This document shows positions 1 to 47,646 of a stretch of 47,646 nt of DNA, one piece after another; position 1 is the first letter of the stretch, and each line of letters opens with the position of its first letter. This stretch comes from Actinomycetota bacterium (GTDB taxonomy: Bacteria > Actinomycetota > Actinomycetes > S36-B12 > UBA5976), in assembly GCA_947452755.1 (NCBI GenBank), contig CANGDT010000009.1:1-47646 (forward strand), read 5' to 3'. The notes under the pieces are model-generated. The model ran no database searches, was not told the DNA's origin, and worked only from the letters and a program-made list of their open reading frames with translations. Made by a program: the position numbers and the translations under genes.

Positions 1-281
1 GAGCCACCAGTGGAATACGTTGAACCCGACGCAGCCGAACCGCCCTGCGAATCAAAAGTCACGTTATAGGTGCTTGCTGTCCAATGCGCGTACAACGTGA
101 TGTCACCAGAACCTGATGGTGAATACGGTGAGGTCAATGCTGAACCACCACTCGATGCCGCAAACCAACCAGCAAACGAATAACCGCTACGCGTTGGACT
201 TGATGGCAACGTGACTGAGCCACCAGTGGAATACGTTGTACCCGACGCAGCCGAACCGCCCTGCGAATCAAAGGTGACGTT
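1..281. repeat. 216-bp direct repeat encoding InlB B-repeats
   Basis: About 65 bases from position 1 recur from position 217 with only a few substitutions. The 216-bp offset equals 72 codons, so the repeat keeps frame and encodes successive InlB/Flg_new repeat units of the minus-strand protein. Near identity at the DNA level suggests recent duplication or ongoing homogenisation, and the repeat number may vary between strains. The array probably continues beyond base 1. Confidence 0.75.
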
Positions 282-2861
282 GTAACTGGTCACTGCGCTT
301 ACTGTCAGAGTCGCGTTGTTAATTGAAGGCGAGGCGTAACCACTTGTCGACGATGCTGTACATCGAATGACGTAGCTGCCTGCGCCCAGGCTGCTCATAG
401 TTAGTGGTGTTGCATAACCAGTGTCACTAACGCTGTAAACGGCACATGACGGTTGTCCTGACATTCCCCCGCTTGGCGTCGCAGTAGCCGTCAGCGATGG
501 GGTGCTTCCGCCAACCGTAAAGCTAGCTGCTTGTGCATTGAGCGTCCAACTGTTGAGCGTCGAGACTGTCAGTGTCGCATCTGTCAACGTTGCCGCCGCA
601 TACCCTGTTGCCGCTGCGCCTGTGCAGTGGATGACGTAGGTACCTGAAGATAATGAGTCGCCCAAGGTGAGTGCCGATGTGTAGAGCGTGTCACTTCGCG
701 TGTAGATCGCACAAGAGTACGAACCGGAAAGTCCTGCTGCCGGTGTTGCCGATGCAGTGAGGGTCGGAACACTGCCACTACCAATGGTGTACGAGGCACT
801 CTGTGCCTGCAATGCCCACGTCGATGCAGTGACAGTTAGTACACCATTATTAAGACTTGCTGCCGCATAGCCAGAGGCTGGAGTGCCAGTGCAGCGAACG
901 TTATACGTGCCCGGTGATGTTGAGTTCGAAATCGTGACCGGCGAACTGTATGACGAATCCGATGTGGCGTAATAGTTACAACTCAGCGAGCCGGAAAGTC
1001 CGCCAGCAGGCGTGGCAGTTCCTGACGCGGCTGGCGCAGTTCCAGGTGTTTGATACGACCCCGTGTCACCAGTAATTGACCAACCAGTCAACGACGTCAC
1101 GTTCAATGTTCCATCAACATTTGTTGGACTGTCATACCCAGCTGCCGTCGTGGCCGTGCAGTGGGTTACGTACGTTCCAGCAGACAAGCTGCTAATTGTG
1201 AGGGCCGATGTATAACCAGCACCCGTCGCATACACCGCGCAGCTTGCCACGCCATTAATTCCGCCACTAGGTGTGGCAGTTGCGGTGATTGTGGGAACGG
1301 AACCACCAATTGTGTATGTGAAGTTCCCAGCCGTTATTGTCCAACTGTTTAAAGTTGCGAACGATTGAACAGAACCGTATGCCGTTGATCCCGCAGAGTT
1401 CGTAGCCTTACTTTGGAAGTAGTACGTGGTTCCAGGCGACAATCCAGTGAGTCCCACCGATAAGGCTGCGGGCGTGGACGTACCTTGAGCAATGGCCCCT
1501 GACACTGAATTACACGTTGGCGACGTTGATAACAGCGCTGTCGTCGTTGCGTAACATAGCCAGGCTTTTCCCGAGACAACATCGCTACCAGCCAAATTAG
1601 GTGTCGTGATTGTTCCCGCAACCGTTGCAGTCGTGGACTTGATCAAAGTTGCTGGCGTTGTGGTGGTCATCGTCGGCGCCGAAGGACTTGCAGCAGTTCC
1701 ACAACTTGCACCATCGTTCATTGTGCCTGTGGCTCCGGTGGCTGTGGTGATCAGAACACCAGCAGGGTTTGTCTTTGCTAACTCAGTCTTTGAGATTTCA
1801 TAAAGTTTGTTGGATGTGTTTCCATAGGCGAACAGGTTGCCATCCGAGTCCATGTAGGCCGCACCGAAATTTTCCGAGGCGCTACCAACAAGGGCTGAAA
1901 GGGTTTTCGTTGTGACCGTGACTGTGGCGGTTTTCGGGTCTGTACCGGAAACCGTGCCGATGTAAAGAGTTGACGCCGTGGCGCTGTTGTTGACGCCATA
2001 GCCGACGTTGCCTTTAAAAGCAATGTCGTATGCGGCCCACGCTGACGATGTCATTGTTTGGACAACGGTTCGACTGCGCACATCGATTACGTCCATACCA
2101 CTACTGCTTGCTTGCACTAAGTACTGCTGGCCGTTGAATGTATAGAAGTCACCACCAGTGTTTTTTGAAGCAACAGTCGTTGCAGCTGCAAGGTGCGTAG
2201 GAACGTATGCGGCGCTGGCACCCGCTGGGTTGGCAGTGTTTGTGTAGAGAACAAATTTGGCAAAAGTCGAACCATCGGCTGCAAGTTGATAAATATATTT
2301 TCCGCTACCCGAACCGTCCGAACCATAAAGATAGTTATCTTCTTGATTCCAGCCCATACCGTTAAAGCTTGTGATGGAATTTGCTCCCCAAGCGTTGTAT
2401 GTGAACGCTGGCGTTGAATTCGCATTTAACTTAAAAAATGCACCGCCACGGACTTGATAAAAATCCGAAGTACATGAGAGTGGGTTATTCGGCTTTACTG
2501 TCAATACGCCATCGGTGATTGTGCCAATTGCATACGAGGCACTCGCAGCCGTTGCTGTGCAATGGATTTTGTAAGTCGTATTTGTTCCAGTTGGAATTCC
2601 GGCCATATCGATTGGCGTAAGAAATGATGTGTCGGAAGTTGCGTAAACTTTACACGTGACCAATGCGCCGCTGGCGGCGCTCACTTGAGCAGTCAGGGTC
2701 GGAATGACTGAACTTCCGGCTGGGTAGGTAAGGCTGTCTGCAACAATATTGATTGTGGTCACTGCCGCCGATGCCGGCGGGACAGCAATTATGAGGGTCG
2801 AAATTAGTCCGATTGTGGTCGCCACAAATGCTTTGGGTGCGCGCCACACTGATTTGGACAT
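1..2861 (-). CDS. Partial secreted repeat protein: Ig-like repeats and InlB/Listeria-Bacteroides repeats (3' end off window)
   Basis: The frame stays open from the ATG at 2861 to base 1 (953 codons) with no stop, so the C-terminus lies outside the window. A GGAG sits 6 bases before the ATG. Residues 1-33 form a signal peptide ending near PPASAA. Residues about 35-125 are one Ig-like repeat with a Cys pair. Residues 128-360 look like a propeller region of the DUF6923 kind (Gly/Tyr/Asp rich, with GMGWN and NLFAYG). Residues 385-503 resemble Fn3. Residues 503-857 are four tandem copies of the Ig-like repeat, about 88 residues each and each with two Cys. From residue 858 there are InlB B-repeats with a 72-residue period (YNVTFDSQGG, YSFAGW, LYAHW). 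I infer a cell-surface or secreted adhesin-like protein. The anchor type is not visible, and the DUF6923 match is from memory. Confidence 0.8.
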   Translation of the reverse strand, partial: MSKSVWRAPKAFVATTIGLISTLIIAVPPASAAVTTINIVADSLTYPAGSSVIPTLTAQVSAASGALVTCKVYATSDTSFLTPIDMAGIPTGTNTTYKIHCTATAASASYAIGTITDGVLTVKPNNPLSCTSDFYQVRGGAFFKLNANSTPAFTYNAWGANSITSFNGMGWNQEDNYLYGSDGSGSGKYIYQLAADGSTFAKFVLYTNTANPAGASAAYVPTHLAAATTVASKNTGGDFYTFNGQQYLVQASSSGMDVIDVRSRTVVQTMTSSAWAAYDIAFKGNVGYGVNNSATASTLYIGTVSGTDPKTATVTVTTKTLSALVGSASENFGAAYMDSDGNLFAYGNTSNKLYEISKTELAKTNPAGVLITTATGATGTMNDGASCGTAASPSAPTMTTTTPATLIKSTTATVAGTITTPNLAGSDVVSGKAWLCYATTTALLSTSPTCNSVSGAIAQGTSTPAALSVGLTGLSPGTTYYFQSKATNSAGSTAYGSVQSFATLNSWTITAGNFTYTIGGSVPTITATATPSGGINGVASCAVYATGAGYTSALTISSLSAGTYVTHCTATTAAGYDSPTNVDGTLNVTSLTGWSITGDTGSYQTPGTAPAASGTATPAGGLSGSLSCNYYATSDSSYSSPVTISNSTSPGTYNVRCTGTPASGYAAASLNNGVLTVTASTWALQAQSASYTIGSGSVPTLTASATPAAGLSGSYSCAIYTRSDTLYTSALTLGDSLSSGTYVIHCTGAAATGYAAATLTDATLTVSTLNSWTLNAQAASFTVGGSTPSLTATATPSGGMSGQPSCAVYSVSDTGYATPLTMSSLGAGSYVIRCTASSTSGYASPSINNATLTVSAVTSYNVTFDSQGGSAASGTTYSTGGSVTLPSSPTRSGYSFAGWFAASSGGSALTSPYSPSGSGDITLYAHWTASTYNVTFDSQGGSAASGSTYSTGG

Positions 2862-2950
2862 TTCGGACTCCAACGGAATTTCGGATTGAACGTGTCTTTC
2901 GCGTTCAACCCCCGTTGAATGGAGTATTCCCCCACTAAGAGTTTAAGGTC

Positions 2951-2970
2951 GGTAATGGGTACCCATCACC
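2951..2970. promoter_or_regulatory. Near-perfect 20-bp palindrome between divergent genes
   Basis: GGTAATGGGT is followed directly by ACCCATCACC. The arms are complementary except for one pair, and the central ATGGGTACCCAT is perfect. It lies between the divergent adhesin-like gene and SOUL gene, which suits a dimeric repressor site. The regulator is unknown, and the function is inferred from symmetry and position only. Confidence 0.3.
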
Positions 2971-2995
2971 AATAAGAGTCAAGGAATAGTAAAGG

Positions 2996-3023
2996 TTGAC
3001 TCGGCACTCGGCCGATAAATACT
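2996..3023 (+). promoter_or_regulatory. Candidate sigma-70-type promoter of the SOUL gene
   Basis: TTGACT (2996-3001) and AATACT (3018-3023) are separated by 16 bases. Transcription would start near 3030, downstream of a possible GTG start at 3025, which supports the ATG at 3079 as the real start. Confidence 0.4.
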
Positions 3024-3078
3024 TGTGCTGTCAGCGGATTTAGTCAGCATCTCAAGGAAGTGCAGTTACGGTGAAGTT

Positions 3079-3633
3079 ATGACCGAGCAACAAAGATACG
3101 ACGTGGTGCACAACGATCCAGCGTATGAGATCCGCCGCTATCACCCCTGCGTTGTTGCTGAATTCATGACCACGGGTAGTTTCGAGACGGCAGGCAACGC
3201 GGCATTTCGGCCGCTGTTCAACTACATTTCTGGTGCCAATCAGTCAACTGGGAAAATTGCCATGACAAGTCCCGTTATCCAAGAATCGGCTGCTCCCATC
3301 ACGTCAACAGCGACACGCTTTGACTCAATCAACGACGACTCGCATACGGTTGGCTTTGTGATGCCAGGAACATACACGCGCATCGAAGACCTCCCCGCTC
3401 CAAATGACCCAGCGGTGACACTGCGAGCTATTCCAGAACAGCTCGTTATCGTGGATAAATTCTCCGGACGCTGGTCGGAATCGATCTATCAGCAGCGCCT
3501 CAAAAAGCTGGAGACAGTCGCGCGCGCTCAAAATTACGCCATTGCGGGTCAAGCGCGATTTGCCCGCTTTAATCCTCCATGGACGCCATGGTTTATGCGC
3601 CGAAATGAAATTCAACTTCCGATTAGCACATAG
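3079..3633 (+). CDS. SOUL-family heme-binding protein
   Basis: The product is 184 residues with the SOUL family layout: YEIRRY near the N-terminus, then AGNAAFRPLFNYISG and KIAMTSPV, which are hallmark motifs, and a C-terminal half rich in beta strands. SOUL proteins bind heme or related tetrapyrroles. The bacterial role is not well defined, and no signal peptide is present, so it should be cytoplasmic. I chose the ATG at 3079 over the in-frame GTG at 3025. The 18 extra residues would not resemble the family N-terminus, and the GTG would lie at the predicted transcription start. It converges on the CotH gene with a 28-base gap. Confidence 0.85.
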   Translation: MTEQQRYDVVHNDPAYEIRRYHPCVVAEFMTTGSFETAGNAAFRPLFNYISGANQSTGKIAMTSPVIQESAAPITSTATRFDSINDDSHTVGFVMPGTYTRIEDLPAPNDPAVTLRAIPEQLVIVDKFSGRWSESIYQQRLKKLETVARAQNYAIAGQARFARFNPPWTPWFMRRNEIQLPIST

Positions 3634-3661
3634 CCTATGAGCGTCGCTGGCCCACCACGGT

Positions 3662-5569
3662 CTAGTGACCGACCAGAATGATTGCACTTCCGATGCGTCG
3701 CTGGAAATGCGTGAGGTCAGTTGGAGTAAACGTCACAGTGACTTTCACTCGACCAGACTTGAGTTTAGTTCCTAAAGACGGCGCATATTTATACGTGCCA
3801 AGCACATCAGAGTATGCACCCAGATTCGCAGCCGCCAGCGATGATCCTTTTGGCAAATTCTTCACTGCACGTAGGCGCAATAGCCCCGTTGCGTTGGCGT
3901 TCAGGAAAGTGGCCGAGTCATTCGCTGCTTGCGCAACGAAGTTCGTTATTCCGTTGGCGCCGCCGGTGGCATCTGAAAATGATGGGCCTCGCCCCAACGC
4001 TGCATCTGCATCAATGCCAGCCCGCTGAATGTTCAGTATCGCTGCGCCCTGGGTGCCGAGTTGTAACGCCTGAGCCTTGGCTGCTACCTGGGCAATGGCG
4101 TTGTAATACAAGCTGCGACACCAATCATCAGCGACGCACTTCTTAAAGAGAATGCCATTTGCATGCGCGAAGTCTCCGACCTGACCGCCAAATGTTTGAT
4201 CCGTACCCCACGGCAGCAACTTAAACTTTCCAGCATTTGTACTGTGCAGGTAATAGTTATTGGGCGCCCAATCTTTTGTGCTGGTGTAGCCATCCCAATG
4301 ATTCATAAAATTTTCGATGGCCATTGTCGTGGCCACTTCTTTTACATCGAGCACACGTGCGATTTCTGGCGATGACATCGTTTTCGTATCAAGAGCGTCT
4401 TCAAGCGCCTGCAGGTCATTTCTTTCAGTTACTGAACCTTCGTCAATTTCAAAAGACTTGTAGGTGCGCCCAAAAGTGATGTCTGGATATTTGTCGGTCC
4501 ACAACGCCTCATATAGATGCTGTGTGCGAGGGTATTTCCACGACAAGCTCACATCGTCGTATGGTTCAAGAGACAAGTAGAAGCCCCAATAAATTGTGTT
4601 CACATAGACCGATGTGAACGACACTCGAGGAGCATCAACACCCATTGACCTAAAGAGGGTGTAACTGGCCCATTCATTCACCAGCGACCAATCTTGGACC
4701 ATGTTGTTCAGGGTCAGTTTCTTTAAACCATCAAGGCGTTGACCGGGTACAGCACCATTAAATTTGATCTTGAACGATGTTTTTCCTGGGGCTTCCAGCG
4801 TGCCAAATGACCGATAGGACCCGTAGCCCTTCTTAAGTCTGATTGTGATTGCCGTGGAATCAACGGCTTTCACTGTGACACCTGATGCATTACGTGCTGT
4901 CAGCGAAAAGCTCGCTGGTTGATACGTGTCGCCCAGGTTGCCAGTAACAAAATCAGCGACAGTCGCCTCAGGCAATGTCAGGTCGATGCGCTTGACCAGA
5001 TTTGGATCAAACATCCACGCAGAACGATCAAACGTTGTTCCCCCAGTGACTGCGCGATTGATTTTTCCTGGTGTTGGCACTCCTGCAGCCCACCCATTCA
5101 CACCTGTTGAAAGTCGGGACCACGTGATGTTTGGTGCGACTGGCGGGATTGCAACAGCATCCACCACTGCCATCTGAAGACCTACGAGTCGACCAAATGT
5201 GATCGACTCACCGCCACAACCAATGTCGAAGGGGAACGTTTTTGCAGTTGATCCGCGAAGGAAGCGGAAATATTTGTGCGGACCAATCACCGTTCCGCGC
5301 GGGATGCGACCCACATGCGTTGAATCCCACACATTGTCCACGCTGTCGGTAACTACCAAATTAGAGATGTCCGATTTGGTTGTTGCGCTTGTATTAAAGA
5401 GCTCAATCCAATCTGGTCCTGTACCGGAACATTGAACTTCGTTAATTTGGACAGTGACTGGGACGAATGCCTGCGCGGGTGCATTTTGCGAAATGGTAAG
5501 TAACGTCGGGATGAGAAGCAACGTAAGTGACGCCACTAGCAATTTAATGGGATTCCCATGCCTTCTCAT
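3662..5569 (-). CDS. Secreted lamin-tail domain plus CotH-kinase family protein
   Basis: The product is 635 residues. Residues 1-34 are a signal peptide (long hydrophobic run, then APAQA). Residues about 38-170 form a lamin-tail domain (INEVQC, DWIELFNT, a pattern that recurs in the protein at 29801-30529). Residues about 185-530 are CotH-like: KLTLNNMVQD, the strand VSFTSVYVN followed by WGFYLSLEPYDD, NNYYLH and LLPWGTDQTFG. Characterised CotH proteins are atypical secretory-pathway kinases (Bacillus spore coat CotH), so the likely role is phosphorylation of exported or surface proteins. That is inference here, because no substrate gene is evident. A short beta-rich tail follows (VKVTVTFTP). 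It is divergent from the amylase gene. A paralog without the lamin-tail domain lies at 26883-28388. Confidence 0.85.
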   Translation of the reverse strand: MRRHGNPIKLLVASLTLLLIPTLLTISQNAPAQAFVPVTVQINEVQCSGTGPDWIELFNTSATTKSDISNLVVTDSVDNVWDSTHVGRIPRGTVIGPHKYFRFLRGSTAKTFPFDIGCGGESITFGRLVGLQMAVVDAVAIPPVAPNITWSRLSTGVNGWAAGVPTPGKINRAVTGGTTFDRSAWMFDPNLVKRIDLTLPEATVADFVTGNLGDTYQPASFSLTARNASGVTVKAVDSTAITIRLKKGYGSYRSFGTLEAPGKTSFKIKFNGAVPGQRLDGLKKLTLNNMVQDWSLVNEWASYTLFRSMGVDAPRVSFTSVYVNTIYWGFYLSLEPYDDVSLSWKYPRTQHLYEALWTDKYPDITFGRTYKSFEIDEGSVTERNDLQALEDALDTKTMSSPEIARVLDVKEVATTMAIENFMNHWDGYTSTKDWAPNNYYLHSTNAGKFKLLPWGTDQTFGGQVGDFAHANGILFKKCVADDWCRSLYYNAIAQVAAKAQALQLGTQGAAILNIQRAGIDADAALGRGPSFSDATGGANGITNFVAQAANDSATFLNANATGLLRLRAVKNLPKGSSLAAANLGAYSDVLGTYKYAPSLGTKLKSGRVKVTVTFTPTDLTHFQRRIGSAIILVGH

Positions 5570-5639
5570 ACTTCCATTGTGCCTCTACCAATTGAGTAAT
5601 ACAGGTAATACTGTGCAACATCCCAGTTACGATTACTCC

Positions 5640-7334
5640 GTGAGCCTTAACCGATTGTCTGTAACTCGGCTCGTGATTGCCACCGCGTTGGCATTTTCAA
5701 TCCTCACCGCCACTGGCACTCATGTTCCAGCAAATGCCACCAGTTCAACAACTGTGACTTTCCATTACAAGCAGGCCGTCGGAGACACACGAACGTGGCA
5801 CATGTGGATCTGGGAAGATGGCCAGAATGGTCACGAGTTCACGTTCTCGTCTACCGATTCTTTTGGCAAGGTGCTCACGGTTACTTACGACCATCCTGTT
5901 TCTCAGGTCGGCTTCATCGTCATGACAAACGCAGTTGATTGGGTCAAGGACATTCCCAGTAATCGTTTTGTGTCAATCACCGGCCCATCAGCCGAAGTAT
6001 GGCTGCGCGGTCATGATGCGGGTACCTACCTGAGCCCATCAGACATCGGTAAACCTGCTGCAACATATCAACCGTCGTGGATCAAGAATGCTGTGCTCTA
6101 TGAAGTGAACGTTCGCCAATTTAGTCAGGCGGGAAACTTTGCTGGAGTTACTGCGCAAATTCCACGACTCAAAAGTCTTGGCGTAGACATTCTGTGGCTC
6201 ATGCCCATTCATCCCATTGGTCAAGCACATCGCCTTGGCAGCCTTGGTTCGCCATATTCCGTTGCGAACTACACGGACGTGAACTCTGAGTACGGAAATA
6301 TGGCAGATTTCCAAGCACTTATTGCTGCTGCTCATCGCGCCGGTATGCATGTGATTTTGGACTGGGTTGGAAACCATACTGCGTGGGATAACCCTTGGAT
6401 CACAGCGCACCCTGAGTGGTACACGCATGACGGTAGTGGAAACATTATTCCTCCCAACAGCGACTGGACCGATGTAGCTGACCTGAACTACGGCAACACA
6501 GATATGCAAAATGCCATGATTGCCGCAATGAAATTCTGGGTTCAGGCAAAAGGTATCGACGGGTTTCGCGCGGATGCAGCGTCAATGGTTCCAACATCGT
6601 TTTGGAACCGCGCTGCGAAAGAAATTAACGCCATCAAGCCCGTCTATTGGCTTGCCGAGGATTGGGACCATTCGGATTTGTTGACTAATGCGTTTTTGTC
6701 GAACTATGACGGTGCGCTCACGGGATACATGGAAAGCGTGGCGCGCGGTACCGCGTCCAAGACAAGTTTTCAGGACCTGATCACCCGGCGCGCATCGTGG
6801 TATCCCAGTGGCGCAATCCCGATGAACTATGTGACGAATCATGATTTAAATGCGGGTGCCACTGAAATGAGTCGCATGGGCTCGGGCCTCAATCAGGCAG
6901 CCGCACTGTCATTTACCGCTGCCGGGATCCCCATGATTTATACCGGGCAAGAAATTTGCTACAACCACAGATTCGCATTCTTTGAACATGACCCAATCAC
7001 CTGGAGCGCATCATCGTGCACTGCTCTGTACAAGAAACTCATTAGCCTCAAAACACGTAATGCGGCTTTGTGGAATGGTTCGTTCGGCGGTCAGATGAAA
7101 GCTATCGCAACAAACAATCCGAAAGTTGTTGCGTTTAAACGCCTCAAGGGAACAAACTCAGTCATTGTGGTGATGAACATTTCCTCATCAACCCAGTCCG
7201 CAACAGTGACGACAGGTCTGTTGACCAAGACGTACCAGCGCTTCAGCAACGGCAAAGGCGCAAAGTTCGGCAACATCGTCCGTCAATCACTTGCGCCTTA
7301 CGGATACGAAATCTTTAGCACCGCAGGCCAGTAA
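5640..7334 (+). CDS. Secreted alpha-amylase-type GH13 enzyme with CBM41-like domain
   Basis: Starting at the GTG at 5640, the 564-residue product has a signal peptide (residues 1-34, ending HVPANA) and a CBM41/PUD-like domain (about 36-125; VTFHYKQ, WHMWIWEDG), a type that binds alpha-glucans. The GH13 barrel follows from about 145. All four conserved regions are visible: DWVGNH (D241-H246), GFRADAAS with nucleophile D312, the acid/base E340 in LAEDW, and NHD with D402. It should cleave alpha-1,4-glucans such as starch, glycogen or maltodextrin outside the cell. An in-frame GTG at 5613 has AGG 7 bases upstream and is an alternative start. A start at 5454 would run into the divergent CotH gene and is unlikely. 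The exact specificity (alpha-amylase, neopullulanase or maltogenic) is not resolved. Confidence 0.88.
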   Translation: MSLNRLSVTRLVIATALAFSILTATGTHVPANATSSTTVTFHYKQAVGDTRTWHMWIWEDGQNGHEFTFSSTDSFGKVLTVTYDHPVSQVGFIVMTNAVDWVKDIPSNRFVSITGPSAEVWLRGHDAGTYLSPSDIGKPAATYQPSWIKNAVLYEVNVRQFSQAGNFAGVTAQIPRLKSLGVDILWLMPIHPIGQAHRLGSLGSPYSVANYTDVNSEYGNMADFQALIAAAHRAGMHVILDWVGNHTAWDNPWITAHPEWYTHDGSGNIIPPNSDWTDVADLNYGNTDMQNAMIAAMKFWVQAKGIDGFRADAASMVPTSFWNRAAKEINAIKPVYWLAEDWDHSDLLTNAFLSNYDGALTGYMESVARGTASKTSFQDLITRRASWYPSGAIPMNYVTNHDLNAGATEMSRMGSGLNQAAALSFTAAGIPMIYTGQEICYNHRFAFFEHDPITWSASSCTALYKKLISLKTRNAALWNGSFGGQMKAIATNNPKVVAFKRLKGTNSVIVVMNISSSTQSATVTTGLLTKTYQRFSNGKGAKFGNIVRQSLAPYGYEIFSTAGQ

Positions 7335-7347
7335 CTAAAAGCCATTC

Positions 7348-9378
7348 TTAGTGTTGAACGACTGAACCCTGTCCATCTAGTTGGTACGAGCGGACCCAGT
7401 CAACCTTCATCTGCGACGTGGACCAACCGTCGTAAGGTCCACCGAATCCACCATTACCGTCTAGCGGTGAATCGATGGCGTTATTCAGGATGAGGAAGAA
7501 CGGTTGCGTGTACGGCCACTGTGCGGTTCCAGGTGAGTCCGTATAAGCATTCGGGTTCAATGTTGAAGGAGTTCGGGTCAGGAACGCAACCCCATCGACA
7601 TAGAGCGTCACGCTGTCAGGCAGCCAGGCAATTCCATAGCGGTGGTATCGGCCAGTTATCGCGCGTCCGTCATCAAAGGATCCTGCGTTGTAGGAGTGCG
7701 CCTGCCAGTTTGTGATGTCCGTTGAATAGTGGAAGGCACCTGTTGTCAACGTTGGGAAGGCACCCTTACCTTCCATGACATCCATCTCTCCACAATTTGG
7801 CCAGGACACTTCATTGATATTGTCCCCCAGCATCCAGAATGCTGGCCAGTTGCCACCACCAACCGGAGTGGCAATGCGCGCTTCGATGTATCCGTATTGG
7901 AAGGAAACTTTGCCTTGAGTATCGAGTCGGCCACTGTTGAAGTCACAGAATTTCCAGTCGACACCACAGTTGCTATTACTTTCGCTAGCGAGGTGTGTCG
8001 TTGTGATGACTAGGTTTCCCAATGCAGTTCCATCTAGCTTGGATGCATCGGGGATGTAATGCTGACGCTCGCCGCCGTAACATGAGCCACCGCCGTTTGC
8101 AGCCGTCTGGCCACAGTATCGTCGAATCCAGTTGCTTGTTGAAGGTGCAGCACCGGCATTCCCGGTGAATGCATCCTTCCATAACTGGTTTCCAATTACA
8201 TGCCCGTCGATTGTGGGCTTGAGGTCCACATTGGGATCTTCCTCGACAGGTGCAACGGGCTCCTTAAAGAAGCTCAGATTGAGGACATCAGAAATCTGGT
8301 CCAATTCACCAAAATTTGTTGTGGTCTTTCCATCAGGAACAAGCATCGGAGCTACCTGCCCAATGATCTTTCCTGACCCGCGCAATGCATTTAATGAAAC
8401 GCCAGCAGGAAAATCCGGGGCATTGGCAATCAAGTCTGTATTAGAAAAAGTAAATGTCACGCGACCATGAACATCAGTCATTCCTGGAATTCGAGCCGAA
8501 TCAGTTCCTGCACCGCTCTGCATACCATTTACATCGCCAACCGACGTTGAAAATTTTGCATTCGACCCTGAATTGGCACGATTTACGCGCAGAAATATCT
8601 CATGGTTTGTGATGAGGGCACCGTTTTGGTTGCGTGCTTCGTACGTCAATGAAATCGGCGCACTTGCCACTGCTGCCCGGAAGAAATACTGACTACCCGC
8701 AGCAAACCAATCCTGGCTGACAAAATACGTCATGTCGCCCGCATCGTTGACCGTCAGCGCGTCATTCACATCCGGAGAGACCAGTCGAATTGTGGCCGTC
8801 GTGACATTGACCGGAGGCAAAACCGGTGCAACTGGCCGAGCAGCTACTCCAGCCGATACCTTACCTACGCCGTATTTGCTGATTGCGCGCAATTTAATCG
8901 TGTAGGCAACATCGTTATTGAGACCAGATATGACTACGGGGCTTACCTTCTTGGTAGGAAGGAATGACACCCATGATGCGCCGTTGTTAAGTGTGTATTG
9001 GTAATTCGTTACCGGACCATCGCCAGAAGCGCCGGCGGTGAAACGCACGGTTGCGCGACCATCACCATTCGTTACAGCCAGCCCAGTCGGAGCGGCCGGA
9101 ACCACAGCAACCTTCCATAACTTTTGACTACCAGATTGCTTGCACGCGTAAGTCACATTGGACAAAGTCAAAATAGAAACAGTTGAAGGGCAGTTTGCGC
9201 CGGCATTCCACTGCTTCTTGGTTCCGGTCTTTACACAGGTGTAGAGACGGCCAACCGAGACTTTTTTAGCGCCAATTGAAGTACACGACGTTTTAGCAAT
9301 AGTTCCTGCCGAGGATGGCAACGTCACGGCGAACACACCAACAGCAACAGTGGCCAAAATCAAAATACGCGTACGCAT
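7348..9378 (-). CDS. Secreted Fn3 plus GH16 glucanase
   Basis: The product is 676 residues. A signal peptide covers residues 1-25. Two Cys-containing mini-repeats follow (about 30-90; LYTCVKTGTKKQW and TYACKQSGSQKLW). Then come an Fn3 domain (about 93-185), a beta-rich linker region (about 195-385) and a GH16 domain (about 395-670). The catalytic signature GEMDVMEGKG places nucleophile E531, D533 and acid/base E536. GH16 members of this type are usually laminarinases or other beta-1,3(4)-glucanases, so the substrate is probably an algal or fungal beta-glucan, which is inference. A ribosome site AAGGATG precedes the ATG. It converges on the amylase gene with 13 bases between, so the two secreted hydrolases sit tail to tail. 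Confidence 0.88.
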   Translation of the reverse strand: MRTRILILATVAVGVFAVTLPSSAGTIAKTSCTSIGAKKVSVGRLYTCVKTGTKKQWNAGANCPSTVSILTLSNVTYACKQSGSQKLWKVAVVPAAPTGLAVTNGDGRATVRFTAGASGDGPVTNYQYTLNNGASWVSFLPTKKVSPVVISGLNNDVAYTIKLRAISKYGVGKVSAGVAARPVAPVLPPVNVTTATIRLVSPDVNDALTVNDAGDMTYFVSQDWFAAGSQYFFRAAVASAPISLTYEARNQNGALITNHEIFLRVNRANSGSNAKFSTSVGDVNGMQSGAGTDSARIPGMTDVHGRVTFTFSNTDLIANAPDFPAGVSLNALRGSGKIIGQVAPMLVPDGKTTTNFGELDQISDVLNLSFFKEPVAPVEEDPNVDLKPTIDGHVIGNQLWKDAFTGNAGAAPSTSNWIRRYCGQTAANGGGSCYGGERQHYIPDASKLDGTALGNLVITTTHLASESNSNCGVDWKFCDFNSGRLDTQGKVSFQYGYIEARIATPVGGGNWPAFWMLGDNINEVSWPNCGEMDVMEGKGAFPTLTTGAFHYSTDITNWQAHSYNAGSFDDGRAITGRYHRYGIAWLPDSVTLYVDGVAFLTRTPSTLNPNAYTDSPGTAQWPYTQPFFLILNNAIDSPLDGNGGFGGPYDGWSTSQMKVDWVRSYQLDGQGSVVQH

Positions 9379-9427
9379 GACACATCCTTAGAACCGTTGA
9401 TACGCGCACACGTATTTGAGTGAATGT

Positions 9428-10021
9428 CTAGCCGAGTTTGTGGACTAAACCGGTGGACCAGCCCTCTACGCACTTCACATATGCGCTGACAACCTGGGCC
9501 AAAGTTACTGGCTCAAAGCCAGGAAAATATGCGTGGTACCCCGTTGCTTCAGTCAATACTGTTGGGCTAACGGCGTTAATACGAATCGCGCGTGGAAGTT
9601 CGATGGACGCGGTGTAAGTGAATGCTTCGAGGGCACCGTTTGAAAGTGCTGCCGCGGTTCCTGTTTGGATTGCTTCGCGACCAAGTATGCCGGTGATCAA
9701 AGTAAATGATCCGGAATCATTAACGTAGTCAATTCCCTGACGCACAAGTTCTACCTGACCAAGGGCTTTGTCCATGACACTGTCACGGTATTCATCAAAT
9801 GACATATCTTCAACAGTTTTGAAAGTTACTTTTCCCGCACATGACACAACAGCATCAACTTTTCCGACTGCGGAATACATCGCAGCGATTGATTCTGGTT
9901 TGGTGAGGTCTACGGATACTTCGCTGGATCGTGAAGCACGAATCACGTCGTGGTTGGCAGATAGAGCATCTGCGACACCGGCTCCAATTAAGCCAGATGC
10001 GCCAACAACGAGAACCTTCAT
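9428..10021 (-). CDS. Short atypical SDR-family protein
   Basis: The product is 197 residues. It begins with a Rossmann strand and the nucleotide-binding glycine motif GASGLIG (residues 7-13). VVSCAG and RINAVSPTVLTEA follow, as in short-chain dehydrogenases. The usual catalytic YxxxK is not seen: the corresponding stretch reads SNGALEAFTYTASIELP, with Asn-Gly where the Tyr would be. This is a recognised short subgroup of the family, annotated only as short-chain dehydrogenase. The ATG at 10021 is chosen because GGAGG lies 5 bases upstream; an ATG at 10033 overlaps that site. It is probably its own unit, because a strong terminator lies upstream at 10098-10133. The substrate is unknown. Confidence 0.8.
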   Translation of the reverse strand: MKVLVVGASGLIGAGVADALSANHDVIRASRSSEVSVDLTKPESIAAMYSAVGKVDAVVSCAGKVTFKTVEDMSFDEYRDSVMDKALGQVELVRQGIDYVNDSGSFTLITGILGREAIQTGTAAALSNGALEAFTYTASIELPRAIRINAVSPTVLTEATGYHAYFPGFEPVTLAQVVSAYVKCVEGWSTGLVHKLG

Positions 10022-10097
10022 GTGAACCTCCATTTAGAGTGCGCAATCCACGACGCGCACTTGGTTATCAGACACGCTAGCAGTTCCCGCAAACATA

Positions 10098-10133
10098 AGT
10101 GCGCCCGCCAAACCGAAGTTTGACGGGCGCACT
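10098..10133 (-). terminator. Strong intrinsic terminator after the permease-cyclase operon
   Basis: Two 16-base arms (10098-10113 and 10118-10133) pair with a single C/A mismatch around a 4-base loop. On the minus strand the hairpin is followed by TTATGTTT. It lies 12 bases past the stop of the cyclase-family gene, which it should terminate, and it separates that operon from the SDR gene. Confidence 0.85.
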
Positions 10134-10144
10134 CTTAATGCGTG

Positions 10145-10858
10145 TTACTTGCCTGGAATCAGAGCAAGGATGCGGGCAGGGCTGCCCGATCCATCAACCA
10201 GCGGGAGAACACCGATAAATACCAGTGCGCCTGTAGCTGGCAGGCTCTTCAGGTTTGTCAGGTTTTCAATGTGCCACACGTTGCGCGGCAAAGTCACGTG
10301 TGCGTGGACTGGGAAGTCCGCATCTGCACCGCGATCAATACCAAGTGTGTCTAGACCGATACCTGCAACCTTGCGAGTCTCGACAAGGTAGGTAGCTGCT
10401 TCTGCACCAAAGCCTGGGAAGTGAAGACCATCCGGACCAGCGCCATACTTTTCTGGCTCTGATTCGTAGTAATCTTCCCAACCCGTGCGAAGGAGCACGA
10501 CTGAGCCTTCTGGAATTGCGCCGTTCTTTTCTTCCCACGCAAGAACCGTGGAGAGTTCCAGAACTGCATCGCCATTTCCATTGATGTCTGCGGACGCATC
10601 GATCATCACAGCTGGGCTGACCAGGGTCTGCAAAGGCAGATCCGTCACAGCTGCGCTGCCTTCAACGAAGTGGTTTGGCGCATCAACGTGCGTTCCACTG
10701 TGCTCGAAGAAGTGAACGAGACGTGCAAAGTAACCATCGTGCTTTACAGTTACGGCAACATCTGCGGAAGGTGCTGGTGCACCTGGCCACATGATGGTGT
10801 CTGGACCTAACGGAAGTGTTAGGTCCACAACTGTGTAGCTACCCCAAGGGTTAGACAT
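10145..10858 (-). CDS. Cyclase-family metal-dependent hydrolase (kynurenine formamidase-like)
   Basis: The product is 237 residues. The family metal motif HxGTHxDxPxHF is intact (H53, H57, D59, H63), and GIDTLGID-like and HVTLPRN segments follow as in the cyclase family. Known members hydrolyse amides or cyclic amides and anhydrides (N-formylkynurenine, isatin); others act in polyketide cyclisation. No signal peptide is present, so it is cytoplasmic. Its ATG overlaps the last 8 bases of the permease gene upstream, which indicates translational coupling and suggests that the permease brings in the substrate or a precursor. The real substrate cannot be told, and the absence of other tryptophan-degradation genes nearby argues against simply calling it kynurenine formamidase. 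Confidence 0.82.
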   Translation of the reverse strand: MSNPWGSYTVVDLTLPLGPDTIMWPGAPAPSADVAVTVKHDGYFARLVHFFEHSGTHVDAPNHFVEGSAAVTDLPLQTLVSPAVMIDASADINGNGDAVLELSTVLAWEEKNGAIPEGSVVLLRTGWEDYYESEPEKYGAGPDGLHFPGFGAEAATYLVETRKVAGIGLDTLGIDRGADADFPVHAHVTLPRNVWHIENLTNLKSLPATGALVFIGVLPLVDGSGSPARILALIPGK

Positions 10859-12299
10859 CGATCTCAGCCAGGCCTTCGTCGTTTGTCAGGCGCTCGCCCA
10901 TCTTGCGGGCGAATCCACCTGCAAAAATGACGAACACTGTTGAGATCAGAAGGATTGCAACAACCACGATGACGTATCCGCGTGCTGGACCTTCAGCAGC
11001 AACTGGCCAAACATTGCGGAATACGGTGTAAACCAAAATGGCAAGACCGATAACCGGAACGATGATTTCGTAAACTGGAGCCTTCAACTTGATACCGAAT
11101 AGGTACTTGATAGCTCCAACAACGGTCAAGCTGTACGACACAAGAATCAGAACAGTACCCATCGTTGCCGTGGCAAGGAAGATATCGAACGAACCTGCGT
11201 TGTAGATGACCTTCCATGCAGCCATTGCAGCAAGTGCGATGCCTGAAGCCCAGTACACCGCTGTAGTCGGAACGCCAGACTTATCTGAAACCTTTGAGAA
11301 GGTTTTGATGTCAGCGTCGCGGCCAAGCGCGAACAGAACGCGTGCAGCGCCAAGAAGTGATGCGAGCAAGCAAGCAAAACCTGAGATTGCTGCACCAGCG
11401 GTGATGATGACGCCGAGCCATGAACCAACGAATTCTGTACCAAGATCACCAAGAAGTGATGCGGAGCCAATGAACGCCTTAGTTCCAGCTTCGTCTGTAC
11501 CGAAACCGATAACTTCAACGTAAGTTACGAAGACGTAGTAGGTACCAACGAGAAGTGCTGACCATAGAAGTGCTTTCGGAATGTCCTTCTTTGGTGCATG
11601 AGCTTCTTCACCAAGGGTGATTGCAGCTTCGAAACCTGCGAATGACAAGAAACCAAAAACGATTGCAAGGAATGCTGCGCTTGAATCCAGGCCGGCTGGC
11701 AACTGGAATGGTTCAGCAGAGATGGTCTGACCATGTGTGCCATTGCCGGTAGCAATCTTGACCAACACGATGATTGCGGTGATCAGAATGAGAACTACAG
11801 TTCCACCTTCGATGTAAAGAAGTGCACGGGTGCCCTTCTTTACGGGCTGGATAGCAACGAACACTGCGATTGCCAAAGCAACAAGGCCAAAGCCAAATGC
11901 AAGTGGATCAATTTCGCCGGTGTACACCTTGAGTTCCAGAAGGGTAGCTACAACGAATCGACCTGTGACGTTGAAGCAGAAACCAATGAAAAGGATGTAT
12001 GCAGAGAGCAACGACACACCAGCAACAACACCGGCACGTGGGCCGAGTGTCTTACCAACAAGTGCGTACATCGAACCTGAGTGGTTGAAGCGCTGGGTTA
12101 AGCGAATGAAGCCGTAGCTTACGAACAGGACGCCTACGAATGCCAGCAGGAATGCCAAAGGAACGGCACGACCGACGATTGTTGCAGGACCCTGTGGGTT
12201 GATGTTGGCGGCCATTGACGGCGCCATCAGAGCAATGGAAATACCAATTACTTCCAAAATACCCAAGCTCTTGGTGAGCTTCTTACCTGTGTCACTCAT
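10851..12299 (-). CDS. APC-superfamily amino acid/amine permease
   Basis: The product is 482 residues with about 12 hydrophobic segments. The N-terminal helix pattern (IGISIALMAPSMAANINPQGP) and the FGFLSFAGFEAAITLGEEAHAPKKDIPKAL stretch, in which a helix break is followed by the EE..P loop, are typical of the amino acid-polyamine-organocation superfamily. It should import an amino acid, amine or related compound with H+ or Na+. AGGAG lies 8 bases before the ATG. It is the first gene of a two-gene operon with the cyclase-family hydrolase and is divergent from the acetamidase gene. The cluster context suggests a nitrogenous substrate that is then opened by amidohydrolases. Confidence 0.9.
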   Translation of the reverse strand: MSDTGKKLTKSLGILEVIGISIALMAPSMAANINPQGPATIVGRAVPLAFLLAFVGVLFVSYGFIRLTQRFNHSGSMYALVGKTLGPRAGVVAGVSLLSAYILFIGFCFNVTGRFVVATLLELKVYTGEIDPLAFGFGLVALAIAVFVAIQPVKKGTRALLYIEGGTVVLILITAIIVLVKIATGNGTHGQTISAEPFQLPAGLDSSAAFLAIVFGFLSFAGFEAAITLGEEAHAPKKDIPKALLWSALLVGTYYVFVTYVEVIGFGTDEAGTKAFIGSASLLGDLGTEFVGSWLGVIITAGAAISGFACLLASLLGAARVLFALGRDADIKTFSKVSDKSGVPTTAVYWASGIALAAMAAWKVIYNAGSFDIFLATATMGTVLILVSYSLTVVGAIKYLFGIKLKAPVYEIIVPVIGLAILVYTVFRNVWPVAAEGPARGYVIVVVAILLISTVFVIFAGGFARKMGERLTNDEGLAEIDV

Positions 12300-12537
12300 C
12301 TAGATATCTCCTAGTTGTTTTCCTGTGGGCCTCGGGACGGCCACAAGAACGTTAGTGCCGATTATGGCGTATTTATAGATATGTGCATGCGAACTATTGG
12401 CAGTTACTGCCGAGTAATTAATGCTTATTTTTGGGCATTTGCGCCATTCATGGCCACAAAACACTACATATGGACAAAAAGAGGCGAAATTCTGCAAATG
12501 GACACAATATATAGTGTTACTAAAACCAAGGAGAATC
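12300..12537. promoter_or_regulatory. Divergent control region between permease and acetamidase operons
   Basis: This 238-base gap has no gene I can support. It holds the ribosome sites of both flanking genes, AT-rich stretches, a repeated ATGGACA (around 12474 and 12499) and the palindrome listed separately. Both promoters of the catabolic cluster must lie here, but I cannot point to clear -35/-10 pairs. Confidence 0.5.
12502..12517. promoter_or_regulatory. Candidate operator palindrome upstream of the acetamidase gene
   Basis: ACACAATATATAGTGT is a 16-base inverted repeat with one mismatched pair, placed 20 bases before the acetamidase start and thus near the expected promoter. Its size and AT-rich centre would suit a GntR- or TetR-like dimer. 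No regulator gene lies in the window. The role is inferred from symmetry and position. Confidence 0.35.
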
Positions 12538-13464
12538 ATGGCTGAGTCCCAATATCAACTGTCCCGCGACACGCACGTGTGGTCGTTTAATGCCCAGGCC
12601 CAGCCCACTATCACAGTCGATTCTGGATCAATTATTGATATTGAGACGTGGGACTGTTTCACCGGTCAAGTCACCAGCGAAGCCGACACCGTTGCGAGTT
12701 TGGACCTCACTCGAGTCAATAGTGCAACAGGACCCATTGCCGTCAACGGCGCTGAACCAGGTGACACCCTTGCTGTGACACTCCTAGATATTCAACCGGG
12801 ACCTATCGGCGCAGGGATGATCATTCCTGAATGGGGCCAACTTATCGATCAGGTCACTGCCCCCCAGACGCGTATTTTCCAGGTCAAGGACGGCGTCATC
12901 ACGATGAACGACCGCGTGCAGTTCCCTACCCGACCCATGTTCGGTGTCATCGGTGTTGCACCCGAATCCGGTGACATCTCAACATTTCTGGCCGGACGCC
13001 ACGGCGGCAACATGGATGACCGAATGAATGGCATCGGCGCGACCGTACACATGCCAGTTTTCCAAAGCGGTGCAATGCTCTCAATCGGCGATATGCATGC
13101 CTCAATGGGTGACGGTGAGATTTCTGGAACTGGTGTAGAAATTGGTGGCACAGGACGCATCAAAGTTGAAGTCATCAAGAACCGTGCTGCCGGCTGGCCA
13201 GTAACCGAAACTGCGACTCACTGGTACACGCATGGCGCAATTGAAGAAGGTGGCACCTTGAATGAAGCCATCAAGATTGCGTGCGAGCAAGCAGCTAAGT
13301 TACTCGTTGATCAATGGGGTTTCACTATTGAGGACGCGTTTATCTTTCTCTCTGTCGCTGGAGATGCCGGAATTGCCCAATCAACGCATCCTTGCCCAGG
13401 CAGTGTTATCGCCCGCATGGGCGTGCCCAAAATTGCCGCCTGCCCCACACCTTTCAAAGTCTGA
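12538..13464 (+). CDS. Acetamidase/formamidase family protein
   Basis: The product is 308 residues, normal for the FmdA/AmdA family. The family signature GDMHASMGDGEISGTG is present, along with GHHGGNMD-like (GRHGGNMDDR) and VEIGGTGR segments. Members hydrolyse short amides such as formamide or acetamide to ammonia and the acid, using a metal. AAGGAG lies 4 bases before the ATG at 12538. An upstream in-frame ATG at 12421 would pass through the palindrome and lacks family similarity, so it was not chosen. The ALDH gene follows on the same strand after 131 bases. With the cyclase-family hydrolase on the other arm, the cluster holds two different amide-bond hydrolases. Confidence 0.88.
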   Translation: MAESQYQLSRDTHVWSFNAQAQPTITVDSGSIIDIETWDCFTGQVTSEADTVASLDLTRVNSATGPIAVNGAEPGDTLAVTLLDIQPGPIGAGMIIPEWGQLIDQVTAPQTRIFQVKDGVITMNDRVQFPTRPMFGVIGVAPESGDISTFLAGRHGGNMDDRMNGIGATVHMPVFQSGAMLSIGDMHASMGDGEISGTGVEIGGTGRIKVEVIKNRAAGWPVTETATHWYTHGAIEEGGTLNEAIKIACEQAAKLLVDQWGFTIEDAFIFLSVAGDAGIAQSTHPCPGSVIARMGVPKIAACPTPFKV

Positions 13465-13595
13465 GTCCAAAGTCACCCCACATGACGGGCACACCCGGGT
13501 AATTGGTTGGCCAGTCATCAGGCAAAATGGAGTTAGCAACGTGGCTACCGCTTGAGGCGCACGCCACCCACTAAGAGGCCACATAGAGGAATGAC

Positions 13596-15122
13596 ATGAG
13601 CGTCCAGCCAGCAACGCAAGAAATCATCACAGAACTTGAAGCCGCACTTTCCCGAATTGGTGTTGATGCCAACGCCTGGAAGGGCAACGAACCTGTTTCT
13701 ACCCCGGTAACCGGCGAAACTATTTTTAGCACGTTGACTCATACGGCCAAAGATGTTGATGCCGCAATTACTCGAGCAGCCGAAGCATTCATTCAGTGGC
13801 GGGACGTCCCTGCACCTGTGCGTGGCGCACTCATCAAGCGTTGGGGCGAATTGCTCACCGAATACAAGGATGACTTGGCCGTTGTTGTCGGCGCAGAAGT
13901 TGGCAAAATAACTTCCGAGGCTCGCGGCGAAGTTCAAGAAATGATCGACATTTGCGATCTCGCCGTTGGTCAGTCGCGCCAGCTATTCGGTAAGACAATC
14001 CCATCTGAGCGCCCTGGTCATCGCCTTGCAGAAACATGGCACCCACTTGGAGTTGTCGGCATCATCTCCGCGTTCAACTTCCCTGTTGCCGTGTATGCAT
14101 GGAACACCGCGCTCGCACTTGTTGCAGGTGACACTGTCGTATGGAAGCCCGCTGAAACGGGTCGCCTCTCAGCCGTAGCCACAGATGCACTCCTTGCCCG
14201 CGCAGTTCGCGAAGTCGGCGCACCTGCCGGAATCCACCAGCTTGTTCTTGCAGATCGCGTTGCAGGTCAGGCATTGGTTGAAGACCCACGGGTAGCCCTT
14301 GTTTCGGCAACAGGTTCAGTGCGCATGGGTCGAGAAATTGCGCCATTGATTGCTGCTCGATTTGGTCGGGCACTTTTGGAACTTGGCGGAAACAATGCTG
14401 CAATCGTGGCTCCGTCTGCTGATCAAGATTTGGCGCTTCGTGGAATTGTGTTTGCTGCGGCTGGAACCGCCGGTCAGCGCTGCACAACCCTGCGCCGCCT
14501 GATTGTTCATGAATCATTGGCCGATGCACTTGTTGATCGCATCGCGGCCGCATACAAGACACTTTCTATTGGTGATCCCCGCACTGAAGGAACTTTGGTT
14601 GGACCTTTGGTGAACAAGAAGAGTTTTGACGCTCAACAAGCTGCACTTGCCCAGGCGGTGGCCGAAGGCGGGACCGTGGTTTACGGTGGCGATCGAGTTC
14701 TTGCCGATGTTCACCCAGACGCCTATTACGTACAACCTGCAGTTGTTCGCATGCCAGCGCAATCAGCAGTTGTTCAGGAAGAAACATTCGCACCAATCCT
14801 GTACGTGCTGACATACAAGACCTTGGATGAAGCAATCGCACTTCAGAATGGCGTTCCGCAGGGACTGTCATCAGCAATCTTCACAAATGATCAGGCTGAG
14901 GCAGAGATTTTCCTCTCCGCACGCGGCTCAGATTGTGGTATCGCCAACGTCAACATCGGAACTTCCGGTGCGGAAATTGGCGGAGCATTCGGTGGCGAGA
15001 AGGAAACCGGTGGCGGTCGTGAATCAGGTGCTGATTCATGGAAGGCCTACATGCGCCAAGCAACAAACACAGTGAATTTCTCAGGTCAATTGCCACTCGC
15101 ACAGGGTGTCAAGTTCCTCTAG
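13596..15122 (+). CDS. ALDH7-type aldehyde dehydrogenase (L-aminoadipate-semialdehyde/piperideine-6-carboxylate dehydrogenase-like)
   Basis: The product is 508 residues. The catalytic Cys is C296 in GQRCTTLRR and the general base is E262 in ELGGNN. The C-terminal stretch GGAFGGEKETGGGRESG, followed by SWKAYMRQATNTVNFS and LPLAQGVKF, is the recognisable tail of the ALDH7 (antiquitin, AmaB/Pcd) group. That group oxidises alpha-aminoadipate semialdehyde, which is in equilibrium with piperideine-6-carboxylate, to L-2-aminoadipate with NAD+. This links the cluster to lysine, pipecolate or cyclic amine breakdown. The group assignment is sequence-based recognition and the pathway is inference. AGAGGA lies upstream of the ATG. 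The neighbouring acetamidase is probably co-transcribed. Confidence 0.88.
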   Translation: MSVQPATQEIITELEAALSRIGVDANAWKGNEPVSTPVTGETIFSTLTHTAKDVDAAITRAAEAFIQWRDVPAPVRGALIKRWGELLTEYKDDLAVVVGAEVGKITSEARGEVQEMIDICDLAVGQSRQLFGKTIPSERPGHRLAETWHPLGVVGIISAFNFPVAVYAWNTALALVAGDTVVWKPAETGRLSAVATDALLARAVREVGAPAGIHQLVLADRVAGQALVEDPRVALVSATGSVRMGREIAPLIAARFGRALLELGGNNAAIVAPSADQDLALRGIVFAAAGTAGQRCTTLRRLIVHESLADALVDRIAAAYKTLSIGDPRTEGTLVGPLVNKKSFDAQQAALAQAVAEGGTVVYGGDRVLADVHPDAYYVQPAVVRMPAQSAVVQEETFAPILYVLTYKTLDEAIALQNGVPQGLSSAIFTNDQAEAEIFLSARGSDCGIANVNIGTSGAEIGGAFGGEKETGGGRESGADSWKAYMRQATNTVNFSGQLPLAQGVKFL

Positions 15123-15133
15123 AACGTAACTGA

Positions 15134-15171
15134 AAGTATGTCCCTAGTCGCTATCGACTGGGGACATACTT
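15134..15171. terminator. Bidirectional terminator overlapping the acyltransferase 3' end
   Basis: A 17-bp stem (one T-G wobble) with loop CTAT spans 15134-15171. On the plus strand it follows the ALDH stop by 11 bases and is trailed by ATTTAT. On the minus strand its right arm encodes the last codons of the acyltransferase (KYVPSR), and the stop falls in the loop. It should serve both convergent genes, more clearly the plus-strand one. Confidence 0.8.
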
Positions 15172-17211
15172 ATTTATCAGTGCGCCAAGCGCACCAGCAC
15201 TCTCGTGCGAAAACGTACCAGTGAGATGGTGGCGATCGTAGAAAATAATGGTTCCCTTTTTGGAAACTACTGAACATGGGTCCGATTGGCACACAATGTC
15301 AGTCGGGTCGATGAAATGAACACGAGCTGGATCAGCAACCGAATGCTCTGCTGCATAAATTGCTGAATCTAAGTGGATGTGCGATCCATCGCGGGGGTAA
15401 GAACACAGGGCAATGTGATTTGGATTCTTCGAGATGCACGTTGGGACATCTCCCAATGGTCGGGGAATCTCACGAATGACAATGACGGAATCGGTCAGTT
15501 GTGAAAGGGCGTCAAAACTTGCGGCACTCCCCTCGGCCCACAATTTCTGTCCAGCTGCCCTAGATACAACTTGTCCATTCGAATTTCGAACCGACATCAG
15601 GTAGGAATAGCTGCGCCCAACAACGATGGCATCAAGATGAGGTTGCTTTGCTAACGCAGCGAAAACATTCTTGCGCCACGTCACACATTCTGTGTATTCA
15701 CGTTTAAACACAGCCGTGTAGAGGTTTACATCCGCAATCGCACACGCTGGCTTGGTCCAGTAAAGCAGCTTCCAGTGCTTCGCTTTTGCGTATGCATCCA
15801 TTGCGGAATACCAATGCGCTGCATGGGAATCGCCTATCAACGCAACAGTCTTGTCACCACGGGGATCACCAAAAATACATTTCGAGTCCACGTTTGTCGA
15901 TTCGAAAGTGATGAAACAATTCGGGACCGCGCCAGTATCCGCGCGAGCCTTTCCGGGCGACAGCGCGACATGAGCGGTGTCGGTATTTGGTAGGAGCAAG
16001 AAAGTCGTGGCAACCACAGTTGCCACCATTGCAAGACCAGAAACGATTGACACACTCGCCGAGCCATTGAGTACTCGAGATGTTCGAACGGGTTGTTCAA
16101 CCAATCGGTACGTTGCAACTGATAGGAGAAACGAAATTACGACTGCAATAATCCGAACAGATACCTGTGGACCAGAGTCAATTCCCAGTTCAGCGTTTTC
16201 GGCCGACGACGGAAACCACACCCCGGCCAGAATGAGGCACGGCCAATGCCACAAGTACCAGCCGTACGACACGCGACCAATTGCAGTCATCGGCCACACA
16301 CTCAAGATTTGGGCAACGCCATGGCGTGTACGCATTCCCGCAGCAATCACAAGACAGGCGCCTACTACAGGAACCAGTGCAGCCGTGCCTGGAAAAACAG
16401 TGTCCCGAGTGAACATCAGTGCAGAATAAAGAATCGCAAGACCGCCCAGCATTCCGAGCGCATAGGCCATTCGCTCGGGAATGCTTCTCCAATAATTTGC
16501 GGTTAACGCAACCAAGCCACCGAACGCAAGTTCCCATGCGCGTGTGTGCAAGCCGAAATAGGCCCATGGTCCCGACGATGCCGAGGTGAGACCTGAAAGG
16601 ACAAAGGACAATGCCGCCAACAGCGTCAGACCGATACGCATGCGAACAATGCGTTGGGCTGTCGAAGCGTGGGGAAGAAAACGCGCAGATGCCAGCAGAA
16701 TTATGAGTAGCGGCCAAACAACATAGAACTGCTCTTCGACGCTCAGCGACCAGTAGTGCAATACAGGACTCTTGTCCGAGTTGCTCATGTAATCAACAGC
16801 ACTCGATGCGAAGTTCCAATTTGCCATCCACATTGCGGAAGCCCGAATGTCGCCACCGATTGCCGCACGATCGACGGGTGCATACGCGAATCGCGAAACA
16901 AATGCGGTTGCTAGCAGAACGACCGTTGATAGCGGCAAAAGCCTGCGGATTCGTCGGGCATAAAAATTGCGAATCGAGACAGTTCCGCCGTGCGTGACTT
17001 CTTTCACCAGGAGGCCAGTAATCAAGAACCCCGAAATGACAAAGAAAACATCCACGCCGACAAAGCCACCGTTGACGGCGGGGAAACCGGCGTGAAAAAC
17101 GACAACGAGAATGACCGCAACCGCGCGAAGCCCCTCAATATCAGGACGAAAAGAAAGGTGCGTGGAGGGTTTCGCTGCTGGTGACTCTAGATTGCTCGTA
17201 GCCGCAGACAC
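15151..17211 (-). CDS. OafA/YrhL-type acyltransferase 3 with C-terminal SGNH domain
   Basis: The product is 686 residues. Residues about 18-390 form an acyltransferase-3 membrane domain with around 10-11 helices (FRPDIEGLRAVAVILVVVFH, GFVGVDVFFVISGFLI, YARRIRRLLP and the WSLSVEEQFYVVWPLL motif). Residues about 430-686 form an SGNH domain with GDSH (S462) and a C-terminal DxxH (D659, H662). Such proteins move acetyl or other acyl groups across the membrane and place them on surface polysaccharides, peptidoglycan or glycolipids. The acceptor is unknown here. The start is a GTG without a strong Shine-Dalgarno and it lies inside the loop of a 13-bp hairpin (17195-17248), so translation or read-through from the upstream giant gene may be controlled there. 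Confidence 0.88.
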   Translation of the reverse strand: MSAATSNLESPAAKPSTHLSFRPDIEGLRAVAVILVVVFHAGFPAVNGGFVGVDVFFVISGFLITGLLVKEVTHGGTVSIRNFYARRIRRLLPLSTVVLLATAFVSRFAYAPVDRAAIGGDIRASAMWMANWNFASSAVDYMSNSDKSPVLHYWSLSVEEQFYVVWPLLIILLASARFLPHASTAQRIVRMRIGLTLLAALSFVLSGLTSASSGPWAYFGLHTRAWELAFGGLVALTANYWRSIPERMAYALGMLGGLAILYSALMFTRDTVFPGTAALVPVVGACLVIAAGMRTRHGVAQILSVWPMTAIGRVSYGWYLWHWPCLILAGVWFPSSAENAELGIDSGPQVSVRIIAVVISFLLSVATYRLVEQPVRTSRVLNGSASVSIVSGLAMVATVVATTFLLLPNTDTAHVALSPGKARADTGAVPNCFITFESTNVDSKCIFGDPRGDKTVALIGDSHAAHWYSAMDAYAKAKHWKLLYWTKPACAIADVNLYTAVFKREYTECVTWRKNVFAALAKQPHLDAIVVGRSYSYLMSVRNSNGQVVSRAAGQKLWAEGSAASFDALSQLTDSVIVIREIPRPLGDVPTCISKNPNHIALCSYPRDGSHIHLDSAIYAAEHSVADPARVHFIDPTDIVCQSDPCSVVSKKGTIIFYDRHHLTGTFSHESAGALGALINKYVPSR

Positions 17212-17248
17212 CCTGTGAGGTTATCAGAGGAGAGCCTGCGGCTACGAG
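17195..17248 (-). promoter_or_regulatory. 13-bp inverted repeat enclosing the acyltransferase start
   Basis: CTCGTAGCCGCAG (17195-17207) and CTGCGGCTACGAG (17236-17248) are perfect reverse complements 28 bases apart. The stem begins 6 bases after the stop of the RCC1/Fn3 gene. The loop holds the translation start region of the acyltransferase, and the distal arm lies in its first codons. It could end or attenuate transcription of the giant gene, or restrict translation of the acyltransferase. No T-run follows, so a simple terminator is less convincing. Confidence 0.5.
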
Positions 17249-17254
17249 ATTGAA

Positions 17255-20200
17255 CTATGCGCGTCGACGAAGTGCCATCACACTTGCTGCTACCAAGACC
17301 AGAAGCGCTACGACAAGCAACTGCCATGGGAAGCTATTCGCTGAATTTGATCCCCCGACTGCAACAGGAGTATCGGTTGCACTTGGCGTTGGCGACGGTG
17401 TGTCAGTTGACGCAGACGGTGTCGGCTCTGCAGTCTCGGTCGTCGTGCCGCTACCTGTACCGCTACCACTTTGCGAATCAACGCCGCTGCCTTCTTCCGA
17501 CTTGGTCGAAGGTGATGGAGTTGGTTTATGCGTTGGTCCAGGTGTAGTTGACGATTTGATAGTCACTGGCATCTGGAAGCCGGTTCCACTCGCCGGCGCA
17601 AAGAGCGCCAGGTGATGCTCACCCGCAGCGAAATTAGTCGGGATTCTTCCAGACACACTCACTGCGCCTTGAGCGTCTGCGTGAGCATGACCCAACAAGA
17701 CAGGTGTAGAGGCAATAATCAGTTGGACATTTTCATCGACCTGGAAACCTGCATATGTGACCGTGAACTGAGCACCCTTCACAAGCGAGCTCGCTCCCAG
17801 TTGAGCCTCTGGCAATGCGAGTAAGTCAGCTTCAGAAATTGTCACAGCAGTTTCATCAACTAACTGCACGATAACCGCAAACGAAACAGTGACGTCCTGT
17901 GCGGCATAGTAATCGTCATCACCTGGAATCGATTCGGTAATTGAACACTGGCCGGCTGAGATAAACGTGACGTCCGCCGTAGACACCGTGCCAAGTTGGC
18001 CAAAGTTGTCGACACTACATACCTCAGGCGTTGTGGAGGTAAATATCACAGCTAAGCCTGATGTCGTATCCGCGGAAATAGTTGTCGAACCCGTCGCAAG
18101 TTCCTGATCGCTGACCACACTAGCCACAAGCGACTGCTGAGATTTGAAATTAACTCCATCGACGAAATCCAAAACCATCTGCTTACGATCCACAGCACCG
18201 GAATCACCAAAGAACTGGGTCAAAGCCAACTGAATAGTAAGCGGACTGTCAGGCGTCACTTCCCTGTTCAGATAAGCTGCCGCAAAACCACTTGCGACAT
18301 CGCCTGAAGTCGAGGTCGAGTTCACAATTCTGGAAGGCGACGCTGACATTGCAGCAAATCCGGCGATGGTATTTTCCCCATCTACTGATTCAGGATCGTA
18401 CTTGACAGACATACTGAACGCATCGGAATTAGGCACGAATGATTCGCCCGGAACTAAACCGCTGTAGTCACCCAAAACATCGACACCCGATTCAATCTTG
18501 TAGACCCGAGTGGAGCTACTTGTAGTTTCATACTCGTAACCCGTTGACACTACGTGAGTGGAATCATCCAGTGACGAATAAGTGTCCGAGACGCCGTAAG
18601 TCACGCCATCCGAAGCAATCGTTGTCACTCGTGTCAAGTGGACATTGGACGAAATAATGTCGCCACAATTTCCATCCATATTTTCACCAGAATTGGAGCA
18701 GGTGTACAGGTCAGATTCTTCAGTGACCGAAACTCGTCCCGACCGCGGATTCACATCCACACTGACCTGCATACGCTGGTTGTCCGAATAGCCCCAGTCT
18801 TGAAGCATCGCTACCGTGTAAGCATGTTCACCATCAACCAATAAATCACCGTAGTTCACGTTGCGGGATTCATCAGCGGGATCTGGCACGTTGAATCGGG
18901 TGACATACGGAACCGCATTGTGCGCCATCGCGTAACTCCACACACTCGAAGTGTTGTAGTCCCAGGCAAATGCGTTCGATTGATCTGGTTGGGCAAATGA
19001 ACCAAGGTCATTTGCAGTGAGAATCGTGCAGACTGGGCAGTAATAGTCAGGTGAGAAGTTGCTGTAGCCAGCATTACCCCACACATTAACCGTGAAGTTT
19101 GTAACGCCCCAACCGTCCGATTGAGTGCCAATTGACACTGGACGAATTGGGAATCCTGGAAGCGTCTCCCACGTATCGATTGCATGGTTTCCATGCAATG
19201 TCGCAGCCAACTTACAACCAGTTGTTGCACCATACGTATGTCCAAAGTCATTGATGATGACCGAGAACGTTGAGTCATCATTCAACGACACATCCGAGGC
19301 AAGAACATACGGATCTAGCTGTGGATCCTGCGGTACACACACCACGTCAATGGTGTCATCAGAAGCAAGATTACTCGCGACGCCAGAGACGAAATGGTCA
19401 TTGACCCCCGACTGGTAACTACCATCAGGCATTACTTCATCTACGTAGTAAGGCACCGTGCCGACGAGGTCGGTATCGGTGATTGCAACTGAGCCACCTT
19501 CGAGGCCGGTGACTGTCATCGTAATTGGTTCGGAAGCAAGTGCCAGGGCAGTTTCTGAGCCAACAGCCGAGATAACACATGGATTTGTGACACCTGTCAT
19601 CACAAGGACATTTCCACCGTCACCAGTCAACTGGCAATCGCCAGAAATCTTGGTGAATGAAATACTGGCGGTCGGATCGTCACTGATAACGCTCAGGGCA
19701 AATTCGTGTCCAACGCGCAGCGACGTAAGGTTTGAAGTTTCGTGCGAGAACTCAATGACCTGATCGGCCTTTGGCAAATCGCCCCCGAGGACGTAAGCAC
19801 TCGACGGCACGAGAGTGTTTACCTCGCCACCTAGTCCGCCATCCCAATACAGTTCAGCCCCAAACCCGCCGCCGCCCTGGAACATCCAGGCATCGATGGT
19901 TTGGCTTGAACCAGCTAGGAATGTAACCCCATCACTGGTAGGTCCAGCCATTCCGTGATAGTTCGGGTCGTTGATGACGTTTGTTCCGCTGATGTCAAGA
20001 CGGAAACCATCATCGGCGAACGATCGGAACGCTACGGTCGATGTTGTGTGGCCATCGTAAACGCCGGGCCAGGTAATTCCACCGGACCAATGAACTAAGA
20101 AGTTGTCATTCGGGCATCCTGCCTTATCCGCAAGATTCACCGCGGCGGTTTTGCCTTCAAAGCAGACCGTACGTCCAACCTCAGACCAGTCAATGACAGC

Positions 20201-23200
20201 GTTTGAGAAGTCCATAACCTTCATGTTGAGCCCAGTCTCACGATGAGCCTTAGCAACGAGATACGTCTGAGTCTTATCGAGAGCGCCATCCATATGAGCG
20301 GTGATCGTGCAATTACCTCGCGCAACGTTGCTAATTGTGGCTTGAGTGGAGCCGTCACCTTGCAAAGCTGTCGAAGTTATTTCGCATACGGACGGTGTAG
20401 AGCTCGTGAATGTCAACAAGGTGCCATCATTTGCGCGCGCTGAGAGATTGCGTGATGGATACGCCATCTGAGTATTTGCTTGCTCTTGGAATCCGATTAC
20501 TGGCGAATCTCCAATTGCATTGGTTGCATACACATCTGCGGTGTGATCGTAACTTGAGTCAACACCCTCGACGGTGCACTCGTAGGCCGGAGAACCGTTT
20601 GGTGTTACCTGGCAGGACTGTCCCCCAGGGGTCAGCACAGCGGTGTAGCTCAAAATTTCTGAACCGCCATCGTCAACCGACGCGAGCCAATGAACAGTTA
20701 CCTCTGAGCCACTTGTATCAATCGATGTGATTTCGGGGCGTGACGGCCCAAACATTGCTTCGATATCAGTGGAGCTGAAATCCTGCGGTAAGTCTGTGAC
20801 GCCGTTGCCATTACCGACGCACAACACCGAGTTGTTCGTCTTTAAAACACACGAGTTGTACCAACCGGTGTCAATCTGCAGAACCGAACCAGTCTCAACT
20901 GGGAAGTCTCGCTTGCCCCAGTCATTGTTTCCCCAACACTGGACGGAATCATCCATTTTTACTGCACAGGCAGTTCCATACTCAATAGAGACGGTCTTAA
21001 CTTCCCCTAAATCAGACGGAATGTTGTCAACGCCCCATGCATTTTCACCCCAGCAGCGAACCGTGTTATCAATCAACACTGCACAGGTATCCCAACCGGA
21101 TGGGCTGACACTCACGACTGGACCAAGATCTGAAGGCGGAGCATAAGAATCACCCCAACAATTGACTGCACCGGAAGTCAGAACTGCACACGTTGATCGT
21201 TCGCCAACCACAATGTGAGCAACGCCGGTAAGACCGGCGGGAACTGTGGCTTGACCGCCATTGCCCCTGTCATTTCCGTTGAAACCCCAACACACAACTG
21301 TGCCATCGGACTTCAGTGCGCAACCGTGATAACCACCTTCAGCAATTTCCACAACATCTGTAAGGCCATCAGGCACGGCAATACTGTTGTATTCACCGTT
21401 GCCCCAACAGCGCACAGTTCCATCATTGATTAACGCGCAGGCTGAACGCCAGCTGACAGCGACGCTCACTGCTGTCCCCAAGTCGTCAGGAATTCCGCTC
21501 ACAATGTCACTTTGGTTACCCCAACAATTAACAGCGCCGGTAAGTGAAACAGCACAGGCAGCCTCCCCTAACACCGAGACCTCGCTTGCCAGAGTCTTGG
21601 CAGTAACAGCGCGGGAGGAACCGAGATCATTCATTGCCTGCACACCAATGTGGTAACTGATATTTTTTGTTAAACCTGTGATTGTGCAGCTCAGTGGATT
21701 ACCATCAACACCGATGGTCGTTTCACAATATTGGCCACCTGGATTGGCAGTCGCGCGATACCCGATGAGTGCATGACTACCATCGGATGCCGGTGCCTGC
21801 CAGGTGACGCGAACACCACGTGGTGCACGATTTACTTCGACGCCGCGAGGAGCGCTGGGAACTGTGCCAGGATTTCCAGCCAGACTTGTCGGGTAATTTG
21901 CTCTACCGTCGTACGTGTATCCAAGACAGCTAATACTTCCGTCTCCATGAACAACACATGAGATTTCATTTTCAGTAATGGCAATTTGTGTAGTTGCACC
22001 CAGGTCCGACGGAACAGTGATGCGTCCCCAGTTGTTGTTACCCCAACAATAAAGATGGGATTGTCCATCAATTGCGCAGGCACTTTGGTTCAGTACGTAA
22101 ACGCTTTGAACGTCAACAAGATTTGTTGGTCTTTGCGAAACTAGACCACTCCAGTCGTCGCCGAAACAGGTCAACGTGCGATCCAGGAGTACAGCACAGG
22201 CTTGCGGGCCATCGAAAGCAAAATCCAGAACCCGAAGGTCAGGGTCTATGACCGGAACCGATCCCCAGCATCGAACTGAGTGGTCGACGAGAATTGCGCA
22301 TGCGCCCCATAAGCCAACTGTGACTTTGGTTGCTTGTGGCAGATCAGTCGGGACGTCAGATTCGCCGTAGTTATCACTTCCGAAGCAGACGACTGCCCCA
22401 GTTGACCTCAGCACGCAGATCACATAGTAACCAGCACTAATCGTCTCAACGTCAGTCAAAGTTCTGTAGGCAGAATTGTCGATGCTGTTACCCCAACAAC
22501 GCACTGTGCCGGCCATCAGCACCGCACAAGCAACCATGTTTGACGAGAATGCAATGTCGGCAACTGGTCCAAGGTCCGAAGGAGTTTTGAGGAGGTTTTG
22601 CCAGCTAGTGTCAACCGACCAACACAACACTTTATGGTCAGCTTTCAAACCACAGAACGAATTGCTATGTCCCGCCACCTTGGTAAATACCAATGCCTGC
22701 CCGTCGCGCGAGCTTCCAACCGCGTTGACGGCAAAAGTCCTCACAGGATAGCTGCGGCCGTTCTCAAGTCCTGTGATTGTGCAATGCGGATCGCTGATGT
22801 CAGCGGCAGCAACGCACGAATACGAGTCGTTGATTTTTGCCATGTACGACAAAATTGGTGAACTGCCGTCCGAAGCGGGCGCACCGAAGTGAACTATCAA
22901 TGCGTGATTCTTAGATTCCACATAACTATTACGCGGCGCACTTGGCACGGATGCGTACGTAACCGTATTTCCATAAAGCAGACTTGGTCCTGGAACTCGG
23001 AGTGGGTTTGTGTCTCCCCAACAACGCATACCTGAATTGGCAAGGTACTCAACACACGTGCTGTAAAAGCTCATAGAAACGCTTTGTACTTTTGCCAGAT
23101 TCAGCGGGTGTTGGCTGAAGCGGCCCGAGCCATCCCAACCCCAACAGACAAGGGATCCAGTTGACGTAACTGCACAATTGCCCCAGTAGCTGGACTCAAG

Positions 23201-26200
23201 TTGGACAACATCGGTGAGGTCCGCCGGTACGTCGAGTTCGCCATTTCCCGGGTTACCCCAACATACGACCTTTGTGGCGACTGTAATCGCACAGGCGCTG
23301 TACGGTCCAACGGAAACTGCAGTGGCAGCAGGCAGATCAACAGGAACGTTGTTGATTCCTTCGTAGTTGTAACCCCAACATGTGACGGCTCCGGCCAATG
23401 ACACGTTGCAAATATTGTTCGGGCCAACTGAAACACTCTGTGAACTTGTCACATCGCTCGGAATAGTAAATGTTGCATCGTTTGTTCCGAAGCAGTGCAG
23501 CGTATGGTCAGCAGTTGCAACGCCACAGTTAACTGCGTTGTTCCCCGACAGGCTCGACAGAGCAGGCAGGTCACTTGGCACTCTCGATCGACCGTCACCG
23601 TTATAACCCCAACATATGACCGAGCCAAGTACAGACAATGCACATGCATGATCAGATTGCGCGGAGATTGATTTCACATTGGTTAAGCCAGGTGGAACAT
23701 CAGTGCGGCCATTCCTGTTATCTCCCCAGCACAATGGGCTGCCAGCCGAGTCAACAGCACATGCATAATTCTCGTCGAAGTTTTTCACGAAGAACATTCC
23801 GCGACCTGGAACCGACGGTGCGGATGGTGTCGAAGTTCCCACACCGTTTGTTGCCGTTACGGTAAATACATATCGGGTGCCTACGTGCAGGCCGGTCACA
23901 GTACACGAATACGTTGTTGCATTCGTCGCAGGAACATCGGCACAAGATCCATCATTGGGTGTTACCTGCACCGAGTACGAATCAATTGCGTAACCATTTG
24001 ACGCCGGGGCGGTCCATTGAACCAAAACACCTGCGGCCGTATTTGTTGCGCCAACCAACACAGGTGAAGGTGGCGTTCCTGGCGTTGAAGTTATCTGCGT
24101 AGTCGGTGGATAAATTCGTCCGTCGCCTGCACCCCAACATTCAATTAATGCATCAGTGCGAACTGCGCAGTCTGCGCCATCCCAGCCCAATGAGATTTGT
24201 GTTGCCCCAGTGAGATCTGACGGAACTGTTGATCGACCCCAGTCGCCACTTCCCCAACAATCGACCTCACCGTTTTGTCCGAGTGCACACGCTGCATAGC
24301 GCGCAACATCAATCGCTGAATATGGTGCATGTCCAGTTGGAATGTTTGTGATGAGACCAGCGTTGTCAGCACCCCAACATTGGATTGAGCCTGACGCCAA
24401 GACTGCGCACCCTGACCAAGGATCCAATCCAAAGTCTGTAACAGGTGCAAGATCACTCGGCGGAGTCGGTGTGCTTCCCCAGCATGCAAGCTGCCCTTGG
24501 TCATTCAAGGCACATGATGCCCGATCAGTGGACTTTACCTTGACGATACTGCCAAAGTCGGAAGGTGTATTAAGCTGCCCTTCGCCGTTGTAGCCCCAGC
24601 AGGTAAACACGTTGGATTCGGAGACGACACAGAAGTGGTACCAACCAGCAGTGATTAGTTTGATATGGCTCAGTGTGGAGAGTTGTTCACGGTCTGCGAC
24701 CCAACCATTTGGTGTGCCCCAACAACGAACCGTGCCGTTGGTCAACACTGCACAGGCTCGATGTTCGCCTGAAATTGCGACTGCTTTCACAGTGCCCAAA
24801 TTGCCGGGAACGTTCAACACATAGTCGTCTGGATTGGATCCCCAGCACACAAGTTTGTGATCAGCCAAGATTGCGCAACTAGTCGCTCCATCCATACTGA
24901 CAGAAACGCCGAGCGCTTGGATTGGCTTGGCAACAGATGACGCTCCAACGATATTTACTGCGCGCGCTTCAACCACATAAGAGCGGCCGTTGGTCAGGCC
25001 AGTGATTGTGCACTCCAGAGGTGAAGTATCTGGGCGCACCGAACACGAATTACCTGAACGCTTTTCAGTGGCACGATACGCAAAGATTTCACTGCCGCCA
25101 TTTGACAACGATGGAACGAAGTGAACCGTAATGGACTTATCGCCAAGAATAGCCACAGCATCTGCCGGCGCTGATGGAGCTACTGCTGGAGTCGCCGCAG
25201 TTCCCGACTTTAAAGTACGGGAAAAGTTCGCGACGTTCGGGTCACCGGTGTACCCCCAACAGCGAATACCAAGACTATTTTCGAGTACGGCACACATCGT
25301 GTATTCCGTCATTGCCAGACTCTTCACCGGCGGTAAGGATGCTGGCACTCCAGAGACACGACCCCAAGGGTCAGAACCGAAGCATTTCAGAGCGCCTTCT
25401 GCGTCAACCAAACAAAGCGCGGCCCAACCACCAAAGATTTTGGCAATGCCTGTCAGGTTCGATACGTTGCTCAATCCGTAATAGGCGACGTTGTTTCCCC
25501 AGCAATTCACCGTTCCGGAGCTAAGTAACGCACAGGCGAATCCGTCGCCGACCGTTACCTGTATTGCATTATTGATGGCGCTGAAGCCACTTGGGTTGGA
25601 AATTTCATTTCCGTTGTCACCCCAACACGCAACTGTTCCATTGAGTCGAACTGCACACCAATCGTTTTGCCCCATGTACACGTCTTTTACTTCTGTGACG
25701 TTAGAGGGCACAGAAAGGTTTCCTTGGCTGCGATTACCGAAACACTGCAAGGCATCAGTCGTAGTAATTACACAAGTATCTTCAAAGCCGGTAATTACAC
25801 GCTTGGCGAGTGGGAAAAATTGTGGCACCTGCGACCTTGCGTCTGGGTAACCCCAACATACGGTTTCGCCTGAAGTCTTAACTGCACATGCATGAGCTTC
25901 ATTGTTTGCGATAGAAAGAACCGTTCCCAAGTCGGCGGGAACTGCCTCAACCCAGCCACCAAAACATTGAACTGTGGAAGCCGGAGTTATTGCACAACCA
26001 TTGCGTCGATCGAGGTACGGCATTGTGATGGCAAGTGCTGGTGCCGACGAGGCTGATGCAGGCGAGGCACCAACAGAGTTAGTTGCCACGACGTTGACGT
26101 CGTACCGAACACCACGGGTAAGTCCAGTAATTTCGCAGGTGAGATTTGACGTGGTACACGAAAACCCACCAGGAGTTGTCGTTGCTGTGTAGCTATCAAT

Positions 26201-26692
26201 TCCTAAGTTGCCACTGTCCGAAGGCGCATCCCACGCGACAGTGATTGAATCTGCATTTGGTGTCACACCCACGTTTGTGGGGGCAAGTGGCTCTAGGTAA
26301 TCAATGTTGAAATTCAGTGTCGCAGTTTGCGCTGTCGCAAATGTGTCATCGCCCGCTTGGTCACCAAGCAACGAACAAGAGCCGGGTGCGATGGCCTTGA
26401 CGACATTGTCAGAAACTGAACACACCACAGGTGTTTGCGACGTTACAACTACGTCGAGGCCTGAATCAGACACAGCAGTGATATCAATTGGCTGACCGCG
26501 GTGATATTCAGCCGCATTATTTGTCAGAGTGATGAACTGGTCAGTGGTACCAGTAGAAGCTGAAGCCTGACCGGGAAGTAGCACAGCAACTACAGCAAGT
26601 ACTGCTGAGATTGATGCAAATCCAGCAAATTTATGCTTCAACAAAATAGCCACCCCGTGAATGTGAAAACCATTGGAAAAACGTGCGTCCAA
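17255..26692 (-). CDS. Giant surface protein: five seven-repeat RCC1 propellers alternating with Fn3, PA14-like and Ig-like modules, C-terminal anchor
   Basis: The product is 3145 residues with a signal peptide at 1-46. An Ig-like module (50-130) and an Fn3 domain (131-220) lead into five RCC1 blocks at about 223-495, 592-869, 962-1242, 1336-1604 and 1704-1979. Each block has exactly seven repeats, each with a Cys pair (mostly CAV...CWG, CX9C). Fn3 domains of 85-95 residues, each with its own Cys pair before TGL, separate the blocks, and a sixth follows the last. Next come an Ig-like stretch, a PA14-like domain (about 2150-2300; WPGVYDGHT, FADDGFRLDISG, AELYWDGG), a unique region, more Ig-like modules, a Ser/Thr/Pro-rich linker (3050-3115), a membrane helix (about 3120-3141) and LRRRA. 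No LPXTG is seen. The TTG at 26692 has GGGAG 7 bases upstream; a TTG at 26644 is an alternative. I infer a surface binding or adhesion protein; the ligand is unknown. Confidence 0.9.
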   Translation of the reverse strand: MDARFSNGFHIHGVAILLKHKFAGFASISAVLAVVAVLLPGQASASTGTTDQFITLTNNAAEYHRGQPIDITAVSDSGLDVVVTSQTPVVCSVSDNVVKAIAPGSCSLLGDQAGDDTFATAQTATLNFNIDYLEPLAPTNVGVTPNADSITVAWDAPSDSGNLGIDSYTATTTPGGFSCTTSNLTCEITGLTRGVRYDVNVVATNSVGASPASASSAPALAITMPYLDRRNGCAITPASTVQCFGGWVEAVPADLGTVLSIANNEAHACAVKTSGETVCWGYPDARSQVPQFFPLAKRVITGFEDTCVITTTDALQCFGNRSQGNLSVPSNVTEVKDVYMGQNDWCAVRLNGTVACWGDNGNEISNPSGFSAINNAIQVTVGDGFACALLSSGTVNCWGNNVAYYGLSNVSNLTGIAKIFGGWAALCLVDAEGALKCFGSDPWGRVSGVPASLPPVKSLAMTEYTMCAVLENSLGIRCWGYTGDPNVANFSRTLKSGTAATPAVAPSAPADAVAILGDKSITVHFVPSLSNGGSEIFAYRATEKRSGNSCSVRPDTSPLECTITGLTNGRSYVVEARAVNIVGASSVAKPIQALGVSVSMDGATSCAILADHKLVCWGSNPDDYVLNVPGNLGTVKAVAISGEHRACAVLTNGTVRCWGTPNGWVADREQLSTLSHIKLITAGWYHFCVVSESNVFTCWGYNGEGQLNTPSDFGSIVKVKSTDRASCALNDQGQLACWGSTPTPPSDLAPVTDFGLDPWSGCAVLASGSIQCWGADNAGLITNIPTGHAPYSAIDVARYAACALGQNGEVDCWGSGDWGRSTVPSDLTGATQISLGWDGADCAVRTDALIECWGAGDGRIYPPTTQITSTPGTPPSPVLVGATNTAAGVLVQWTAPASNGYAIDSYSVQVTPNDGSCADVPATNATTYSCTVTGLHVGTRYVFTVTATNGVGTSTPSAPSVPGRGMFFVKNFDENYACAVDSAGSPLCWGDNRNGRTDVPPGLTNVKSISAQSDHACALSVLGSVICWGYNGDGRSRVPSDLPALSSLSGNNAVNCGVATADHTLHCFGTNDATFTIPSDVTSSQSVSVGPNNICNVSLAGAVTCWGYNYEGINNVPVDLPAATAVSVGPYSACAITVATKVVCWGNPGNGELDVPADLTDVVQLESSYWGNCAVTSTGSLVCWGWDGSGRFSQHPLNLAKVQSVSMSFYSTCVEYLANSGMRCWGDTNPLRVPGPSLLYGNTVTYASVPSAPRNSYVESKNHALIVHFGAPASDGSSPILSYMAKINDSYSCVAAADISDPHCTITGLENGRSYPVRTFAVNAVGSSRDGQALVFTKVAGHSNSFCGLKADHKVLCWSVDTSWQNLLKTPSDLGPVADIAFSSNMVACAVLMAGTVRCWGNSIDNSAYRTLTDVETISAGYYVICVLRSTGAVVCFGSDNYGESDVPTDLPQATKVTVGLWGACAILVDHSVRCWGSVPVIDPDLRVLDFAFDGPQACAVLLDRTLTCFGDDWSGLVSQRPTNLVDVQSVYVLNQSACAIDGQSHLYCWGNNNWGRITVPSDLGATTQIAITENEISCVVHGDGSISCLGYTYDGRANYPTSLAGNPGTVPSAPRGVEVNRAPRGVRVTWQAPASDGSHALIGYRATANPGGQYCETTIGVDGNPLSCTITGLTKNISYHIGVQAMNDLGSSRAVTAKTLASEVSVLGEAACAVSLTGAVNCWGNQSDIVSGIPDDLGTAVSVAVSWRSACALINDGTVRCWGNGEYNSIAVPDGLTDVVEIAEGGYHGCALKSDGTVVCWGFNGNDRGNGGQATVPAGLTGVAHIVVGERSTCAVLTSGAVNCWGDSYAPPSDLGPVVSVSPSGWDTCAVLIDNTVRCWGENAWGVDNIPSDLGEVKTVSIEYGTACAVKMDDSVQCWGNNDWGKRDFPVETGSVLQIDTGWYNSCVLKTNNSVLCVGNGNGVTDLPQDFSSTDIEAMFGPSRPEITSIDTSGSEVTVHWLASVDDGGSEILSYTAVLTPGGQSCQVTPNGSPAYECTVEGVDSSYDHTADVYATNAIGDSPVIGFQEQANTQMAYPSRNLSARANDGTLLTFTSSTPSVCEITSTALQGDGSTQATISNVARGNCTITAHMDGALDKTQTYLVAKAHRETGLNMKVMDFSNAVIDWSEVGRTVCFEGKTAAVNLADKAGCPNDNFLVHWSGGITWPGVYDGHTTSTVAFRSFADDGFRLDISGTNVINDPNYHGMAGPTSDGVTFLAGSSQTIDAWMFQGGGGFGAELYWDGGLGGEVNTLVPSSAYVLGGDLPKADQVIEFSHETSNLTSLRVGHEFALSVISDDPTASISFTKISGDCQLTGDGGNVLVMTGVTNPCVISAVGSETALALASEPITMTVTGLEGGSVAITDTDLVGTVPYYVDEVMPDGSYQSGVNDHFVSGVASNLASDDTIDVVCVPQDPQLDPYVLASDVSLNDDSTFSVIINDFGHTYGATTGCKLAATLHGNHAIDTWETLPGFPIRPVSIGTQSDGWGVTNFTVNVWGNAGYSNFSPDYYCPVCTILTANDLGSFAQPDQSNAFAWDYNTSSVWSYAMAHNAVPYVTRFNVPDPADESRNVNYGDLLVDGEHAYTVAMLQDWGYSDNQRMQVSVDVNPRSGRVSVTEESDLYTCSNSGENMDGNCGDIISSNVHLTRVTTIASDGVTYGVSDTYSSLDDSTHVVSTGYEYETTSSSTRVYKIESGVDVLGDYSGLVPGESFVPNSDAFSMSVKYDPESVDGENTIAGFAAMSASPSRIVNSTSTSGDVASGFAAAYLNREVTPDSPLTIQLALTQFFGDSGAVDRKQMVLDFVDGVNFKSQQSLVASVVSDQELATGSTTISADTTSGLAVIFTSTTPEVCSVDNFGQLGTVSTADVTFISAGQCSITESIPGDDDYYAAQDVTVSFAVIVQLVDETAVTISEADLLALPEAQLGASSLVKGAQFTVTYAGFQVDENVQLIIASTPVLLGHAHADAQGAVSVSGRIPTNFAAGEHHLALFAPASGTGFQMPVTIKSSTTPGPTHKPTPSPSTKSEEGSGVDSQSGSGTGSGTTTETAEPTPSASTDTPSPTPSATDTPVAVGGSNSANSFPWQLLVVALLVLVAASVMALRRRA
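20755..26023 (-). repeat. 35 RCC1-like coding repeats in five heptads
   Basis: Counting the Cys-pair units in the translated protein gives 7+7+7+7+7. Each unit is about 38-45 residues and typically reads as a VPSDL-like turn, a variable strand, C(A/V)(V/L), then CWG. On the plus strand the units appear as recurring CCCCAACA at roughly 110-140 base spacing. The count was done by eye on the translation and every heptad was checked. Seven repeats is the number needed for one closed RCC1 propeller in known structures. Confidence 0.85.
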
Positions 26693-26882
26693 TTGGAAAC
26701 TCCCAATAAAGACACATGAATTGCACTAAACGTAACTAATATTTGGCAAATAGGCGCTCAGAAAGTGCCACATACAACAGATGTATAGAATTTCTTTACT
26801 ATTCATTTACTTAAGGCGACTCACAACTACCCCTTGGCAATTGCCGAACTTTATCTCTGGTCGGGGAAACTATGCTGAGGTC
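26693..26882. promoter_or_regulatory. Divergent AT-rich intergenic region
   Basis: These 190 bases separate the giant RCC1/Fn3 gene from the second CotH gene and must hold both promoters. GTATAGAAT near 26780 and TATGCT at 26871-26876 are possible -10 elements for the CotH gene. The second would make its mRNA nearly leaderless. No convincing -35 elements or operators were found. Confidence 0.35.
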
Positions 26883-28388
26883 ATGAAGTTCCGCAGATTT
26901 TTGATATCCGTTAGCGCCATGGCCACTGTGGCGACTCTTGCTATCGCACCCACATCTGCGCAGTCAACGGTCGTAAAGTACACCGAAGGCACCGATGCCG
27001 CGTCGGCTTTTTTTGATCCGTTAAAGGTCACGCGAATCGACCTAACATCCACTGCGGTGGACAACGGACGCTCGTACAACCCCGCCCAAATCACAATCAC
27101 AATGGGCACCAAACGGCTGGGTCCCTACAACGTCGGCATTCACATCAAGGGTGGCTGGGGCTCAACTCGAGGACTTGACGGCAAGGCCGGCTTCAAAGTC
27201 AAAGTGGACTACGTTAATCCGAGTGCCACTGCAGCAGAAAAAGCCAAGCAAAAGAACCAGTCAATTTTGGGCCTCACAAAATTGACGCTCAACAACATGG
27301 TGCAAGATCCGTCAATGCTCCATGAGGCCGTCGCCTACCGACTCTTTCGCGCTATGGGAGTGCCGGCACCACGCGTTGGGTATGCCAACGTGTACCTCAA
27401 CGGCAACAACTATGGCCTGCACGCCACTATCGAAACAATGGACAACGTTTCAATGAAGCGCTGGTTCAAGAGCACCAAACATATTTTTGAGGGTTCATAT
27501 TTCCCTGATGTTTTTTCGAATGTGTGCGTCAGCAAACTCTCAGATCCAGCCAATTGCGATCACGGCATGTCGATTGACACCGGAAGTAAAACGAAGACTG
27601 AAGACCTAGACAAGCTGATTCTGATCAACCAGCTAGACGGCGCCGCGTGGTACCAACAAATGAGCACCTGGACAGACATGAAAGAACTAACCGCTTTTTG
27701 GGCTACGGAACTGTATGTCGGACATTGGGATGGGTACGTCAACAACCGCAATAACTATTACTTGCACAGTGATTCCAACGGAAAATTTGCAATGATGCCT
27801 TGGGGATCAGATCAAACTTTCGGCTGGGAAGTTGACCTGATGAACTATGGCGGCAATGGAATTATGTTCCAAAAGTGCATGCAGAGTATTCCATGCCGAA
27901 GCATGTATTCCGCTGCTGTTCTCGAGGCGTGGACCAAGGCACAAACCTTAGGGTTACCTGCAATGGTCGACAATGTGGCTGCCGCTATTGAGCCTTCGAT
28001 GCAAGCAGATCCTCGCAAAGAGTACGGCGCAGATTCAGTCCACGGAACGCAGAGCCAAACCAAGCAGTTTTTGGCCAACCGAGTTAGTTACGGCATGGAA
28101 TTAGCGCGGTCCTACGCACTTGTTTCGCCAACTATCAAGGCATCCGTAGCAAAAGGTGTAGTCACTGTCACTTGGGCCGGCGCAAAAGTATATGGAATCA
28201 CTCAACAGCGGTACACGTTGCAAAAGTCAACGGACAATGTGAACTGGACAAATGTGACATCCGGACTGGCCCTGTCCGCAAAGGTGTCCAACATTGCTCG
28301 CGGCACAACCGTCTACTTCAGAACTTTCTTGACGACAAGCCAAGGTGACACACCTTATTCAAAAGTTATCTCTGTCCGAGTTCCATAA
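26883..28388 (+). CDS. Secreted CotH-kinase family protein with C-terminal Fn3-like domain
   Basis: The product is 501 residues from the ATG at 26883 and has a signal peptide at 1-26 (ending PTSAQ). The CotH domain covers about 30-400: KLTLNNMVQDPS, EAVAYRLFRAMGVPAPRV, NVYLNGNNYGLHATIETMDN, NNYYLH and MMPWGSDQTFG. The last motif probably carries the metal-binding Asp of the atypical kinase fold, by analogy with the family. Residues about 415-501 are Fn3-like (VVTVTWAG, TLQKSTDNVNW). Compared with the paralog at 3662-5569 it lacks the lamin-tail domain. A longer frame from 26781 adds a non-signal N-terminus and was not chosen. It lies 76 bases before the DUF4956-VTC pair on the same strand, which suggests an extracellular phosphorylation role linked to that pair. 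Confidence 0.85.
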   Translation: MKFRRFLISVSAMATVATLAIAPTSAQSTVVKYTEGTDAASAFFDPLKVTRIDLTSTAVDNGRSYNPAQITITMGTKRLGPYNVGIHIKGGWGSTRGLDGKAGFKVKVDYVNPSATAAEKAKQKNQSILGLTKLTLNNMVQDPSMLHEAVAYRLFRAMGVPAPRVGYANVYLNGNNYGLHATIETMDNVSMKRWFKSTKHIFEGSYFPDVFSNVCVSKLSDPANCDHGMSIDTGSKTKTEDLDKLILINQLDGAAWYQQMSTWTDMKELTAFWATELYVGHWDGYVNNRNNYYLHSDSNGKFAMMPWGSDQTFGWEVDLMNYGGNGIMFQKCMQSIPCRSMYSAAVLEAWTKAQTLGLPAMVDNVAAAIEPSMQADPRKEYGADSVHGTQSQTKQFLANRVSYGMELARSYALVSPTIKASVAKGVVTVTWAGAKVYGITQQRYTLQKSTDNVNWTNVTSGLALSAKVSNIARGTTVYFRTFLTTSQGDTPYSKVISVRVP

Positions 28389-28464
28389 TTTTTTACGCAC
28401 TTATGTGCACGACAAAACAAGCGTTCATTACTAGTGTGAGATGAACACAAACCAGGAGTAGACA

Positions 28465-29043
28465 ATGACCGATCCAACCGCAGTGCCCGATTTGACTGTG
28501 ATTATCCCTCGCGCGCTCATTGATCTAGCCTCAATTGCTATCTTGATGCTCCCTTTGTTCTACCGCAACCACAAGCGCGCTGACCTCGTCGCCGTGTACC
28601 TCGCCTGCAACATCGGATTATTTTCGGTGCTCACAGTTTTGTCATTCAGCCCGCTGTCATCGTCAATTGGTTTTGCACTTTTCGGCGTCCTGTCCATCAT
28701 TCGACTGCGCAGCGTCCAGTTTGAGACGATCGAAATTGCATACTTTTTCATCGCCCTGGCGCTGGCCTTGACGAGCGCAATTGACTTGACATCAACAAAA
28801 CTTCCGATGGCACTCAACGCATTGATGATTGCCGTAATGGCGCTGGTTGACCTTAAGGCGTTCCGCGGGCGCGGAATTCACGCCGAAATGATTGTCGATC
28901 TCGTAATCACAAACGCAGATGATCTGAAGGCATACCTCGAACAAACGCGTCATCTCAACGTTGTGAAGTGCGAAATTCGAACCATCAACTACCTACAAGA
29001 AACAACACTTGCATCAGTTGTACTTCGACCAACGGATAGCTAG
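28465..29043 (+). CDS. DUF4956 membrane protein
   Basis: The product is 192 residues. Four or so hydrophobic helices fill residues 10-135, with the family stretch GFALFGVLSIIRLRS at about 70-85. A soluble C-terminal domain (about 145-190) with alternating strands ends the protein. DUF4956 has no established function that I know of. From memory, its genes often neighbour VTC-domain and CotH genes in other bacteria, as here. AGGAG precedes the ATG by 6 bases, and the VTC gene starts 6 bases after its stop, so the two are co-transcribed. A membrane partner or channel for the polyphosphate-type product is a reasonable hypothesis, not shown. Confidence 0.85.
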   Translation: MTDPTAVPDLTVIIPRALIDLASIAILMLPLFYRNHKRADLVAVYLACNIGLFSVLTVLSFSPLSSSIGFALFGVLSIIRLRSVQFETIEIAYFFIALALALTSAIDLTSTKLPMALNALMIAVMALVDLKAFRGRGIHAEMIVDLVITNADDLKAYLEQTRHLNVVKCEIRTINYLQETTLASVVLRPTDS

Positions 29044-29049
29044 GCGACC

Positions 29050-29826
29050 GTGTCTCCTCTAGACACATCGGGTTTAGCACCAACAAGCCTGGCTCAGATA
29101 GACGAGCAATGGTTCAATGTCCAGCGATTCGATAAGAAGTTTGTTGTTGGTATTACTACTGTCAAAGCGTTTATCGATGACCATAAAGATGTGCTTACCG
29201 TCCTAGATATCGAAGGACTTCGCACTTTTCACTATGTCACTGAATATTTTGATACACCGGAACTTGCCTTTTACCGTGATCACTACATGCGACGTAAACG
29301 CAGGCTTAAAGTACGCATCCGGCACTATACGGATAGTCATCGTTCGCAGTGCGAAGTCAAGGCTCGCGACGGCAAGGCGCTGACGACAAAATTCGTACTC
29401 CCCAATACGGAAAAATTTGAAGGTCCGGCTCAAGAGTTTGTGAGCGACACTGCCGACATGCTGAACATGTCAGATAGATTCGTCGGATCGCCCTCAAACC
29501 TGATTCATTCAGCCACCACAACGTTTGACCGCGTCACCATAAACCGGACTGATTGTGCCGAAAAAATCACTATAGACATGAACTTCCAAATCACTGCTGG
29601 TTCACACACAATGTCGAGCTTTCCACACGTAGCACTTGTTGAAGTGAAATCGACGACGAGACGCACTCGCACACAATCAGACTTCGCGCTTCTGGACGTA
29701 TTCCCAACAAGTTTCAGTAAGTACGCATCAGCCCTTGACATTCTCGTTTCAGCCCGACCGAGAGTTAATTCTCGACGTGTTCTTCAACGAGTGTTTGGTC
29801 CTACTTCGTCACAATTGAAATCGTGA
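29050..29826 (+). CDS. VTC-domain polyphosphate polymerase-like protein
   Basis: The product is 258 residues from a GTG start. The VTC/CYTH-like tunnel-fold motifs are in order: FDKKFVV (about 19-25), YFDT, the basic strand RRKRRLKVRIRHY, CEVKARDGK, EKITIDMNF, VALVEVKS and TSFSKYASAL. The Lys/Arg and acidic residues lining the active tunnel of yeast Vtc4 are present as a pattern. Vtc4 makes polyphosphate from ATP. Bacterial members are predicted to do likewise, but few have been tested. No SPX domain or membrane segment is visible, so it probably works with the DUF4956 protein encoded just upstream. Its 3' end overlaps the convergent lamin-tail gene by 26 bases. Confidence 0.85.
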   Translation: MSPLDTSGLAPTSLAQIDEQWFNVQRFDKKFVVGITTVKAFIDDHKDVLTVLDIEGLRTFHYVTEYFDTPELAFYRDHYMRRKRRLKVRIRHYTDSHRSQCEVKARDGKALTTKFVLPNTEKFEGPAQEFVSDTADMLNMSDRFVGSPSNLIHSATTTFDRVTINRTDCAEKITIDMNFQITAGSHTMSSFPHVALVEVKSTTRRTRTQSDFALLDVFPTSFSKYASALDILVSARPRVNSRRVLQRVFGPTSSQLKS

Positions 29827-30529
29827 CAACTTTCGCGCCAAAAGTTCCAACAAGCTTTACTTGAATCGCTTTTGATCCAGCCTTAGCGGACAAAGACTTC
29901 ACACTTCCCGACGCCGATACAGATACTCCGGGCACTGCATGGACAAGGCTGTACGTGGTCACATTCTTACCTTTGAGTACGAAGGAACAGGACTTACCTC
30001 GTGCACATTTGATAGACGCAGAGCTCACAAGTTGTGGCATTGCAGAATTGTTCGCTGCACCTTTAGTTCCGAATGTGAAACCAAAAGGACCTGTTCCACT
30101 TGGGAAGCGTCCGTAACTCGCATTTGCAGGAATCGGTGGCACAAGAACTTTGTCAACAATTGTGAATAGTGCACCAGCGCTTGGCTTGCCCAAATAAACA
30201 GTCTGGCCACCGGCACACGGAACCCCGAACGGTAAGTGAGCGTTCCCTACCCCACTTTGCTGAACTGCAACACTTCGCTTGGCGGCGAGCACAGTTCCTG
30301 TCGGAAATATGTACCGGTGGGATGCCTTGGCAAGGTTAGGTGCGTGATCGGAAAGTATCCAACCAGAAATATTGACCGGCTTCGTGGTGGTGTTCGCGAC
30401 TTCTAGCCAATCGTTTCCGTGGCAGTCGATTTCGTTGATGACAACTGTGCTTGCGGCCGCATGAGCCAAAACACTGAATGACCCATTCAACAAAGTGGCA
30501 GTCATAACCACCATGAGTAATCGACGCAT
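29801..30529 (-). CDS. Secreted lamin-tail domain protein
   Basis: The product is 242 residues. A signal peptide covers residues 1-25 (ending AHAA). A lamin-tail domain covers about 28-155: VVINEIDCHGNDWLEVANT, ISGWILSDH, a YIFPTGT strand and NASYGRFPSG. A beta-rich tail (165-242) includes a Cys pair (KCARGKSC). Lamin-tail domains in bacteria are extracellular and often sit with nucleases or CotH proteins. No catalytic motif is seen, so a binding or scaffold role is more likely. The domain matches the N-terminal part of the CotH protein at 3662-5569. It converges on the VTC gene with an overlap, so it is next to, but not in, that operon. Confidence 0.8.
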   Translation of the reverse strand: MRRLLMVVMTATLLNGSFSVLAHAAASTVVINEIDCHGNDWLEVANTTTKPVNISGWILSDHAPNLAKASHRYIFPTGTVLAAKRSVAVQQSGVGNAHLPFGVPCAGGQTVYLGKPSAGALFTIVDKVLVPPIPANASYGRFPSGTGPFGFTFGTKGAANNSAMPQLVSSASIKCARGKSCSFVLKGKNVTTYSLVHAVPGVSVSASGSVKSLSAKAGSKAIQVKLVGTFGAKVVTISIVTK

Positions 30530-30566
30530 GTATCAAGTGTGACATACGAATCCACGGCGTCGGGCG

Positions 30567-31511
30567 CTATCGACCAATCGAAGTATCCGTATTTTCACTT
30601 TCGGATAGCCTGTTTGACTGTTTAATCGTCGTGCGCGAATGAACAATCAAGGAAACGACCACACCGATGACTAGCAGCACCGACACACTTGAGTGACTCA
30701 AGATTGAACTCGAGGCAAATGCAAATATCACCGTCATAGTGCCGGCAACAACGCCGACAAGGATGATACGAAACCGACCAGCATCTTCAAGTTTTCGCCA
30801 TTCCGGCGGCAATGACAGCGCACTAATTGTCGACAGCGCCGTTGCGGCGACGCCCAGTGCGATACCGGCGAGCAGATCAATCATCCAGTGGGTATTGCGC
30901 AACCAGCTGCACATGATGGTGATCAGCGAAACAACAATCGTGAGGACGATGATGGGTTTTGAATACTTGCGATATTTCGACTGCGCTGAATACGCGGCGA
31001 ATACTAAAAGTGTCGACGCGGCAGCAACGTTTGATGCGTGGCCGGAAGGAAATGCACCAAGTTTCCAAAAATATTGCGGAATCCCCATAAACCCAGCTGG
31101 TTGTGAACCCGCAAGAGCGAAGTTGAATGCTTCCGGTCCAGCATTTCTTGGGTAACCGCGCGCAAAAATCAACTTGAATACACCTGTGATTGCATTTGTG
31201 AAAACAAGTGCGCTCAATGTTGTCAGTACCGGCAATAAGTCATTTCGGCGTTTGGCCAAAATTGCGCTACCAATAATCGCTAGCGGATAAACATAACGAC
31301 GCTGTCCTGGAGATTCCACCGCCAGGAAAAAATGATCAGTCCATGGGTGTGTAATGTAAAGCTGCACTTCAATTCCGGTGTCGAATGGATGCGTGATTCC
31401 GGTGATAACACCAATGCAAAACAGCACGTAAATGCCAATTGAAATTTTGGCGATTTTGACTAAGGCACGATGTTCGCGTCCGCGAGCAAGTAATCGTGCT
31501 GAGTGAGACAT
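30567..31511 (-). CDS. PAP2-family membrane phosphatase
   Basis: The product is 314 residues with about six to eight hydrophobic helices. The three PAP2 motifs are visible in order: KLIFARGYPRN (a variant of KxxxxxxRP), FPSGHASN, and SWLRNTHWMIDLLAG with the catalytic His and Asp. These enzymes remove phosphate from lipid phosphates such as undecaprenyl pyrophosphate or phosphatidic acid at the outer membrane face. The longer-than-minimal C-terminal part adds further helices (about 240-300). Location beside the VTC region raises a link to phosphate polymers, but nothing in the sequence shows it. The gene stands alone on this strand. Confidence 0.88.
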   Translation of the reverse strand: MSHSARLLARGREHRALVKIAKISIGIYVLFCIGVITGITHPFDTGIEVQLYITHPWTDHFFLAVESPGQRRYVYPLAIIGSAILAKRRNDLLPVLTTLSALVFTNAITGVFKLIFARGYPRNAGPEAFNFALAGSQPAGFMGIPQYFWKLGAFPSGHASNVAAASTLLVFAAYSAQSKYRKYSKPIIVLTIVVSLITIMCSWLRNTHWMIDLLAGIALGVAATALSTISALSLPPEWRKLEDAGRFRIILVGVVAGTMTVIFAFASSSILSHSSVSVLLVIGVVVSLIVHSRTTIKQSNRLSESENTDTSIGR

Positions 31512-31596
31512 GTGCGCCGTTCTGCGAATTTAAGTGAAGTAGCCCAATTCTAACCTGCAGTTTGCTTCACTCAGCCTTGGCAATGTTCAGTTTGAG

Positions 31597-32835
31597 TTAA
31601 TGTACCGGCCCTTTGTCGCCTTCTGGGATGAAAACCGTAGCGACACCTGCTGCAATCACCATCGCCAACCAAGCAGACGGAGGGAAGAACAACATAAAAA
31701 TAACGAGTACCAATAAGGGTTTGCGCAAATTGACCACGTTAGCCGCGACATAACCTGCGCCTGTGAGAGCCAGAGTTGAAGGCGAATGGACAACGTGACC
31801 AAAGGCCAACGCGACCGCAGCGCCGGCAAACGCAACTGGGAAAATCTGGCCGCCGTACCAACCACCAGCAAGGCAAACCACAACCACGAAAACCTTGAGT
31901 GCAGCGATGCCAACGAGTTCTCCGGTCGCATAATTACCATCCAACAGGGCCTGTGTTTCGTGATGTCCCGAGAACAGAACTAACGGAGTAATCACTGCGC
32001 CAATACCTAGAACAACTCCACTGACAATTCCGATTGGAAGAACACCGCCTGGAAGTCGCGAGATTGCAAATGTACGAACAACTGGAACTAAGTCTCCAGA
32101 TAGTCTGCCAACCAGCGCTGCAAGCACGGCCGCAACTGCACACCACAACAAGTTAATTGTCATGCCTGGCGGAATATCACCGACTGATTCAAACGGATGA
32201 CTGCCCGATGACGGAAGAAGCTTTACGAATACAACAAGCGCCGTGGCGCCGGCCAAAATTTCCGGCCCAATCCGTTTCACTCGAGCTAACGTGGACTCGT
32301 AATCTTTTTGCATATCCTCAACACCAACAGTCGCTAACGGTGCTGCAAATAATGCGCCAAGCGCACCCGACATGGACAAGTGCACAGCTTGCGTACGTGA
32401 AATCCGAAGGACCGCCGCTAGACGGGCACTCAACTGTGTAACAGCTGCCAAGATGGGTGCCTCAGGTCCAAGTGGGCCACCAAATCCGAGCGAGACCACA
32501 CCAAGCAATGCGCGACCCGCAATCACAAGCGAACTTGGCGGTGCGTTATCGGCAAGCTCAGCCGCGTCGTTCAATGCCTCATTGAAATCGTGCGCCTTCG
32601 CGCGTTTACGTTCTGCCGTGTGATTAAGAAGGCCAACTAAAAGTCCACCAGCGGTACACACACCGAAAACCAACAAAGCTTTTTCACTATGTCCGTGCTG
32701 ACGCCAAATGAAATCTTTCAAAGTCAGAATGGCCCACAGAAATGCTGCTGCGACTGCACCAACTCCTGCTCCCAACACCATGGCAACTGGATAAATTTTG
32801 TACCTTGAACTTGTTGTCTGGACCGCATTTTCCAT
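31597..32835 (-). CDS. ClC-family chloride channel or H+/Cl- antiporter
   Basis: The product is 412 residues and very hydrophobic, with the ClC-type segment GGPLGPEAPILA. Its E125 aligns with the gating glutamate of the family GREGP motif. GGQIFPVAFAGAAVA corresponds to the third family motif. The canonical first motif GSGIP is not obvious. Family members pass chloride or other anions, as channels or proton-coupled antiporters. Presence of the gating Glu is compatible with antiport, which is inference. No soluble CBS domains are present. The gene is monocistronic, divergent from the K+ channel gene, with 100 bases between that hold no clear signals. Confidence 0.85.
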   Translation of the reverse strand: MENAVQTTSSRYKIYPVAMVLGAGVGAVAAAFLWAILTLKDFIWRQHGHSEKALLVFGVCTAGGLLVGLLNHTAERKRAKAHDFNEALNDAAELADNAPPSSLVIAGRALLGVVSLGFGGPLGPEAPILAAVTQLSARLAAVLRISRTQAVHLSMSGALGALFAAPLATVGVEDMQKDYESTLARVKRIGPEILAGATALVVFVKLLPSSGSHPFESVGDIPPGMTINLLWCAVAAVLAALVGRLSGDLVPVVRTFAISRLPGGVLPIGIVSGVVLGIGAVITPLVLFSGHHETQALLDGNYATGELVGIAALKVFVVVVCLAGGWYGGQIFPVAFAGAAVALAFGHVVHSPSTLALTGAGYVAANVVNLRKPLLVLVIFMLFFPPSAWLAMVIAAGVATVFIPEGDKGPVH

Positions 32836-32935
32836 GCGCCTAGCCTACGTGCGAACTACCACTAGGCCTGCGTGAGTGCGTCAAATCACTGCCCCGATCC
32901 CCCAACTTGTTGCTTATTACTAATAGTTTTAACCC

Positions 32936-33652
32936 ATGTTGGAAAAATGGATGTCCCGAGCCCAAAAGCCCCTGACTGTCTTGGGGTTTGTTTTCTTATT
33001 TGCCTTTGCATTACCCATCATGTTTCCAAACCTCAGCGAGTCCGTCCTTCACGTGTGCACGGTTCTTGAGTTCCTTGTGTGGCTTGCGTTCTTCGTTGAT
33101 TATGTCGTGTGTGTTGTACTTGCTCCTCGGAAGTTGGAGTTCATTAAGTCGCACATTTTTGGACTTGTGGCAGTAGCGCTACCCACGTTGCAACCACTTC
33201 GTGCACTTCGCGCGTTGGCAGTAGTTGTATTCGTAGCAAAGGGCAAGAATGAAAATAAACGCAAGAGTCTGATTGCAACTACGGCAATCGTCGCTGGGGC
33301 CACTTGGTTCTTTGCTGCGTTATTAATTACCCAATCGGAACGGGACGCTGCGGAGACAACAATTCATTCATTTGGTGAAGGGCTTTGGTGGGCCATTACA
33401 ACAATGGCGACAGTGGGTTATGGCGACACTCATCCGGTCACAGCTGGCGGCCGAATCATCGGTTCCGCTTTGATGATTGTCAGCGTTGCGCTTATTGGGA
33501 CGATGACCGCAACAATCGCGTCATACTTCACTGAAATCTTTGGCACCGACGACGCTCACACGCCAGCCGAAACTGGGGAATTAGCGGAACTGACTCGGGA
33601 AGTTCAACTGTTGCGCGAAGAACTGAGCAAACTCATAGACCCCAAGTCATAG
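32936..33652 (+). CDS. Voltage-gated-type potassium channel subunit
   Basis: The product is 238 residues. The selectivity filter TVGYGD is at residues 159-164, between two pore helices (about 115-135 and 170-195). Four earlier helices end in a weak S4-like segment (LQPLRALRALAVVVF) with only two spaced arginines. The C-terminus (about 205-235) is a predicted coiled coil (LAELTREVQLLREELSKL) that would help tetramer assembly. It resembles small bacterial Kv channels of the inner membrane. The TPP riboswitch lies just downstream and belongs to the next operon. Confidence 0.88.
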   Translation: MLEKWMSRAQKPLTVLGFVFLFAFALPIMFPNLSESVLHVCTVLEFLVWLAFFVDYVVCVVLAPRKLEFIKSHIFGLVAVALPTLQPLRALRALAVVVFVAKGKNENKRKSLIATTAIVAGATWFFAALLITQSERDAAETTIHSFGEGLWWAITTMATVGYGDTHPVTAGGRIIGSALMIVSVALIGTMTATIASYFTEIFGTDDAHTPAETGELAELTREVQLLREELSKLIDPKS

Positions 33653-33685
33653 GGAGCCGTGCGACAAGACGCGCTAACATTGAGG

Positions 33686-33776
33686 CACACGGGAGTTCAG
33701 TAGGACTGGACTGAGAGGAAGGCTAAGGAGCCTTCGACCGTCGAACCTGATCTGGGTAATGCCAACGCAGGGAGAC
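33686..33776 (+). ncRNA. TPP riboswitch (THI element)
   Basis: The highly conserved THI-box parts are readable: CTGAGA at about 33710, then a variable stem (AAGGCT...AGCCTT), then GAACCTGATCTGGGTAATGC and GCAGGGAG. This is the aptamer that binds thiamine pyrophosphate. TAACAT at 33675-33680 is a suitable -10 element, placing the transcript start at the aptamer's 5' edge. The thiB start follows about 40 bases later, so control is probably of translation or early termination. It identifies the next two genes as thiamine-related. Confidence 0.95.
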
Positions 33777-33815
33777 ACACTCTATCCGTGCCATTTCTTG
33801 CGAAAGGGCACCACA

Positions 33816-34805
33816 ATGCACAACCGAAATAGACAAGTGGGAATTTTTCTCGCACTAGCAGTCGCAGTTGGTGTGGCTATTTTTCAATCGCCCACTCGCC
33901 AGCATGCACACAGTTCGCATGACGTCGTTCTGGTAACGCATGACTCTTTCGTAATGAGCAAAGAACTCGTTGCAGATTTTGAGAAAACATCTGGGCTGAA
34001 ACTTACACTCATAAAGGCTGGTGACGCAGGCAGCCTCACCAATCGTTTAGTTCTCACTAAGGATGCGCCAATCGCCGATGCGGTTTTCGGTATAGACAAC
34101 ACTTTTGCCGGACTCGCAATGAGCCATAAACTCATTGATGGTGATCTCACACCCACGGACTTTGGTGATGCGTGCTTCAACTATGACAAGGCGTGGTTTA
34201 AGAATCATCAACTTCAGGCACCTACGACCATCGCCGAGTTGGCGCTACCCCAATACCGCGGCCTGACAGTTGTTGAAAATCCAAACACGTCATCCACCGG
34301 ACTTGCGTTCTTGGCTGCGTCGGTCGACAAATTTGGTGAAGCCGGATGGCACAAATACTGGCAGTCACTAAAAGACAATGGCATCAAAGTTGTTGACGGC
34401 TGGGAAACCGCCTACTACACAGAATTTTCAGGCTCGAGCGGTCACGGTAACTATCCGATTGTCTTGAGCTACGCCTCTTCCCCAGCTGACGAAATTGACG
34501 CCCAAGGACATTCGTTAACTGCAAGTATTCTCGATGGCTGCTTCCGCCAGACGGAATACGCCGGGGTACTACTCAAGGCGCAGAATCCCGAGAACGCCCG
34601 CACACTCATTAACTTTCTGGTGAGCAAGAAATTTCAGGAAACTTTTCCCACTGCGATGTACATGTACCCCATCGATACTTCGGTGCCACTGCCCGACTCG
34701 TGGACCGCAAATACACAATTAGCGGCACATACGTTTGGTGACAAGTTAGACATCAACACCAATCGCAAGATGTGGCTGACTCAATGGTCTGCAATCTTTG
34801 AATAA
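33816..34805 (+). CDS. thiB: Thiamine ABC transporter substrate-binding protein
   Basis: The product is 329 residues from the ATG at 33816, with GAAAGG upstream. Family features include VVLVTHDSFVMSKELVADFEKTSGLKL near the start, ADAVFGIDNT and LTVVENPNTSSTGLAFLAA. It should bind thiamine, thiamine phosphate or thiamine pyrophosphate outside the membrane and deliver it to ThiP. The TPP riboswitch directly upstream gives strong independent support. The N-terminal hydrophobic segment (about 8-23) lacks the lipobox Cys usual for Gram-positive binding proteins, so anchoring may be by an uncleaved signal. A longer frame from 33759 would begin inside the riboswitch and was rejected. The stop overlaps the thiP start. 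Confidence 0.9.
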   Translation: MHNRNRQVGIFLALAVAVGVAIFQSPTRQHAHSSHDVVLVTHDSFVMSKELVADFEKTSGLKLTLIKAGDAGSLTNRLVLTKDAPIADAVFGIDNTFAGLAMSHKLIDGDLTPTDFGDACFNYDKAWFKNHQLQAPTTIAELALPQYRGLTVVENPNTSSTGLAFLAASVDKFGEAGWHKYWQSLKDNGIKVVDGWETAYYTEFSGSSGHGNYPIVLSYASSPADEIDAQGHSLTASILDGCFRQTEYAGVLLKAQNPENARTLINFLVSKKFQETFPTAMYMYPIDTSVPLPDSWTANTQLAAHTFGDKLDINTNRKMWLTQWSAIFE

Positions 34806-36408
34806 GAACAAGCCACTCGCTTGGGCAGCACCGCTTGTTTTCGTAGGTGTGCTGTTCTACTGGCCCCTTGGGAGAGTGCTCGCCCAAGGGCTGGGCGGCG
34901 ATTGGCTCGCCACAATTTCAAACGTCCGTACAGCCCATGTTGTGTGGTTCACCGTGTGGCAGGCACTTATATCTTCGGCGCTCAGTGTGTTGCTGGCTTT
35001 ACCGGTTGCGCAGATTCTCCATTGCCGAACGTTTTGGGGCAACCGAAGCGCTCGAGCGATAATAACCCTGCCTTTTATCTTGCCAACAATTGTCGTAGGC
35101 ATCGCATTCACACCTTTTTATGGATTGCCGACCATTACCCGAATTGTCATAGCGCATGTATTTATGAATGTTGGAATTGCTGTGCGCATCATCGGTAGCG
35201 TGTGGCAACGAATTGATACTTCCGTCGAAGAAGCAGCAGCACTAGACGGGGCAAGCCAAATTCGCGTCTTCGTATCAGTCACACTTCCGCAATTAAAGGT
35301 TGCTATTGCATCGGCCAGTGCTTTAGTTTTCCTTTACTGCGCCTCTAGCTTTGGTGTGATCATGGTGTTAGGCGATCTGCATACACACACGCTCGAAACA
35401 GAAATCTACATTTCTGCCACACAGTTTCTAGATTTGCCGCGCACTACCGGCCTATCGTTGATTCAGACAGCGCTCACGGCAGGTGCGTTCATAACGGCCT
35501 ACAAATATTCGCGTGGCTCACTATCATTGAGCGAGAATTTTGATACCCAGCAACAGACTCCAATTCAGAAACGCGACCGTATTCCTGCATTCGCGACAAT
35601 TCTCATTTTTTGCACATTGATTTTCTGGCCACTCGCGCGCATTGTTGCCAAGGCCTTTACATTTAACGGAACATTAAGCCTTTCAAATTTCATGAACCTC
35701 ACAGGTTACGGTGCTCGCGAGACACTCAGCATCACACTTATGCAGGCAACACTAAATTCACTTCGGAACTTGACCATTGCGACTTCATTAGCGTTAGCAA
35801 TAGGAACCTACGCCAGCTACCTTTTGTCACGGCAACGCCTCAACGAATCCTCCAGACTTCCCGTCGCATTCCTTGACACAATTTTTCAAATTCCTGTTGG
35901 TACATCAGCCGTAGTTCTGGGCTTTGGCTACCTCATAACATTTAGTTCAGGATTTATGCCATTGCGCTCCAGCTGGATTGCCACTGCACTTGTCCAAGCT
36001 TTACTGGCTATTCCACTCGTAATCAGAGTTGTCTATCCTGCATTTGTCGCTATCGATATCCACGTGCACGAAGCGGCAGCTATCGATGCAGCGCGAACCG
36101 AAGACGTTGTGCGTTGGATTGAATACCCATTAATTCGTAGGTCCTTATTGACCGCCGCCGCATTTGCCGCGCTGGTGTCATTAGGCGAATTTGGTTCAAC
36201 GAGCTTCCTTGCCTACGGTGACCAGGCGACTCTTCCACTTGTGCTGTTTCAACTTATTTCACATCCTGGTCCGCAGAACTACGGAATGGCCATGGCAACG
36301 AGTTTTCTTTTGCTAATAACTGCTTTCGTCATTGTGTATAGCGTCAGTGCAAACACGCAAAGCAGGCAAACACCTACTTACCGAGCAAATAGTGATCCGC
36401 AGACCTAG
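34798..36408 (+). CDS. thiP: Thiamine ABC transporter permease
   Basis: The product is 536 residues with about twelve helices, made of two tandem binding-protein-dependent permease halves, as is usual for ThiP. Each half has an EAA loop that docks to the ATPase: VEEAAALDGASQ (about 143-154) and VHEAAAIDAART (about 423-434), each followed by a helix containing LP or YP. The start is a TTG overlapping the last codons of thiB by 8 bases, consistent with coupled translation. Together with ThiB it would move thiamine into the cell. The cognate ATPase gene thiQ is not found beside it: the next gene encodes a DUF998 membrane protein. Confidence 0.9.
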   Translation: MNKNKPLAWAAPLVFVGVLFYWPLGRVLAQGLGGDWLATISNVRTAHVVWFTVWQALISSALSVLLALPVAQILHCRTFWGNRSARAIITLPFILPTIVVGIAFTPFYGLPTITRIVIAHVFMNVGIAVRIIGSVWQRIDTSVEEAAALDGASQIRVFVSVTLPQLKVAIASASALVFLYCASSFGVIMVLGDLHTHTLETEIYISATQFLDLPRTTGLSLIQTALTAGAFITAYKYSRGSLSLSENFDTQQQTPIQKRDRIPAFATILIFCTLIFWPLARIVAKAFTFNGTLSLSNFMNLTGYGARETLSITLMQATLNSLRNLTIATSLALAIGTYASYLLSRQRLNESSRLPVAFLDTIFQIPVGTSAVVLGFGYLITFSSGFMPLRSSWIATALVQALLAIPLVIRVVYPAFVAIDIHVHEAAAIDAARTEDVVRWIEYPLIRRSLLTAAAFAALVSLGEFGSTSFLAYGDQATLPLVLFQLISHPGPQNYGMAMATSFLLLITAFVIVYSVSANTQSRQTPTYRANSDPQT

Positions 36409-36417
36409 GCTCACGGT

Positions 36418-37005
36418 ATGAACAACATCGCTCGCCGCTCCCAAATCTCATCACTTCTGGCACCAATCATCTTGATAGGTGGCTGGACAATTGCTGAAGC
36501 GAGTTGGCATAGCTACGAACCAATGCGCCAGACCATAAGCGAGTTGGCGGCTGGTGACGCACCTACCCGCACATTTATGACAATCGTTTTTATCTTGACT
36601 GGTGTTTGTCACATCGTGACAGCAAGTGGATTAAACATCGCACACAAACGTGGGCGAATCATGCTGGCTATCGGCGGTGCGGCAACAATCGCAGTAGCTT
36701 TTGCTCCGCTGCCTAGCGTGCTTGAACATTCACCGGCTCACACAACGTTTGCAACTATCTCATTCGGTGCAATGTCACTGTGGCCTGCACTTGCAATGCG
36801 CACCGACATCACAGGTTCGTGGATGGTCAGCCAACGTGGCGCAATAATTGGCACGTTGATCCTTGGTGCACTGTCCTTGGTGTTCCTGGCGACATGGTTG
36901 ACTGAATCGAATTATGCAGGCCTTGCTGAACGTATGCTCGCCGGATCTCAAGCATTTTGGCCATGGGGGCTAGTCCGAGACGTTACAAAGAACATCAAGG
37001 ACTAG
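36418..37005 (+). CDS. DUF998-family membrane protein
   Basis: The product is 195 residues with six hydrophobic helices. The short motif QTISELAAGDAPTRTFM after the first helix is typical of DUF998. No function is established for the family that I can name. It starts 9 bases after the thiP stop, so it may be co-transcribed under the TPP riboswitch. It has no ATPase motifs and cannot replace ThiQ. No clear ribosome site is seen. Confidence 0.75.
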   Translation: MNNIARRSQISSLLAPIILIGGWTIAEASWHSYEPMRQTISELAAGDAPTRTFMTIVFILTGVCHIVTASGLNIAHKRGRIMLAIGGAATIAVAFAPLPSVLEHSPAHTTFATISFGAMSLWPALAMRTDITGSWMVSQRGAIIGTLILGALSLVFLATWLTESNYAGLAERMLAGSQAFWPWGLVRDVTKNIKD

Positions 37006-37029
37006 CGCGACCTAATTCCTGCCAAGCGC

Positions 37030-37353
37030 CTAGGAGATTTGTTCGACGACAACTGCAGTACCGTACGCAAGGATTTCTTGGTAGGTGCCCTGTAATTCGT
37101 TGGAATCAAATCGCATCGCAAGTACTGCATTAGCGCCCAGCGACGTGGCATTTTCAATCATGCGGGTCATTGCTTCTTCGCGCGATTGCTGAAGCTGCAG
37201 AGTCATACCTTTAAGTTCTCCGCCACCAATGGCCTTGAATGCAGCACCAATTTGTGCACCCACGTGCCGAGTGCGCACTGTCAGCCCGCTCACCTCGCCG
37301 ATGACTTTCGTTACTCGGTGTCCTGGCAAATCGTTTGTGGTCACAATAATCAT
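37030..37353 (-). CDS. YbjQ/UPF0145 family protein
   Basis: The product is 107 residues, the normal length for the family, from the ATG at 37353 with GAGGA upstream. Family features are the opening strand IIVTTNDLPGHRV, RTRHVGAQIGAAFKAIGGGELKGMT and the stretch LGANAVLAMRFDSN. YbjQ proteins form small pentameric-type alpha/beta folds, sometimes labelled heavy-metal-binding. The true role is unknown. It converges on the DUF998 gene and is divergent from the NCS1 permease gene. Confidence 0.88.
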   Translation of the reverse strand: MIIVTTNDLPGHRVTKVIGEVSGLTVRTRHVGAQIGAAFKAIGGGELKGMTLQLQQSREEAMTRMIENATSLGANAVLAMRFDSNELQGTYQEILAYGTAVVVEQIS

Positions 37354-37463
37354 GTTGTCCTCAACTTTCTGCCGCATGCGCGGCTACATTTCCAGAGTAA
37401 ACCTTTTCTCGATGCTCAAAGTAGACTTTCACTTCACTACTGAAAGAGTTTTGGGAGCAAACG

Positions 37464-38891
37464 TTGAGTAAGCGAGAATTCGAGCTGGAAATAAACAGCA
37501 CAAATGTCATCGCCGAAAATGAACGAGGCGGTACGCCGCGTGACCTTTTCTGGCCATGGTGCGGCGCCAACGTTTCCCTGCTCGCCCTGGCATACGGAAG
37601 CTACATTTTGGGGTTCGGCGTGTCCTTTAGTCAGGCAACAATTGCTGCCGTAATTGGCACGGTGTTGTCATTCGGACTCGTCGGCGTAAGTTCACTTGCA
37701 GGTAAGAAATCCAACGCACCTACGATGGTTCTCTCCAGGGCTGCTTTTGGCGTGCGTGGCAACATCCTTCCAAGCATTTTGTCGTACGCGACCTTCGTGG
37801 GTTGGGAAACTGTTCTAGTTTCGCTAGCAACGCTCGCCACTGGAACAATTCTTGATCGCCTAGGTCACGTGCCGCACAATCTTGCACTCATTCTTGGATT
37901 TGTCATTTCGGTTTCACTGACTGTTTTTGGTGGCGTGCTTGGGTTCAACACCATCATGCGCATGCAAAAATGGCTCACGATTATCACCGCAGTAATGACG
38001 CTGGGTTACATCGCCTTAACCGCGTCGCACATCAACTGGAGCGCCGTTCAGGCGATTCCGAATGGCTCAGTGCAAGCGGTCATTGGAGCTACCATCTTCG
38101 CCATTACTGGCATTGGGTTGGGTTGGGTCAATTCTGCTGCTGACTATTCCAGGTATCTGCCGCGCAATTCATCTAGCTCAGGCGTTGTGGGCTGGACTGT
38201 TTTTGGTGCCTCGCTGGTTCCCATCATCTTGGTAATTTTCGGTGCCCTGCTTGCCGGAAGCAGTAAGGACTTGAACGACGCCATTGCTGCCGATCCAATT
38301 GGTGCCCTGACCGACCTTCTACCTACGTGGTACTTAATCCCATTTGCCCTAGTGGCAATTCTGGGTCTTATCGGTGGCGCAATTCTCGATCTCTATTCGT
38401 CCGGCCTAGTACTGGTCACAATGGGTGTCCCAATTAAGCGGCACGTTGCCGCGGGAATTGACGCGCTCATCATGCTCGTTGGCACCATCTACATCGTGTG
38501 GTTTGCGGACAACTTCTTTGGACCTTTCCAGGGATTCTTGATCACGCTCGGCGTCCCTGTCGCTGCATGGTCAGCAATCTTTATCGCCGACGTTGTAGCG
38601 CGCAAACTCCCATACGACGAAGATGATTTGTTCGTATGTACTGGTCGATATGGTTCTTGGAATGTCCGCTCTACTGTCGTGCTAGTCACTGCCACAATCG
38701 TCGGCTGGGGTTTTGTGACCAATACGTTTGCAGGGTGGCTTTCGTGGCAGGGCTACTTCCTTGGTGCCATTGGTGGCAAATCAGGTGCGTGGGCCTACAC
38801 AAATGTTGGCGTTATTTTCGCGTTGCTCATTGGTTTCATCGGCCATCTCTTGCTCAACAAGGCAAGAGTCAGGTCACAAGAGTCCAATTAG
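37464..38891 (+). CDS. NCS1-family cytosine/purine permease
   Basis: The product is 475 residues with about 12 helices. It starts at a TTG preceded by GGGAG 6 bases upstream. Family features include GGTPRDLFWPWCGANVS near the N-terminus and WVNSAADYSRYLPRN in the middle (substrate and cation site region of CodB-like carriers). NCS1 carriers import cytosine, purines, allantoin or vitamin-related pyrimidines. A role in thiamine precursor uptake would fit the neighbourhood, but the YbjQ gene on the other strand separates it from the riboswitch operon, so that link is weak. Confidence 0.88.
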   Translation: MSKREFELEINSTNVIAENERGGTPRDLFWPWCGANVSLLALAYGSYILGFGVSFSQATIAAVIGTVLSFGLVGVSSLAGKKSNAPTMVLSRAAFGVRGNILPSILSYATFVGWETVLVSLATLATGTILDRLGHVPHNLALILGFVISVSLTVFGGVLGFNTIMRMQKWLTIITAVMTLGYIALTASHINWSAVQAIPNGSVQAVIGATIFAITGIGLGWVNSAADYSRYLPRNSSSSGVVGWTVFGASLVPIILVIFGALLAGSSKDLNDAIAADPIGALTDLLPTWYLIPFALVAILGLIGGAILDLYSSGLVLVTMGVPIKRHVAAGIDALIMLVGTIYIVWFADNFFGPFQGFLITLGVPVAAWSAIFIADVVARKLPYDEDDLFVCTGRYGSWNVRSTVVLVTATIVGWGFVTNTFAGWLSWQGYFLGAIGGKSGAWAYTNVGVIFALLIGFIGHLLLNKARVRSQESN

Positions 38892-38910
38892 TCACCTAGA
38901 GTGACGATTA

Positions 38911-40203
38911 ATGGTCAATCAATCACCGCGCACTTTTGAACAGCGCAAAAACCTTCATCCAAAGTGGTACCGCAAACTCGGTCCTGGGTTGATTACTGGC
39001 GCGGCCGATGATGACCCATCCGGCATTGCAACGTATTCGCAAGCCGGCGCCGCATTTGGTTACGGACAATTATGGACTTTGACATTGTGTCTGCCACTGA
39101 TGATTGCTGTTCAAGAGGCATGTGCTCGCATCGGCGCCGTTACGGGTCATGGTCTTGCTCGCGTGACTGCCGATAATTACTCACGCAAAGTGCTTTATGC
39201 AGCTGTGAGTCTCGTCGTGGTCGCCAACACACTTAATATCGGTGCCGACATTGCTGCCGTTGGTTCAGCCATCCAATTGATTTTTCCCGCACCGGTGTTG
39301 CTGACTCCAACACTTTTCACCGCTTGCATTTTGCTCTTAGAAATCTTTATTGGGTACCACAAGTATGCGAAGTTCTTAAAGCTCCTCTCACTTGCGCTGT
39401 TGGCATACGTCGCAACGGCACTCATCGTGTCGGAGCCTTGGGGAGAAATTCTTAAAGCAACAATCATTCCTCAGATTCAGAACACTCGTGAATATTGGTA
39501 CGTCATTGTTGGCATCTTGGGAACAACGATTAGTCCGTACATGTTCTTTTGGCAGGCTGCCGAAGAAGTTGAAGAGCTTGAGTACGCAGATCGCGAACAT
39601 ATCGCTCGGCGTACGCTTTCAGACATTCGTTCGGATACCGCATCCGGCATGCTGATTTCTCAATTAGGTAGCTGGTTCATGATGTTGACCACGGCCACTG
39701 TTTTGCATGCAAATGGTGTCACGAACATTGCAACAGCATCCGATGCTGCGGCTGCACTCGAACCACTCGTTCACAGCTTTCCCCATTCGGGCGAAATCGC
39801 GAAAGTCATTTTTGCTATTGGCGTGATTGGAATGGGCATGCTGGGCATCCCGGTGCTTGCAGGTAGCGCGTCATACGCGGTCAGCGAGGCTGCCCACTGG
39901 CCAGGCGGGCTGGAGAAGAAAGCTCGGGAAGCACGTGGGTTCTATGGAGTCCTCGTCGCATCAACCATCGTTGGTCTCTTGATGACCTTCCTTGGAATTG
40001 ACCCCATGCAAGGTCTCCTGTTCGCCGCAGTTGTTAACGGAATCGTGGCAGTTCCGCTTATCTTCCTAATTTTGAGCATTTCGCGTGACGCGGGAATTAT
40101 GGGGACTCTTAAGAGCGGCATGCTTTCACGTGTCATGTTGAGCGCTGCATTTGTTGTGATGTTTTCGTGCGCATGTGCTTTGTTGCTGACCTTTGTTCAT
40201 TAG
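38911..40203 (+). CDS. NRAMP-like divalent metal transporter, motif-variant subgroup
   Basis: The product is 430 residues with about 11 helices and clear NRAMP-like architecture (GPGLITGAADDDPSG near the start). The metal-binding DPGN motif of helix 1 is replaced by DDDPSG (D33-G38). The helix 6 MPH motif is replaced by ISPYMFFWQAAEEVEE (from I207). The absent Met argues against classical Mn/Fe selectivity. Related NRAMP-like carriers with altered sites have been described as magnesium transporters, so Mg2+ is one option. It starts 19 bases after the NCS1 permease gene and is probably in one unit with it and the DUF4328 gene. Confidence 0.85.
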   Translation: MVNQSPRTFEQRKNLHPKWYRKLGPGLITGAADDDPSGIATYSQAGAAFGYGQLWTLTLCLPLMIAVQEACARIGAVTGHGLARVTADNYSRKVLYAAVSLVVVANTLNIGADIAAVGSAIQLIFPAPVLLTPTLFTACILLLEIFIGYHKYAKFLKLLSLALLAYVATALIVSEPWGEILKATIIPQIQNTREYWYVIVGILGTTISPYMFFWQAAEEVEELEYADREHIARRTLSDIRSDTASGMLISQLGSWFMMLTTATVLHANGVTNIATASDAAAALEPLVHSFPHSGEIAKVIFAIGVIGMGMLGIPVLAGSASYAVSEAAHWPGGLEKKAREARGFYGVLVASTIVGLLMTFLGIDPMQGLLFAAVVNGIVAVPLIFLILSISRDAGIMGTLKSGMLSRVMLSAAFVVMFSCACALLLTFVH

Positions 40204-40212
40204 GATTTCATC

Positions 40213-40827
40213 ATGACAACGCCCGCCGAATTACTGGCCTTACAAACAAGAAAAGTATTTGGCGTGAGCACTGCGTTATTGCTCGCGATTTGGATTGGTG
40301 CAATCACTTCAATTTCAAGTGCACGCAGTTACCAAGATCAACTTGATCGAGGCATTAAGCCAGCGGATATAGTGACACTTTCGGGTGCCATTGGACTCAT
40401 TGTTGTTTTTGCCATGGGTGCGGCCTGGATAGTCACTTCCAAATGGCTACGCATGTTGCATGACGAAAGTGTTGATCGCAAACCAGGTTCAATCCGACTT
40501 AACCGTCGCTGGACACTCTGGGGTTGGGTGGTTCCCATAGTTTCTTTTTGGTTCCCCAAGACCATCATTGATGACCTTCTGATTGAACGAGGAGTTGATC
40601 CACGCAGCGGATCAACTCGCACGACTGTGTGGTGGTTGAGTTGGGTGGGTTTCAATGTTCTTTTCAATGCATCGACCAGCCTGGGTTTCAACGTCGACCC
40701 AAATGTGGTGCCCATAAACCCAAGTGTAGAAATTGCTGCAGCCTGCATGTTGACTGCGGGTTTTCAGCAATGGCGTTCGCTTGTGCAAATTCTTGGAACA
40801 CCAGCCCAGTCTCATATTTCCATTTAA
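40213..40827 (+). CDS. DUF4328 membrane protein
   Basis: The product is 204 residues. Hydrophobic segments fill about 18-35, 58-78, 100-112 and 140-185. The DUF4328 signature is visible: RRWTLWGWVVPIVSFWFPKTIIDDLL, in which a Trp-rich helix is followed by an acidic turn. Function is unknown. It lies 9 bases after the NRAMP-like gene. Its stop codon is inside the left arm of a perfect 12-bp hairpin (40821-40850). Confidence 0.8.
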   Translation: MTTPAELLALQTRKVFGVSTALLLAIWIGAITSISSARSYQDQLDRGIKPADIVTLSGAIGLIVVFAMGAAWIVTSKWLRMLHDESVDRKPGSIRLNRRWTLWGWVVPIVSFWFPKTIIDDLLIERGVDPRSGSTRTTVWWLSWVGFNVLFNASTSLGFNVDPNVVPINPSVEIAAACMLTAGFQQWRSLVQILGTPAQSHISI

Positions 40828-40850
40828 GCAACATTCACGTTGCTTAAATG
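40821..40850. terminator. Perfect 12-bp hairpin at the DUF4328 stop
   Basis: CATTTAAGCAAC and GTTGCTTAAATG are perfect reverse complements around a 6-base loop. The DUF4328 stop TAA lies in the left arm. No T-run follows directly on the plus strand (ACCCGAAAAATGGG), so it may end transcription weakly, protect the mRNA 3' end, or be a protein site upstream of the cyd operon. Confidence 0.5.
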
Positions 40851-40870
40851 ACCCGAAAAATGGGCACTTT

Positions 40871-40888
40871 TTGTGACTCAGTAAACAA
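40871..40888 (+). promoter_or_regulatory. Candidate Rex operator upstream of cydA
   Basis: TTGTGA (40871-40876), a 6-base spacer, then AAACAA (40883-40888) matches the Rex pattern TTGTGA-N6-TCACAA with one perfect half and four of six in the other. Rex is the NADH/NAD+ sensing repressor known to control cydABCD in Streptomyces. The location 69 bases before cydA fits. No rex gene is in the window. Confidence 0.45.
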
Positions 40889-40956
40889 GTCGTTTGGACA
40901 CGAACGAATATTCTGAGGAGTACCTTGGAGGTGTAACCAACCTCTTAGGAGTTGAC

Positions 40957-42357
40957 ATGAACGCCCTCGATCTAGCGAGATGGCAATTTGGTATCACGAC
41001 CGTGTACCACTTTTTATTCGTCCCAATCACACTCGGATTGGGATTTCTCGTTGCCGGGCTACAAACAGCCTGGTACCGCACCAATAAGGACGAATATCTT
41101 CGGGCAACGAAGTTCTTCGGAAAACTCTTCCTTATTAACTTTGCAATGGGTGTAGTCACCGGCATTGTTCAGGAATTCCAGTTCGGCATGAACTGGTCGA
41201 GCTACTCACGATTCGTCGGAGACATCTTCGGCGCTCCCCTCGCCATTGAAGGTCTGCTTGCATTCTTCCTCGAGTCCACATTCCTAGGCATGTGGATCTT
41301 TGGTTGGGACCGCCTACCAAAGAAGATTCACTTGGCCTCAATCTGGCTCGCTGCTATCGGCACCATGTTGTCGGCCTACTTCATCCTTGCTGCAAACTCG
41401 TTTATGCAACATCCAGTGGGCTACGTTTACAACCCTGAAACTGGTCGTGCGGAATTGACGAGCATCGTGGCAGTCCTCACGCAAAAGACGGCCACAACTA
41501 CGTTCTTCCACACCATGAGCTCGGGCTTCCTGGTCTCCGGTGCACTCGTTGCTGGTGTCTCAGCCTGGTTGCTGATGCGCGGTAATAGCGTTGAAGTCGT
41601 CCGTCCAACACTGAAACTCGGTCTGGTTACAACCTTGGTTGCTAGTGTCTTGGTATTCATCAGTGGCGACATGCAATCCCGTGTAATGGTTCAGCAACAA
41701 CCTATGAAGATGGCTGCTGCTGAAGCACAATTCGACACCACAACGAATGCATCGTTTAGCATCTTCACAATCGGTTCCCTAGACGGCTCTAAGCCACTCG
41801 TTCAGATTCGTATTCCTAACTTGTTGTCGATTATGGCTACGGGCTCGGCAAGCGGATCAGTGGAAGGCATCAACGACATTCAAGCCCAATACGAACAGAA
41901 ATACGGACCTGGTTCATACAAGCCAGTGATTCCAGTTGCTTACTGGACCTTCCGCCTCATGATCGGATTTGGCGCACTTGCCGGTGTATTCGCACTGTGG
42001 GCATTGTGGGCTACACGCAAGGGACGCACACCCAAAAGCAAGTGGTTTACCCGCGCCGCTCTGGTAATCCCACTGTTCCCACTCGTTGGAATCAGCATGG
42101 GTTGGCTCTTCACCGAGCTTGCTCGTCAACCATGGATCGTCTTCGGATTGATGCGCACTGAATCTGGTGTTTCACCGGCCGTCAGTAGCACTGAAGTACT
42201 GATCTCACTAGTTGTTCTCACCTTGCTCTATGCAGTGCTTGCTGTCGTAGAAGTTGGCTTGCTTGCAAAAGCAATCAAGCTTGGCCCACCAGAGAATGTT
42301 GTTGTCCACGATGACGCTGCACCTGGCAATGAACGTGTTCTCACGTTCTCGTATTAG
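40957..42357 (+). CDS. cydA: Cytochrome bd ubiquinol/menaquinol oxidase subunit I
   Basis: The product is 466 residues with about nine helices. Heme ligands are recognisable: H18 (VYHFLF, b595 type), H185 (FFHTMS) and M335 (FRLMIG). E98 and E106 of the conserved EGLLAFFLES helix are also present. The Q-loop between H185 and M335 is short, as in most Gram-positive enzymes, consistent with a menaquinol donor. It reduces oxygen to water with high affinity. The ATG at 40957 is chosen because AGGAG lies 6 bases upstream and the protein then starts like the family (MNALDLARWQFG); a TTG at 40894 was rejected. It is the first gene of the cydABDC operon. Confidence 0.97.
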   Translation: MNALDLARWQFGITTVYHFLFVPITLGLGFLVAGLQTAWYRTNKDEYLRATKFFGKLFLINFAMGVVTGIVQEFQFGMNWSSYSRFVGDIFGAPLAIEGLLAFFLESTFLGMWIFGWDRLPKKIHLASIWLAAIGTMLSAYFILAANSFMQHPVGYVYNPETGRAELTSIVAVLTQKTATTTFFHTMSSGFLVSGALVAGVSAWLLMRGNSVEVVRPTLKLGLVTTLVASVLVFISGDMQSRVMVQQQPMKMAAAEAQFDTTTNASFSIFTIGSLDGSKPLVQIRIPNLLSIMATGSASGSVEGINDIQAQYEQKYGPGSYKPVIPVAYWTFRLMIGFGALAGVFALWALWATRKGRTPKSKWFTRAALVIPLFPLVGISMGWLFTELARQPWIVFGLMRTESGVSPAVSSTEVLISLVVLTLLYAVLAVVEVGLLAKAIKLGPPENVVVHDDAAPGNERVLTFSY

Positions 42358-42377
42358 AAGTAATTGAGGTAAATCTA

Positions 42378-43448
42378 ATGTCTCACGAAACACTTCAACT
42401 CATCTGGTTCGTACTCATCGCAGTACTCTGGATCGGCTACTTCGTGCTCGAAGGCTTTGACTTCGGCGTCGGAATGCTCCTACGCATTGTCGGTAAGAAC
42501 GAAGCAGAACGTCGTGCAATCATCACAACACTTGGCCCACTATGGGATGGCAACGAAGTGTGGCTACTAGTCGCCGGTGGTGCAACATTCGCTGCGTTCC
42601 CAGAGTGGTACGCAACATTGTTCAGTGGTTTCTATTTGCCGCTATTGCTCATCCTCGTTGCACTCATCATTCGTGGTGTTGCATTCGAGTACCGCAGCAA
42701 GCACGGAAACGCTACCTGGCGTGGTCGCTGGGACTGGGCCATTGCAATCGGCTCGTTCCTGCCGGCACTGCTGTGGGGCGTTGCATTCGCCAACATCGTT
42801 CGTGGCGTTCCGCTAGCCAAGAGCTCAGCTGGACATATCGAATACGTCGGCGGTTTCTTTAACCTGTTGAACCCTTACGCACTTCTCGGTGGCGTTGTCA
42901 CCTTGACGCTGTTCCTCACGCATGGCGCTATCTTCCTGTCACTCAAAACAGATGGCGTCATTCGGGAACGTGCTCACGCACTTGTAGGCAAGATTGGTCT
43001 AGTTGCTGCAGTTGCCGCTGTGGCGTTCCTCCTCTGGACCCAACTTGCCTACAGCGAGAAGGCGTGGACCTGGATCCCAATTCTGTTGGCAGCTGCTGCC
43101 TGGTTGAGCGGCTTGGCCGCAGACCGCGCGGGTCGCGACGGATGGGCATTCGTGTTCTCGTCAATCACGATGGGCTTGGCAGTTATTTCACTCTTTGGAG
43201 TTTTGTACCCAAATGTGATGCCAAACATTGACCGTGCACTTGTGGGTCTAGATATTCACAACGCATCGTCAACGGAATACACCTTGAAGGTCATGACTAT
43301 TGTGGCCGTCATCTTCACGCCAATCGTTTTGGTTTACCAAACGTGGACTTATTGGATTTTCCGCAAGCGCATGACCGCGGAGCAGATCCCCAGTCCAGAG
43401 TCTGGAACACTAGGACTACCAGAATCCGCAAAGGAAACTGCCGGCTAG
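42378..43448 (+). CDS. cydB: Cytochrome bd oxidase subunit II
   Basis: The product is 356 residues with about nine helices, normal length. Family features are IWFVLIAVLWIGYFVLEGFDFGVGML at the N-terminus, TLGPLWDGNEVWLLVAGGATFAAFPEWY and RGVAFEYRSK. It pairs with CydA to form the bd oxidase in the cytoplasmic membrane. It starts 20 bases after cydA, with a GAGG upstream. No odd residues were noticed. Confidence 0.97.
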   Translation: MSHETLQLIWFVLIAVLWIGYFVLEGFDFGVGMLLRIVGKNEAERRAIITTLGPLWDGNEVWLLVAGGATFAAFPEWYATLFSGFYLPLLLILVALIIRGVAFEYRSKHGNATWRGRWDWAIAIGSFLPALLWGVAFANIVRGVPLAKSSAGHIEYVGGFFNLLNPYALLGGVVTLTLFLTHGAIFLSLKTDGVIRERAHALVGKIGLVAAVAAVAFLLWTQLAYSEKAWTWIPILLAAAAWLSGLAADRAGRDGWAFVFSSITMGLAVISLFGVLYPNVMPNIDRALVGLDIHNASSTEYTLKVMTIVAVIFTPIVLVYQTWTYWIFRKRMTAEQIPSPESGTLGLPESAKETAG

Positions 43449-43455
43449 GAGAATC

Positions 43456-45093
43456 GTGCGACCGCTTGACCCCAGACTGCTGAGGCACGCCAGCGCAGCG
43501 AAGACATTTATGGTCTTCACCACTGCACTAGGAATCATCACAGCCGGACTGGTAATAGTTCAAGCGATCATATTGGGTGAGCTGCTTGCCTCCGTGTTTA
43601 TGGATGGCAAGCAGCTCTCTTCTGTTCGCGGGCAAATTGTTGGCCTTGCGCTCATTGTGATTGTCCGAACCGCATTGAGTTGGCTCAATGATGTCGTTGC
43701 CACTCGGTCAAGTGCACTAGCAAAGAATCAGTTGCGTACAGCCGTCATGGACAAGGTAGCCGACCTTGGACCAGTTTGGGTAAGTTCCCAGCGCTCAGCG
43801 GAATTGGCGACAGTGGCTACTCGAGGCTTAGACGCACTTGATGTTTACTTTGCTCGCTACCTCCCCCAATTGATCCTTGCGGCGGTCATTCCGCTTTCGG
43901 TTGGTGTCGTGATATTGACGCAGGATGTGCTCAGCGCAGTAATCGTTGCGCTGACAGTTCCACTCATCCCCTTCTTTATGGCACTAATCGGCAAATTCAC
44001 CCAAGACAAAGTCGATAGTCAATGGAACACACTCGCCACGCTTTCGGGGCACTTTCTTGACCTGATTGCTGGCTTGCCCACCTTGAAAGCTTTTAATCGC
44101 TCGAAGAATCAAGCCCGTGCCATCCGTGAAGTAGGCGATGACTACCGCAGCGCCACCATGGGAGTCCTACGCATTTCATTCCTATCGGCTTTTGTTCTTG
44201 AACTCATTGCCACACTCTCGGTGGCACTTGTTGCAGTCTCGATTGGGTTGCGGCTCGTCAATGGGTCCTTCCACTTACGCGAAGGGCTCATCATCTTGAT
44301 CTTGGTCCCTGAGGCCTACATCCCACTTCGCCAACTCGGCACCCATTTTCACGCCGTTCAAGAAGGCATGGGCGCGGCGGTACGACTCTTTGAAGTTCTC
44401 GATACCGAGTCTCCGCAAGAGGTCTCGTTGGGTCAGCAGGCGCCCACGGAACCACAAACTGTGAATTTTCAAGGAGTGCACTTCACCTACCCGGGATACG
44501 ATGTCGAAGCTCTCAGCGACTTCACTGCAACATTCACTTCTGGAACATTCACAGCAGTGACCGGACCAAGCGGGGCTGGCAAATCAACTGCGCTAAATGT
44601 GTTGCTCAAATTTGTAGACCCCACAAAGGGCACAGTTACTGTCGATGGACACCCACTGACCGAACTGGATACTGCAAGCTGGCGCGAGAAAATCAGCCTT
44701 GTCTCTCAGCACCCGTGGATACCCAACGGCACAATACGTGAAGCCATCGCCATGGCGAAACCTTGGGCAACCGACAGTCACATCGCTCAAGCCTGCGCTC
44801 AAGCCGGGTTGAACGTCACTGACACACATGAATTTGCCGCGGGACTTGATACTCACATCAGCCCATCTAGTGGTGTGTCTGTTGGTCAGCGCCGACGCAT
44901 CGCACTTGCCCGCGCATTCCTACGCGACGCACCGATCGTTGTACTCGATGAACCGACGGCTTCTTTAGATGGCGCCACGGAAGATCTGATTACACAATCA
45001 ATCGCTGACCTGAAGGCGCGTGGGAAAATTGTTATTTCGGTGACGCACCGCGAATCACTCATTGCTATTGCCGATCAGGTGGTTGCGCTATGA
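43456..45093 (+). CDS. cydD: CydD subunit of the thiol/heme ABC exporter for bd oxidase assembly
   Basis: The product is 545 residues from a GTG 7 bases after cydB. An ABC membrane domain with six helices (about 18-300) is followed by an ATPase domain. Walker A is GPSGAGKST (370-378, K376) and Walker B is IVVLDEPT (D498, E499). The signature segment reads GVSVGQ (S475) instead of the usual LSGGQ, which may make the composite ATP site asymmetric. CydDC heterodimers are needed for bd oxidase assembly and handle thiols or heme (known from E. coli). Its stop overlaps the cydC start (ATGA), so the two are coupled. Confidence 0.92.
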   Translation: MRPLDPRLLRHASAAKTFMVFTTALGIITAGLVIVQAIILGELLASVFMDGKQLSSVRGQIVGLALIVIVRTALSWLNDVVATRSSALAKNQLRTAVMDKVADLGPVWVSSQRSAELATVATRGLDALDVYFARYLPQLILAAVIPLSVGVVILTQDVLSAVIVALTVPLIPFFMALIGKFTQDKVDSQWNTLATLSGHFLDLIAGLPTLKAFNRSKNQARAIREVGDDYRSATMGVLRISFLSAFVLELIATLSVALVAVSIGLRLVNGSFHLREGLIILILVPEAYIPLRQLGTHFHAVQEGMGAAVRLFEVLDTESPQEVSLGQQAPTEPQTVNFQGVHFTYPGYDVEALSDFTATFTSGTFTAVTGPSGAGKSTALNVLLKFVDPTKGTVTVDGHPLTELDTASWREKISLVSQHPWIPNGTIREAIAMAKPWATDSHIAQACAQAGLNVTDTHEFAAGLDTHISPSSGVSVGQRRRIALARAFLRDAPIVVLDEPTASLDGATEDLITQSIADLKARGKIVISVTHRESLIAIADQVVAL

Positions 45094-46838
45094 ACCCCAC
45101 CAGACGCATGTGGGCTTTTTTTGCGCCGGTGCGTGGAACTCTCTACTGGTCTACCCTGCTGAGTTCGCTGACATTCATCAGCTCAATCGGACTTTTGGCT
45201 ACGAGTGGGTGGCTGATTTCCAATGCAGCGCTACGTCCTCCAGTTCTCACACTTGAAGTGGCGATTGTTGCTGTCCGTACCTTTGCATTGAGCCGCGGGA
45301 TTGCCAGGTACTTCGAGCGACTCATTTCCCACAATGCAACCTTGGCTTCACTCACAGACATTCGAGCTGCACTGTATACAAAATTGGAAGAACTGGCGCC
45401 AGCTCGAATTGGAATTTTCCGTCGCGGCGACATGATGGCCAGACTTGTCAGCGACGTTGATGACATTCAGAATCTGCCACTTCGTGTTTTCATCCCAATT
45501 GTTTCTGCGACGCTGACCTCCATTGTCGCCAGTGTTCTCGCCATCGTCATTTTGCCAACGGCTGGAATTATTCTTGCAATTTCACTTCTCATTGCAGGGC
45601 TACTCAGCGCACAGGCAGCGTGGCGATCTGCAGCCAGCAGCGAAAAGCAGAGTGCGGCCTTGCAAGGTGAGTTGACTGATTCGATGATCGAATTTTTTGC
45701 CGGCGCAGCAGACCTGGCCATGCTTGATCACACCCAACAATCCCTAAGTGCAATCAAGGCAACGGACGAATCGTTAACTCAAGCAAGCTTGAGTCGTGCG
45801 TTCGCGCAAGGACTTGGCGCTGCAATCATCACCGCAGCCCAAGGCGTTGCCCTTGTCGCAGCAACCTATCTTGGTGTGGCAGCAGTCAACAGCGGCAACC
45901 TCGTTGGCGTCAATCTCGCAGTGATTGTCTTCATCCCACTTGCTGCCTTTGAGTCCATCACCGCCATACCCAACGCGGTGCTGGCACTTGCACGAGTCCG
46001 TGGCAGCGCTGAGCGAATTTGTGAAATTCTCGATACGCAGTCCACCAGCTCCGCGCCTGAAACTACTAGTGCCGTGATTGATTCGCGGGTTCAACTAGCT
46101 GACGTGACGGCGCGCTGGCCCAACGCCCTCGACACAACCTTGTCGAACATTTCCATCGATGTGCCACACCACACTCGAATCGCCCTCGTTGGGCGCAGCG
46201 GGTCAGGAAAGTCAACGGTCGCAGCAATCCTTGCAAAGTTCATTGAACTTGAATCTGGTCTGTATTCACTTGGCGCAATCGATACAGCAACGTTGAGCGA
46301 CGAAGCGGTCAGGTCGCATGTCGTTGTATCAGCACAAGACGCACACATCTTTGCCACATCGGTAGCAGAAAATCTTAAAATTGCTTCACCATCTGCAACT
46401 GAAACGATCGATGACGAGGTGCTTTGGAACGCGCTTGAACTCGTTGAACTCGATGATGTCGTTCGCGCGCTGCCCGAGGGATTGAACACAGTTCTTGGTG
46501 ATCGCGGACAAACACTCTCAGGAGGTCAACGCCAGCGACTCATTTTGGCGCGCATGTTGCTAGCACGCGCCGACGTATGGGTTCTGGACGAGCCAACGGA
46601 ACACCTCGATGCTGAGCAAGCCGATCGCATGATTACTCGCATTAACGAAGCAACAGAACACTCATCATTGGTACTACTCACCCACCGTATTTTGGATACC
46701 GTAACCATGAGTCATATCTACGTGATGGACAATGGCCAGATTCGTGAAGCGGGCACACCTACCCAACTTGAATCAGCAGGTAAGACATACTCGACGTTGT
46801 TAAATCGTGAACGCCAGGCTCAACATAAATTGGGATAG
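45090..46838 (+). CDS. cydC: CydC subunit of the thiol/heme ABC exporter for bd oxidase assembly
   Basis: The product is 582 residues. Six membrane helices lie in about 15-300, followed by an ATPase domain with Walker A GRSGSGKST (from G368, K374), a canonical signature LSGGQRQR (476-483) and Walker B VWVLDEPTEHLD (D500, E501). Its ATG overlaps the cydD stop. In several actinobacteria cydD and cydC are fused; here they are clearly separate frames with an intact stop and start. The canonical signature in CydC and the altered one in CydD fit one strong and one weak ATP site. Confidence 0.93.
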   Translation: MNPTRRMWAFFAPVRGTLYWSTLLSSLTFISSIGLLATSGWLISNAALRPPVLTLEVAIVAVRTFALSRGIARYFERLISHNATLASLTDIRAALYTKLEELAPARIGIFRRGDMMARLVSDVDDIQNLPLRVFIPIVSATLTSIVASVLAIVILPTAGIILAISLLIAGLLSAQAAWRSAASSEKQSAALQGELTDSMIEFFAGAADLAMLDHTQQSLSAIKATDESLTQASLSRAFAQGLGAAIITAAQGVALVAATYLGVAAVNSGNLVGVNLAVIVFIPLAAFESITAIPNAVLALARVRGSAERICEILDTQSTSSAPETTSAVIDSRVQLADVTARWPNALDTTLSNISIDVPHHTRIALVGRSGSGKSTVAAILAKFIELESGLYSLGAIDTATLSDEAVRSHVVVSAQDAHIFATSVAENLKIASPSATETIDDEVLWNALELVELDDVVRALPEGLNTVLGDRGQTLSGGQRQRLILARMLLARADVWVLDEPTEHLDAEQADRMITRINEATEHSSLVLLTHRILDTVTMSHIYVMDNGQIREAGTPTQLESAGKTYSTLLNRERQAQHKLG

Positions 46839-46840
46839 AA

Positions 46841-47404
46841 GTGAACAGACAAGAACCTGAATACATCGGCACAGAACGTCTCGACCTGTATCTGATTTCT
46901 CCAGAAGACTTAATTCAACTCTTCGAAGATCCAGAAAACATGCAGCTTCCTGACGGTGCACCGTATAAGAATTCCTATCGAGTACTTGTGGATGAATCCG
47001 GTCCTCTCCAATGGCGCGTCCCACATGTAAAGCGCGACGTGACGCTGAATAAATGGTTCATTCGCTTCGTAGTACTTCGAGAAATTCAAGAAGTTATTGG
47101 CAGCATCAGTTTCCATGGCCAACCTGATGAAAATGGAATGATTGAAATCGGACTTGGCATCGAAGAGCCATTCCACAACAAGGGCTTTGCCACGGAGGCA
47201 CTGCTTGGCATGTGGCGCTGGGTGTGCACACAACCTGGTGTACAGACTTTGCGCTACACCGTCAGTCCAGACAATGCGCCATCACAAAAAATAATCGCGA
47301 ACTTCGGCTTTACGCATAAAGGAGTCCAGATTGATGAGGAAGATGGACCCGAAGACATTTACGAAATGTCCGTTGAAGAATTTCGCAATCGCTATTCGAA
47401 TTAG
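46841..47404 (+). CDS. GNAT-family N-acetyltransferase (RimJ/RimL-like)
   Basis: The product is 187 residues from a GTG 2 bases after the cydC stop, probably in the same transcript. GNAT features are an opening TERLDLYLISPEDL, a strand VIGSISFHGQP, then MIEIGLGIEEPFHNKGFATEALLGMWRW (the acetyl-CoA loop and helix) and VSPDNAPSQKIIANFGF near the C-terminus. It resembles acetyltransferases acting on protein N-termini or small molecules; the substrate is unknown. Linkage to the cyd operon may be only positional. Confidence 0.85.
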   Translation: MNRQEPEYIGTERLDLYLISPEDLIQLFEDPENMQLPDGAPYKNSYRVLVDESGPLQWRVPHVKRDVTLNKWFIRFVVLREIQEVIGSISFHGQPDENGMIEIGLGIEEPFHNKGFATEALLGMWRWVCTQPGVQTLRYTVSPDNAPSQKIIANFGFTHKGVQIDEEDGPEDIYEMSVEEFRNRYSN

Positions 47405-47425
47405 ACATCACTTCTCAGTGGGTGA

Positions 47426-47646
47426 CTAAATCTGAAAGACGGTCTGTCCCCCAACGACTGTGCGCAGAATCGGTAGTGACACAACATCATCAGGGTTGAC
47501 CTTCGACGGATCCTCTTGCCACATGACGAGGTCTGCTTTCATGCCTGGTCGCAGCATCCCGCGGACATCCTGTGCACCAACTGCCTGAGCGGCATTCCGG
47601 GTATAGCCCGCCAAGGTCTCAAAACCAGTCATGACGCGGGCTGAGC
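47426..47646 (-). CDS. Partial amidohydrolase, C-terminal end
   Basis: The frame is open through the window's right edge, so only the last 73 codons are visible. The segment reads like the tail of YtcJ-type amidohydrolases: TLAGYTRNAAQAVG, RGMLRPGMKADLVMWQEDP and LRTVVGGQTVFQI, the small beta-sandwich that closes the family's composite domain. The metal-binding barrel lies outside, so the substrate cannot be told. An internal ATG at 47630-47632 is not a real start because family sequence continues upstream of it. Confidence 0.85.
   Translation of the reverse strand, partial: SARVMTGFETLAGYTRNAAQAVGAQDVRGMLRPGMKADLVMWQEDPSKVNPDDVVSLPILRTVVGGQTVFQI

Follow-up and report, generated by a model that had tools for sequence, protein, structure and literature searches.

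Gene and Domain Organization

The window, the whole 47,646-nucleotide stretch of DNA that was analyzed, carries on its minus strand a single unbroken ORF of 3145 codons (17255–26692) that encodes a giant surface protein; all modules described below lie on that strand. Translation plausibly begins at a TTG codon with GGGAG positioned 7 nt upstream, and an in-frame GTG at codon 14 (26653) is an alternative start. The N-terminal hydrophobic stretch (residues 14–46, ...LLKHKFAGFASISAVLAVVAVLLPGQASAS; 26555–26653) is probably a signal peptide. At the other end of the protein, a Ser/Thr/Pro/Gly-rich linker (residues 3046–3118; 17339–17557) leads to a C-terminal transmembrane helix (residues 3121–3141; 17270–17332) that is followed by RRRA. 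The C-terminal sequence reads without an LPXTG motif before this helix, and the protein ends in a plain transmembrane segment and RRRA rather than in the manner of a sortase-anchored adhesin. An ortholog in a second genome of the genus (G007) lacks the transmembrane helix and finishes in an Fn3 and an Ig-like stretch instead, which shows that the membrane anchor is not conserved.

In terms of repeat content, scanning the protein directly for the motif yields 35 C-x(10,11)-C-W/F-G repeats grouped 7+7+7+7+7, spaced by 34–44 residues within a block and by 134–139 residues between blocks. All 35 repeats carry the Cys pair, mostly with X9 when counted strictly between the cysteines and with up to X10, and in some of them the W of the motif is swapped for F, L, or V. 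Pfam assigns the protein to RCC1_2 (PF13540, E 3.7e-74) and to the RCC1-like domain PF25390 (E 4.2e-48), and fn3 (PF00041) is matched over the whole protein with E 3.5e-54, 181 bits against a cut-off of 25. RCC1_2 is matched 12 times in the genome assembly (1.73 Mb), each time inside this ORF. With a repeat HMM and an Fn3 HMM built from the protein's own repeats and inter-block segments, six Fn3 domains and five seven-repeat blocks (R7) alternate strictly, with no overlap and with linkers of 0–10 residues. The blocks qualify as RCC1-like seven-bladed β-propellers by their repeat models, their exact count of seven, and the predicted fold.

The protein starts after the hydrophobic stretch with an Ig-like (Big-like) domain containing one Cys pair (residues 47–133; 26294–26554; 34% identical to G007), which resembles in sequence the Big-like domain at residues 2861–2940. 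The first Fn3 domain, F1 (residues 134–219; 26036–26293; detected by Pfam and, at 134–219, by our own HMM), precedes propeller P1 (type A, residues 220–494; 25211–26035; R7 221–487), whose seven repeats are of the RCC1/crinkly type. F2 (residues 495–592; 24917–25210; own HMM 498–592) is followed by P2 (type B, residues 593–868; 24089–24916; R7 596–864), and F3 (residues 869–964; 23801–24088; Pfam and own HMM, 869–964) by P3 (type A, residues 965–1240; 22973–23800; R7 969–1235). F4 (residues 1241–1333; 22694–22972; own HMM 1242–1334), P4 (type B, residues 1334–1606; 21875–22693; R7 1336–1604), F5 (residues 1607–1699; 21596–21874; own HMM 1607–1700), P5 (type B, residues 1700–1974; 20771–21595; R7 1701–1972), and F6 (residues 1975–2072; 20477–20770; own HMM 1975–2072) complete the series. 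Each propeller has seven repeats and is defined by motif scan, HMM, and tree, to which a structural model adds for P3 and P4 and Pfam for P5.

The initial annotation had described 35 RCC1-like repeats in five groups of seven, each group bracketed by Fn3 domains; motif scan, own HMMs, and Pfam agree on this arrangement, and none of the RCC1 boundaries in the own-HMM domain calls crosses an Fn3 segment. The order of the proposed string, (Fn3-propeller)x5-Fn3, likewise holds, with the amendment that an Ig-like domain also precedes F1.

C-terminal to F6, an Ig-like domain with a Cys pair (residues 2073–2155; 20228–20476) was assigned by sequence resemblance and is 36% identical to its counterpart in G007. 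It is followed by a PA14-like domain (residues 2156–2320; 19733–20227), by a conserved region delimited by comparison with G007 (residues 2321–2860; 18113–19732) that has no Pfam match, and by a Big-like Ig domain with a Cys pair (residues 2861–2940; 17873–18112; 42% identical to G007), for which PF22359 scores below its cut-off. A profile comparison that matches RsgI3 (structure 6qe7, E 2e-13) backs the PA14-like assignment made at the outset; the Pfam PA14 model is matched in the G007 ortholog only, with an E-value of 0.00097 that is below cut-off. Structure prediction for residues 2156–2860 from a two-row alignment gave a pLDDT of 33.

Conservation of Layout and Cysteines in an Ortholog

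The ortholog in G007, a genome of the same genus (contig 11, L051), is an ORF of 3265 aa with the order F R7 F R7 F R7 F R7 F R7 F. Identity per module between the two proteins is 29–46% in the Fn3/propeller part, with the propellers at 31–40%, and reaches 54% in the PA14-like part, the best conserved region. The presence of the same five blocks of seven in an ortholog of ~37% identity, together with blocks across the phylum that mostly count 7, 14, or 21 repeats, excludes chance, and the architecture of five propellers and six Fn3 domains is almost certainly correct.

The cysteines follow a stricter pattern. There are exactly 14 in every one of the five propellers and exactly 2 in every Fn3 domain, and all 98 cysteines of the giant protein (98/98) align to cysteines in the ortholog, which has just 4 additional ones; identity at the other propeller and Fn3 positions is 34%. 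Against that background, the complete conservation argues strongly, by comparison, that the Cys pairs form disulfides, and one disulfide in each blade, each Fn3 domain, and each Ig domain is strongly implied by the sequences.

Predicted Structure and Comparison with Known Propellers

AlphaFold2 was run on F3-P3-F4-P4-F5 (832 aa, 4-row alignment). The model has a mean pLDDT of 71, values of ~80–90 in the propellers, and a pTM of 0.42. Closure at seven blades, as the initial annotation had assumed, is supported by the predicted strands, 7 × 3 in P4 and 20–21 in P3, and by the clustering of relatives' blocks at 7, 14, and 21 repeats. The same annotation had pictured a heavily disulfide-stapled extracellular rod. 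The conservation of 98/98 cysteines strengthens the stapling; the low pTM means that the geometry between domains is predicted with little confidence, and the rod is a shape that we infer.

Foldseek matches the model to BLIP-II (one propeller, target-normalized TM 0.77, rmsd 2.5 Å over ~250 residues) and to the CRINKLY ectodomain of ACR4 (target-normalized TM 0.75), with UVR8 and RCC1 also matched. The ectodomain of CRINKLY4/ACR4 (PDB 7a0j, 7a0k) has seven ~39-residue RCC1-related repeats with C(X10)CWG and three-stranded blades, and the Cys-paired repeats of the giant protein, seven per block, are of this kind. It is also extracellular, with one putative disulfide per blade and a single-pass transmembrane segment (PMC4617170), as is predicted for the giant protein. 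CRINKLY4 differs in having a single propeller together with a kinase and a Cys-rich domain of TNFR-like type, whereas the giant protein has five propellers and Fn3 spacers. No TNFR-like or Ser/Thr kinase domain is matched by Pfam across the 3145 aa, which places the giant protein outside the CRINKLY4 family and leaves the propeller type as what the two share.

BLIP-II (PDB 1jtd, 3qhy, 3qi0) is, like the giant protein, secreted, actinobacterial, and seven-bladed, with ~39-residue blades at 25% identity, but it is a single soluble domain that has neither spacers nor an anchor, and its blades have no Cys pairs (PMC4617170 states that they are missing from the template structures). The best Foldseek E-values of the two-unit model belong to the ROS1 and Sevenless ectodomains, with a global TM of merely 0.16–0.18. 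These receptors (PDB 9ozi, 9pwq, 9bfp; PMC11743138) are likewise membrane-anchored surface proteins in which propellers and Fn3 domains are interleaved; they differ in having three YWTD propellers and nine Fn3 domains without strict alternation and in being animal receptor kinases. As judged from the model, the likeness is one of analogy in plan, neither superposition nor homology. Ran GEF activity, the function of RCC1 proper, is not expected of a secreted bacterial protein.

Aromatic residues are enriched at two positions of the repeat loops (26–34% versus 8% background). This enrichment was set aside as evidence for a binding face, as the consensus of the RCC1_2 family shows it too.

Two Types of Propeller

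In MAFFT alignments of two-unit segments, rows were shifted by one unit, which gave a first hint that propellers of two kinds alternate. In a maximum-likelihood tree of 24 propellers, including P1–P5 of both species and those of a more distant relative (G111), P1 and P3 from the two species form one clade (type A, support 99/98), and P2, P4, and P5 from the two species form a second (type B, support 100/99). F2 and F4 cluster as well, at a lower support of 83/81. Propeller identities are mostly 30–42% within a type (27% for one pair) and 21–28% between types, and the order A-B-A-B-B is the same in the giant protein and in G007. By its sequence relationships, the array looks like the product of duplicating an Fn3-A-Fn3-B block and adding one more B unit. 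On whether the copies of this block are orthologous or have been homogenized within each species, informative sites divide into 17 within species, 6 orthologous, and 10 crossed.

Distribution and Relatives

A survey of 166 genomes of the order finds the five-unit layout in the window genome and in G007 alone. With 2 of the 23 genomes of the genus carrying it, some of the 23 being incomplete, the gene is accessory. A phage origin was considered and rejected, the viral matches amounting to one weak Fn3-only contig and single-propeller phage genes.

Similar in plan is a protein from another family of the same order (G111, L108) that is organized as (Fn3-R7)x3-Fn3-Fn3, the first repeat of its third block being hidden under an Fn3 match and read by eye. 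It shares the strict alternation of Fn3 domains and seven-repeat blocks but has three units, ~57-residue classical RCC1 blades, and Fn3 domains that lack Cys pairs. In the tree, its propellers form a group distinct from A and B, which suggests a separate amplification. Many other ORFs combine a single R7 with several Fn3 domains. Eight RCC1 repeats followed by Fn3 domains are found in G004 (L129 1636–4398, minus strand), and G007 encodes a second large RCC1 protein of 1876 aa (L127 748–6375, minus strand), in which a single propeller at the C-terminus accompanies many Ig-like repeats.

Elsewhere in the phylum, spacer-free ORFs have 14 or 21 repeats (G478, G573, G748, G854, G696); those of L148 (G854 contig 29) and L152 (G696 contig 7) contain 21 RCC1-type repeats, that is, three propellers back to back, and several others have 14. 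Outside it, among annotated public records, a 2935-aa plasmid protein of Chlorohelix allophototropha (Chloroflexota; WP_341472172, L132 4053–12860) is built as (Ig-R7)x3, with blades that lack the Cys pair and near-identical Ig-like spacers, and Acidovorax WP_338799355 has 14 repeats. These poly-propeller proteins (G478, G573, G854, G696, Acidovorax, Chlorohelix) share with the giant protein several short-blade seven-repeat propellers per chain and differ in being spacer-free or Ig-spaced and in having fewer propellers. Blocks of 8, 13, 15, and 16 are exceptions to the sevens. That repeat counts cluster at multiples of seven supports the closed seven-bladed disc as the unit of amplification.

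The initial annotation knew of no described protein with this exact layout. That view has to be narrowed, as the exact layout also occurs in G007, and other lineages share its principle, as do, by analogy, the ROS1 and Sevenless receptors of animals; the giant protein is an unusually long and orderly case of it. The literature searched, a partial coverage that makes weak evidence, yielded no description of the five-unit Fn3/propeller layout. The repeat type, the fold, and the alternation of propellers with β-sandwich spacers are known already. New is a five-unit, two-type, fully Cys-conserved alternation with Fn3.

Genomic Neighborhood

Divergent from the giant gene lie three plus-strand genes, for a secreted CotH-family kinase-like protein (26781–28388), a DUF4956 membrane protein (28465–29043), and a VTC-domain protein of the polyphosphate polymerase family (29050–29826), followed by a convergent minus-strand gene for a secreted Lamin-tail-domain (LTD) protein (29801–30529). 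All four were assigned by Pfam, and the arrangement is the same in both genomes that have the giant gene. In the alignment with Bacillus subtilis CotH, the neighbor has DGYVNN where the B. subtilis protein has DGFVHN, and GSDQTFG where it has DYDATWG, with the D retained in each motif. In two further genomes (G012 and G022), the CotH-DUF4956-VTC-LTD operon occurs with no adjacent giant gene, which indicates that the giant gene lies beside the operon and is not part of it. A DHDPS-like gene that comes after the giant gene in G007 sits right beside CotH in G022 (L119 3539–4598 versus L110 572–1477). This junction is apparently the empty site of the giant gene, which would then have been gained or lost as a unit. 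A tight functional link between the giant gene and the CotH operon, considered as a candidate, is weakened by G012 and G022.

Directly downstream of the giant gene is a gene for an acyltransferase-3/SGNH protein of the surface glycan O-acylation type (15151–17211, minus strand). A second CotH-family gene in the window (3662–5569, minus strand) is fused to a lamin-tail domain, and a relative of it in G011 (L117, 57% identity) lies ~4 kb from an Fn3-R7 protein.

Discussion

By analogy with known propellers, we propose that the giant protein is probably a secreted, type I membrane-anchored, multivalent surface binder, a putative adhesin or receptor stalk. The Ser/Thr/Pro stretch would cross the wall, with the propellers directed outward; their faces would each bind a ligand, either protein or glycan, and the Fn3 domains would space them. 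In this way, the string would fasten the cell with high avidity to matrix, particles, or other cells. The disulfide staples would suit the discs to the cell exterior, and types A and B may bind different partners. BLIP-II, a tight protein binder, shows by analogy that the same blade type can make tight protein-binding faces. In the type IV pili of Saccharibacteria, PilX2 bears a seven-bladed RCC1 propeller; T4P-2 function depends on PilX2, which was proposed as the host-tethering adhesin (PMC12206443). Proteins of Hepatoplasmataceae with RCC1 propellers and Ig-like domains have been discussed as possible host-interaction proteins (PMC10928387). The surface or secreted products encoded around the giant gene (CotH, LTD, and AT3-SGNH) were also counted in favor of binding. 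A more elaborate version, in which the A and B types each recognize a different ligand, would make the protein a bispecific, multivalent bacterial counterpart of the ROS1-like string, with an order and Fn3 partners (F2 and F4 before B) that predate the species split; we hold this to be a doubtful extension.

Other conceivable functions are an S-layer-like structural role or carbohydrate processing through the PA14-like module. In the latter case, the PA14-like module and residues 2321–2860 would act, by glycan binding or hydrolysis, and the propellers would be a passive stalk of a carbohydrate- or matrix-processing scaffold. The PA14-like part is indeed better conserved between the orthologs (54%) than are the propellers, and its structural match, RsgI3, is a member of a carbohydrate-sensor family. 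However, no glycosidase or other enzyme family is matched in the C-terminal half, and a passive stalk has no need of two conserved types kept in the order A-B-A-B-B in two species, which makes this reading unlikely. We consider it rather improbable that the Ser/Thr-rich giant protein is instead a substrate or partner of the CotH-like kinase and VTC/DUF4956, phosphorylated or decorated as part of a surface coat or matrix. The divergent adjacency in both genomes and the two retained CotH aspartates speak for it, as does the occurrence of CotH, polyphosphate polymerase, and DUF4956 genes as companions of exopolysaccharide loci in other Gram-positives (PMC7112168); the operons that stand alone in G012 and G022 and the apparent empty site in the latter speak against it, and both adjacent cases may stem from one ancestral insertion. 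That the array is an assembly artefact, or a neutral repeat expansion with no ordered function, is hardly credible: repeats can mislead assembly, and this draft is in 66 contigs, but the propeller units, at 21–42% identity, are too divergent for collapse or expansion, and the independent genome G007 has the same layout with every cysteine conserved.

Here, bacteria with small genomes (1–2 Mb) devote nearly 10 kb to one ordered string of closed propellers. The protein was apparently built by copying whole Fn3-propeller blocks and offers a clear natural example of amplification by propeller rather than by blade. Its Cys-paired blade type is that of the plant CRINKLY4 receptors, which provides relatives for comparison with the CRINKLY4 ectodomain. 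If types A and B do bind different ligands, the array would constitute a readable, modular bacterial recognition system.

Apart from the cellular genomes, a seven-repeat RCC1 propeller that stands alone (ATN93310, L135 3908–4804) is encoded amid hypothetical genes of Marinobacter phage PS6; it is possibly a receptor-binding or tail part.
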